From Sanghuangporus weigelae (lineage: Eukaryota > Basidiomycota > Agaricomycetes > Hymenochaetales > Hymenochaetaceae), in assembly GCA_033182465.1 (NCBI GenBank), contig CP137320.1:1860001-1924000 (forward strand): a DNA stretch of 64,000 nt, written 5' to 3'. A program made the position numbers and the translations under genes. Shown piece after piece: positions 1 to 64,000 of the stretch. Under the pieces are notes generated by a model. It did not search any database. It had not been told where the DNA came from and saw only the letters and a list, made by a program, of their open reading frames with translations. Numbering within the stretch: the first letter of the stretch is position 1; each line of letters begins with the position of its first letter.

Positions 1-1481
1 ACATTGTGCCCGAGTGCTGTCGAATTTCAAAAAGTTAGGAGCCAAAGACAGGTATGATATATTTACTTCTTTGATAGCGAGGAAATACATCTCATATTTC
101 CTAGATCGCGATCGGAATATGTTGAGCAATTGCTAGCAGATATTGCAAGCTATTACGGCTATAATGACTTCCTGGCGGAGAAGCTCTTCCAACTCTTCCC
201 GGTCCTAGAGGTACGGTATATGAATTCAGCATTATACTATCCGTCATTATTCACCGTATCTCCTTCAGGCAATTGAATTCTTTGAGTCAAACGAGCTACC
301 TCGACCAGTCACGATCCGCACGAATACTCTCAGGACACGACGAAAGGACTTGGCACAGGCCCTTATCGCTCGCGGTGTCTCCCTTGAACCCGTCGGGAAA
401 TGGTCACCCGTCGGTCTTCAAGTCTTCGAATCCTCAGTGCCCATCGGTGCAACTCCAGAGTACCTCGCAGGACACTACATGCTCCAAGCCGCCTCGTCCT
501 TCCTTCCGGTCATGGCGCTCGACCCACAACCAAATGAGCGAGTACTGGACATGGCATCTGCACCCGGAGGCAAGTCGACATATATCTCTGCTTTGATGCA
601 GAACACCGGCGTTGTCTTTGCGAATGACTCGAATAAAGCGCGGACAAAGAGTCTGACTGCGAATGTGCATCGACTTGGGTGTAAGAACGTCGTCGTGTGT
701 AATTATGATGGGCGTCAATTTCCGAAAGTTATCGGGGGCTTTGATCGAGTACTGCTCGATGCACCGTGCAGTGGTACGGGCGTCATTAGCAAGGACGCAA
801 GCGTCAAAGTGAACAAGGTATGCCCACATATATCTCATGTACTATACACCAGAATAATCATTTTGCTGTCTCTCCTTCACAGACCGAACGAGACTTTATG
901 CTGCTCTCTCATCTCCAAAAACAGCTCGTCCTCTGTGCCATCGACAGCGTCTCCCCTTCCTCACCCACATCTCCGGGAATCGTTGTCTATTCCACCTGCT
1001 CCGTCACCGTAGACGAGAACGAAGCCGTCATCAATTACGCTTTGCGCAAGCGGCCTCACGTACAACTCCTCGACACCGGTATCCCCTTTGGTCGGGAAGG
1101 CTTCACGCGATTCCGCGGGAAGAAATTCGACCCAAGCGTAAAGCTCGCTCGCCGATTCTACCCACACGTACATAACATGGATGGATTCTTCGTTGCGAAG
1201 TTCAAGGTCGGCCGGCCGCAGAAGGGTCACAAAAAGGCTGTTACTGCAGACAAAGGAGAGGAAAAGTTGGGTGCTGTCACGAACCAGATGGACGTTGATG
1301 ATGTACAATTCAATGACGAGGAAGACAGGCCATATCTTGAAGGTTAGTTTCAAAATACTCATTCCGTGAAATCGAAAAAAAAGCTGAGGACATGCTTTCA
1401 GAGAACAAGCGACGACAGATGAAGGCCAAAGGATTGCGTCCTCTTCCACGGACTGCGCCTGCAATAAAATCAGCAGCATAG
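1..1481 (+). CDS. NOP2: 25S rRNA (cytosine-C5)-methyltransferase Nop2, 3' part
   Basis: Partial gene cut by the left edge. Visible exons are about 1-51, 105-210, 269-817, 883-1342 and 1402-1481, joined in frame to a TAG stop. The encoded part carries the RsmB/Nop2 methyltransferase core: the S-adenosylmethionine-binding stretch LDMASAPGGKST, motif IV LDAPCSGTG with its conserved Cys, and motif VI with the catalytic Cys in YSTCSVTVDENE. Family knowledge: Nop2 works in the nucleolus, methylates a cytosine in 25S rRNA and is needed for 60S subunit assembly. The tail after the catalytic domain is Lys-rich, as usual. The N-terminal half lies outside the window. The next gene converges on it from the minus strand. 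Identification is secure; the first two exon borders are less certain than the rest. Confidence 0.95.
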
Positions 1482-1789
1482 GTCTTGCTACTCTCGATAT
1501 CAGATCCACGATGTTACGCGTTTACGTTGTGCTTTCAGTTTTTATCGAATCGTTTGGGGTATTCATTACACAAGATCGAAGTAAGTATACACGTTAGAGA
1601 AGAGTCCAGCGAACGTCAATCAGTAGCGTTCATTCCGTAAAATCATAACGCAATCGTAGAGTCCTTTAGTCAAGGGTATCGTAAAGTTCCGTATCTATAA
1701 CGAGTTGAGCGTTGATTTAGTAGACTTGCTTCCTGTAGAATAGATGGCTATTAGACTTATTCTTGATGGCCCGAATGACTACGAAGTGC
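1482..1789. other. Intergenic, convergent NOP2 and short PalI gene
   Basis: About 310 bp between the stop codons of two converging genes. It should hold both 3' UTRs. No other feature was recognised. Confidence 0.6.
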
Positions 1790-2745
1790 TTACTTTCGTC
1801 TGCCTCCCCAAGCAAAGATACCACAGCACGCTCCAACACAAGATAGCCACATCAGAACGGCCGCAGCCAGAACCATCCACGTCTAATAATATCGCAATAA
1901 ATCGTTAGCTACCTCGAGGTGAAATCAGCACCAAATCAAATCAGCCACATACGCCAGTGCCCCAAGTTGCCCTGACTTGACCATCAAACTCATCATTGAG
2001 TTTATTCCGAACAACCGCCACGAAAATGACGTCGATGAGGAAGACGATCGTCGTCAGTAGCGCTGAGAGGATCGACGCGGCGAGTGTGGCGCCCGAGCAG
2101 ACGCGCGTGCCCAGACGCGGTGTCGAGCTCGAAAGCATGAATATCGCAAGGATCAGTGCGAGGAAGGCCAGACCGCATGCTGTGCAGTCCCGAATTTATA
2201 AATGACTTGGTTCCTATCTCAAACGAAAGAGAAGTGGTTACTATGTACCTATTGGATGAATGACTAGGGCAGTGGTGACAGAACGGGTGACGTCGTCTGA
2301 AATGTTATCGATACCTGCTATTTGACTGGAGAAGAGGAAGAGAGAGATGAGAATTTTCGGGTCTCCAGTGATGAAAGCAAGAAACGTACAGCGCATTCTG
2401 GACAGTCCGGTCAAAAGTAAATCCCAAATGAGGATGCGAGCATTGTGCTGCCCTATCGAAATCTTGTCCGGCAACTCTGCAAAGAGAAGTCAATAAATAA
2501 AAAAGAAATAATAAGCGGCTTGAACGAACGTACTCGACATTGATAGCATTTGTACAGTATCCCCATACACCAAACTTGACGCCGCCAGTAACTTGGACAC
2601 TAGCAACGCTTATACCCTCACTAAAGACCGCAGACAGCTTGAGCAGGTCGATCGACTTGATGATTGGCACCGAGAGGGAGACAAGCAGGAGAAGCAAGAA
2701 CGCAGCAAAAATCAAGAGAGGCGTGATAGCAGCAGCAGCGTACAT
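1790..2745 (-). CDS. Short PalI/Rim9 (SUR7 superfamily) four-TM membrane protein
   Basis: Five exons on the minus strand (2534-2745, 2390-2476, 2249-2325, 1953-2179, 1790-1882) join to 696 nt, 231 residues. The model shows the PalI/SUR7 plan: a first membrane helix at residues 1-20, an extracellular loop with the signature GGVKFGVWGYC followed by a second Cys, the segment TALVIHPI leading into helix 2, and two more helices. It ends soon after helix 4 and has no long tail. Family knowledge: Rim9/PalI proteins sit in the plasma membrane and in ascomycetes help sense ambient pH; Sur7 relatives organise eisosomes. Which role applies here cannot be read from sequence. It lies head-to-tail with a giant paralogue upstream and shares the phase-1 intron after HPI/HPL. 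Start chosen at the ATG just before helix 1; no in-frame ATG was seen further 5'. Confidence 0.85.
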
Positions 2746-3178
2746 GATGATGACCAAGAGCAGGAAGAGAAGAGAGAGAGCTGAGACTGGTGGCGAGTAG
2801 CAATATAAGAATATGGAGCTGCGGAGCGCTATATGGGCCCAGAGGCACGGTGCTAAGATAAAAAAGAACACCAAAGGACGATGTTCGCTTCGGCCCCACC
2901 CTCATTTCCAGGAAAGCGTGGTATCCTGAGCCTGACGTACGTATTCGCCACTTACACTGCACAGCCTACTTCGTTTCCCCATCTCGCGAGAATATGAACC
3001 TCCTTGCCTTGCAAGTGAATGTGGTGAACACGTTCCAAGTTATCTAATTCCCGACATCATGTTCTTGGTAAAGATAATGGAGGTTGATAAGATAATCAAA
3101 CATGCACAAATATGTACAAACAATTGGAAATGCAGTCATCTGCATCTGTAATCTTTTATACTTGAAAATGGAAATAAA
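2746..3178. other. Intergenic between the two tandem PalI genes
   Basis: About 430 bp. On the minus strand it is the 3' UTR of the giant PalI gene and the promoter of the short one. AT-rich near 3060-3180. No recognised sites. Confidence 0.5.
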
Positions 3179-6100
3179 CTAATTATAAATGTAGGCACCG
3201 CAGTATTCACAAATTCTTGTCATGTTTGTATCGCCTGGTCCGGAACCGCTTCCGCGGTCGCTGATTGTTCCAGTCTCACTATATGGTCTGTCCGACCCAT
3301 ACATCTCTGAGAAAGAAGCTTCGCATCCACTGCAGATATGATCTGTCCCGAAATTTAGTATCGCGATGCTAAAGCAAGAACTGATTTGACCTACCTGACT
3401 TTCCGACGCTTGAACCGTTTCCGCTAGGCACATAATCGTTAGAACCATTTAGTCCGGTGCGTCTTTTGGGATATTCAGTCCCGATCATGCTTTCACCTTC
3501 AACTGACGTTGACAGAGGTCGAGGCGCATATCTTTCTGGAGAAGACGAAATCGTCGAACGATTGAAGTTATCCCCAGTTTCAGACGGGAATCGTTCAGAG
3601 ACTGGTACGAATGGTTCCGAATTATCTTCTGGGTATTGCGTGACTCGATCCTCGGGAGTGTAGCTCTGGGTCTGGATGTAACTTGCCTCTTGTTCAGGTG
3701 CAGGCTGTGGTACTGAACCGTATGATGAAGCGAATCGTCCTCCTTCTGACCATGGTTCAGATCTTCGAGGGCTTGTAAACCCGCCTTCATCCACCCCATC
3801 GTAGATGGGTGATTGAGGGTCAGCGAAGTCACCTCCATCGGACAATGGTCGGTTAGACAGGCGGTCTGAAAATGGTCTGTCGGAGCCATAGTATGCTTCT
3901 CCGGCGAGCGGTTCGTTGGATACTCTGGAAGGCGAATAGACACCGTCATTCTGCGGCAATGCTGAGCGTCCTCCTGCATCTGAGCTATACTCCGTCATGG
4001 GTCTGCTGCCGAAGTTGGTCTCACGGAGGCCGTCATTAACATATGGATCATTGTCTGACCGAGAATCATAGAAAGGTTCTGCGGATCTACTCATGCCGCC
4101 TGAAGCTTGAGTCCTTCTATCGTAGCCTCCTAAACCACCTCCGAGTCCATCGTCTCCGTAAGCGTCGTCACCGGGACCAGATGCATAACCATCGGAAACC
4201 GAATAAGGACGACCGCCATCATCTACGTATGATCTTCCGGGCGAAACGTATGGATCATCCGGTACTCGGTCATCGAAGCTCCCTCGTGAATATGGTCTCT
4301 CATCGGATACGTAGTTCGCAGGAGGAGGCGAGACAGAGTTCCGATCAGTCAAATAAGCATTGTCGTCTGGCCCAGAGTTATAGAAAGGTTCATCATTGCC
4401 GCGACCCGAAATCTGAGTTACTCTATCCGAGATAGGATATTCTGTCATCCGTTGGTTACTGCCGTAGTCCCTCTCCGGTAGTCCGTCTGAGATGTACGAG
4501 TCGTTCCCTGGTTGAGAATCATATAAAGATCCTGCTGGTCTACTCATGACACTCGAAGCTCGACTTCTTCTGTCTGAGACGTAGCCTCCTAGGTCGTCAC
4601 CATTGTCTCTATACCCGCCGTCACCTGAACCGACTCTCCCGGGCCCAGGAGCATATCCATCGGAAACCGAGAAATCACGACCACCATCACCCACGTACGA
4701 TCTCCCGGGCGAAACAAGCGGATCGGCCGGTACCTGGTCATCGAAGCTCCCTCGAGAGTATGGCATTTCATCGGATCCGTAGTTTGAAGGAGGCCGCGGG
4801 ACGGAGTTTCGGTCAGTCAGATAAGCATTGTCATCCGACCCAGAGTTATAGAAAGGTTCGTCATTTCTGCCACCTGAAATCTGAGTTATTCTATCCGAGA
4901 TAGGATATTCCGTCGTCCGTCGGTCACCATAGTCTGTTACTTGAGGTTCGTCTGCGATGTACGGTTTGTCGTCCGACCGAGAAGCAAAGAAAGACTCCGC
5001 TGGTCTGCTCATAACACCCGAAGCTCGACTTCTTCTGTCCGAGACGTAACCTCCTAGGTCACCTTCACCGTCTGTATAACTACCGCCAGGTGCCGTGTAA
5101 CCACGATCACCATCGTCCAAGTACGATCCTTGACGTGAAGGATATGGACCGTTCAATCCCCGGGGATCGAAACTCCTTTGTGAGTACATTCTTTCGTTGG
5201 AACCATAACTTGAAAGAGGCCGTGAAATAGAATTGCTATCGGGCGCATAAGCAATGTCCTCTGGCCCGGAGTCATATAAAGGTCCTTCATTCACGCCACC
5301 CGAAATTTCACTTCTTCTATCCGAGCCAGGATATTCTGTCATTCGGCGGTTGCCATCATAATCCGTCACTTGATGTCCGTCGGAAAAGTGAGGCTCATCA
5401 TCTGGCTGAGACTCGTAGAAAGATCCTGCTGGTCTACTCATAACACCTGAAACCCGAGTTCTTCTATCCGAGAAGTAGTCTGGTATGCCACTGCCATTGC
5501 TTCTATAATCCGTTCTGTCCAAGCTGACTCTGCCAGGCGATGCACGGCTAGAATAATCATCAAAGGGAGAATAACGTCCTCCGCGATCGCCATTTCCCAC
5601 GGACGATCCTTGACGCGAGGTATAGGGACTTTCAAGTTCTGGCGAGATCGATCCAAAGCTCCTTCGAGAGAGCGATCTTTCGCCGGGCGCAAAGGATGAA
5701 AGAGGTCGTGAAACAGACTTCCGGTCGCTCACATACGCATTGTCCGCTGGTTCAGAATCGTAGAAAGATCCTGCTGGTCTGCTCATGGCAACCGAAGTTC
5801 GAATTGCTTCATCCGAGACGTAGCTTCTTCTACCACTTACATTGCCTGAGTGAACTCCGCTATCAGAGCTGACTCGGACAGGAGACACATAACCATCAGG
5901 AGCCGGGTAATCACGATCATCACCTTCCACATACGATCCTTGACGGGAAACATACGTAATGTCCGACCCGTCGAAACTCCTTCGAGACTGCGGTCTCTCA
6001 TCAGATCTGTAGGTTGAAGGAGGCACGGGAACCGAGGTCCGATCGTTCAAATACGGTTCCCCTTCCGCTTGAGAGTCGTAGACAGATTCCACCGGCCTAC

Positions 6101-9100
6101 TCATGATACCCGAACTTCGAGTTCTTCTATCCGAGATGTAGCTTCCTAAGTCACTTCTGTCGCCTCTGTAGTCTCCTTCAATAGGACTGACCCTACCAGG
6201 TGATACATCAGAGAAATAATCACCGGGACCTGAGTAACCTTCTTCTCGACCACCGCCTTCCGCGTACGATCCTCTGCGAGAAGCATATGAGATATCTGGG
6301 TCCTCAGCAACGAATTTGCTCCGAGAGAGAGGTCGTTCGTCGGATACATAGTTCGATACACCAGATATACTGGGACTTCGACTGACTTCTTCAGGTTCCA
6401 CGAAGGCTGACGGCACCCTTGAGACTCGGCTTTGAGAGTCATAGCGGACCGGTTCGTATTGTAAACTCCTAGACCTTGTATAACGACCAGCATTGCCGGT
6501 GCCTGACAAGTAGTCTCTATCGGACATGCTTCTAATATCATCGGGAGTTGGAGGTTCGGTGACAATGCTTGCATGGGAGCGCAAACCATTTGACACACCA
6601 CCCGATATAGGCGGCGAAGTGTAATGAGAGACAGTAGCCTCATCGTCTGAATATCGTGTATCACGTTCTTCTAGAACATAGCTGTTGATGGGACTCGCTC
6701 GCACTGGTTCAGGGTCATACGATGTAGCTGTCCGTCTTCCATCTGAGACTTCCGTCAATGGTTCCGTCCGTGAAGCGGTTGAAAGTCTGCGTTTGTCCAG
6801 ACCAGTGCCTTCGTCAACGGGTGTGAGAGGTTCAGTAATAACGCTTGCGTGTGACTGCGATCGATCTGGCATCCGGTCCGATAATGATAACCTAGAGGCG
6901 TATGTTCGCCTTTCGGTGGGCTGTTCGTCGGATAGTCTTAAGGGTGAATAGAGAATTTCATCTTCCGGAAGTACCGAACGCCGATCTGGATTTGTGTCGT
7001 ATTCTGTCATCCCGCGGTCGTTTTCATACTCGGTCTCGGTCTTTGGAGGACGCCCAGTCATATACGCATCGTCGCCTGGCTGAGATTCATATAACGACTC
7101 TGCTCCTCTGCTCATGTCATCCGTTGGGCGGGTCCTTCTGTCCGGGACGGAGCTCCCTAAGTCACTTCCGCCACTTCTGTAATCTCCTTCCACGGGACTA
7201 ACCCTACCAGAAGATACAGCATCGACAGAAGCACCCGGGTCTGAGTAACTTTCCCCTCGACTACCGCCTCCCGCGTACGATTCTCTGCGAGAAGCATACG
7301 AAATATCTGGATCCTCGGCGACGAATCTGCTTCGAGAGCCAGGTCGTTCATCGGATATGTAGTCTGACACACCAGATATACTAGGACTGCGACTGATCTC
7401 TTCAGGTTCCGTGTAGGCAGAAGGTACCCTTCGTTCTCCAGATACATAGTCTGAGATAGCAGATATGCTGTGACTACGACTGGCTTCTTCAGATTCCAGG
7501 TAGGCCGAAGGCACCCTTCGTTCACCAGATATGTGGTCTGACACCGCAGATATACTGCGGCTGGGGCTGATTTCTCCAGGTTCCACGTAAGCCGAAGGCA
7601 TCCTTCGTGCATCGGATATATGGTCTGATATACCAGATATACCAGGACTACGACTGGCTTCTTCAGATTCTATGTAAGCCGAAGGCACCCTTCGTTCGCC
7701 GGATACATGGTCTGACACACCCGATATACTGGGGCTACGACTGGCTTCTTCAGATTCCAGGTAAGCTGAAGGCACCCTTCGTTCACCGGATATATGGTCT
7801 GACACCGCAGATAAACTGGGACTACGACTGGCTTCTTCAGATTCCAGATAGACCGAAGGCAGCTTTCGTTCACCAGATATATGGTCTGACACTGCAGAAA
7901 TACTGCGACTACGGCTGATTTCCCCAGATTCCACGTAGTTCGAAGGGCCCCTCTCTGACTCCAGTTCTAGTTCTGGCTCCGATTCCAGCTCAGACCCCGG
8001 TTTACGTTCGTACGACGGAGATAGTTCCCTGTCCGCCGAACTTGGGTACAATTCGGGATCAGCTGGATCCTCTGTAATTCCACGCTCATCCAAGCTGTTG
8101 TACTCTTCAACGGGCTCCGAAGGCTCATTAACCATGCTTCCATGCGATTCCTCTGCTTCTCGTGTCTCGGTCGATAAAGGTGGTAAAGCAGACTCAGAAA
8201 CGGTGATTTCACTGTCTGGATAGCGCGAAATGGGCTCCTCGGGAACAGGTTCGGGCTCTGGTTCAGGACCATACGATGTAGCGAGTCGTTCACCATCTTC
8301 TTCGTCTGTCAATGGCTCCGTTCTCGTTGCGGATGTAATCCCTCGCTCGTCGGAGCTGTTGTATTCTTCAATGGGAGTCGGAGATTCAGTCATAACGCTT
8401 GCATTAGAGAGTGTTCGTTCTGGCGGTTCAGAATCATGAACCCGTTCCTCGGAGAGTGGTTCGTCGTGTGTCCCCGAAGGCGAATAGATGCTTTCATCTT
8501 CTGGAGTCGCCGAACGCTGAACTGGATCTGTGTCGTATTCCGTCATTCCTCGGTCATTGTCATACTCGGTCTCTGGAGGACGCGAGCTCAACTCGTCGTT
8601 TGGTCGAGACTCATATAATGACTCTGCATCTCTGCTCATGTCATCGGTGGCGCGAGTTCCTCTATCCGAGACGTAACCAGCTGCGACAAGTCCGTCTGAC
8701 ATGTATTCCGAAAGAGGTGGCGAACCGTGATCTGATAGAGGAATCTCACCATCTGAATGATGCGAAATAAGTTCCTCTGGTCCTTCGTCGACTATGGAGG
8801 CATCCCTTTCGAGTTCAGATTCTGGCTGTGGCTCGGGTTCTGGTTCAAGCTCTGTTTCTGGCTCTGGTTCCAGCTCTGTTACTGGCTCTGGTTCTGGTTC
8901 CAGCTCTGTTTCCGCTTCTCGTTCTAGCTCTGACTCCGGCTCTGGTTCAAGCTCTGTTACTGGCTCTGGCTCCAATTCTGTTTCCGGCCCTGGCTCCAGC
9001 TCTGTTTCCGACTCGGGCTCCAGCTCTGTTATTGGCTCCCGCTCTAGCTCTGGCTCTGATTCAAGCTCCGTTTCTGGCTCTCGTTCCAGCTCTGTTTCCG

Positions 9101-11685
9101 GCTCTGGCTCCAGCTCTGTTTCTGGCTCCGGTTCCAGCTCAGACTCTGGTTCAGGTCCGTACGATGGAGATAGCTCTCTGTCCTGCGAGTCAGAGAACAG
9201 TTCGTAATCAGCTGGAGCCTCTGTGATTCCACGTTCATCCATGCTGTTGTACTCTTCAACAGGCGTCGGAGGATCATCTACCATGCTTCCATGCGATTCC
9301 TCTTCCTCTCGCACCTCGTTGGATAAAGGTGGGGAATCGTACTCGGAAATGGTAACCTCACTGTCTGGATAGCGTGAAATGGATTCCTCGGGAACAGGTT
9401 CGGGCTCCGGTTCGGGACCATACGATGTAGCGAGTCGTTCACTGTCTTCTAGCTCTGACAATGGCTCTGTTCTTGGTGGAGATGTAAGCCCACGCTCGTC
9501 CATACTGTTGTATTCTTCAACGGGAGTCGGAGGTTCAGTCATAACGCTTGCATTAGAGAGTGCTCGTTCCGGTGGTTCAGAATCATAAGCCCGTTCCTCA
9601 GAGAGCGGTTCGTCGTATATTCCCGAGGGCGAATAGATGCTCTCTTCTTCTGGAGGTACCGAACGCTGAACTGGATCTATGTCGTATTCCGTCATCCCTC
9701 GGTCATTTTCATACTCGGTCTCTGGAGGACGCTCGGTCATGTATGAACCGTCGCGAGGCTGGGACTCATAGAACGACTCTGCATCTCTGCTTATGTCATC
9801 CGTAATGGGAGTCCTCCTGTCCGAGACGTATCCAGCTGCAACAGGTCCCATGTCTGAGTTAACTTCTCTATCCGAGTAGACACCATCACGGGAAGCAATG
9901 TCAGCATAATCATCGGAAACGGAGTAGCGATCTCCACGATCTCCATCCTCCAAATACGACCCTTCACGCGAGGCATATGGAATATTTGACTCCCTAACGC
10001 TACGAGTGCGTGGTCTCTCATCAGAAATGTAGTCTGAAACCCTCGCTTCACTTTCGAAGCCAGGTGTGCTGGGATCACGTCCGTAAGAATCCGCATAGGA
10101 AGGGGAAGGCGTCCGTGAAACAGCGTTCTCGGGAGCATAGCCGACCGGCACCTCTTCGAAGCTCCTAGACCTCGTATACCGACCTGCATCGCCCACTTCT
10201 GATGCATATCCTCTATCCGGCACGCCCATGTCATCATCGGATATTACATCTATGCAAAGTATATGATCAGCATTTCCAAGCGAGTCCGCTTAATATCGCA
10301 ACCTACCACTCGCGGTTCTGCTTATACGTCTGCGAAGATCATCAGAACCACTTCTGAGCTCAGATACCCGCATAGAGCGGGAGTTAGTCATGGAAGCAAG
10401 CTCAATATCGCTTTCTCTCTCGTCTTCATCTCGGCTCTTGTCTCTTCCGAAGCAAGGACAAAGTGAGGCAAGAAATCCACCTTGTTCTCCTCGCGACTGA
10501 TTATCGTCATAATCAGAATACCTGCCGGAGATGACCGGAGACCGAGTACGAGGGTTTTGAGTGCGTCTATCGTAGCTCGTCCGGGACTGCCAATCATTGT
10601 CGCGATCATCACCATAAGCTATACTTGCAGTCCGACTGCGAACATCATAGTCCGGAGTATTCCTGTCATAGGTGCTATGTACAGAGCGCAACTCGGTGTC
10701 CCTCTTGTAAGTGGATGCATCAGAGTCGTATATGTCGTCCACGGAATTTCTGGCCCGAGTTCTTCTACTGAAAGTTATGAGTTCCAACATCAGGTGCTCG
10801 GAGTTATGATATATCTTACCTTTTACTACTGAGAACGCATAACAAGATTGTGCTAATCCATAACACAATTGCTGCAACGAAGCTCAACCACGGCTGAGAG
10901 ACACGTCTCAGTAATGGATGGATACACAACTTAGATCGCACGGGACTCACAATTGCTCCAGTATGTGCTTTCATATTTTTCGCGGTACCCGAAGCTTGTC
11001 TGACAAGGGACTTCACCTCCGCAATAATTACGGCATCTACAACACATGCTGCCAACGCGAGTATGGCCGTAACCAGAGTCAGAGTGGCTGGCGCAAGTCT
11101 TAGGGATGACTTCTGTCGTGAATTTGATGTAGATTTACGTTGAAACGAAAGCTTGAAGGCGAAAGACACGGCTAAAACGAAAATAACGAAGACACCGATC
11201 GTCACTGAGGCAAATCAATCAGACACAGGCACGAGAATGAGAAGAAACACGCTGCAGTACCAAGAGGATGAATCACGAGGGCACTTGTAAATTGTGAAGA
11301 AATAGTATGTTCGAGACCAGTAAGCGTAGGTCTACAAGCATATGGTCAATTTATATGCAAGCGGGGATATAGCGGTTCCGAACGTACACGTTATCAAAAG
11401 TCCAGCCAAGCTCCGGCTTGGTGCATGGTGGATACCCGTCAACGCCATGTCTGCAGGAATGAAAATGAATTTCAGGAAATTAGTGTTGACAGGGAGGACA
11501 AGTAGCTACCGTAAGCAATATCCCCAAATACCAAATCGAATAGACCCTCCTGTGTGGTGGTCTACAAGTGTGAAGAGGCGGATTCCCTGAGCGAACGGAA
11601 CCGAAATACATGTAAGGAATAGAAGAACGAAGGCCAAGAGAATAGCTGCAGGCGCTGTGAAAGAAGTGTTGTCACGACGGCGCAT
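3179..11685 (-). CDS. Giant PalI/SUR7-family protein with ~2,490-residue repeat tail
   Basis: Eight exons (11510-11685, 11388-11450, 11261-11331, 10951-11204, 10820-10893, 10307-10767, 3395-10249, 3179-3342) join to 8,118 nt in one frame, 2,705 residues. Residues 1-212 are a PalI domain: helix 1 at about 11-31, [12 protein letters not shown] at about 46-57, SALVIHPL before helix 2 (104-121), helix 3 (141-165) and helix 4 (190-208). Residues 213-2705 are predicted cytoplasmic and disordered, rich in Ser, Arg, Asp, Glu, Pro, Tyr and Gly; 6,855 nt of this lies in one exon. A CPCFG cysteine pair near residue 317 could be acylated (inference). The last exon adds a Cys-x2-Cys ... Cys-x2-Cys pair. 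Basidiomycete PalI proteins often have long tails, but this length is extreme. Function unknown beyond family membership. The upstream start could have 5' UTR introns. Confidence 0.85.
4080..6130 (-). repeat. Degenerate tandem repeats of ~100-150 residues in the PalI tail
   Basis: The minus-strand frame repeats a module of the type [13 protein letters not shown], then Tyr-x-Ser-Asp, a varied linker, GSYVEGGDRG-like Gly/Asp-rich text, and YVSDRRTR. Anchor copies of MSRPAG/MSRPVE/MSRSAE lie near 4090, 4545, 5005, 5435, 5785 and 6105. Copies are clearly related but diverged, so the array is not recent as a whole. Borders are approximate. Confidence 0.7.
7340..7945 (-). repeat. Seven tandem 87-bp (29-residue) repeats in the PalI tail
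   Basis: Seven consecutive in-frame units fit the pattern P-S-A-Y-x-E-x-E-E-(A/I)-S-R-S-x-S-(I/L)-S-x-(V/I)-S-D-x-(I/V)-S-x-(E/A)-R-R-x. Units are about 29 residues and differ at a few sites each. A related single unit lies near 6340-6415. The close spacing and similarity point to expansion by unequal exchange. Confidence 0.85.
8800..9165 (-). repeat. Glu/Pro octapeptide repeats (TELEPEPE type) in the PalI tail
   Basis: About fifteen copies of an 8-residue unit close to T-E-L-E-P-E-P-E, that is, a 24-bp DNA repeat built from GGCTCTGGTTCCAGCTCTGT-like text on the plus strand. This gives a strongly acidic segment. The plus strand reads as Ser/Gly/Val repeats in an open frame, judged a by-product of the minus-strand codons. 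Confidence 0.8.
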
Positions 11686-12413
11686 GACGCCTTAAGTAAC
11701 TTGAATTCTCCAGCGCTCAACCAATCCGTCCGAGCCTGCCAATCGATCTGTCTGACTGCGATTGCCGTCAGATACGGATTAGAGTCGACGCAGCGGCAGA
11801 CCAATAGTTTGCAGATGATGAGTGCCATCGATGAGGCAGAAGAGTACATTAAGACCAGACATTGGATAGAGCAAACTTGATGCAAAGGTAGGTGCAAGCA
11901 CGATTCAAGAAGGATTGCACCGAAAGGACAGTATTTTTTTTTTTCAAACCGACTTTGCATCTGCCTGTAACGTACAACACGGACAGCTTGTCGCCACGAG
12001 TTTCCATCGGCGTCAGGAGGGGCAGTTGTAGTCGGGATGAACTACACATGGCTAACAGAGAGATTGAACTTATTAGATTAGAAGTTCGGGTCCAATTGAT
12101 ATCGAAGATCGCACTTTGCGCCCGCCAGTTTTAGTTTTCCAATAGAAAAGTCGGGCACGGGACACCATACATAATAATATTGGTCTTACTACGGTCGACA
12201 GAGACGCCACCGCCGAACGAAGGGGTACTGAGACGATGCCGGAGAAATCAAGGCGAGCGATATCATGACTGACAAATATCTTGAGTTGAAAGTGAGCACG
12301 CGAAGACGAGTGATTATAACGGTGGTTCGTGATCGACGTGGGCGTTAGAACTGGTTGCGAGTGCCGCGTAACAAAAAGGAAGCGGTCCACCATTCTACGG
12401 TACGGAATGTGTG

Positions 12414-12467
12414 GGAATGTTCCATTTCGAACTCCGCCGAAACCGAGCCCGCCCGTGGGAACATTCC
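12414..12467. promoter_or_regulatory. Paired inverted elements GGAATGTTCC / GGAACATTCC
   Basis: The two 10-mers are exact reverse complements of each other, 44 bp centre to centre, and both follow GTG on the plus strand. Each contains GAAnnTTC, the two-unit core of a heat-shock element, but no third unit in register. Placement in the divergent promoter suggests a regulator site; the factor is unknown. Confidence 0.45.
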
Positions 12468-12817
12468 GCGCTGGTAATAGGGGTCACCAATGTTCATGAT
12501 TCAGCGCAGGAAATAGGCATGGTGGAGAGGGCCCGGCGCACAATGGCTGAGAGGAAGACAGGAGGCAATGTTGAAATGCTGGTGCTGGTGGAACGGCGTG
12601 GAATGACTGTTCATGTTCGTCTCTTTGTTCCAAATGGGGGGTTTCCAGTCAGTTTAGAAGAAGAAAACCTTCAGTTTGGACTTGTTTGTACCGCTTAACC
12701 GCGTTTAAATTCGCCGTTGATAGGAGAAAACCAGGTCATCCCTTCTCTTTACCCTCCATCCCTCACAGGCTGCGTCGACGCGCCATCGTTCCCTTCCACT
12801 ATCTATCTGCCCTCTAG

Positions 12818-12943
12818 GTATGTTCAATCCCATTTTCATCTCTCTTACCATCCATTGTCCTTCCATGATCCCTCTCCTCTTTGATGTGTCTTTTTTATCG
12901 GTCCTTATAGTTGGTCGTGTTGACCTTTTTCCCTCTCTTTCAG
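12818..12943 (+). other. Probable 5' UTR intron of the A/P/E-rich gene
   Basis: A good donor (GTATGT) at 12818 and a pyrimidine-rich acceptor (TTTCAG) ending at 12943 lie 15 bp before the ATG. Such leader introns are common in highly expressed basidiomycete genes. Inferred, not proven. Confidence 0.5.
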
Positions 12944-12958
12944 TTTCTTCAAATCATA

Positions 12959-14188
12959 ATGTCTGCTCCTGCTGAGACTACCCCTGCCCCGGAGGTGAAG
13001 CCTGAAGAGACTGCCTCCGCCCCAGAGGCGACCCCAGCTGCCGAACCTGCGAAGGTTGAAGAGCCTGCACCGGTTGGTTTTCTTTTCTATCCTTTGATTT
13101 TCTTTGTGCCTCCTACTTAGATTGGCGTTTGAAAACCTTCTAGGAAGCTGCTAAGGAAGAAGTGAAAGCTGAGGTTCGTACGCCACATACTTTTTTTTAC
13201 ATTGATGAGTTTTGACTCGACTACTCAGGAATCCGCCAAGGAAGGCGAGCCGGCGCCGGCAACGGATGCTGCTCCCGTATGTTTTGCCTCGATTTCTTTT
13301 CAATATTCTGACTTATTTCAGGCCGCTGAGCCTGCGAAGGAGGACGCGACTCCTGTAAGTACAACATTGTTAATTCATTTCCCCTTTCGGCTAATCGGAT
13401 GCCCTAGGCAGCTGAGACGGAAGCTAAGAAAGAGGAGAGGCCGAAGAGTCCGAGCCTCCTGTCCAAGATCCTTGCTCCGTTCAAGGACATCAAGGTAAAG
13501 GCACCTAAGAGTCCCAAGAAGAAGAAGGAGGAAGTGGAGGTGAGCTAAAGTCACTTTAGTCATTGATATTTGTGATCAATGCGGCTTTTCTTCTTCTAGC
13601 CTGCTCCGGCCGCTTCTGAGGAGGCACCGAAGGAAGAGGCGGTTGCCACTGAGCCGGTGAAGACTGAGGAGACTCCCGCTGAGCCAGCGAAAGAGGTGTA
13701 AGTATAATATTGTTCAATAGGCCTTTCAGTGTATTTAATAAGGTTTCAGCAGCGAATCAGCTCCGGCTCCAGAGGCTGCGGGACCATCTGAGCCCGCAAA
13801 GGAAGAAGTAAAGGAGGATAAGAAGGAAGAGAAGGAAGAGAAGTCTGATAAGGTACGGTCTTTTTATCGATTTTTGATCCATCTAGTTTATTGACATTAT
13901 TGAAAGGAGGAGGAACACAAGAAGCTCAAGGCTGCAAAGGTTGGACGTCGCCTTTCCGCTCGCGTTGGCTCTTTCTTCAAACCCAAGTCGGTGAAAGAGG
14001 ATGCATCTCATCCTCCGAAGGTGGCCGAGGAAGCCCCGAAGATCGATGAGCCTGCTCCGGTTGCTCCTCTAGAGAATCCGGCGACTGAGGAGACTCCGGC
14101 GAAGAAAGAAGAGGCCACGCCCGCAGTACCTGAGGAGCCGTCTAAGCCTACTGAGCCAACGCCCACGCCAGTTGCCGCTGCTGCTTAA
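12959..14188 (+). CDS. Ala/Pro/Glu/Lys-rich low-complexity protein from small exons
   Basis: Eight coding exons (12959-13072, 13144-13173, 13229-13276, 13322-13354, 13408-13539, 13600-13697, 13750-13852, 13907-14188) join to 840 nt, 279 residues. Exons 2-4 are only 30, 48 and 33 nt and, like most of the gene, begin and end between codons, so each adds a short Ala/Glu/Pro/Lys module. Two basic patches stand out: a lysine-rich segment after LLSKILAPFKDIK in exon 5, and GRRLSARVGSFFKPK in exon 8, both of which could bind acidic lipid or nucleic acid (inference). There is no signal peptide, membrane helix or known domain. The leader intron and pyrimidine-rich promoter suggest strong expression. 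I do not recognise a named family; function unknown. Confidence 0.8.
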
Positions 14189-14637
14189 ACGAGTTGACGA
14201 CAGTTTGCCGTTGGATGAGCCTCACGTTGCTTATGCCCTGATATTTACCTTGTGCCCTTCATGACGAATTTCCTTCCATTTTAGTCGAGTTTGGTTTCAG
14301 CATGGTCACGACTCCTGCTCTCACATTCCACCACCCCCATATCATTCGCTAATACTCCCCATCTCTATTTCTTTATTCCGTGTTGGAACTTGATACCAGT
14401 TATTCTTTGCTCTCTTTCATAGCCACACCATGTAATTGATTTCGGAATTGCCAGGTTTTATGATTTTTCTCAAGTATTATGGTTATGACGTTGTAGGGCA
14501 ATCGTTATGAATTGAGTCATCTTTTGATTGAGATTGTCGATCTGTTTTTTGGCTTGAGATGGATGCGTTGCAGATCTTCCACCGTGAATCTTTTCCTCTT
14601 ACCACTTCAGCTGATATCAGGGGTTGATTCTCACGAG
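14189..14637. other. Intergenic, A/P/E-rich gene to ARG4
   Basis: About 450 bp, 3' UTR plus promoter. An in-frame ATG at 14563 upstream of the chosen lyase start would add 25 residues with a basic, Ser/Leu-rich character. I treat it as 5' UTR because the family usually starts near the chosen ATG. Confidence 0.5.
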
Positions 14638-16433
<1,796 letters not shown>

Positions 16434-16841
16434 CGTACGTACGAAGCCGGCCGGTAAGCTGGCACAATATAAAAGGAATTGCTAGCGGTACTTACATACC
16501 GTAGCCCGACTACGTAGACCAGACCAGACCTGTGTAGTAGATGTACCAAGTTAAGAACTGAATTTGTGTCGGGGTCGGGAACCATTTTGAAGCCGTGGGA
16601 GAATTTCCTGCTGAACCTCGCTCCTAACACCGCCTTGTCGGCAACTCGCATCGTCCAGTCGGTACAGCAAGGCAGGTCCAACACCTTCAGCGCCTTCTCC
16701 GTCGTGCGCAGTCATTGCGCCACTTTCTCTCTCTCTCTATACGTCCGACTGTCTCTGCACTCCTTTAAATCTTCATCACGACTACCATCACCACACAAGC
16801 CGGCATTTTTATCCAAACTTTTTCCTTGACTTTTTTCTGCC
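16434..16841. other. Intergenic, ARG4 to syntaxin
   Basis: About 410 bp. CGTACGTACG text directly after the ARG4 stop, then a CT-rich stretch (16725-16745) in the syntaxin promoter. No gene seen. Confidence 0.5.
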
Positions 16842-18325
16842 ATGGCACGCGATAGACTCGCTGCATTGCAAGTACGTCTTTGTTCTTGCCTCATCCTCCT
16901 GACGTGAGATGTCTTACGAGTTGCATAGAACAAGCAACCACAGGGCGGATACTCGTATAACAGGTGTGTAGCATCGGATTTGACAGGAAACGGCATGGCA
17001 CGGCGTGACCCAATTTGCTGACCTACTCCTCTTTAATAGTCTACCTTCTGAGCGACAAACACGCCCAAATCCGTATGACCAGAGAGAACAGAGCAACACC
17101 CAACAGAGTCAGTATGCAGGTGGATACGACAACTCCTATCAGCAGGTATGTCGACGTGTTGATGTGGCTCGCTTAACATCGCTAACTAGCGGTGGACGAT
17201 GCACTAGCCATACCAAGGGAATAACAGCTATGAACTCCAGCAAGTCGGGAATGGAGGCGGCTATAACAACGGAGCGGTGGATGATATGACTGCATTCTAC
17301 AATGAAGTGCGTATACTGACAGACCTTACCGAGCGCTGAAAAGCTTAGTGCCTCTTAGATTGCCGCTATCCAAGATGACATCCGCAACTTCAACGCCAAC
17401 GTGGACCAAATCTCCCGCCTTCATTCATCCTTACTTTCTAACGTGGAACCGGGTAACAGTAGAAGCAATCAGCAATTGGATCGTATGATGGAAGAGACTC
17501 GGTCAATGAGCTCTACTATCATGAGCCGCATCAAAGCTCTGAAAATGCAACCTGTTGACGAAAAAGCCGCGAACATGCGGAGACCTCAAATCGGTCTAGT
17601 CCAAGAGAAGTTCAAGGAGGCCATCAACAAGTACCAGAACGAGGAAAAGATTTATCGAGACAAGTATAAGGAACGAATGGCTAGGCAATTCAAGATAGGT
17701 ACGTGGCCAAATGTAGCTACCTGTCTCAACCCAGCTGAATGGCTCGCAGTGAATCCGAATGCTACCGACGTTGAAGTCGCAGAGGTCGTTAATGGCGATC
17801 AAGACGTACAAATCTTCGCGCAGGCAGCGATGGGAAATAGATACGCGGAGTCGCAGCGTGCGTACCGGGAGGTACAAGAACGACGCGAGGAAATCAAGCG
17901 GATTGAGAGGAACTTGGTTGAGCTCGCTCAACTGTTTAATGATGTGAGTTTGCTTAGAGTCTTCGACGAAGCAACGCGAGTTTTATACTTCTATTTCAGA
18001 TGAGTCTGCTTGTTGAACAACAAAACGACATGGTCAACGTCATCCACCAGAATGCCGAGACTGCCGGAGTTGACATTGAGGCTGGGTAAACATTTTCTTG
18101 TGCAACGACGGACGTATAATGGCATTTCTGATCCTCGTCCTTTCCAGGAAAGGATATACGGACAAAGCTGTTGTTTCTGCCAGAGGGTACCGCAAAAAAC
18201 GCTGGATATGCTTTGGCTTGACCATCGTCATTTTGATTATTGTTGGTGTCGCAGTCGGCGTAGAGGTCTCAAAGAACTCAGGCAATGGTAATAATAACAA
18301 CAACAACAACGGCAACAGCAACTAA
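16842..18325 (+). CDS. SSO1: Sso1/2-type syntaxin, plasma-membrane t-SNARE
   Basis: Eight exons (16842-16871, 16929-16963, 17040-17145, 17208-17306, 17359-17698, 17750-17943, 18000-18085, 18148-18325) join to 1,068 nt, 355 residues. In order: a Gln/Asn/Tyr-rich N-terminal stretch to about residue 85, the three-helix syntaxin domain, a SNARE motif ending LVEQQNDMVNVI with the zero-layer Gln, a basic KGYRKKR-like linker and one C-terminal membrane helix (WICFGLTIVILIIVGVAV). After the helix comes an 18-residue Asn/Gly-rich tail that would face outside the cell; most syntaxins end just after the helix. Family knowledge: Sso proteins pair with Sec9 and Snc for exocytosis. The first two exons are tiny (30 and 35 nt) but keep frame. 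Confidence 0.92.
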
Positions 18326-19249
18326 TTTCGCTTGTGCTCTGCTGTTTGTTTCGATACATCATTCCTATTCTTGTTCTTTTTGATGATCTTCTTAATCATG
18401 ATTGCATTCGTTGTTGGACGTCAACGAAGGAGAGATACCTAGTCCGCTCGTGACTTCTGCTTTCGAAATCTTCCCTGTATGTAGTTATGAATGGGACGGT
18501 TGTTTGCCTTTGTATTTTCCCTCTTTTATCTTTCATCGTTCCTATGCTTGTCTTTTACACACATTCATTCGTTATACTCTCGTTCACTACTATCTATGTT
18601 CTGATAGGCCGAGACTGCAATGGCAATAGACTATGGGGCCCTAATTTGCATCAAGTAATGCGCTGTTGGTCGTGTCGGCATTATCAGCGCGGTCTCCCCC
18701 CGAGAGTCGACCTCCGACGGGAATCGGGTCTAGACGTTGGAGCTCCGACGTCGATCACTCGGACCGGGATCACTCAAACCCGTTTCGAAAGAAAGGAGAG
18801 ATAGACATTATCATCTGCATCGGCAAAGCAAGCAGCGATAACTTGAAATTCATGAAATAAGTATAAGAGCGACATTGTCAGCTCTATTGCGCCTAAGGAT
18901 TGACCCTAGAACATGTTTGTAACGGCAAGCCGCAATAAAGACGAAAACGTGCAATCGTAGTGTTTGTTGCAGCAACAACAGCCTGACCTAAAATGGTTAA
19001 GATAATTCACGTGACTTGAACTTTGAAGGGGCCGCGTCAGCTACCCAGCCTCCTCGTTTAAAAGGCTCTTTCACAGCCTACCTTCCCGATATCTCTTGTC
19101 CTTGTCTCCCAGCGTAGCGCCCTTACACGTACGTCCATTCTGTCGCTGTGGACGAGAGCTATTGGTTGAGCTGACTGATTTTGACCCCGTAGTCTTCACC
19201 TGCATCCTCTCTCGTCCGAAGCCTTTCACTCGCACTTGCATCACTTGCC
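18326..19249. other. Intergenic, syntaxin to AN1 zinc finger
   Basis: About 920 bp with the syntaxin 3' UTR and the next promoter. A palindrome TCACGTGA at 19007-19014 is a possible Cbf1/USF-type E-box, about 240 bp before the ATG. Open frames here are short and unconvincing. Confidence 0.5.
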
Positions 19250-19586
19250 ATGGCCCCAAGGAAGCGCTGCCAGCTCAAATCCGGTGATGATTTCCTCTGC
19301 AAGGCTGCCGCACTGCGCTTCGCTGGTGAATGCACCCATTGCAACCTATGTTTCTGCAGCGATGTCAGTCCTTGCTATTTGTCTATGTTTTCAAAGGCCG
19401 ATAACTGATTCACTCACCTCCCTATCTCTCTCGGGAATTCGCTCCTTTTCCCCCCCACTGCAGCATCGATTGCCAGAGCATCACAGCTGCAACAAGCTGG
19501 AGGACTGCCGACAGGCCGCCTTCCAGAGAAATAAGGACAAGCTGGAGGCAGAGCGCACTGTAGCCAATAAAATGGCCGTTGCGTGA
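19250..19586 (+). CDS. Small AN1-like zinc-finger protein
   Basis: Two exons (19250-19363, 19464-19586) give 78 residues. The spacing C-x4-C-x2-H-x5-H-x-C in CNLCFCSDHRLPEHHSC, with two upstream Cys (CTHC), matches the second half of the AN1 zinc finger. The first Cys pair is spaced Cys-x9-Cys instead of the classical Cys-x2-Cys, so this is a variant. The C-terminal 30 residues are a charged helix ending ERTVANKMAVA. Family knowledge: AN1 fingers bind ubiquitin or link to Cdc48/proteasome functions in stress; small stand-alone AN1 proteins are known in fungi. Which target applies here is not visible. The intron splits the finger just before the first His of HRLPEHH. Confidence 0.85.
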
Positions 19587-20630
19587 AGTCGTGTGACATC
19601 GACGACTCTCCCTCCTACGCTCCTCCTTTCCTACCTGTCCTTTCTATTTATCCTTACATCTCATACCTTGCTTTGCTGTGAGTATCTGCATCTGTATTTC
19701 TTCTGCGGACTTACTGAGCTGACTTCTTTTGTCGTTTGAAGGATCATCTTCTCTTCCTCTTATCGGACTACTTTTTTACCCTCCCTATTGGTATCTCTTG
19801 CTGCCCCTCCTCTTATGTTTAGACATATGTCAGCATTAATGTAACCCGTGCCAGAAGCTCACGCAATTTAGGGCTAGCTGCACTTGGATTTCCTCCCCCT
19901 CCTCTTAACCTTGTTCATCTCATTTTGGTATCGATGGTATACTCATTTCGCTTCTCCTTTTACAAATCTCGCGGGCGGTGTGCTACAAGCTTCTTGGGGA
20001 TACATTTCATTTCACATCGGCCGGGATCGGTCTGGATCGTGAAGAAAGAAGGTTTGCCGATGTTGTATGTGTATTGAAATCAGTGCCTTCATGTGAGTGA
20101 GGGACAACATCTATGTCAAAACTTGGTTGTTCCGATCTATCTGAACTTGCCACCCGTGAACGTCGCAAATATGTGCCCAAGGCGTTTCGTAACCCACACC
20201 ACACGCGAGTGTCCCCATGATCAAGAGCATCGTGTAAGACCGGAACATTATTGCGTTGCGGAGGTATGGTGGTGGCGGTGGACTCGCCATGTCGAAGTCG
20301 CACTGCTGTTAAAAGGGGGAAAGAAAATCGTCGAAAGTGCAACCCCTCGTTTACTTCTAGTCGACGACGACGCAGCTAGTGTTCACTGTTCAGCACATAC
20401 AATTTGTAATCTTCGCCAGCTTCTCATTACTACTACTCGTCGTCTTCACGTGAAATTCCAAGTCTACATCGTTCATCCGTCAAAAATATTGATCCAAAGG
20501 TTAGCGTTCCCGGCAAGCGAGAAAAACACAAGCTGTGCGTCACTTTTCAAGTTACCTATATTATAAGGTCGCTTTGTTGCGACCAGCAACCGCTGGACGA
20601 AATATCTAAGAAAACGCTGACTCAATATCT
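19587..20630. other. Intergenic, AN1 gene to aspartate aminotransferase
   Basis: About 1.04 kb. T/C-rich 3' UTR to about 19930, then the aminotransferase promoter with a palindrome TTCACGTGAA at 20446-20453. A 157-codon open frame at 20093-20566 has no family features and was not accepted. Confidence 0.5.
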
Positions 20631-22460
<1,830 letters not shown>

Positions 22461-22946
22461 TAGATAGAAGTAAATAGAGTTTATGACGCGTGGGAAAGAA
22501 CGACTGCTACGTCATTGCAAAAATGAGACTTCGGTTATGTGTTCCTGATTCTCGCCCTCGCCCAACAACAGCACAATTCGGCATCAGGCCTAGTATATTC
22601 CTCGTTGTCACCGTCTGTCGCTCGCCTGCTCGGTCATTCCGCCCAGTGCACACATCGTCTGGCGCAGACTCGGACTACCGCCCACGTTAGTGTTCTCGCG
22701 GCCTCGTGCGCGAAGCTCGCCCTCTTGCGTCAGAGCACTTTCGTTTTCGTTTTTTTTTTGTTTTTTGTTTCACCCCTCTAGTTTGCTCTCTCTCTTTTCT
22801 TATACTTACTTATTATAACATACTCCCGCTCGCCTGGTCCAGGCCCCACCTTCTTCCCTCCTCCTCTTCCAGCCCTCATATATGTCCTCCTTTGCCGCGG
22901 TGCGAGTACGTCCTTCTCCATTTCCTAGCAGCGTCGTATTTCATTA
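22461..22946. other. Intergenic, AAT2 to PPP4R1-like gene
   Basis: About 490 bp. A T-rich run (22740-22770) and CT-rich text suggest the promoter and leader of the next gene. An upstream mini-exon is possible but not shown. Confidence 0.5.
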
Positions 22947-25900
22947 ATGCCCAGACTAAATATGGGCATAATAGTGTCCTGGATCAACACCGCTTGGGCA
23001 ATTGCTGACCCCCGGCTGACCGCAAACGATCACGACGACCATATTCCTTCTTCACCGCTCACAGCCCACTCGGATCGCCACACTACTCATCTCGGTTTTG
23101 TTGCCAGCGGTGATGCCCGTCCAATTCCCCCCACAAGCCATGCCGATCAGCAGTCTCTCCCAGCTCTCAAGGAGCAAACATCTTCTTTAGCAACCAGTAT
23201 ACCGTCATTAGATTCTCCGGCACTGCCCTCAGCTCCTCCTGGCGCCGGGGCTTCTTCAACATTCCTCATCCCTAGTACTGTTGGAGTGGTAGATAATAGA
23301 CAGCATCTCTTTGTTTCTTCAGACTACAACGAGAGGCCGCCTGCCGTCCCTATGACGGAGTCGTTACCCTTACCAATTGCCAGTGGTGCTGCATCTGGCC
23401 CCTCTGCCCCGGGTTCACCACCGCTTTCCTCCTTTCATGGCCTGCGCATTGACGTTGCGGCGGCGAATGACCCAACGATGGACCATGAAATGGTTGATGC
23501 CAGCTACGTAGCTGCTGCGGGCCAACCAGATAACAACGATGACCTGTGTTTCGATGACGAGGGCCTTAGCGCCCTTGAGAAAATTTACCTCTTCGCTCGC
23601 AGCAACGCTTCGTTCCATAGGTATGCGTTCGAGTTTTCCCAATGTTTGGGTGTGATGGAGGAAATGTTACGTCATATGCTTACTTGTTTGCCCTCCCCCA
23701 CAGAGTTTTCATTTCGCGCTCACTCCTGTCCTTTCTGCCGGATGTCCCTCCCAGCGAAGCCGTAGAATACGTTATTCCACTCATGAATTGCCTCGCAATG
23801 GACGAAGGTTGGTACTTTTTCTGTTTCGTGACAAACTTTTTGAACGTGATACGGATTTGGACTGACGTATGACGTCTAGATGAGGCTGTAAAGGAGGCCC
23901 TTGTCGAAAATCTGGTCTCGGCCATATGGTGGTTCCTCACGGTTCGTTCCCGCGCCCTTTGTTGATATCTAATTTTCCGACTAAACACACAATAGTATTG
24001 TCAACTGAGTGACCGTGAGGTCCCAGAGGGTGCTGAACCGCGCGAAGTCCCTCTGCTGAACGTCCAGTCTTTCACTCCACTCCTTGGGACCCTGCTTTTG
24101 AATTCCGGTGCTAACGTTAACGCCCCCGCCAGACACTGCGTCGTCGATTTATTAAGGCGTGTAAGGGAAGCTGGCTCTGACGAAGCTGGTTTCTTGGGTC
24201 CAAAGGAGCGGAAGCTTTTGGAACATGAACTCATACAGCATGTGGTCATTGGAATGGCACACTTGGATGTTGATTCTCCCGCAGAGGGGTCAGAAGGATC
24301 CAATCCGCCACAGAATCAATTTACAGCAGCAGATCATTTGGATACATCGTCCGCCGAGGCCGACAATACGATGAGCCCTCCGCCGTCGGCTGCAGATGAC
24401 GAGATTCTCCTTTCAACTCTCAGTTCATCCGTACATGCTCTCGCGACCTCGCAATTCCTGGCTCAGGAAGATCCCTCGACTCCGACCGTCGCTGCCATTG
24501 CGGCGTGTATTCAACGGCCTCCGTCTCCTATCCCCACCATCCATCCAATGGTAGCCATTCCTAAATACGAGCCCGAGTTTGCACATATCATTTCACGACC
24601 GGCTCCCGATGAGGACTCAGATCCGGAAAACATCAGAGACCGAGGTTCTCCAATGGCTGGGGTTACTTCCCTTCCAGCATGGGCCACGGAATCGTTACAG
24701 AACTTACAAACCGAAGCTGCTTTTCTAGAACGCGGTGTGCAAAACGTGCCCCAGACTCAAGTTCCAGCTCCACGTCCTGAGAATTTATCTCAATCAAATG
24801 TTCCGGCTATAACGGGTGAGAACGACCAGTCCAAAACAGAGCGCGACGACGCGAACGGCGACTCAAACGAGGAACAAGCTGCCATCGGGAAGCTATCCAG
24901 TATGAGTTTGATTGCTGCTGTTACAGCGAGCGGTAAGTAATTCCGGTATTGGCTCAACATACATGCATTAAGAGTCTGATTGATGAGTAAATAGGGCCTC
25001 TAGATCGAAGATATCAGTCCGCATTTCTCAAAGAAATTGAAAGGGCGGGACGAGATCCGATTTATTGGGTGAGACGAGAAGCAACATTCGCGTTAGGGGC
25101 ACTCGCAAAAGTGGTGCCGGAGGAACTTCTCTTTACCTCCTTGGTTGGTAGTTTTATTCCTCGGCACAAAGTTAGAGCGGTTAAATTTGACGACTTATTC
25201 TCCTATATGCAGTTACCTCTGTTTGACTACTTCTGCGAGGATTCGATTTGGAACGTCAGGCAGTCGATCTTGTTCGCGCTGCCGTCTATCCTTTCTCGAC
25301 TGCCTCCTGATTTGAGGAGAATACACGCCCTGCAAACTATCCAGAAGATGGCTATCGACTCCTCGCCACAAGTACGGACTGGAGTGTTAGAGATTCTAGG
25401 AGAAGTTATCTACTCGTTCCACGAGGACGATAAAGGCCCACCGGAAGAGATTGTCCGACTGTTTATCGGTGAAGAAGGTCATGATTGGCATAGCCCGGAT
25501 TCTCCTGTTCTGGAGAATTATAGCAGCTATCAAACGCGTAGTCCATGGGCGGACTCCGTGTTCCGAGCCCGATTTCCAGACATGACCAATGATCTGTTAG
25601 TTGCCAACCGCTCGATCTCAGCTCCTTCGCCGTCACCGATAAATCCTATACCAGACTCGGATCCGGCACGCCCGCTCATTTGCGCGTTTAACCTACCTGC
25701 CGTAGCATTGACCCTTGGTCAAGCGCGATGGCAGGATCTTCGCGGTCTATACATATTCCTTGCGCGTACGGGTGCTTCCAAGGTGCGGCAGACGCTTGCA
25801 GCGAGTATAGGAGAGATCGCTCGGATTGTCGGACCTGAACATTCTCGACGAGACCTTTTATATCGCTGGTGGGATTTTGTCCGCGGACGGGACTCTTCGG

Positions 25901-26923
25901 TACAAACGAAAGCACTCGAGGCGCTTGAAGTGTTTTTACATGTCCTGGATCCTGTTGATCGACCGCGGATAATCGGAAGTCTTGAGGAAATTTGGGATAA
26001 CCATTTGAGAGGGTGGCGGGAACGTGAGGTACTTGCGCGGAGTTTAGATCGCCTGGCGTCGTTCTTTCCGAGCGACGGTAAGGCGTTGAGATCACTTCTG
26101 CGGAGAGCTCTTCGCGATCCCGCGGCTGCTGTGCGCAACGCAGCGATAGAAGCGGTGAGGAGACTGAGATTTCCCCTTTGATTCGTGGTGTATTGACTGA
26201 AAATTCAAGTTTCCACAGATCTATGCTTCCATTCTTTCGCTTCCGATACCCTTGAGCTTGGTCGTGGAGGAAGTATCTTCCTTGGTTCATGATGATTCGT
26301 TCAAGAAACGATTGACGTGCGTAGCCTCACCTATCAAGACTTGTTCACTTAGACTGATTTGGGATCCAGTTATGTGGAATGCTCAAGGTCGCTGATTGCG
26401 ACCAGTCCGTATTACGAACGATTCATGGACGAGAACTTTTGGCACTCTGTGGTCTTTCTTTCCTCGGATAAGATTCCGGATGTACGGATTGCGCTATCTC
26501 GATTGTTGAGTATTGTGTGCGGTATGTATTCTCTTCTACGTGTTTTTTTTTTCATGAAAATTAAACGATGTTCTTTCAGACAAAATTCTGGCCAAGCAGC
26601 ATACGCTTCCCGGAAACGTACTTGACATCGTCCGGATATTGAGCGAGGATGCGGTTGGTGATGTGCGAGCCTTTGTGTCACACCTCCTCCCTCCCAATCT
26701 TGGTCCTCCTACGGAGCTGGCTTTTGGGCATGCCTCTGAGAGTGGTCGTTCGATGGCTACTTTCTCGCGGCCACCTCCAAGGAGAGAACCAAAGACGTTG
26801 GTCTCAGGCATGAATGACATGACTATCACGGAATATCATCGGCAAATGGTACGCAGCAATATAAAGCTCTTCGGGTCTGAATTGGTATTCACAATTGTGT
26901 CGTAGGAACAAGCTGGAGGATGA
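22947..26923 (+). CDS. PPP4R1: PPP4R1-like HEAT-repeat regulator of protein phosphatase 4
   Basis: Nine exons (22947-23620, 23704-23807, 23880-23941, 23996-24932, 24995-26154, 26219-26316, 26370-26521, 26580-26848, 26906-26923) join to 3,474 nt, 1,157 residues. Residues 1-205 are disordered and Pro/Ser-rich. Then LSALEKIYLFARSN followed by SRSLLSFLPDVPPSEAV and VKEALVENL align with the start of animal PPP4R1. A second disordered stretch (about 365-590) is followed by HEAT-repeat helices such as DPIYWVRREATFALG, VRQSILFALPSIL and VRTGVLEILGEVIYS. Family knowledge: PPP4R1 is a scaffold that directs phosphatase 4 to substrates. The start is the first ATG of a long open exon and could be extended. 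The last exon codes only six residues; reading through the intron would give a different short end. Confidence 0.85.
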
Positions 26924-27618
26924 CATTTCACACTTGAAGCTGTGTGTCCGGTCGCGACGCCTCTATCGCAGACATCGTTCTCATAGGCCATGTCTGGCAT
27001 GAAGGTAGTGCGTCATAGCCTAGACTGTACTGGCCAAGCCAAGAAAGGAGTGAGATGGGATGACCTGACATCGCATTGAAATCCGCAAACGGGCTAGCTG
27101 GATGATCCTGATTGATTATGGAAGTATGGAAATAGACCATCATGATCAGGCCCATGGAAAGCTCCAGATCCACGAGAGCCCGGACTAGGAGGGAATGTGA
27201 TGATGTGGTGGTGATGATAATTCTCCGTTCTATACGGGATTTTAATTTAATTTATTTGATCGTTTTTATACTGTGTTGTAGATGAAGACTATAATGGTTG
27301 TTGAGATATCTAGTGTACATTACTTTTCTTCTGTTATCGGACGAGCATTGTTTTTCCGTTGCTACTAGATACAGTATCAGGCAGGCTCGGCCGAGAAGCT
27401 TAAAAGACGCTTTGATGGCCTGTGGTTGCCACGGCTATTCATCATCACACCACACCACCACTGGGTCGCCCTTTCTCATTCTCCTCTTCTCACACACATC
27501 CTAAAGCCGTAGACCGGCCCACCTCTCCCCTCCCTCTCTTTGCTGTGCTGTGCTGCTCTCCGTCCATTCCGTCTACCCTCCCTTTTCCCTGCACGCACCT
27601 CCGTCGTCAACGCATGTC
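26924..27618. other. Intergenic, PPP4R1-like to MARVEL gene
   Basis: About 700 bp with an AT-rich segment (27238-27290) and a pyrimidine-rich leader (27470-27610) before the MARVEL gene. No gene seen. Confidence 0.5.
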
Positions 27619-29276
27619 ATGTTATCTCCTTTTCTCCTCTACCGCGCTGCAACTTTCGGTCAGTAAACATCATTCGACTTTGTAGTGTCGATTATTGCTT
27701 ATCCCTTTTCTTCGATCGATAGCGCTATTCATCGTATGCAATGCAGTAATCTGCAGCGTCGCGGCGTGGAACTTGGGCTTTGCTGATCAGCACCACGACC
27801 ACTTGACAACACTCGGTTAGTCGTCCTTCTTTCTTCGTATCAGCTAAGTATGGTGTCCTTACGCGTTACGCGTTCGCTCATGCAGCACAAATCGATAATT
27901 TCCTGATCTTTGCTGGAGCTGCTGGGCTTGTCGTCGTATTCTCTGTGTGCGTACGGACGTTTCATGTGTGCAATGCTCTTGGGCCTGACTCTTTGATCTC
28001 TCTTTATGAAAAAGCATTTTTATCGAGGTTTTCCGAAGAGGCGCAATTTCAAGTCGAGTATGGTTCGAGATAGCGTGGCTCACATTATTCTGGATATTCA
28101 ATTTTGGTGAGTCCTACTAATCAGAGACGAAATACGATGCGTGTTAAGCATCACACTGTTGCAGCTGGGGCAACAGCGGTCTCGGCGGTTGCGCCTCGTA
28201 AAATGTGCAGCTTCCAAAGTACGTGCGCCACTACACGCTTTCTCTCTTGTCCATCAACTTCTCGCTGATTTTGCCCGTTGCTCTTTCCTTCTGTGATGTC
28301 CCTTGACGTCTAGGCGACCCCTCCCATCGCTCAGGTCCTGCTTGTACATCTGCCAGAGTCCTGATTGCGTTTGCTTGGCTGAACACTGGTTTTCGTACGT
28401 CTGCTTCCAGGCTGGGAATAGAGCTGTTTCTGACCTATTTTTTCTTGTTCCTGCGCATCAGTGTTCGCGTACTTCTTCATGCTCACGATCTTCTCCATCA
28501 TGCATCAGAAGGAGGATGCATCGGTATGGCGCACGGCGGTGTGCGACTTCCCTTGGTTCCAGACCAAGCTATGCATCAGGAGCGCACCTAACTCGCCTAT
28601 CATTGCGCGCTTTGTGAAATCTAAATCACCTTCGTTGGTTGTTCCGAAGCCGCGTCGCGCACCTCCACCGCCGATTTTCATCCACGGTCGGGCAGGACTT
28701 GGCTCGCAAGTGGAGATTGAGCATTTTACGGACATAGGATCGATTGAAGAACAGCGTATTGCTTCTCCCCCTCCCCCGGCTGTTCCGCGGCCTGCGGCGA
28801 TATCGCTTTATCCGCAACATGTGCAGTCGACGATGCGTGCTACGAATGCTCCTGTGACGACGTATCAGAGTAGCACGTACTATGCTGAGAATCGCGGAGC
28901 GTCGCCGCCGCCTATTCGAGATTGGCCTCGTCCTATCGGCACGAATTTCACGTCTAACTCGTCTCTGAACCCGTCTCCGATGTCCGAACGAGCGGCTCAG
29001 AAGCAGCGCGCACCCGAGCGTTCGGGTTCGGATGCTTCGTCAGGAGGTTCGCAAAGAGATCACGAACGTACACACCGTGCCCCTCCACCACCGCCTTTGA
29101 CTCTGGGGCGGTCGGGGACAAACGAAGACATCGCGAATGCCAACGCGCAGAATTCGCCTTCGCGCTCACGGCCTACGGGCCCTCGGAGACGCGATGGGCA
29201 ATCGACGTTCGTCCGACCGCGGCCTCCACCGCTTGACCTCACGCGAGAGGGCTCGACGCCAAACAGTCGCCGATAG
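27619..29276 (+). CDS. MARVEL-domain membrane protein with proline-rich tail
   Basis: Seven exons (27619-27658, 27723-27815, 27886-27946, 28015-28106, 28165-28218, 28314-28394, 28462-29276) join to 1,236 nt, 411 residues. Four membrane helices are visible: FALFIVCNAVICSVAAWNLGF, NFLIFAGAAGLVVVFSVIFI, WFEIAWLTLFWIFNFAGATAV and ARVLIAFAWLNTGFLFAYFF. The loop between helices 3 and 4 has the paired Cys (KMCSFQ and PACTS) common in fungal MARVEL proteins. From about residue 160 a cytoplasmic tail is disordered, with PPPPP runs and Ser/Arg text that could bind SH3 or WW domains (inference). Family knowledge: MARVEL proteins (Nce102 in yeast) shape plasma-membrane domains and vesicle traffic. Start chosen because MLSPFLLYRAATF runs directly into helix 1. 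Confidence 0.88.
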
Positions 29277-29905
29277 CATAACAATCTCCGTCCCCCATCC
29301 GGCTCTTTCTCGATTGCTATTGTTATGATTCTTTGTGTATGGAAGAAAAACGGACGTTACTGTTTGTACGAGCTACTACGATACTGGTTGACGTTCGTTC
29401 ATTTCCACTGGTCGCTGCCCACACCATGCTTGTACGACCTTTGCTGTGATGCAATACGCGCTGCGCGCTACTCTTGCTCTCTCACGTCCGCTCCTTGTGT
29501 CAACTATCTCCTGTCCCTGCTGTTTGTCTGTTCTCGGTCTCTCAGTAGACTTGTGGCCCCGTCGTAGAACGCTACTGTTGTTGTTGTTGTTGTTGTCATC
29601 GTGTATATGTATTCCTTAACCTTTCCTGTTTTCTGCTGGGTTTGCGAGTTGGTCAAACTTAAACATGTTTCTTCATCGTATCGTCATATCGTGAGAATGT
29701 ATCGTGAGGATGTATACAATGATGATGATGTTGTCGTTGTATTCTATCATAGCTGCATGATAGTAGGTGTATGGTGCAAGGCGTCAGAGAATATGCTACA
29801 TCAGAAGGCACGTACATGGTCATAATCACCACGAAGCATCATCCAATCCAGATAAATATATAGTAAGTCGAACGGTAGAGGAATCGTTTCCTCCATATTC
29901 AACTC
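29277..29905. other. Intergenic, convergent MARVEL and Hv1 genes
   Basis: About 630 bp holding both 3' ends and a (TGT)7 microsatellite at 29576-29596. Nothing else recognised. Confidence 0.5.
29576..29596. repeat. (TGT)7 microsatellite
   Basis: Seven perfect TGT units in non-coding DNA 3' of the MARVEL gene. Confidence 0.9.
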
Positions 29906-30908
29906 TCAGGTTGACTCCGAGTCACTCAACACTAACACCCATCTCTCGACGTCGATAATACTGTCAGAATCAGATTTAGCTTGAGGTGTCTCCTCCACAT
30001 GCGTGAGACGAGCACGTAAACTGGCGTTCTCCCCTTCTAGCCGACTAGCGCGTGCCTGTTCTTCCTGGAGGAGACGTTGAGTCTCTGCGAGCTGGTTGGA
30101 GAGCTCTTCTTGTAGTTCGCCTGCGCCGACTGCAAGACCTATGTGTGAAGAAAAGAACGCGTAATAATATAAGCTTAGAGTGGTGGAAAGGTAGGAAGAG
30201 AGAAGGCGCACCTCCGACGAGTTTGACGAGCCTCCAGAGTCGGAGCAGCACGAGCAGCCCTGCGAGCTCCGCTTCGCGTCCGCGCAGGACGACCTCTAAC
30301 ACGAAGGTGGTTATCACCACCAGCGCGTCGAACAGATGCAATCCCGCGTATGGATGTTTCTCATCAGAGGAGGATAGAGATAGGGATAAGAACTTAGGAA
30401 GAGGGTTGTAATACGCGAGCCCGAAACACCAGAACGCGAGCGGGATTTCGAGCAGGAAGAGGGTGTTGATGGCGAGTGAGATGTGTGCGAGGATCGTTAG
30501 CCAAATAGGCTCGGGTTCGAGTTCGAATTGAGAGGAGATTGCCGCCAGTATTAGCGCGTTGGGGCACTCTCGTTCGGGCGAGAGGAAGGTGTAGACGAGG
30601 TCGGCTAGGACGCAGCATGCGTCGATAGCAACCTACGTATATAATAGTACAAGACCATCCACATCGAGAATGCACCATTACTTTGTGTGGCACGGACTCA
30701 CTAGGAGGATGATCGCCTTGTGCGTCGACGGCGCTTCGAGCTTTTCCGCGGTCCGTTCTCGACATGACAGCGCTGCCACCTCGTTATCATCATCACCTCC
30801 TTCGATCCTTCTATCACCGCGCTCGAGATCGTCTCGCGCTTCAGGACTTGAGTTGGAATTTGGGATTAGGTTACCGAGCAGCGGCTGGCGTTCTTCTATC
30901 ACTGTCAT
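29906..30908 (-). CDS. HV1: Voltage-gated proton channel Hv1
   Basis: Three exons (30702-30908, 30212-30632, 29906-30138) join to 861 nt, 286 residues. Residues 1-60 are an acidic cytoplasmic stretch. S1 carries AIDACCVLADL: the Asp at about residue 73 sits where the proton-selectivity Asp (D112) lies in human Hv1. S2 contains LFLLEIPLAFW with Glu 131 at the E153 position. S3 has HLFDALVVITTFVLEVVL with Asp 171 at the D174 position. S4 is GLLVLLRLWRLVKLV, giving Arg 200, Arg 203 and Lys 206. There is no pore domain, as expected. Residues 211-260 form a coiled coil (LQEELSNQLAETQRLLQEEQ), which in Hv1 makes the dimer. Family knowledge: Hv1 lets protons out when depolarised; fungal members exist. 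Start is the first ATG of the open exon. Confidence 0.93.
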
Positions 30909-31489
30909 GTCAAGGAGACTCGGAGTTGGCAAAGGCGAATCGACGCTGTTAGATGCGGTTCAGAGAACACGCCGACGACGCACGCGACACCTGCGGAACG
31001 CATGTTCATCGATTCAAAATCGGGATCTGCATGCATCAATGTTCTGTTTCTCGCGGAACGTTCAATGACGTCCGCGTTGCCGTAAACGAGGGCAAATCCC
31101 AAGGTCGATCAATATAATTTGAATTGAGAACGTTGGAAAATCATGTTATATTGCACGGCATACACGAACAAAAAGCAGCGTACTTTATAGACGGGTAGCA
31201 GCAGGCCTACAGGGTATTATGTACTATAATGCAACGTGGACTCGTCCATGACAGATCGGGTAAATCAAAGTCACAACAACGCCGGAAGAAAAATGTCACC
31301 AAGAAAACCATCAACAACAATCAGCAACGTGGCCAAAGAAATGCGCAACATGAGTCCTGTGGTAGTGATATGCATCTCGCGTATCATCACCTTTTTGGCA
31401 ACATAAGTACTGGACCCGGAGATACGTTCACAACAGAGAGGTGGAAAGTGTACGGGGATATCAGTAAACCATCAATACAACAGGTAGCT
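30909..31489. other. Intergenic, Hv1 promoter and 3' end of the GPI-protein gene
   Basis: About 580 bp. Lys/Gln-coding A-rich text near 31260-31350 is not in a convincing frame. No gene seen. Confidence 0.5.
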
Positions 31490-32415
31490 TCACAACGCGA
31501 GAAGTCCGCCAGCGACGGCCAAGCCAGCGCTAATAAGGACAGGCAAGGCGGGAAGCTCCCCACCCAGTGTGCGTAGGGCAGCGCTGGACTCACTGCTAGT
31601 TGCAGCACTACCTGACGCCGATCCACTAGCAGATCCGGAAGCAGTGCCACTTGCCGACGTAGCGGTAGGAGAGGCAGAAGCAATCGAGACGGAGGCCGGC
31701 GTAGCTGAAGTGCGGAATTCAGCTTGTATTTTGTCATACCTTTTCCATGAAATTCTACGTACTTCCTGGTGCTCTCACCTCAAATTGCTGTGAAGAGGTG
31801 TAGACCTGCTCTGGGTTGCTTATATTCACGAAGTTGACGGTGTAGCCTAATGACGTGAAATTCAGTATACCGAAAGGCCGGAGAAGAACCTTAACTGACC
31901 AGGAGCGACAACAAGAGTGACGTTTGTTACGGTAAATGTGCCATTGCTCAAGTCAACACCGGTAGCGATCTAAAGGTGCCGGGGCTAGTGAGAAATTGCA
32001 TGCACGAACGAGGAAAGGTCTGATACGTACTGAAAAGTTGCCGTTCAAGAAGCTGGAGTTCGAGTTCACGACGATGATACTAGAAGACATGTATGAGATT
32101 GCGCCATGTATGCGAACCTAAAGACGGCTCACTCGACGGGATTGGGATCGCTCGAGCTGAATGACCAGCTAATGGTATTGGAAGTGTTCTGGACCCTGGA
32201 AAGCAACACAGGCCATCGTAAGGATACCGACTGTCGACTGTCAGCGCGCAACGTACCAATAGCTCTCTGGCGATGGCGTGTTGATGGTGATTGCTATAAA
32301 GTGAGGGAAGAAAATGTGAGAATAGGTCTGTGTGGCAGTGGGTGCCAAGTGGATACATACCCAGGGCCGAAGAGGCGGCAGCGAGGAGGGCAAGGGTGGT
32401 CTTTGCGAAGTGCAT
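31490..32415 (-). CDS. Small GPI-anchored Ser/Thr-rich cell-surface protein (Kre9/Knh1-N like)
   Basis: Seven short exons (32361-32415, 32257-32293, 32133-32195, 32031-32079, 31900-31969, 31763-31846, 31490-31704) join to 573 nt, 190 residues. A signal peptide (MHFAKTTLALLAAASSALG) leads into a beta-sandwich-like domain with ITINTPSPESYWV, NTISWSFSSSDP, IIVVNSNSSFLNGNFSV and YTVNFVNISNPEQVY, the plan of the Ser-Thr-rich GPI-anchored family often annotated as Kre9/Knh1 N-terminal domain. Then a Ser/Ala/Thr/Gly tail and a hydrophobic end (LPVLISAGLAVAGGLLAL) fit a GPI signal. It is likely secreted and attached to membrane or wall. Exact role unknown. It is divergent from the IST1-TBC gene, and two GPI or glycan assembly genes lie within 10 kb. 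Confidence 0.85.
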
Positions 32416-32873
32416 GGCGTGCAGTGGAAAGAAAAGTGAGGGAGCGACTGAGCTTTACGCGTTAGAGCAAGCTTGGGGAAAAAAGAAGAAGAGCCTGAGT
32501 TTTTAAGAACCGAAGATCAAGTGCATATATTGAGGGAACAGGATCACGTGGTCTAACGCGATTCTAATTGATGGTTCGCTTATGTAAAAGAACTGATGGT
32601 CAATTCACCCGCTCCATCGTTTCCAATTTTTTGCCTGAATTTACTTCCTTCGCGCCTTTCAGTCGGCCAACATCTACGCCCGCCTCTCGCTTTCCCGGGA
32701 TTTACTTCTCTCTTTCTCTCTTTCTCTCTCTTCATCGCTCTCTCCTCTTGGAATCTCTCGGATTATTCTCGTATACTAGACGCAGAGCGCGTCAAATCCA
32801 GAATCTCCGATTCGTCTTTCTTTCCCCGTCCCCCTTCGTTCCCCGTCTCCGTCACCGCGGCCATTCGGTATCC
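32416..32873. other. Divergent promoter, GPI protein and IST1-TBC
   Basis: About 460 bp. CACGTG at 32545-32550 and a long CT-rich tract (32700-32760) near the IST1 start. No gene seen. Confidence 0.5.
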
Positions 32874-35800
32874 ATGCCCGACTCAGCCCCATGGGACCCA
32901 ACACGAGCCAAGGTACTTTCTCCCTCTTTCTCCTTTTTTCTCTCTCCTGATTGATTTGGTATGTCCGGCAGGCCCAAATCCGTCTGGCTGCCCAGCGACT
33001 CGGCCAGCTGCAAGACAGGAAAGACTCGCTCGCCCACATCACGAGTAAAGACATCGCAACGCTCCTCGGTCAGCGAAATGTCTCCTTGGCGCGCACCAAG
33101 GCGCAGAACCTCATGAACGAGGACGCCGTCAGCAATGCAATGGAAGTGCTCGAGATGTACTGTGCTCTCGTGCTTGAACGGTTCTCGGAGCTTGAGAAGG
33201 AGTAAGTTGCTGCTTAGTGTGTCCGATTGTGCGCGTTGTCAAGCCTGATTCGTTCTAGTGAGCTCAAACTCATCCCTTCCATGGTTGAGGCCGTTGCGAC
33301 AATTATTTATGCGGCGCCGTTCACGGAATGTCAAGGTACGTCGTGACTTCTGGTGTTCCACGGACCTTTGTCCTATTGTTTCTATCTAGAGCTGCTCGTT
33401 GTACGTGGGATACTCATGGGCAGACTGGGATCTGACTTCTCCCAGTCGGCCCTGTACAATAGCGACGGTCATGTATCTCAGCGTGTGAGAAGCTTTTCTT
33501 CGGCTACCTGAAAATATTGATCCCTAACATGTCTCCACGAATTTAAAGATAATTCGCTTAATGCATGCATCGCTCTCAGCGGATGATGTTGACGCGTACC
33601 TCTTCAACATTGCTCACAAATTCGGTGTCGACTGGAGACCTCGTATGAAAACAGAACAGAAGTGAGTGGACACGTTCTGCTGTATGTATCAGAAACCGTA
33701 TTCAATTACATTGGGTGCAGACTAGCTATTCTCTCCGAAATGCTAGATGCTTCTGATATCATGAGCACAGTTGACTTGGTGAAACTTCGAGAGGTAGCTT
33801 CTTCTGGTCAGTAACCATCTCGCTATTCTAAATTTAGACAGAATTACTCAACCTTGGACTAGGCATTCCTGTTGATCCGTCATGGCTCAGGCCACGAGTG
33901 TGGAAGTGAGCAATTCACTAAGTTCGGTGTCTCGAACAAATTCTCATGGACATTCGTCTAGACTCCTGTTGGGTACAACTCCATTGATGAAGGCTCAATG
34001 GGAATCCGAATCTCAGAAGAAAAGGGAGGGTTATTACGTGAGTGAGACGTTCATCCCTTTGCTCAGAACGCTTATTTGTCCTGGATAGGATCTTATTCGA
34101 CGCCTTTTGGTCAACATGGCCTCGCTTCCTCCTCCTTCCACTCCGCTGTCGCATCCAGACAAATCTTTGCTTGCACTTGTCGAGTCACTGAGCAGAGTTC
34201 CAGCTCATCTGTTTCGAGGTCTTGAAGACGAGATCGAACAATCTGCTGCTTGTCCACTTCATGAGTCTGCATCCCCAGATATCAAGATCGGATGTGCTTT
34301 TGCACTGGACGTGCGACTGCAACTCATTCAAGATCAGTCTCCCAAAGACGATGATGATGAGTCATTTAGCAGTACACCAGAAATCCGACTTGATTCTGGT
34401 AGCGCACCGACATCGCCTCAGGAGGCTTCATTCAGTCCTTCAGACGTAGCGCAGGGTACATCGCAGCAACAACCTAAGACTCTATCGATTTCTTCCGCAC
34501 TTTCTCCAAAGGTCTTCAGGAGCATACCTGCTCACCCGTTCCATATCTCTGCTCTGCTCCGATTATTATATATACACAAGTCTTTAAACCCTGGATCAGA
34601 ATCACCGCATCTTGCTTCTTTACTCGTTCCATTGTATACGGTGATGAATCAGGAAGCGGAGCCTGCTGAAGCAGCGCACGCAGAGGCAGATACGTTTTGG
34701 TTATTCGAGGTTCTGATCCGAGAGGTATCTGAGCTTGACGAGACTGAAGGTGGACTGGTATGGATGAATAAATTCCGAGAAAGGCTTGCTGTGGCTGATA
34801 ACGAGTTGCTGGAAGATTTGGTAAATATAGTTCATATTTCAAACCACTACGCTTTGCTGATAAATATGTGCTTGCTTAGACGCTCAAAGGCCTTGATCCT
34901 GGGTTACCGCAGTATTCATAGTATGTGGTTTCTTCTACGCACATGCAATATTGTGACCCAAACACATATTTCCAGTCGATGGCTTGCTCCTGTACTCTCG
35001 CATACTCTTCCGCTTCCTGCCGTCTTGATGACATGGGATGCTATCTTTGCCCAAGCTGAAATGACACGACAATCTAATCCCCGATTGGAACATTTATTGG
35101 ATATCTGTACTGCTATGCTCGTGCGGGCACGCGCTCAATTATTATTGTACGTACCTCATATCTTCTACCAGGTCTATTCTGACATCCTGTTACTGTTGTT
35201 TAAGACTGGGGAAAGGCGGAAGGAAGTCGCCTAGTTTATGGGATGTCGAGCCGTCTGGCGTTGCACGTCAGACACTTCGGCCGTGGGAGCTGGGTGATGC
35301 TTTCATGGAGGGTATGACGCTCCTTCAGAACTATCCAGTCGATTACGCTGGCGGCATGGAACGCATTCTGCAGGTCGGGGGAGACATCCTTATACAACGA
35401 GAGCAGCTCACGAAGCCGTCGCAGAATCAGAACTCCGGCCTCGGTGCTATGATACGTAATAAGGTGTGGAGAGGTATCACGAATCAGTCGGCTGTTGAAC
35501 CGGAGGACAAATCGCCGGAGGATAGCGACGAAGAGACGGAGGATGAGACTGAGACTGAGAACGAGAATGAGCGTGCTCGGTCGAACACCATCACTCAATT
35601 ATCAGCGAGCAATTCAGGTTGGGGTTCCTACTTGAAAACTACTGTGATTCGGGGAATCACAAATGAGAGCGCAATGGATCCTGAATCCTCTCGTACCTCT
35701 CCTGTCCTGTCGCCCGTTCCGTCGCCGACTCGGCCTTCTCATGACCTCCCACCTGCGGCCCCATCACCAGTTCCGGAAGAGAAGCCTTCTTTATTAGCCG

Positions 35801-37518
35801 TTCCAAACACAGGCTCTGGTCTTTGGGGCTATGCGGAGAAACTCCGACAGTCCGACATGGCAGCGAAACTGGCGAAGGCTAGCACAAATCTCTCGGCCAA
35901 GGCCTTAGATGCCTGGACCTCGCGGAATGCCGTAGTACACGGTTCGTCGACTTCTGAGAAGCAGCAAGCTACTATCACCACTCAGACGAACCCGCTGAGT
36001 CTCGGAAATAGTAGAAACGGGATTAGACATGGCTCAATGCCAAATATTCATCACCCAGAGCCTTATTCTCCTCCGCCTCGACCGGCTTTCTTCAAGGCTC
36101 CCCGTGATACGCGAGTATTCTCTTCAGACGAGATCAACTCATTGAAACTTCCAGATAGTCCCGAATCGGGCAATTCCTCGTTATCCGCATCGACCCTTTC
36201 CGCTGGAAGTCATACTCGAGCAGGATCACTTGCTTCAGTGCTACCATCCTGGGCCAGTGGACAATCCAGATCACCGTCAAAATCGCCGAAGCCAACCAAG
36301 TCCGCTCCGAAGCCGCTCTTGCTGAGCGCTTCCTCGCTCGTTACGGTAGGATCAGTGAGTCATGTATCCAGATCAGTAAACAGCACACCTACACCTCGGA
36401 ATCTGGACTGGTCTGATGTCAGAAGCAGCAAAGTGATGCCGTCTCCGCGACGCCAAGACTCGGAGTTCTCTGAAGCTTCCGTGTCTTCGCGGACTAGTAA
36501 CCACTCTGCATCTCCGAGAACTGCATTGAGCGGATGGGATTCGGATCAGTCTGTTAGTCGGGTCGTGCGGTTGAACCGCCAGTCGATATCGCCAATGGCC
36601 CCTGCGTTCAGGATCAATCGATCGAGCAGCAGGAACCCGTCTGTTTCGTCTCAGTCTGAGTTCGGAGTACTTCACAATAGGACGGCGTCTGAGTATAGGA
36701 CAGGCTCCGAAGGCTCTCCGCAGGTAACGAATGGGAGGATACTCGAAGATGAGACCCGAGGAGCGCGTAGCTGGGATCGAATCTCGCCGGATTCACCCTC
36801 GACTCTGCCTTCTTCGCCGCCTCCACGGACACCTGTTACGAATTCTGGTCTCATGCAATCCTCCATCCGGGTCGCTAATGCAGAGCGCCACCGGGGCTCG
36901 CTAGTTCTGAGTGAATCTGGATTTTCTGGCCTTGATGCGCCACCGCAGGGCAAGAGAGCACCTCGTAAACCCACCTCGCCAACAGTGGTGACCGCAGGTG
37001 ACACTTCGGACTCGTCTATACCTTCTGCATCTCCCTTCAGCAGGAACACACCTCGTGTTCGGACCAGACGCTTGAACGGGACAAAAGCACGGCCACCATC
37101 CCTCCGCACTCGGTCTCCTGAGGGGAGAGGTGCCTCCATCTCTATGCCAGACCAAAGACCGAGTTCGCTCGCTGCTCCAGACCTTGACTCTGAGCTTGAC
37201 ATGGTCACGACACCCAGGGCACAACAGTTCCCATCAACGTCCCCAACAGACGCGCAATCTCCACGTTCACCTCGTCGGCGCAAGGTCTCAATGGAAGGAC
37301 CGGAGCGCAGGCGGAGGCTGTCAGGGGAGACGAATGGCACGCGCACTCGCAAGATCTCCAGCGAATTAAGAAATACGCGAACCAGGAAAATATCAGATTC
37401 CAGACGCGATAGCCATGCCAACGACGGCGACGACGAAGGGTATGATGAACTGCTGAGTGCATACGAAAGTGAAGTCTCAAACTCAAAATACGAATCTACC
37501 GCGTCTTCCGAAGCGTGA
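32874..37518 (+). CDS. IST1: IST1 domain joined to a TBC (Rab-GAP-like) domain
   Basis: Twelve exons (32874-32912, 32972-33201, 33259-33335, 33390-33484, 33549-33661, 33721-33806, 33863-33905, 33962-34037, 34089-34820, 34880-34920, 34976-35146, 35205-37518) join to 4,017 nt, 1,338 residues. Residues 14-185 are an IST1 domain (QIRLAAQRLGQLQDRKDSL, SLARTKAQNLMNED, NSDGHVSQRIIRLMH), a regulator of the Vps4 ATPase in ESCRT disassembly. From about 186, LVKLREVASSGIPVDPSWLRP and VWKLLLGTTPL begin a TBC domain that continues to about YSYRWLAPVLSHTLPL. Residues 600-1338 are disordered and Ser/Pro-rich. The join is an ordinary 59-nt intron, but its first bases also form AAG TGA in frame, so IST1 alone (185 residues, end 33665) and a TBC gene starting at 33740 are an alternative. 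Fusion favoured, not proven. Confidence 0.75.
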
Positions 37519-37713
37519 ACTGGTTCCACGCAGAATTGACTTCCTTCCTATTTGGTTATCAAATCTCACTTGGATTAAAGCATCGCAATGACGTGTATTC
37601 GATGCCTCATAAAATAATGCTCTCGCTTTCTTCCTTTCTTTCGACGTCTTATTATTCTCCTCGTGCATGCTATGATAATGGTATAATGACAGGACAATGC
37701 AAAGTTGCAATAG

Positions 37714-38422
37714 CTATTCTTCATACAAAACCTCGATAACACCCCGATAGACTTCGTGTAAGACTGGGAAATGAGGTAGAGTGTTCTGTACTCCAGTGTC
37801 AGAAGGTAAACGTCAGTAACGTGTTGTGTGCACTTGCCTCGAATGCAACAGCAAGCTCTAGGTTTTGCCCAGGACAAGCGACAATTACTGCAAGATAATA
37901 ACGAACGTTCCACCGACGAAGCGCCTCGTTGATGATGATATCTTGTATGTACACCGCCGGAATGAATCTCCTGGAGACGAATAGAGATTTGAATAGTCCT
38001 CTATGCGTTTCCAATTGAACACCATGCGGTGGGAAGACAATGACAGATTCTACAGACACACATCTCAATACAGGAGCCAGATCCAGAGCAAGGATAATTA
38101 TTACCGTAGATAACTGTTGAGCATCTCCAATATGCGTATACAACGACGACACCTATGGCGATGGAGAAATGCCATCGGCTATGCAGGCTCTCGAGAAAGG
38201 TCAGCAACAGACTAACTTTGAGTATTACGGCGGTTTACGTACCCATAAGTAAGATATGAATCCAATAATCAAAGCGTCTAACCATGCATATTGGTATATA
38301 TAAGAAGCGTCGCTGCTTTGTTTGCCTTTTCCGCAGCGCAACTTGTTTGCGTAGAAACGATATTCGATGTAGCTGGAATTCGAGATCACTTCGAGTCCAC
38401 GGAATGCATCTGGTTGGTCCAT
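37714..38422 (-). CDS. GPI15: GPI-GlcNAc transferase subunit PIG-H/Gpi15
   Basis: Four exons (38243-38422, 38105-38189, 37838-38049, 37714-37785) join to 549 nt, 182 residues. After two membrane helices (LDALIIGFISYLW and WHFSIAIGVVVVYAYW) comes the PIG-H domain: YESVIVFPPHGVQLETHRG, RFIP, DIIINEALRRWNVRYYLAVIV and the C-terminal NTLPHFPVLHEVYRGVIEVLY. All family landmarks are in order. The protein is part of the ER complex that adds GlcNAc to phosphatidylinositol, the first step of GPI-anchor synthesis. The last intron (37786-37837) needs a GC donor (GAG|GCAAGT) to keep frame; no GT donor gives the conserved C-terminus. The gene is divergent from the glucanase gene. Confidence 0.93.
37786..37837 (-). 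other. GC-AG intron in GPI15
   Basis: The 52-nt intron starts GCAAGT and ends TACAG. The rest of the donor is perfect consensus, as usual for GC-AG introns, and the downstream exon restores the conserved PIG-H end LHEVYRG. Confidence 0.8.
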
Positions 38423-38932
38423 GTATCGATACCGATCTCAGATAGACGTGCTAGCATGACATTCTAGGGTGCATAGACGTCACTGAAGTTACAGCTGGAC
38501 TGGAACGTGGTAGTGTAGTTTTGGCTTCAGTGTTTTCGGTTCCGTTCGTATTAATATTTGGTCCATAGCAGTTCACGTGCCTGCCGTGACGCGGGCGCTG
38601 AAATTGAAATGGCATTTCTCAATGTCAAATTTCGTTTAGTTTCCGACCATCATGTACCTTTATTATATGACCGCGTTGTGCGTACGGTCTGAGATAAAAT
38701 GTGGCTGACACTACCACGGTTTATGCATGAAACTGTTTCCAGGCTGACGACTCCTTCAATATCTGTTTCTCCTTCTACCACCAATTTCTTCGAGCAGGAA
38801 CTCGTAACAATTTCTTACAGTTGACTTACCTCGGCCAGGAGCCCTGCATTCTGTCATTTGCTAGGCTATATACTGCTGGTCAGAAACTCATTGCAACTTG
38901 AGCGGACCTCGTGTTCTCTCGTCTTTCTCAAG
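38423..38932. other. Divergent promoter, GPI15 and GH5
   Basis: About 510 bp. CACGTG at 38574-38579. AT-rich near 38640-38720. No gene seen. Confidence 0.5.
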
Positions 38933-41000
38933 ATGCAGATCACTGCTGAACAACTTGCTGCGATCTTCAGCGCTCTTGGTCTCACTTCGAGTCTCTTTAA
39001 GCCCATCCCGGACCTCCTGGGTAGCCTTGCTGCACCACTGAATCCAATCATTAGTGCTCTTCCTCTGGATGGTGTTGTCAGTGCTGTGGATGGAATCACG
39101 CATGTACTTGGTCTCCCGGACCTCGAAGATTTGCCATTGATAGGGGGGCTCCTAGTGGCAAAGAATACTTCCCCTGTCCAAAGCCCGTTCAAGGCTCTGG
39201 CTGTTGGACACAAGCAGCAGATTATGAGCACGGATGGATCATGTCGTGTTCAGCCTTACGATCCCCCGCCTGTTCTTTCTCAGACTTTCCCTCCTTTTGA
39301 TCAAGCGAAGGCAACTATATTTCGTTATAGACAACAGCAGGCGGTCAACCTCGGGTCTTGGTATATCTGCCTTCAGTTCTACTGGGTGTCCTACTATTTT
39401 CTAATGTCTCATTCGTAGGTTTGTTCATGAACAGTGGATGACGCAGTCTCTGTTCACTTGCGCATCCGGTCCGAAGAGCGCTGAGATTGATATTGCTTCT
39501 GGCTGGGGTAACACGACCGGCGCTCGAGCTGTGCTCGAACATCACTGGGATACTTTCATTACGCAGTCCGACTTTGACTACCTTGCTTCCGTTGGTATCA
39601 ATACTGTCCGCTTACCCATCGGCTACTGGAATCTTGGACCCACGTACTGCCAAGAGACGCCCTTCGAGCCGTATGCTGACGTGTACATATACTCCTGGAG
39701 TAGAATCGTGCGTGCGATCAACTGGGCTGGGCAAGCCGGCATCGGTGTGCTCGTTGACCTGCACGGAGCTGTTGGTAGTCAGAACGGTCAAGCGCATTCT
39801 GGAATCTCAGACGGCCAAGCCAACTTTTTCCACAACTCATCAAATCAAGATGCTACTATCCAAGTCTTAACTTTCCTGACTCAGCAGCTTGCGAGTGTCA
39901 CGAACGTGGTTGGCATTCAAGTCCTGAACGAGCCGAATAATGATGCTAGTCTTCCTAATTTCTGTGAGTCATCATATATGCGGTTCGTAGATACGTCCCA
40001 CTGACCGTTGTGCTCTCTTTAAGATGACCGTGCAATCGCTTCGATACGCCAGGTTTCACCAGAGGCTGCAACGATGCCCATCTATATTCACGATGGATTC
40101 AATCTTGAGCAATATAGTGACTTTGTCGCTTCCCGCAATGATTTTGTCGTTGAAGACCATCACTCATACTTTGTTTTTGGGTCAGGCGATGCATCCCACA
40201 GTGCCGATGCAGACACGCAGATAGTACAGAGCAGTATCGCTGACCAGCTCTCTTCAGCCTCGGACAAAGCACGCCGCAACCTGATTATTGGAGAGTGGTC
40301 TTGCGCTCTTGTCGAGGCTGCTTTGTCCGGAGAGAAAGATCCCATGCAGGCTCGTCAACAGTTCTGTCAGGGTCAAGAGCAGGTGTATGCCAACACGACG
40401 GGAGGCTGGCATTTTTGGAGTTACATGAAGGAAGGTTGTGACAACGACCTGGACTGGTGCTTCAAGAATGCTGTTGGAAACACGCTTCCGTCGACCTTCT
40501 TTGCTTATAATTCGTCAACCGCTAGCTCAGCAGCTAGATCTCTCGAATTTGCCCGTGCGGTAGCAGAAATGGAGCTTCCATCGATGACTGAAGTCCTTGA
40601 CCGCTCAAAGGACCAGTCGTTCTCTGCGACGCCTGCAGCGGATTTACGAAAGAGGAGCATTAGTGCTGGTCATCAACGCTTTTTCAGCGTTCACTCGCGC
40701 CGACAATTTCTGTCGGAGATTTCGAAGCACAAGAGAGACGGAATGCCCTCTGTGCTTGCCGGTCTGACCGCGGCGGAACGATCCATGGCTAAAGGATACG
40801 CAGACGGTTTCCTCACCGCTAAGCTGTTCGCTCAGTACGGCTTGTCGAAGCTCGGTTTCAAGGGCCAGTACGTTGCTGACAGTATCGCGAAGCTTGGACC
40901 GGACGTTATTCAACCAGATACGGCGGCGATATACAGCACCCAATTCGATCAAGGTCTACAGGATGGTGAGGGCCAAATTGAGACGGCCGCAAGTAGATAG
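38933..41000 (+). CDS. GH5 exo-beta-1,3-glucanase homologue with C-terminal extension
   Basis: Three exons (38933-39360, 39419-39963, 40024-41000) join to 1,950 nt, 649 residues. A long N-terminal part (1-100) precedes the catalytic barrel. GH5 marks include FDYLASVGINTVRLPIGYWNLG, GVLVDLHGAVGSQNG, the acid/base Glu in VLNEPNND (about 314), HHSYFVFG and the nucleophile Glu in IIGEWSCAL (about 415). These fit the Exg1 type, which trims beta-1,3-glucan. After the barrel (about residue 475) a 170-residue extension contains LTAAERSMAKGYADGFLTAKLFAQYG and no known domain. No signal peptide is visible at the first ATG (MQITAEQLAAIFSALG), so it may stay inside the cell or have an upstream exon I missed. 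It lies between GPI15 and ALG3. Confidence 0.9.
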
Positions 41001-41139
41001 TGGCAATGAGAATTGTGCATCATATATTTCTGAGAATTTATGAAAGAAAGCAAAACTGAACTTGCTGAGACGGCTATAGCCGGAAACGTGCCGCTGAATA
41101 TTCGTGACGCGTTCAAACAACACTGACTCACCTCTTTAC

Positions 41140-42708
41140 ATGCCTCCAGCTGTTCCCATTGCATACAATGGCGGCCTGGCCACTGTGCTTAAATGGGCCA
41201 GACGGCTCCTTACAGACCCTGCTTGTGCCTGGATGATAGCGCCCTTGGTGGTGCTAGGCGACGCCGTCTTGACGCAATTAATAATTCGATTTGTTCCTTG
41301 TAAGTTCATTTCACCTTGGGGGAAGATAAGCTGCTAACTGAAACAGATACAGAAATCGACTGGGAGACGTACATGTACCACATTGAGCTGTATCTGAACG
41401 GTGAACGGAATTATTCAGCCATTACCGGCCCAACTGGCCCTCTCGTGTCAGTCGCACCTTTTTCTTGTCTTGCAAACTTCACTGTTAGCTAAATGATTGG
41501 TCTTTGAAGAAAGCTATCCTGCAGGCCACGTATATGTTCACGAGAAGCTGTATGAGGCTACGTCTTCTGGGCTTAACATTCCATTGGCCCAACAAATCTA
41601 TGGTGCACTCTACATCGTCTCGCTCGGATTGACGTGCGCCATCTACCTCAATGCTGGAGGAGTGCCAAACTGGGTCCTCCTGTTCCTTCCGTTGAGCAAA
41701 CGGCTCCATTCTATATATTCACTGCGGATGTTCAATGACTGCTGGGCCTCAGTGGGGGCTCAGGCGGCAATACTAACGCTTCAAGGTGGTTACTATACTA
41801 TGGGTTGTGTATTGCTCAGGTGACTGTTTCAAATTTCTCAAGCGTGGCTCGTTTACTGACTTATTTCGAGTCTTGCGATCTCCGTCAAGATGTCTGTATT
41901 ACTCTATATGCCAGGACTCTTGATAATCCTCTTACAACAACGCGGTGCTGTGCAATCAGCTCTCCACGTCTTCATGATGGTCCTTTTCCAGCTCATCCTT
42001 GGATGGCCATTCCTTTCAGAATACCCTTGGGAGTACATAGCCGGCGCGTTCGACCTATCCCGAGTCTTCCTCTTTAAATGGACCGTCAACTGGCGTTTTC
42101 TCGGAGAGGAATTATTTTTAAATCCCATCTGGGCGAAGGCCTTGCTGTTGGGACACGTTAGCGCGCTACTGGCCTTCGCGCACTTTAGATGGTGCAGAGG
42201 CGAAGGAGGCTTGTTGCGCGTCGTTTCGAAAGCCCTTCACAAGCCCTGGACTCCAGTCCGACCTTTATCTGCCGATTGTGAGCAAACATCATCCGGGTTT
42301 CTTTATAACACTCTGACAAGTTGGGCTTCTAGATGTGACAACTGTGCTCTGGACTTCAAACTTGATCGGCATCGTCTTTGCGAGATCCCTGCATTATCAG
42401 TTTTATTCCTGGTATGCACAGCAAATACCATTCTTAGCTTGGAGAACTCGGTATCCGCTTGTCATGAAGTACGTTTTGTCCCCCTTTGTCCGTTCTGTAC
42501 AGAATCTGAATATATTTACAGAGTCGGCATCATATGCTGCATCGAATACGCTTGGAACGTATTCCCGTCCACAAGCATATCGTCCGCCTTACTAGTGACC
42601 AGCAATGTGCTCCTCTTGGTTGGTCTCTGGCTCGGTTGGCCAGTAGGGCGAAATAGTGATAGTGTACCTCCCTCCTCCGAGTCTTCCAAGACCAAGAAAG
42701 CGGACTAA
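41140..42708 (+). CDS. ALG3: Dol-P-Man:Man5GlcNAc2-PP-dolichol alpha-1,3-mannosyltransferase
   Basis: Six exons (41140-41299, 41347-41446, 41514-41819, 41871-42277, 42333-42468, 42522-42708) join to 1,296 nt, 431 residues. Family marks: [24 protein letters not shown] (formed across an intron), [31 protein letters not shown] and [20 protein letters not shown]. The protein is a multi-pass ER membrane enzyme that adds the sixth mannose to the lipid-linked N-glycan precursor on the lumen side. The C-terminus KKAD fits a KKxx ER-retrieval signal. It starts only 139 bp after the glucanase stop and ends 77 bp from the converging TRAPPC10 gene. Model and identity are secure. Confidence 0.96.
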
Positions 42709-42785
42709 CTAAAATTCATATACCCTAATCTATTAATAATGATAGAGCAGCATGCAAACGTAGCGTTCCACAGTAAAGCGAAGAT

Positions 42786-45700
42786 CTATTGTTCCCTCCC
42801 GACGCTCAGGAAGAACGTTGTCCTGCCGCCTCTTGGCAGGATGAGCAAGCGCTCAGCCCCATGTACTTGATATGTCTCGAGACTTGGTAGTCCGGCAGAT
42901 TCCTGTCCTTCTATAGGATAGGCTGATACACGTATGGCGGGTAGCGGTAATTCGCCATGGCGAAGCGCCATGAGCGTAAGTGTGACTTTGTGCGTCGACC
43001 CGTCCTGAAATATACCGCGAGGATGTTTAATAGCCTAAAGAATTGCGAACATAGAATTCTGACCTTCGCTTTGAAATCCCCTCGTTTCTGGCCGCTGATG
43101 AGCCAGTCTTTAATGTTCTCTTCGAGTTGAAAGCGCATTTTATACTCCTTTGTCTTTTTCTTGTCAAGAGCAGACCAGTACACGGAAGTATGTATCGATA
43201 CGATTGCCGTAATCGGCTGACTGGCATAAATTGGAGGACCGTGCCGATGCTTGAGGGGCTTCATGTCGAAGGGGTTGGCGACGATGTCTATTCGTGTTGA
43301 CGCAAGTATCTGGTCAAGAGTAAGTGCCTTCCATCGTCATTGCAGAGCACATGAATCTCACATCCAGTCGAGGCAGATCAAGTGGAATGGTGAACTGTCT
43401 CCAGTTCGCATCGTCTCCCAAATCTTCCGGAACCCGAAGCTCCTACGAAACAATAAGTAGCTGCCTATCCGCCAAAAAAAGCCTTCTCAGTGTACCTGTT
43501 TGATACGCGCGAGAAGGTCTTCCTCGATGCCATCAATCTTCAAAGTATCCTCCGGTAGGTGAATCTCTCCAGTAGCTTCGAATGTCTCTATCCATGATGG
43601 TCTTCCTTCTAGTATACGAACGACAGCATCATGAACGGCTTGTCTTTGCTCCCAGCGACTCGGCTCTGGTAGGAGTTTTCCGATACGACATGTAACGAGT
43701 GATTCCACCTCTTCTCTGTGCGTCAGGTCTGGGTACTTCCAAATATCACATCAATTCCGTACCTTCGCGCAGAAGTCGGTAGACTATGCATAACCGAAGC
43801 GGATCATTTACTACGTATGCAAAGATTAGAATGAAGGTAAATGTAAACGATCAATTACGACGTTTCTCACCTTCTCCACTCGTTTTCAAATGAAATACAA
43901 AGCTTGCTGGTTGAGCGGGAGTCACCGTCTAGAGACATGACTCAGTAACAGTCGAGACAAAGCAGAAAGGCCCAGATTACCAGAGAAGTCTGTGGCTTGA
44001 TGCTCTTGATGACATTCAAGTTTTTGCTATCGCCGTCACTTGGCTGTAGATCTACAGATGATATCCTTATATGCTGATGCGTTGCCGTCGAGATTGTAAA
44101 TTTCATGAGTAACCTAGAATGCCAGTCATGATGGAACCTAGACAACTACAGCATGACACCTACCTTTCGCCGCGGAAGAAGTCCTGCACGTTCACCGCCA
44201 GATCAAGCGCTAAAGTGACCAATCGTTCTACTGTCAACCTCCTCACAGTACCCGATTCATTTGACGTCTCGTATTCAAGGTCAGCTTTTATTTTCTGCAG
44301 AAAATACTGTTTAGTGATTCAGTTATCGACAAGCTTCTCACTGACGATGATGTCTCGATTTCTATCGCCTGTATGAGGGACGTCAAACCGCAATGTTTGA
44401 TTCGCTCCCGCTTCAACAATCGATACATCTTCTGAGCGGAAGGTCACTTTAGCTTGAGCTCCTGTCCTTGACGTCAGCCATGCAACAAGTCCTGTCATTG
44501 ACTCTCACCGTTTTGAAGAACGCCATCCTTCGTCTTGATGGTAACGTCAGAAGACGAAAGTTTGAGAGTCGCTTTTGTCAAAGCATTGCGGCCACAAACA
44601 AGTTTCACAGAGATCCATGATGGCCCCGCGAAGTCCACTAAATCTGGTGGTTAGTTGGATATGCAAGTATAATAACATACTTCATGAACCTTTCAGCGCC
44701 TGCTCTATGTCAACATGCACCGCAAGAGGATCCGCGGCCAATTTAATCAACTTCCCTGCAGTTCTTACGTCCGCCATACTAGTAGTCTCTTTACGTCGTT
44801 GTTTCCCAGTGAGTGGCCACTGAAAAATGAGATGCCCTAGGCGTACCTCGCCCTTACTTGTCAGAAACGCTCCCGGGTTAGGAATCTTGGGAGTTTATAA
44901 GAAAATGCAGAGTCTACAAAACACGCTTGCTCACTGGACAAAATAAGGCGACGGGATGTGCTCCAGGCTCAAGCACCAATGGGCCTGACGAGAATTCCAT
45001 AGTTTCCAGGCCTCGACCCGTCAAAACCAATGTGACTTTATCCGTTTTTAGTTCCTGTACCAGATAAATGCGGATTGTGACGGAATCATAAAAGGACTTA
45101 CACATGGAAGGTGGTTATGAACAATGACATCGAGGAAGAAGCCATCTTTATCGTTCGCGCAGCGGGCAGTCTCTATCAGAGGCGTAAGGGATATCATCGA
45201 GTGATCTTGGAATACAATTTCTGGAAAATCATCAGAAGGGCTATAAATAAATCCGAGAACATCGCCGGTAAAGTACTGACCGCCGTCAATTTGCGAGGAG
45301 TTTTCCACGATGAGGTCGACCAAATGTTTCAAGTACATGTCCTTATCAATTAACCCACTCAGCAAGTCTATTGAAGTATCTTCCATGTAGGCCTTGATAA
45401 AAGCCAAGGCGGCGTGAACCCATTGTCGGTCATGACCATTCTTCATCTTCGCATGCGTTTCAAGGCTTTGGAGCTGCATGTACGCTTCCAAGCTTGACCA
45501 ATGATGCGGAGCGTAATGAGCAGGGAGAGAAGTAAACGTTTGCAGCGCCGTCCCGAAGCGCTGTCGATGTCTGGATTTCTCTTAGATAATAGAATTTACA
45601 GTACATTGGAACTTACAAGTCTAAGGCAGCAAGACTACCGTGCAACTTGAGAGCAAACTTCCGGCGACCCGCTTTGACAAAGAAATCGATAGCTTTATTT

Positions 45701-47313
45701 GTCAGTCGGATATAAGAATCGTAAAAAGAGGCTTTGTTATCCAGAAAGCCAAGGATGTCTGGGTTTGAAATTTGCCGAGAGGTCCGTCTATTGACAGCAG
45801 GGGTCGAATCCGTCTGTTCTTCGTATTCGACGCTGTTTGAAAACGGTGGCTCAGCTGGAAGGTAACCCAATCGTACACCGAGTTTATCAAGCTGCAAACG
45901 GTAAACTGCTGAACATAAATCCTTAATCGTAGTACTTACTTGCGTTCGTGCAGCAGTAAGTAGTTCTCCTTTCCCAGCATTGAAACTGTTCTGAGGTACC
46001 GATTCAGTCTCTCGGGCCCGAGCCCACTCATCACAGGTTTCCACAGCACTAAGCGCTGAGGAATATATCCACGACTCTATGAAAAAATTTGGCAAGACAG
46101 TCTATCTGCACGGTCAAAACGGCACGTAGGAAAGCGGCAATGATAGCACCTCACCTTGAAATCTTGGAGACGACCGCCAAATGCCCCAAGGAATACGGAT
46201 ACCTTCTTTATCACGTCCGTTAGTCTTCCCATCTGACCAAGCACGATAGATTGTCGAGCCAAGAGGTATACTCGTATGTCAAACACCGAAACAGTGTTAG
46301 CTATGATAAGATCTCGGTACGGTTTCTTTGTGATTGAGAGTAGAGGCATCGAGTCATCCCTTGGAGAAGGTTCAACGAAGTTGCCGAACCAGAGTGTTCT
46401 GTCCTTCAGGACTTGAAAGAAAGATGCCTCAAGCTCCTCGTACTGAATTAGCGCATCCTCAAGTAGATTTGCTCCTTCAAAGGAGCTCGCAAGGCTTTCC
46501 TTAGAGTGGCCACTTAGCTAGTGGAATAGGACACTCTTTAAAGTCGTACCTTCAATACGAAGAATGTACAAAAATTCCACCCAGGCATTGTCTTCTGCAA
46601 CTCCGACCTCTTCACTTCCTCCTCTCGCTGGGATACAGCTAGGTCGAATGCTGCAATGACGCCATCTTTCACTTTGGAGATGACCTCGGCCCAGATCGCT
46701 GGACCTTTTAGGTCTGATGTCCAGGTTAATTGAGCACAGCTTATACCATTCGATCAGTCTGGGTGAAGTTAAGTATGGAGAATTATCTCACCGGTCTTTT
46801 TTGTCTACATTGAAATCCGCTCGTATCCTATCTATCACTGCCCCTCTCATTTTGAGCAACCCCGACTGAGTCTGTCGAGGATCTGATTTCGATACGTTCA
46901 GGATGACCCATTCCTGGGCTTTTCTCTGGGCGACTTGGGCGTGCCATTCTTTTATGTGCTTTCTGACGGTATTCTTATATGTTTCTGTATCCTAAGAAAA
47001 TATTTGGTACTGTCAAGAAGTAGAGTTATTGACAGAGGCGTACCTCGCAAGCTACAACATACACGTTGAGCAACGGTTTATCTAGAATGCTAAGCGGTAT
47101 TTGGGAGGCGCCTTCTTCTCTAATCGTTTCCAAAGCCAGAAGGCTAACATCCAAGGACTGAATTGTGCGGATTGAAGTTCGAGTAGCGGGCTTCCAATGT
47201 AGATTTCGAAGAGGAAATTGCAAGGCGAGGCCCGACCAAATCTGGGCCCAGAGATCCGTCGAAGTGAGTTGTGGAGGACCAGAGAGTGTGATCTTCACGC
47301 GTTGAGCTTGCAT
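42786..47313 (-). CDS. TRS130: TRAPP II complex subunit TRAPPC10/Trs130
   Basis: About 20 exons on the minus strand; the first ones are 47044-47313, 46792-46991, 46550-46739, 46155-46499, 45940-46074, 45617-45891, 45102-45570 and 44935-45054, and the last is about 42786-43018. The product is about 1,195 residues. The N-terminus (MQAQRVKITLSGPPQ ... LQFPLRNLHWKP) and following LNVYVVACEDTETYKN, EWVILNV and NFCTFFVLK are typical TRAPPC10. The C-terminal half is beta-rich, ending FFLSVGREQ, as in the family. Trs130 is a core part of TRAPP II, the exchange factor for Rab11-type GTPases at late Golgi. The start is the ATG at 47313; codons 5' of it are open but lack an ATG. Small exon borders in the middle (44.0-44.9 kb) are less certain. 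Confidence 0.9.
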
Positions 47314-47572
47314 TAGTTTAGTACGTTCTAGCTCAAGGTCGTCAATATTGACTTGAGACGTCCGAAACACAGTAGAAGTACGTCTTTGACTACAATTCTA
47401 GACCGTTGCACTTTAAGTCGTTCTCAAGTTACTATGTGGAAGCGAACGCGTCGATCACTATGATCACGTGCGTGTAGTCGAATTTTTGTCTGTCCAGTGT
47501 CCACCAAGTCCTTAGTGATGATTTACTAAACTCTCCGCCAACCATACTTACTATACCATACCGTATCTCGCC
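47314..47572. promoter_or_regulatory. Compact divergent promoter, TRS130 and RRP3
   Basis: Only about 260 bp separate the two start codons. CACGTG lies at 47465-47470, about 105 bp before the RRP3 ATG. Confidence 0.4.
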
Positions 47573-49143
47573 ATGCCTGTACCAGCAGAAGCTTCAACCT
47601 CAGCCTCCCATATCCCCTCCTTCAAGGAGCTGGGGATCATTGATCCTCTTCTTGAGGCGCTTGGGCAAATGAACTTCAAGAAGCCCACAGAAATACAAGT
47701 GGAGGCATTGCCTCACGCGCTTTCAGGGAGAGATATCATCGGTGTTGCAGAGACAGGATCCGGAAAGACTGCTGCTTTTGCTCTGCCCATTCTTCAGAAA
47801 CTTTGGGAGGAGCCGAGAGGCTTATTCGCGTGCGTCTTAGCTCCTACGCGAGAACTCGCATACCAGATCTCGCAACAGTTCGATTCCCTTGGATCAGGTA
47901 TTGGTGTGAGATGCGCCGTCATTGTCGGTGGCATGAACTTGGTCGACCAGGCGGTTGCTCTGGCGAAGAGACCACATATTGTCGTCGCTACGCCCGGACG
48001 TTTGCAGGATCACTTGGAGAACACGAAGGGGTTCAGTCTAAGAGGAATCAGATTCTTGGTGTGTGCCCTTCTGTCTTCGTAAATTGATGAGTTTACTGAC
48101 ACTGTCTTGTGTACAGGTACTCGACGAAGCAGATAGACTTCTAGACATGGATTTTGGTCCCATTATCGACAAGATTCTGAAAGTCATCCCGAAAGAGCGA
48201 ACTACGTATCTTTTCTCTGCAACAATGACTACGAAAGTAGCAAAATTACAGCGAGCGAGTTTGACTAATCCTGTTCGTGTGGAGGTCTCCAAAAAGTGCG
48301 TGTTAGTATCGTTTGGCCTTGTATACTTCGCTTAACCTGTAGTTCGCAGATATACCACAGTGTCCACGCTCTTGCAATATTATCTCTTCGTACCATACAA
48401 ACAGAAGGAGGTCAACCTCATACACATATGTAATACTTTGGCACAAAATTCTATTATTATTTTCACGCGGACGGTCATGGATTGTCAAAGGTACGTTAAA
48501 GAGTAGTTTCCTCGGATTGTTCGTTCCTGAAGCCTGCGCTTTAGACTTGCTTTAATTCTCAAAACGCTCGGGTTTCCATCTGTACCCTTGCATGGTCAGA
48601 TGAGTCAAAGTTCACGTTTAGGTGCCCTGTCAAAGTTCAAGAGCGGCGGGCGAAGTGTCTTGGTTGCAACGGATGTTGCTAGCCGGTGAGTTAAATGATA
48701 ATCGTTTCCACTCGTTCTATTCTAATATTATACTTAGTGGTCTCGATATCCCGTCGGTCGATGCAGTTATAAATTATGACATCCCTTCTCACTCAAAAGA
48801 TTACATCCACCGTGTCGGCCGAACAGCACGAGCTGGTCGCGCGGGGAAGTCTATTACACTCGTTTCGCAATATGACGTCGAGCTCATACAACGAATTGAA
48901 GCCGTTATTGGAAAGAAAATGGAACTCTGGCCAACAGACGCGGAAGAAATCGCGTTGCTCAGGGAAAGAGTTGACGAGGCTGCTCGACTTGCCGCAAAAG
49001 AGCTGAAGGAACAGGCAAAGGAAGGGAAAGGAAGGAGGAAGAGAGGCAGGGAGGATATTGGAAGTCTGGATGATCGGGATCGAGATGATGACGTTGTAGA
49101 GGCAGGTCTGCCCGCAAAGAAGTTGAAGAAAGGACGACGATAA
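47573..49143 (+). CDS. RRP3: DEAD-box RNA helicase Rrp3 (DDX47)
   Basis: Five exons (47573-48058, 48117-48295, 48350-48490, 48545-48685, 48738-49143) join to 1,353 nt, 450 residues. Motifs in order: [13 protein letters not shown] and PTEIQ (Q motif), AETGSGKT (I), PTRELAYQI (Ia), TPGRLQDHL (Ib), [10 protein letters not shown] (II), SATMTTKV (III), ATDVASRGLDIP (V) and [13 protein letters not shown] (VI). The phrase around [15 protein letters not shown] and the basic tail (GRRKRGRED ... KKLKKGRR) fit Rrp3/DDX47, which acts in the nucleolus on the small-subunit pre-rRNA. The intron before motif II splits the gene just ahead of the DEAD box. Confidence 0.95.
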
Positions 49144-49461
49144 CACGGGCGACTCGTGCCTACCTTTGGATGATTATGCGTGGTTTCAAAATATCTGCAT
49201 ATCGGATCGGGCCATTAAGGCACCGACTGCACTGGCTTGTTTATAATTGTCCTTCAAGAGTGTTCTAATTCTGAACGCAATGAGTTCTCATTCATGGCGT
49301 CGATCGCGATTGCTGAACATCATAGCAAGGTTACAGTACTTAGCTAGACACAATATAATGGGATCAAGGAATTCAGTAACGCTTATTGCCAGTCTCGCAG
49401 AAACCAGAGCCAATCAGAGCCTAACAAACTGTTACTAAAGAACGCAACTGACAGCCAGCAA
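49144..49461. other. Intergenic, convergent RRP3 and CEF1
   Basis: About 320 bp holding two 3' UTRs. No feature seen. Confidence 0.5.
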
Positions 49462-52482
<3,021 letters not shown>

Positions 52483-52649
52483 GATATTGAATCGGTCTGG
52501 CGAATGTTCACCTGGACACTGTGGTCAATAGTCAAAACCAACTGAAATCCATCGTCTTTCTCTCATTAGTCATCTCATCACGTGTTTGCTGACAAAAGAT
52601 CGAATGCATTTAATTTCTTGGTATTTTTCATTCTCACATGCGTACTGCT

Positions 52650-53701
52650 CTAATCCATAAACATGGCGTCGGATCGCAAAACATATTTGACTCCTTTCTG
52701 CACAACGGAACCTTCGTGGCGAAGGCATTCATATCCATGGCTTCCAGAATCAAGTAAGAGACTCAGCAATTCACGAATCATGCATCCGCGTCGGAACTAC
52801 AGGAGGAAGCTCACCGATGAAGAAGAGCCATTCCTCGCTGCAACTCTGGCTTGATCGGCACTTCTTTGTCTTTCTTCTTCCCCTCTCCGGGATAGAATAT
52901 AGTCTGCAAAAAATACGATTCAGGTATTAGTGATTACTTTAGCATTGAGGACGACGTAGTCTCTTGTGTCTTGTGCCCACACGGACACCGGTAGTCTTTG
53001 ATAGTTAATAGCGGTACTTACCTCTCCGCCGATGACCCCATCCTCTTTTCCACTCAAGTATATCAGAAGTGTCCATTCAGAGTGAGCTCCCGAAACAGGA
53101 TCCGTCACCGAGTCGTCATAATGGCATCCGAAGTGCTGCCCCTCCGTATACTTGTACATCCTTATATTTGAATTGAACGAATGAGCTGGACGAGCCTTCA
53201 ATACATTGCTATCAGGCTCCGAATTCGCCTTTCTTGAGATCCTTGACTCTGGTAAAGGAAAGTCGGGAAGGTGTGGAGAAAGTAGAGAGAAAAGGGTAGC
53301 GGCGAACGAAGGAGACTGGACGACTATGCGGTCTTCATAGAAAGTTCATTGATAACACGGTGACATGGGTATACAGAGAGACGAAACATACGATTGACAC
53401 GAACTGCCTCCCCTTTCTTCGGAGCAGGGGTGAGTTCCAAAGGTAGTTCTTCGATGAGTTTGATGAAACGTTTACATTCGCTCTCATCGAAAACATCCTG
53501 ATAATGTCAGATCCTTCCATAAATGTTCAATATATTAAATCTCACTGGAATAAGCAAGATTTTGTCAGGAACAAAGTCGTTGACCACGAGTGATTCTTTT
53601 GGTGATACAGAAGGAAACTGAACGTCCGCAGGAGGTGTTCTTGATACGTTGGGTATTGAATTTGCTGGTTTCTCCTTTACTTTCCCAGATTTCTTAGCCA
53701 T
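52650..53701 (-). CDS. 2-oxoglutarate/Fe(II) oxygenase, prolyl-4-hydroxylase type
   Basis: Five exons (53546-53701, 53392-53497, 53022-53332, 52815-52903, 52650-52740) join to 753 nt, 250 residues. The domain begins DVFDESECKRFIKLIE; MYKYTEGQHFGCHYDDSV gives the first iron ligands His-x-Asp; WTLLIYLSG and TIFYPGEG follow; the last exons give LLHRHGYECLRHEGS and KGVKYVLRSDAMF, with the distal His and the 2-oxoglutarate-binding Arg or Lys. The fold and order match P4Hc-like oxygenases. Substrate unknown. The N-terminal 30 residues are Lys-rich (MAKKSGKVKEK), which could favour a nuclear place (inference). It lies 167 bp downstream of the CEF1 start on the same strand. Confidence 0.88.
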
Positions 53702-53803
53702 AAGCCCAAGAATCACTGACAAGCCAGAGCGCAATGAATCAGGTCCTTGATGTAGGAAGGAAACTCGACGTTTGTCTGAAAATGTAGTAAAAATGAAAAA
53801 AGT

Positions 53804-53897
53804 CGTCACCTGTGCGATTCGAACACACGCGTGCAAAGCACAACCGCTGACTAATCAAATAGCAGGCGATCCCGTTAACCACTCCGGCAAAGTGACC
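53804..53897 (-). tRNA. tRNA-Ser(GCU) with short intron
   Basis: On the minus strand the acceptor arms GTCACTT and AGGTGAC pair over seven bases. D-arm CCG/CGG, anticodon stem ATCGC/GCGGT with loop CTGCTA, anticodon GCT, a long variable arm (TGTGC TTT GCACG) and T-arm GTGTG TTCGAAT CGCAC follow. The long variable arm marks a class II serine tRNA. An 11-nt insert (TTTGATTAGTC) lies one base after the anticodon, the standard tRNA intron site. Box A and box B look intact. Confidence 0.92.
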
Positions 53898-54005
53898 TAT
53901 TAAAGAATTTGCGCCTGATATAATTTGATGATATTGTCACAAAACCGTTCCTCCTGTTGAAGAAAAAAGTGTCTTTGTTCCTGATCCAACATGCTATATG
54001 TGCCT

Positions 54006-55343
54006 TTAAGCAGCAATCTTCTCGTTGAACTCTTTTATAAATGAAACCAGCTTGTCCACCTGTTCCTCTGTAATAGCATTGTAGATTGAGACTCGAATTC
54101 CTAGGTACCAAAATCTTAGAACAAAAGGAGACAGAACGTCGAATTGGCATACCTCCGACTGAGCTATGTCGACGCATGAGTCAGTAAAAAACACCTATCA
54201 GACCGAAAGCATCGCTTACCGATGACCTTTCATGGATTTGAAGCCCTGTGCTTCGCCAGAGGCCAAGAATTGCTTTTCTAACTCCTCATCTCTACCTCTG
54301 AAGACGACATTCATGCAGCTCCGTGATCCCTCTTTAACATTGAACCGAATCAGGTTCTTGCCTTCGCTCTCTTTGAGAACACCGTACAGCTTCTCTTGCT
54401 TTCGCTTATTCGTCTCTTCGACGACCTTTAAACCACCCACGCTCTCCATACGCTCCAGAACAAGCATCGCAACGTATATAGCAAACGTTGGAGGTGTGTT
54501 GTATAGGCTTCCAGAGTCTGAATACGTCTTGTATGCAAGTATCTTGGGCACTGGCGTCGCGCCCATCTTTGCTGCTGCATCGACATCAACGAGACAATCT
54601 TCGCGCGCAATGACTATCGTCACCCCAGACGGGCCAATATTCTTCTGCGCGCCCGCAAAGATCACAGCATGGTTGGCCAAACGTGGAATTTTTCGCGACA
54701 TAAACGACGAGGAATAGTCCGCAACCAGCGGCGGAATAGCTCCACCGCCGGGTGCATCCCGCGCGAGTAAATGAAACGGGAAGCTCGACGGGGTGCGGTC
54801 TTCCTGTGCGAACTGCACGCCATCAACAGTCTCGTTTTCGCAGTAGTAGATGAGGGCAGGATTTGCGGAGAACTTGAAGGCTTCATGTGGCGGGATGCCC
54901 GTGAAGCTCTTTCCGTCCGATGAATACTCGCGAGCGTCTACCACGATATTCACGTGTGCACCGCCCAGACGACGCGCTTCTTCTGCGGCCTTCTTGCTCC
55001 ACGATCCAGTAACAACATAGTCCATAACGTGCTCCTCGTGTGGTATGTTTGGGTGCAGAAGTCGATAGCGGGCGAGCATATTAAGCACGACGCTAGAGAA
55101 TTGCTGCGTACCTCCGCCCTGTATGAAGAGGATATGGTGCGTAGGGGGTACATCGAGTTGCGTCCGAATGAGTTGCTCCAGACGCTTGACAACTGCGCCA
55201 AATTCTTTCGAACGATGAGAGATTTCCGTTATACCGATACCGGTGCCCTGGAAGTTAAGCAGAGCTTTGGAAGACTCCTCCAGAACAGAGTCAGGCAACG
55301 CTGAAGGACCGGCGCCAAAGTTGATGACCTGTGTCCGTTCCAT
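54006..55343 (-). CDS. SER1: Phosphoserine aminotransferase
   Basis: Three exons (54220-55343, 54153-54163, 54006-54100) join to 1,230 nt, 409 residues. The middle exon is only 11 nt and codes part of SVGG. Family marks: INFGAGPSALP, ILFIQGGGTQQFSSV, VTGSWSKKAAEEA, ADYSSSFMSRKI, the PLP lysine in AGAQKNIGPSG (about 234), SLYNTPPTFAIYV and the C-terminal HRSVGGIRVSIYNA. It turns 3-phosphohydroxypyruvate into phosphoserine with glutamate as donor, the second step of serine synthesis. The tRNA-Ser gene lies 108 bp from its 3' end; probably chance. Skipping the 11-nt exon would break the frame, so it must be spliced in. Confidence 0.96.
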
Positions 55344-56841
55344 GACTTGCGAAGTAGAAGAAAACAGCTCGAGTCATTCTCTACATTTCGCACACGCACA
55401 ACAAAATTGTATTCCAAATCCGTACGGATCGACGTACGTACTTTGTATATATGACGTAAAGCCGGACGAACGAATATGTCAGCGTCAGCGCCTTCGCTTC
55501 GTGCGATGGGAATCAATCCCAATTCACGTTCCGCTGTTTTCAGTAGCTCTTTCTTGCAAGTGCGGCAAGTGAGTAAACCAGCGTTCGAGCGAATGTTCTG
55601 GACGAATCCCATCATGCCACCAACTCGGACAAAGTCAAAAACAAATTGAACAGTACACTCTCGCTCTCGCTGGCAGTCCAACGCAACGGAGCTGAGCTGT
55701 GATGTCTGACTGATCCGGGGCATCTCGAACTGACCTGATCGTCAGACGCTTTCCCATCCCATTCTTCAGGCCTCACACTGGTCTCACCCGGGATCGACAA
55801 GGTTTATGGGCGACTGTAAATCAAACCTTCGACTCAAGGCACTCGGTCGTCATCCAAGCCGAAGTGATTCCATCTCGAAAGATAACAACTGCATGATTCC
55901 AGATAAGTAAATTCCTCGTCTGATACGAACGCATCCTTTGGCTTCAGGAAGCCTGCCCTGATGCCACGAGTCAGATCATGCGACCCACGACGCGTCTACG
56001 GAAGAAAAAGAAACCAAGAACAGAACTTTCTATCGTACGATCCTTGCATCTCTTCCCGCACACAAAATTGTTTGACCTGAATGATTGAAGCAATAGAGAT
56101 AGCAATACAGTACTTGTGAAAAAATCAAGTTTATCCATTTGGTGATGATGCAATTTGCAGGTACGTACTACAGCAGGAAGACTAGATACTGATGCAGTAG
56201 AGTATTTATGGGAACGAGAGAAGAGATCGCAAAGATATGTAGAGATCGTTGGGCGTAGCCCTGTTAAAGCGAGAGCGTCGCAAAAGCAAATACGAAGATT
56301 CAAAAATATATATAAAGGAAAAGGATCAAAGGGACGTGAGGCTTGAGGATAAAGGGTAAAAAAAGCAAGGAATGGTAGTTGATACAAAAACTTGAAGATC
56401 GCAAGTTTCGCTAAAAAGAATTTACGTCGAAATCGACGATGCGGACAAAAGAAAAAAACAATTGAATTCCAAGGGAGGGCGTGATGATGCACGTAAATCA
56501 AGTGAACACGAGGCGGACTGCTTTCGGCTGAAAGCCCCAAAGAAAAGGCAACAAGTTGCACGAGTTGTACACGAATGGATAGAGGTCCGCAGGTTTCGGT
56601 CCGGAGGGGAAAGAAAGACGCCGATGGCTGAGATAAGGCGTATAAGTTGTCGTTTCAGCGATTGATAAAAAAAAAGCTATGGTCGGAAATGCCGATGGTT
56701 GTTTGCCAGAAGATACGTTACGATGAATGCAAGTGTGTGCAAGAAATAACTTGAGCGTCGTGAGATCGATGGTGAGCCGAAAACGAGGATCCAATAAGTA
56801 CAGCCTGAAAAAGAACTGCGAGCAAAGGAGAAGCATCCAAA
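55344..56841. other. Intergenic, SER1 promoter and 3' flank of hypothetical gene
   Basis: About 1.5 kb. Several medium open frames on both strands (for example minus 55971-56561) show no domain, splice logic or codon pattern and were not accepted. The right part is probably a long 3' UTR of the next gene. Confidence 0.45.
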
Positions 56842-57717
56842 TCAAGGGGATGAGGGCTCTCGTTGCCACCAATTTTCCTCAGCATGGACGTCTGCGAAAG
56901 CAAGAGGCATCAAGCGGTGGAAGCCGGCGTCGACGGGAAGCACGGACGGCCGCATAGGCGGTGTCTTTAGCACATCGTCGTCCGCCGGGCTATCGAGCGA
57001 GAACGGAAGTTCGGTCAGCGGGGAGTCGAAAGCAGTTGTTGGGACGAGTTCCGGGGTAGCGAGCTGAGCAAGATCGGCGGGGAAGGGGGCGGAACGAAGA
57101 GAAGACTTGCGGCTACGGATCGGACCAGGACCGGAAATGGCGGAACTGTCCTTTGCGCAAGGACGAATGGGCAGATCCGACAGGTTCAACGGGATGATAC
57201 GATCGTCTTCTGGTTCCGCATCTAACATCGAGATCCACGGGATCTTGTCAAATGTCGCGGGGCCGCTACAAACGATACTGCAGTCTGAAAGCCTGCAGTG
57301 ACGTGAGCGGCCAGATGAGCGCGTCGCGTAAGCACTCCTTCGTCTTCTACCAGAAGTGCATTGGGGAGTAGGGGAGCTCTGGGAAGAAGAACGCGTCGGT
57401 GAGAAATGGCAGCACACAAAGTCACGGCAATCGCTTACAGGGCAAGGGGGTCTCGCACGGCGCTCGGGAAGGCGTATAGGTGACATCAGGCAGGGAGGCA
57501 AATCACGCGGCGGAGAGCATCGCGAAATCGACTGCAAGCCACAATATGAATTGAATGATATGAACGACGATAACCAAAGCAGACCTACCGTCTCAGTGCC
57601 AACGCTTGGAGGGGGGATAGCCGAGGGCCTGCTGTCGAGGGAGAAGCGCGTCGGAGAAGGACGAACACATCTCGGGGCGGGAGCGCGAATTGAGAATGGG
57701 GACGGTGCAGAGTGCAT
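56842..57717 (-). CDS. Hypothetical Ser/Pro-rich protein
   Basis: Three exons (57589-57717, 57439-57531, 56842-57378) join to 759 nt, 252 residues. All three exons keep phase 0; the unspliced frame is also open, so introns are suggested by good GTAGGT and GTAAGC donors with matching acceptors, not forced. The N-terminal third is Ser/Arg/Pro-rich. The segment PWISMLDAEPEDDRIIPLNLSDL and the acidic, Pro-rich C-terminal half (TELPFSLDSPADDDVLKTPP) look like short linear motifs in a disordered protein. No membrane helix, signal peptide or known domain. I do not recognise it. Confidence rests on coding length and splice consistency. Confidence 0.55.
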   Translation of the reverse strand: MHSAPSPFSIRAPAPRCVRPSPTRFSLDSRPSAIPPPSVGTETVGLLWLSSFISFNSYCGLQSISRCSPPRDLPPCLMSPIRLPERRARPPCPVSDCRDFVCCHFSPTRSSSQSSPTPQCTSGRRRRSAYATRSSGRSRHCRLSDCSIVCSGPATFDKIPWISMLDAEPEDDRIIPLNLSDLPIRPCAKDSSAISGPGPIRSRKSSLRSAPFPADLAQLATPELVPTTAFDSPLTELPFSLDSPADDDVLKTPPMRPSVLPVDAGFHRLMPLAFADVHAEENWWQREPSSP

Positions 57718-59907
57718 GATGCTTGCTCGATAAGACGTTTAGCTTGGAGCGCAGGCTAGCGTGCGCGGGACGTAAAGATACAAAAAAGCGGGAAAGGGGC
57801 AGCGCAGACGAGTTATAAATCCTGAGAGAGAGATGAACTAAAAGAAACTTGAGAGGGAGTGCATGGGGCGCCGATGAGTGAGTCGACGCAAGGGAAGGGG
57901 GACCGGGAAGAGGAGACAATGGGCGGAAGTCAAGTTAAGAGGCGCGTGTCCCCCCGATTTGGGACTCGTGCGTGATTACTAAGCAAAGGCATAAAAAACT
58001 TCATGTCCAAATATGGCTAGTCACCCCTTCACTTGGTTCCGCACTTCTCTGAATCTCTCCCGTTGGCCATTGTCCTCCAAATCGATATGATATACAATAT
58101 TCCTCCCTCCTAAAACTCGCGTTTCCATACCTCCATCTTCTTCACATTCTGATCGTTATCATTATACGCATCGCATATCCTGGGCCTTCACTTGTGTGAC
58201 GACAATAAAACGTGCTTCATCGAGTCCGTACTATACTTCACCTTTGTCAGACTAATGGCCTGAACATCACACAAACGCCAGATAAATCACTCAAGCTCAA
58301 GCCCATCCATCAAACAAGGATCATAGTCATCGCCGTTCCACGCGGCTGCCGCCGTTTCATTCCCTTTCCGAGCGAGCTGTGCTGCGCAGCTTCACCTCTT
58401 TTTCCGTCCTTCCTCATAAACAGCTCTTCGGTCCTCGCAACACTTCACACATTCAGTTATACCACCGTAACACAAAGCGATGCATGCCTTTTCTTACTCT
58501 CTGCAGCATTTCAATTTCAGTGTACCCCTGTGTCCATTTGAACTTTTCTCCGTCGAACGTCCTTATTTAGGAGGTTATCCCATGTCGTGGCGTCGGCGCA
58601 TGTCCCCACGTGTAACGACGCCGACTCGACAGGCGTGTCCTCTTTCCGGAGTTGTCACATATACCGATGTAGCATTGCCGCTGTCGGCCATTTACTTGTT
58701 TCGTCTACAATCTGAATCCGGTCATGGTACACATCCGTTCAGCACGTTTGCGTCTGAGTGTGGCGAGTAGGATACATGTTAAATCTCTATCCAAGTATGT
58801 CAGTGTAACGGTTTTAGCTCTTCAACATTTCAGAGCATCCATTTGAATTTGGCCCGAAACCGGAAACGGTGATTCTGAATTCGGCTAAGTTTGTGGTCGT
58901 TACGGCGTTGTGGGTCCCGGTTTACACGGATCGACGCCTATCCAAACATCAATACATATTTGTCTCTGAGTCATTGTGCAATGTGCATCAGACAAATATT
59001 TGGTTGTATGTGAGAAAATTCGTAGCTATGCGCTTTATTGCTAACAACAACATGGCTATCAAAGCCACGGATAATAGACAATAACCATCAGTTATCCCTG
59101 TCAGTTGAGTACCTTTTTATCAAGTCAACTCAGATGCCAACGTATCGCCGTGTTTCATTTCTCATCCTAGCTGCCTGCGCATCCACCGCCTCGACCACGT
59201 TAGCAACTTTGTCGCCGGTTGAAGTCGAGCTCTCAATTGCCGGAACATGTACAATATGAAACGCCATCGTCCTTGTTCTCTTGATGCAGGTACTCGGATG
59301 TGATTGGTGTAATGAAGTGAACGACTCACACGTTCCGCCTCTTTTGCGACGTTGCCATCGCAAAATGCATATCAAAGTGATTATGATATTGATTCTGGAC
59401 TTCCTGATCTTTATCATGATGGAGCCCTGTAGTCAATGCGGCGCAACGAGAATTTGTACGAAATATCATACATGCACAGCTCTGGAGTGACAGGACATTG
59501 ACTTGATCCCATCTAAGGGATTTGTGGCATCTAGACAAAATTCTCCAATTTGAAGATGCCGAGAAACCGAGCAACCCTAATAATTCAAGTCCTGACTATC
59601 TGCGCGAACAGAGCTCTGTCGATCCGCTAAATCGCATCGCTACTCGGGATCGGAGAGCTCCTCGATATCAGACTTAAGTCACTTACGTATAACAGAGAAC
59701 ACTCGGATGCCATCGCTCCTCTGCCGATTCTACCACCGTCGCGTAGCTCGCGAGTAGCCAATCAAACATCTCGCTGGATTGATGCTCGCAAACAGAATTA
59801 GCGTTTTCCGAGCATGAAGCTACGTCAACGGAATGGATCCCTTCTTTACTGAATATCGATTGAACAGAGCCTAGAATTCTCTTTATTAACTGAATGAAGG
59901 CAAAAGT

Positions 59908-59927
59908 CTTCGCTCCGAAGAGCGAAG
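59908..59927. other. Perfect 8-bp hairpin with CGAA loop
   Basis: CTTCGCTC and GAGCGAAG pair perfectly around a four-base loop. Could be an RNA hairpin or protein site; no further support. Confidence 0.4.
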
Positions 59928-60011
59928 TCCTTGATACCAGAGCTCAGATTCCGGATTGTTATTGCGGCTGCGTCCGCAGTGGGAGTTAACGTAGAGGTCG
60001 AGGTATCTCGG

Positions 60012-60586
60012 ATGCTAGGAACACTCAAAGCCAGAGGGCTGAACGAGCCCGTTCAGGCAGATGATGTGAAAGTGAAGAGCATCGCAGTTCGGAAGCTCAT
60101 TGTCATTGCGGGATCACGGAACGTGAATAGAAGCACAATGACGATGGGACTGATCAAGGAGAATTTAGAACGAGATCTTGATGAACTGCGCCTGGGTGAT
60201 GTGAAACGTGGAGGGCGGATACTAGTGCGCCAATCTTGGAGGCACTCCGCGGATCTGAATACTTCCGTGTATACCCGTGAGTAGTGCCAAACCGTCTTGA
60301 CATTATGCCAGGTCTTATTGCAGACAAAGGTATCCGTGGACCAAACGAGCAAGTTCCTCGATTCGTGTTCTTGTCTGATGGGGTACCGCTCTACAACGGA
60401 CTAGGTCGGCGAGGTGGTCGTCACTATCGTTTGGGTCAGTCAGAGTACTCCGCGGATACATGCAAGCGCTTGTTTGGTATCGGTTGCCTGAGGGTGTACA
60501 AACGGAGGACCCCGCCAGACAGGCGCAGAAGAAATCAGACAAAAGCAGTAATCGAGTACTTTTTTTCCGGCAGATTCGCAGAATGA
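60012..60586 (+). CDS. Doubtful spliced open frame, hypothetical
   Basis: An open frame from the ATG at 60012 meets a good intron (60277-60323, GTGAGT...TTGCAG) that joins it in phase to a second open frame ending at 60586, 175 residues in all. The product is basic, with stretches such as LIKENLERDLDELRLGDV, but shows no domain I recognise. The upstream codons are open without an ATG, so earlier exons are possible. It may be chance. Confidence 0.2.
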
Positions 60587-60952
60587 TATCGAGAGAACAT
60601 CATGAGAGATCAAGGTAAGCTAGTCTTACTGTGACAAACTTACGCTTTGCTACGCAGCGATTTTAATTGACATCATGCACAGGGCAAAACGGACGAACTG
60701 TGACAATATACGCCCACAGAAGAAAGTTTTCTCGTCTCTGGAAGCTTCGGAATACATACAAGGAACAGTGATGCACAAGTTGGAAACGAGTTGATGAGGT
60801 ATGGAACCACTGGCAGCTGGAAAGCTTAGCCAGAAAGTTTCCTGATATTGCAGAGAAATTGCAAGAGCCGCTGGAAAGCCAATAAGGCGAGGATACGCGC
60901 AAACATACGCCAAGGCTTGCGTTGAGACATGATGAAAAAGGAAAGAGTTGCT

Positions 60953-61037
60953 AGAAGGTGCTAGAAACACAGCTAAATCGGGAGTCGTGCGAATTAAAAG
61001 TTTGCCAAAGGGAGACGCGCGTCGAAGGTTCGAGAAT
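60953..61037. promoter_or_regulatory. Heat-shock elements of HSP90
   Basis: At 61023-61037 the text CGAAGGTTCGAGAAT is a perfect three-unit element nGAAnnTTCnnGAAn, with a fourth TTC one base out of register at 61040. At 60953-60967 GAA-gg-TGC-ta-GAA is a one-mismatch copy. A two-unit GAAGCTTC lies further up at 60741-60748. These are binding sites for Hsf1. Confidence 0.8.
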
Positions 61038-61057
61038 TATTCGTGGTCCATTCCTCT

Positions 61058-61063
61058 TATAAA
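61058..61063 (+). promoter_or_regulatory. TATA box of HSP90
   Basis: TATAAA about 110 bp before the ATG and 20 bp after the main heat-shock element, the usual arrangement for a strongly inducible promoter. Confidence 0.7.
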
Positions 61064-61174
61064 CAGCGCCCCGCCCGTTTTCATCACTCTCGAGTTGTTA
61101 TTGTCCTGCTCATCTTGCCTCGCGTCTTGCTTTCATCCTTCTGTTGCAATCTCTCTTCAAAAAAATACTTAGCC

Positions 61175-63584
61175 ATGGCTGAAAGTTTTGGATTCCAGGC
61201 CGAGATCAGCCAGCTTCTCGACCTCATCATCAGTAAGTCAATTTCGTGCATATTTTCGTCGCGTCTTGTTGCAGTCTTGTCTGACGTGCGCACGCTTTGC
61301 TTTATTACAGACACGTTCTACAGCAATAAGGAGATTTTCCTTCGTGAAATCATCTCCAACGCTTCTGATGCACTCGACAAAATCCGTTATGCCTCCCTCA
61401 CCGATCCTTCCGTCCTCGACTCCGAGAAGGAGCTTTTCATCCGCATCACTCCGGATAAAGAGAACAAGCTCCTGTGCATTCGTGATACTGGTATCGGTAT
61501 GACAAAGGCCGACCTCATCAACAACCTCGGCACGATTGCGAAGTCTGGCACAAAGGTAATGTCTTCTTTGCCGACTGTATGCGCGTGAATTGTGTACTGA
61601 CTGACTCGCCTTCAGGGTTTCATGGAGGCACTCAGTGCTGGCGCGGATATCTCTATGATTGGCCAGTTCGGTGTCGGTTTCTATTCCGCGTACCTCGTTG
61701 CCGAGCGAGTACAAGTTATTTCAAAACATAACGATGACGAACAGTATATCTGGGAATCTGCCGCCGGTGGCACTTTCACCATCACTCCTGATACCATCAA
61801 CCCACCGATCGGTCGTGGTACTGAGGTTCGCCTCTACCTCAAGGAAGACCAGCTTGAGTATCTTGAGGAGAAGAGGATCAAGGACATTGTCAAGAAGCAC
61901 TCCGAATTCATCTCCTACCCGATTCAGCTCGCTGTGACGAAGGAGGTCGAGAAGGTAAAATAAATTACGCTTTTCCTAAAATAACATATTCTAACCGTCG
62001 ATCTAACTAAAGGAGGTTGAAGACGAGGAGGAAGAGAAGGAAGAAGAGGACAAGGAGAAACCGAAGATCGAGGAGGTTGACGAAGACGAGGAGAAAGAAA
62101 AGGGCAAGAAGAAGAAGACGATCAAGGAGACGACTGTTGAGAACCAGGAGCTCAACAAGACGAAGCCTATCTGGACTCGCAACCCTAATGAGATTACTCA
62201 GGAGGAGTATGCTGCGTTCTACAAGAGCTTGACGAACGACTGGGAGGACCACCTCGCCGTGAAGCACTTCTCTGTCGAAGGTCAGCTCGAGTTCAAGGCC
62301 ATTCTGTTTGTCCCGAAGCGGTAAGTATTCTCTTCAACACTCGAGATAATGAACGCGTATCTAACTATACGTCTCAGAGCACCGTTTGACCTCTTTGAAT
62401 CGAAAAAGAAGCGCAACAACATCAAGCTCTACGTTCGCCGCGTATTCATCATGGATGACTGCGAGGAGCTCATGCCCGAGTACCTCAACTTCATCAAGGG
62501 TATCGTCGATTCCGAAGATCTTCCTCTGAACATCTCGCGAGAGACGCTTCAGCAGAACAAGATTCTCAAGGTCATCCGTAAAAATATCGTCAAGAAGTGC
62601 CTTGACCTCTTCCAGGAGATCGCGGAGGATAAGGACAACTTCAACAAGTTCTACGAGGCGTTCGGCAAGAACATCAAACTCGGTGTTCACGAGGATGCAC
62701 AGAACCGCAGCAAGCTCGCTGAGTTCCTGCGCTTCTATTCGACGAAGGCGTTGGATGAGCAGGTCTCTCTGAAGGGTAAGTCATTATACCGTTTTTAGTC
62801 CTTGAATTCGTCCTTAACTGTGATTCCAGACTACATCACTCGCATGCCTGAGATCCAGAAGTCCATCTACTACCTTACTGGCGAATCACTTAACGCCGTT
62901 AAGGACTCTCCCTTCCTTGAGGCCCTTAAGAAGAAGAACTTCGAGGTGCTACTCCTCGTTGACCCGATCGACGAATACGCTATTACTCAGCTCAAGGAGT
63001 TCGAGGGCCACAAGCTCGTTTGCGTATCAAAAGAAGGTCTCGAACTCGAAGAGACCGAAGAGGAGAAGAAGGCGCGTGAGGCTGAGGCTGCTCAGTTCGA
63101 AGAGCTCTGCAAAGTCATGAAGGATGCTCTCGGCGACAAAGTCGAGAAGGTCGTTGTCTCGAACCGCGTCACCGACTCACCGTGTGTACTCGTTACTGGT
63201 CAATTTGGCTGGTCAGCGAACATGGAGCGCATCATGAAGGCCCAGGCACTCCGTGATGCTTCGATGTCATCGTACATGGCGTCAAAGAAGACCCTCGAGC
63301 TGAACCCGGCCAACCCGATCATCAAGGTTCTCAAGAAGAAGGTCGCTGAGGACAAGGCGGACAAGTCCGTTCGTGACCTGACATACCTGCTCTTCGAGAC
63401 GTCACTCCTCACTTCCGGGTTCGTCTTGGATGAGCCAACATCATTTTCTAAGCGCATCCACCGCATGATTGCTCTCGGTCTCGACGTCGACGAGGAACTG
63501 ACTCTGGCAGAGCCACCTGCTGTGGAGACCTCTGCTCCTGCTGCAGAACCCGCCGCTGCGTCTGCTATGGAGGAAATTGACTAG
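61175..63584 (+). CDS. HSP90: Heat shock protein 90, cytosolic
   Basis: Six exons (61175-61232, 61311-61555, 61616-61954, 62013-62320, 62378-62775, 62830-63584) join to 2,103 nt, 700 residues. The N-terminal ATPase shows [35 protein letters not shown] and [15 protein letters not shown] charged Glu/Lys linker fills most of the start of exon 4. The middle domain has [25 protein letters not shown] and [12 protein letters not shown]; the C-terminal dimer domain follows. The protein ends MEEID, where most cytosolic HSP90s have MEEVD, the docking site for TPR co-chaperones. It folds kinases, receptors and other clients. The promoter has clear heat-shock elements and a TATA box. Confidence 0.98.
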
Positions 63585-63885
63585 ATGCTGTTTCATGATT
63601 GTTGACGTTCTTTGCGCTTTCTTATTTTACTGTTCTGTATTTCTGCGTTTTACGGCTTTGGGCACGCTTCGCATCTACAACCTTGCAATGTTCTAGTACA
63701 TCATGTATCTCATTTATGCATGAATATAAAAAAGGCTCGGTAGTCTAATTCATGTTTGCATGGACTGGATGATGATGATGAAAGGTAAATAATTAAAGAT
63801 ACAACCACATATGCTAAAACTACATAATGATAATCTACACGGACTAGCCTACATTAAAAGGACGTATCAGCCATTAGACCGGGTA
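63585..63885. other. Intergenic, convergent HSP90 and right-edge gene
   Basis: About 300 bp of 3' UTR, AT-rich after 63720. A GATGATGATGA run near 63769. Nothing else seen. Confidence 0.5.
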
Positions 63886-64000
63886 TTAAGCAGAAATATG
63901 AGTAATAGGAGAAATCAGGCCCGTTAGCCCGGAAGCCTTGGCGTTCAAGACCTCCAATTGTGCACGCAAATCATCCATCTCGATCCTGAGTTGTTCGTTC
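63886..64000 (-). CDS. C-terminal end of a coiled-coil protein, cut by window edge
   Basis: On the minus strand an open frame enters from the right edge and ends at TAA (63886-63888) after 37 codons. It reads NEQLRIEMDDLRAQLEVLNAK, with Leu/Ile/Val at heptad positions, then a short tail GLTGLISPITHISA. This is a typical coiled-coil C-terminus. The family cannot be named from so little. Confidence 0.55.
   Translation of the reverse strand, partial: NEQLRIEMDDLRAQLEVLNAKASGLTGLISPITHISA

What the first reader, a model, noticed from the sequence alone, without database searches (positions are those of the whole stretch)
1790..11685. Tandem PalI/SUR7 pair, one copy grown to about 2,705 residues
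Seen: two minus-strand genes with the same PalI domain (G-x-WGYC signature, (S/T)ALVIHP before helix 2) and a shared phase-1 intron right after HPI/HPL. One stops after helix 4 at 231 residues; the other continues for nearly 2,500 more. Known: PalI/Rim9 proteins are pH-signalling or plasma-membrane organising proteins. Inference: after duplication one copy gained or expanded a huge cytoplasmic repeat tail that could act as a membrane-tethered scaffold or condensate platform.
Basis: partly seen in the sequence, partly recalled or inferred. Interest (0 to 1): 0.75.

Follow-up and report, generated by a model that had tools for sequence, protein, structure and literature searches.

The report
Fungal SUR7/PalI protein, giant disordered tail
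In a fungal genome, a small four-helix membrane protein of a common family appears to be joined to a disordered, repetitive, almost lysine-free tail of about 2,490 residues, perhaps a giant membrane-anchored scaffold; it is an extreme form of a known kind of protein rather than a new kind.

Summary
Two minus-strand SUR7/PalI (PF06687) genes lie in tandem: a long one (11685-3179, 8 exons, 2,705 aa) and a short one (2745-1717, 6 exons, 235 aa; 231 if its last intron is kept). Five introns share order and phase. The long tail is one 6.85-kb exon plus two small ones. It reads as protein: a 2,306-codon open frame against at most 255 in 200 simulations, listed repeat spacings all multiples of three, dN/dS 0.22-0.45 in 8 of 8 repeat pairs that I chose. 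It has no Pfam match, no second genome match and no confident predicted fold, is nearly lysine-free (11 K, 244 R) and ends in two CxxC pairs.

The evolutionary story is weaker. The pair is 28-29% identical, the short copy scores higher with two unlinked paralogs, and some introns recur in a contig-9 paralog. At least nine SUR7/PalI loci exist. pH signalling is unlikely from published basidiomycete work. A cytosolic scaffold at SUR7-type membrane domains is my best reading, from homology and composition only. No transcript and no fungal relative was available.

The parts
3179..11685 (-). Long SUR7/PalI gene, 8 exons, 2,705 aa
   Evidence: Spliced model open throughout; PF06687 over residues 13-202, 6.6e-14
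10820..11685 (-). Exons 1-5 of the long gene: four-helix SUR7/PalI domain (residues 1-212), with C57 and C68 in the first loop as a likely disulfide
   Evidence: disulfide inferred from recalled family knowledge
10307..10767 (-). Exon 6: start of the tail, basic next to the membrane; contains [11 protein letters not shown] (C316, C318), a possible S-acylation site
   Evidence: acylation is inference
3395..10249 (-). Exon 7: 6,855-nt exon, disordered repeat tail
   Evidence: lies in a 2,306-codon open frame; no second genome match at E <= 0.01; no Pfam hit at E <= 0.1
8820..9140 (-). Acidic E/P-rich array, 12-bp (4-aa) base period
   Evidence: net charge per residue -0.35 over residues 641-860
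7344..7946 (-). 29-aa (87-bp) repeat array, 6.9 copies; a further related copy at 6333-6420
4137..6146 (-). Long-period repeats of about 106-155 aa, anchored on YVSDRR...MSRP
3179..3342 (-). Exon 8: C-terminal two CxxC pairs (C2655/C2658, C2696/C2699), possible zinc site
   Evidence: no Pfam or PDB sequence match; zinc is inference
10250..10306 (-). Intron 6 (57 nt), GT...AG with CTGAT starting 21 nt before its end; if kept, product stops at 371 aa
10768..10819 (-). Intron 5 (52 nt) at the domain/tail joint; if kept, product stops at 213 aa, tail-less
1717..2745 (-). Short SUR7/PalI gene, 6 exons, 235 aa; its last exon (16 nt) adds only a few residues
   Evidence: PF06687 8.2e-23

Best explanation
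The long gene most likely encodes one protein: a SUR7/PalI four-helix membrane domain carrying a disordered cytosolic tail of about 2,490 residues. Shown here: domain, an open spliced gene model, repeat structure, protein-like constraint on the reading frame, composition. Inferred: splicing itself, plasma-membrane location, tail topology and function. The domain would assemble laterally in SUR7-type patches, as yeast Sur7 does without its tail, while the tail, by multivalent Arg/Tyr/Ser contacts, possible phosphorylation sites and sheer bulk, would recruit partners or crowd the inner face and so shape the patch. The tail grew by repeated in-frame internal duplication (29-aa, about 106-155-aa and 383-aa offsets). 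It is probably not a pH-signalling PalI/Rim9.
For: Domain and helices. Positive stretches (MRRRD, the loop between helices 2 and 3, SSKSRRTRAR after helix 4; sequence) put both ends inside by the positive-inside rule (recalled). Coding evidence. Disorder: 47 of 48 tail windows by a charge-hydropathy rule; mean pLDDT 41.0, 285 of 306 residues under 50, for two tail repeats with a six-row alignment. 109 [ST]xx[DE] and 45 [ST]P matches in the tail, no chance control. A Pil1 (eisosome) match in the genome, 1.6e-13. Yeast Sur7: its cytosolic C terminus is needed to oppose Pil1-driven tubulation but not for recruitment, strands or self-association (PMC10702824, passages and section 9). In Cryptococcus, deleting all three SUR7/PalI candidates left Rim101 phenotypes intact (PMC4393102, passages).
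Against: No transcript, localisation or fungal relative was available. The fold model is of a contig-1 paralog, not of this protein, and is modest (pLDDT 61.0, pTM 0.47, five-row alignment); 0 of its 58 PDB matches reach E 0.001, the best being TARP complexes at E 0.53-0.62 and claudin-19 at 1.2. Low pLDDT with few sequences is weak evidence of disorder. The codon score did not favour the frame. Aspergillus PalI is described as three-helix with a signal peptide (PMC9021693, passages), so the first helix here might be a signal peptide. The scaffold role rests on analogy with a yeast tail of about 92 residues.
Confidence: 0.5

Rival explanations
1. Two genes, not one: the four-helix domain ends with intron 5 or intron 6 kept (213 or 371 aa), and the 6.85-kb exon is a separate transcript.
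For: Keeping intron 5 or 6 gives an early stop; exon 6 is not significantly like exon 7.
Against: All seven introns of the model are 52-59 nt with GT...AG ends; intron 6 has a CTGAT starting 21 nt from its end and joins the frame exactly. The 57-nt gap leaves no intergenic space for a second promoter. Intron 5 sits at the domain end in the same phase as in the short gene.
Confidence: 0.08
2. The long gene is a pH-sensing PalI/Rim9 whose tail docks Rim-pathway proteins.
For: Family name; Aspergillus PalI has a C terminus facing the cytosol (PMC9021693, passages).
Against: The genome has a higher-scoring PalI-family member on contig 1 (101.6 bits, with its own tail). No YPx[LI] or PPxY match in the tail. 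No PalH hit, though that search had no positive control and shows no absence. Triple deletion in Cryptococcus had no Rim101 phenotype, and the Ustilago membrane components are described as missing or not required (PMC4393102, passages).
Confidence: 0.1
3. The tail is a passive product of repeat slippage, tolerated but with no specific role beyond a short functional part (basic juxtamembrane stretch, CPCF, CxxC end).
For: Tail is unique in the genome search, low-complexity, and contains short-period arrays. Arg-to-Lys changes between copies are not clearly avoided.
Against: dN/dS 0.22-0.45 between diverged copies in 8 of 8 chosen pairs, and 11 lysines in 2,493 residues, argue for constraint on composition at least.
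Confidence: 0.22
4. The protein is mainly an extracellular-vesicle cargo or organiser, as SUR7/PalI proteins are proposed to be in Cryptococcus and Candida.
For: SUR7/PalI proteins are proposed EV markers (PMC8329992, passages).
Against: Nothing seen in the tail points to it.
Confidence: 0.07

Closest known systems
Yeast Sur7 (MCC/eisosome tetraspanner, 302 aa)
   Same: Tetraspan protein with a cytosolic C-terminal tail that carries function (PMC10702824); PF06687 membership of yeast Sur7 recalled
   Different: Yeast tail removed in that paper is 92 residues (211-302); here about 2,490, repetitive and nearly lysine-free
PalI/Rim9 of the Pal/Rim pH pathway
   Same: Same Pfam family name; Aspergillus PalI also has a cytosolic C terminus (PMC9021693)
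   Different: A contig-1 paralog scores higher; no pathway evidence; in Cryptococcus these genes are not needed for Rim101 phenotypes (PMC4393102)
Contig-1 SUR7/PalI paralog in this genome (C1:685740-686294, L011)
   Same: Four-helix domain plus a long low-complexity tail (about 442 aa, joined by eye across one putative intron)
   Different: Tail is A/G/S/P/Y-rich, not D/E/R/S repeats; no introns found in the domain
Contig-9 SUR7/PalI paralog (L017)
   Same: Introns at the second, third and fourth positions match in phase; short R/S/D-rich tail
   Different: Tail about 77 aa; first intron in another phase, one extra intron, no fifth intron found
Claudin/TARP four-helix fold
   Same: Best PDB matches of the contig-1 paralog model are TARP and claudin entries
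   Different: Matches are weak, E above 0.5; not tested on the long protein itself

Membership tests
SUR7/PalI (PF06687) | Profile match above the curated cut-off | tested here: met
   52.5 bits (long, residues 1-366) and 81.6 bits (short) against 29.6
SUR7/PalI (PF06687) | Four transmembrane segments with a first-loop cysteine motif (recalled) | tested here: met
   Four hydrophobic regions (hydropathy only); WGYC and a second loop cysteine
PalI/Rim9 (pH signalling) | Acts with PalH/Rim21 and is needed for PacC/Rim101 activation | not testable with these tools
   Needs mutants; PalH search found nothing but had no positive control
Sur7-type MCC/eisosome protein | Localises to Pil1-marked patches | not testable with these tools
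   Pil1 match present; localisation needs microscopy
Claudin-like fold | Four-helix claudin/TARP topology in a solved structure | tested here: inconclusive
   Paralog model only; TARP and claudin matches with E above 0.5, 0 of 58 at E <= 0.001
Lysine-desert protein | Long lysine-free stretches that are conserved in evolution | tested here: inconclusive
   Stretches of 792 and 499 residues without lysine; conservation untestable here; between repeat copies AGR codons face Lys in 2 of 72 cases and Gly in 5

The most novel reading that the evidence does not exclude
The tail is a membrane-anchored condensate-forming scaffold kept almost free of lysine to escape ubiquitin-dependent endocytosis and turnover: a 'lysine-desert' brush with arginine and tyrosine stickers that holds a long-lived plasma-membrane domain, with tail-less forms available from the short paralog or by keeping intron 5.
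Probability: 0.15. Interest if true: 0.65.

Novelty: new variant of a known kind. Interest (0 to 1): 0.42.

Why it matters
In yeast the short Sur7 tail decides whether membrane furrows stay open (PMC10702824). If this fungus has put a tail about 27 times longer on the same kind of anchor, it offers a natural test of how tail size and charge set the shape of membrane domains. The nearly lysine-free, arginine-rich composition also makes it a testable case of a membrane protein that avoids ubiquitylation. Otherwise it is one more extreme case of disordered-tail growth.

Tried and rejected
Recent-duplication reading: weakened by BLAST bits, introns shared with contig 9 and an unresolved tree. The tree used 6 of at least 9 loci; C1:3026828, C7:421102 and C10:1185811 were dropped because their gene models were poor.

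Search for relatives: SUR7 domain in viral contigs, 3 pattern matches, 0 confirmed; two tail repeats (306 aa) in viral contigs, 0 matches; the same in prokaryote genomes, 82 pattern matches, 0 confirmed. No collection of fungal genomes was on hand, so these negatives say nothing about fungi.

Active lysine avoidance: not shown by repeat comparison. Synonymous codon score: uninformative. Sigma-70 promoter scan at 10200-10320: a bacterial model, no use here. Motifs YPx[LI] and PPxY: none in the tail. PDB by sequence: no match for the short protein or the C-terminal end at E <= 10.

Paper searches: 'pali-domain-containing protein' (0 papers); SUR7 with Agaricomycetes (3); SUR7 with 'intrinsically disordered' and fungal (2); PalI, SUR7, basidiomycete (6); Rim9, PalI, cytoplasmic tail (1); at least 3 of tandem, intragenic repeats, membrane protein, SUR7 (39, 8 listed). 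No title or abstract start listed there names such a tail; I opened passages of only three of these papers (PMC4393102, PMC8329992, PMC11656795), and the library lacks most subscription journals, so this is no proof that it is unpublished.
Full report
Gene models. On the minus strand the long gene runs from 11685 to 3179 in 8 exons and gives 2,705 residues with a single terminal stop; the short gene runs from 2745 to 1717 in 6 exons and gives 235 residues. In both genes intron phases run 2,2,1,0,2 through the domain. Introns 3 and 4 fall at matching residues (after HPL/HPI, and before the last helix); introns 1 and 2 lie about five residues apart relative to the nearest motif. All seven long-gene introns are 52-59 nt with GT...AG ends; a CT[AG]A[CT] branch-like motif was found in 4 of 7. 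The introns were placed by me from motifs and frame; no transcript was seen.

Family. Residues 1-366 of the long protein and the whole short protein match SUR7/PalI, PF06687, above its cut-off (6.6e-14 and 8.2e-23). Hydropathy gives four hydrophobic regions in each, and none in the tail. A six-frame search of the genome found 8 matches at E <= 0.001, 4 above the cut-off; one of the 8 is the short gene, and the long gene was not among them, its domain being split over exons. With the long gene there are at least nine loci; three of them (C7, C9, C10) were under the cut-off in that search.

The tail is coding. Exon 7 lies in a 2,306-codon open frame; 200 order-2 Markov simulations gave at most 255. 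The five tandem arrays and 13 direct-repeat families listed have periods and spacings that are all multiples of three (12, 87, 426, 468, 1,011 and 1,149 bp among others). Of 94 self-matches I took 8 pairs: the used frame gave dN/dS 0.22, 0.26, 0.27, 0.32, 0.32, 0.36, 0.43 and 0.45; shifted frames gave 0.67-1.75. The pairs are not fully independent. Against this, a synonymous codon score trained on 8 window open frames did not pick out the frame, and the resemblance of exon 6 to exon 7 is at chance level (19 of 200 shuffles as good) while exon 8 is suggestive (4 of 200).

What the tail is. It holds 16.2% S, 11.0% E, 9.8% R, 9.5% D, 9.5% P, 8.3% G, 6.1% Y and 0.4% K. There are 11 lysines and 244 arginines, K/(K+R) 0.043, against 0.17-0.51 in 8 other window open frames. 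With one copy of the larger repeats kept there are 8 K and 160 R in 1,513 residues. The longest lysine-free stretches are 792 and 499 residues, against at most 173 in 10 other window open frames. No cysteine occurs between residues 318 and 2655; the end carries two CxxC pairs. Parts in order: basic start with a CPCF patch; a block present twice at an offset of 383 residues (530-749 and 913-1132) with an acidic E/P array between the copies; a 29-residue array; long repeats of about 106-155 residues. It has no Pfam match at E <= 0.1 and no second match in the genome (only best candidates are scored there). Two repeats were modelled with mean pLDDT 41.0 and no secondary structure.

Relation of the two genes. 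BLAST with the short protein gives C6 85.9 bits, C1 79.0, long 73.9, C3:203k 70.9, C9 68.2; with the long protein, short 66.2, C1 52.4, C9 47.8, C6 41.2, C3:203k 28.1. In six-frame genome searches neither gene listed the other at E <= 1; the long domain listed C1 (1.2e-10) and C6 (0.033), the short protein C1, C3:203k, C6 and C9. The tree of 6 sequences supports only C1 with C3:203k (95/93); the other forks have bootstrap 25-40, and branches are long. The contig-9 paralog has introns at the third and fourth positions in the same phase, and its second (WTFKDI|P by my splice-aware alignment) matches that of the long gene (WTFDNV|P); its first is in another phase, it has one extra intron, and no fifth was found. 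C6 has one phase-2 intron near the first position. So some of these introns look old in the family. That the tail was added after a tandem duplication is possible but not shown.

Function. PMC10702824 (passages and section 9) reports that yeast Sur7 still forms strands without its C terminus and that the cytosolic C terminus is needed to oppose Pil1-driven tubulation. PMC4393102 (passages) reports that three Cryptococcus SUR7/PalI genes can be deleted together without a Rim101 phenotype. The genome has a Pil1 match. I therefore favour a scaffold at SUR7-type membrane domains over pH signalling. The model of the contig-1 paralog has four long helices (pLDDT 61.0) and its first PDB matches are TARP complexes at E 0.53-0.62, with claudin-19 at 1.2 and 0 of 58 matches at E <= 0.001, which fits a claudin-like view of this family without proving it. 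For lysine-poor stretches I read the abstract and outline of PMC10169902: introduced lysines raise ubiquitylation of some such proteins, and arginines in one of them are needed for speckles. Whether that applies here is open: in six repeat pairs AGR codons face Lys in 2 of 72 cases and Gly in 5, which shows no special avoidance.

Verdict. A real and extreme gene by sequence; a new variant of a known kind. The function is inferred.

Noticed in passing
window 224-1347, + strand: RsmB/F-type RNA methyltransferase open frames (PF01189, 3.1e-42 and 1.1e-23), converging with the short SUR7/PalI gene.
   Followed up: partly
window 41860-42708 (+), 49462-50997 (-), 54216-55373 (-): Open frames matching ordinary families: ALG3, Myb_Cef splicing factor component, class-V aminotransferase.
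   Followed up: partly
window 35065-37518, + strand: An 817-aa serine-rich open frame (17.3% S) with no Pfam match at E <= 0.001.
   Followed up: no
L011 (C1:681000-690999): A SUR7/PalI domain in one exon followed by an A/G/S/P/Y-rich tail of about 442 aa, the best PF06687 match of the genome and perhaps its PalI/Rim9.
   Followed up: partly
window 10768-10819 and 1733-1793: In both genes the phase-2 donor after helix 4 begins GTAA, so keeping the intron stops translation right after the membrane domain (long gene computed; short gene read).
   Followed up: partly
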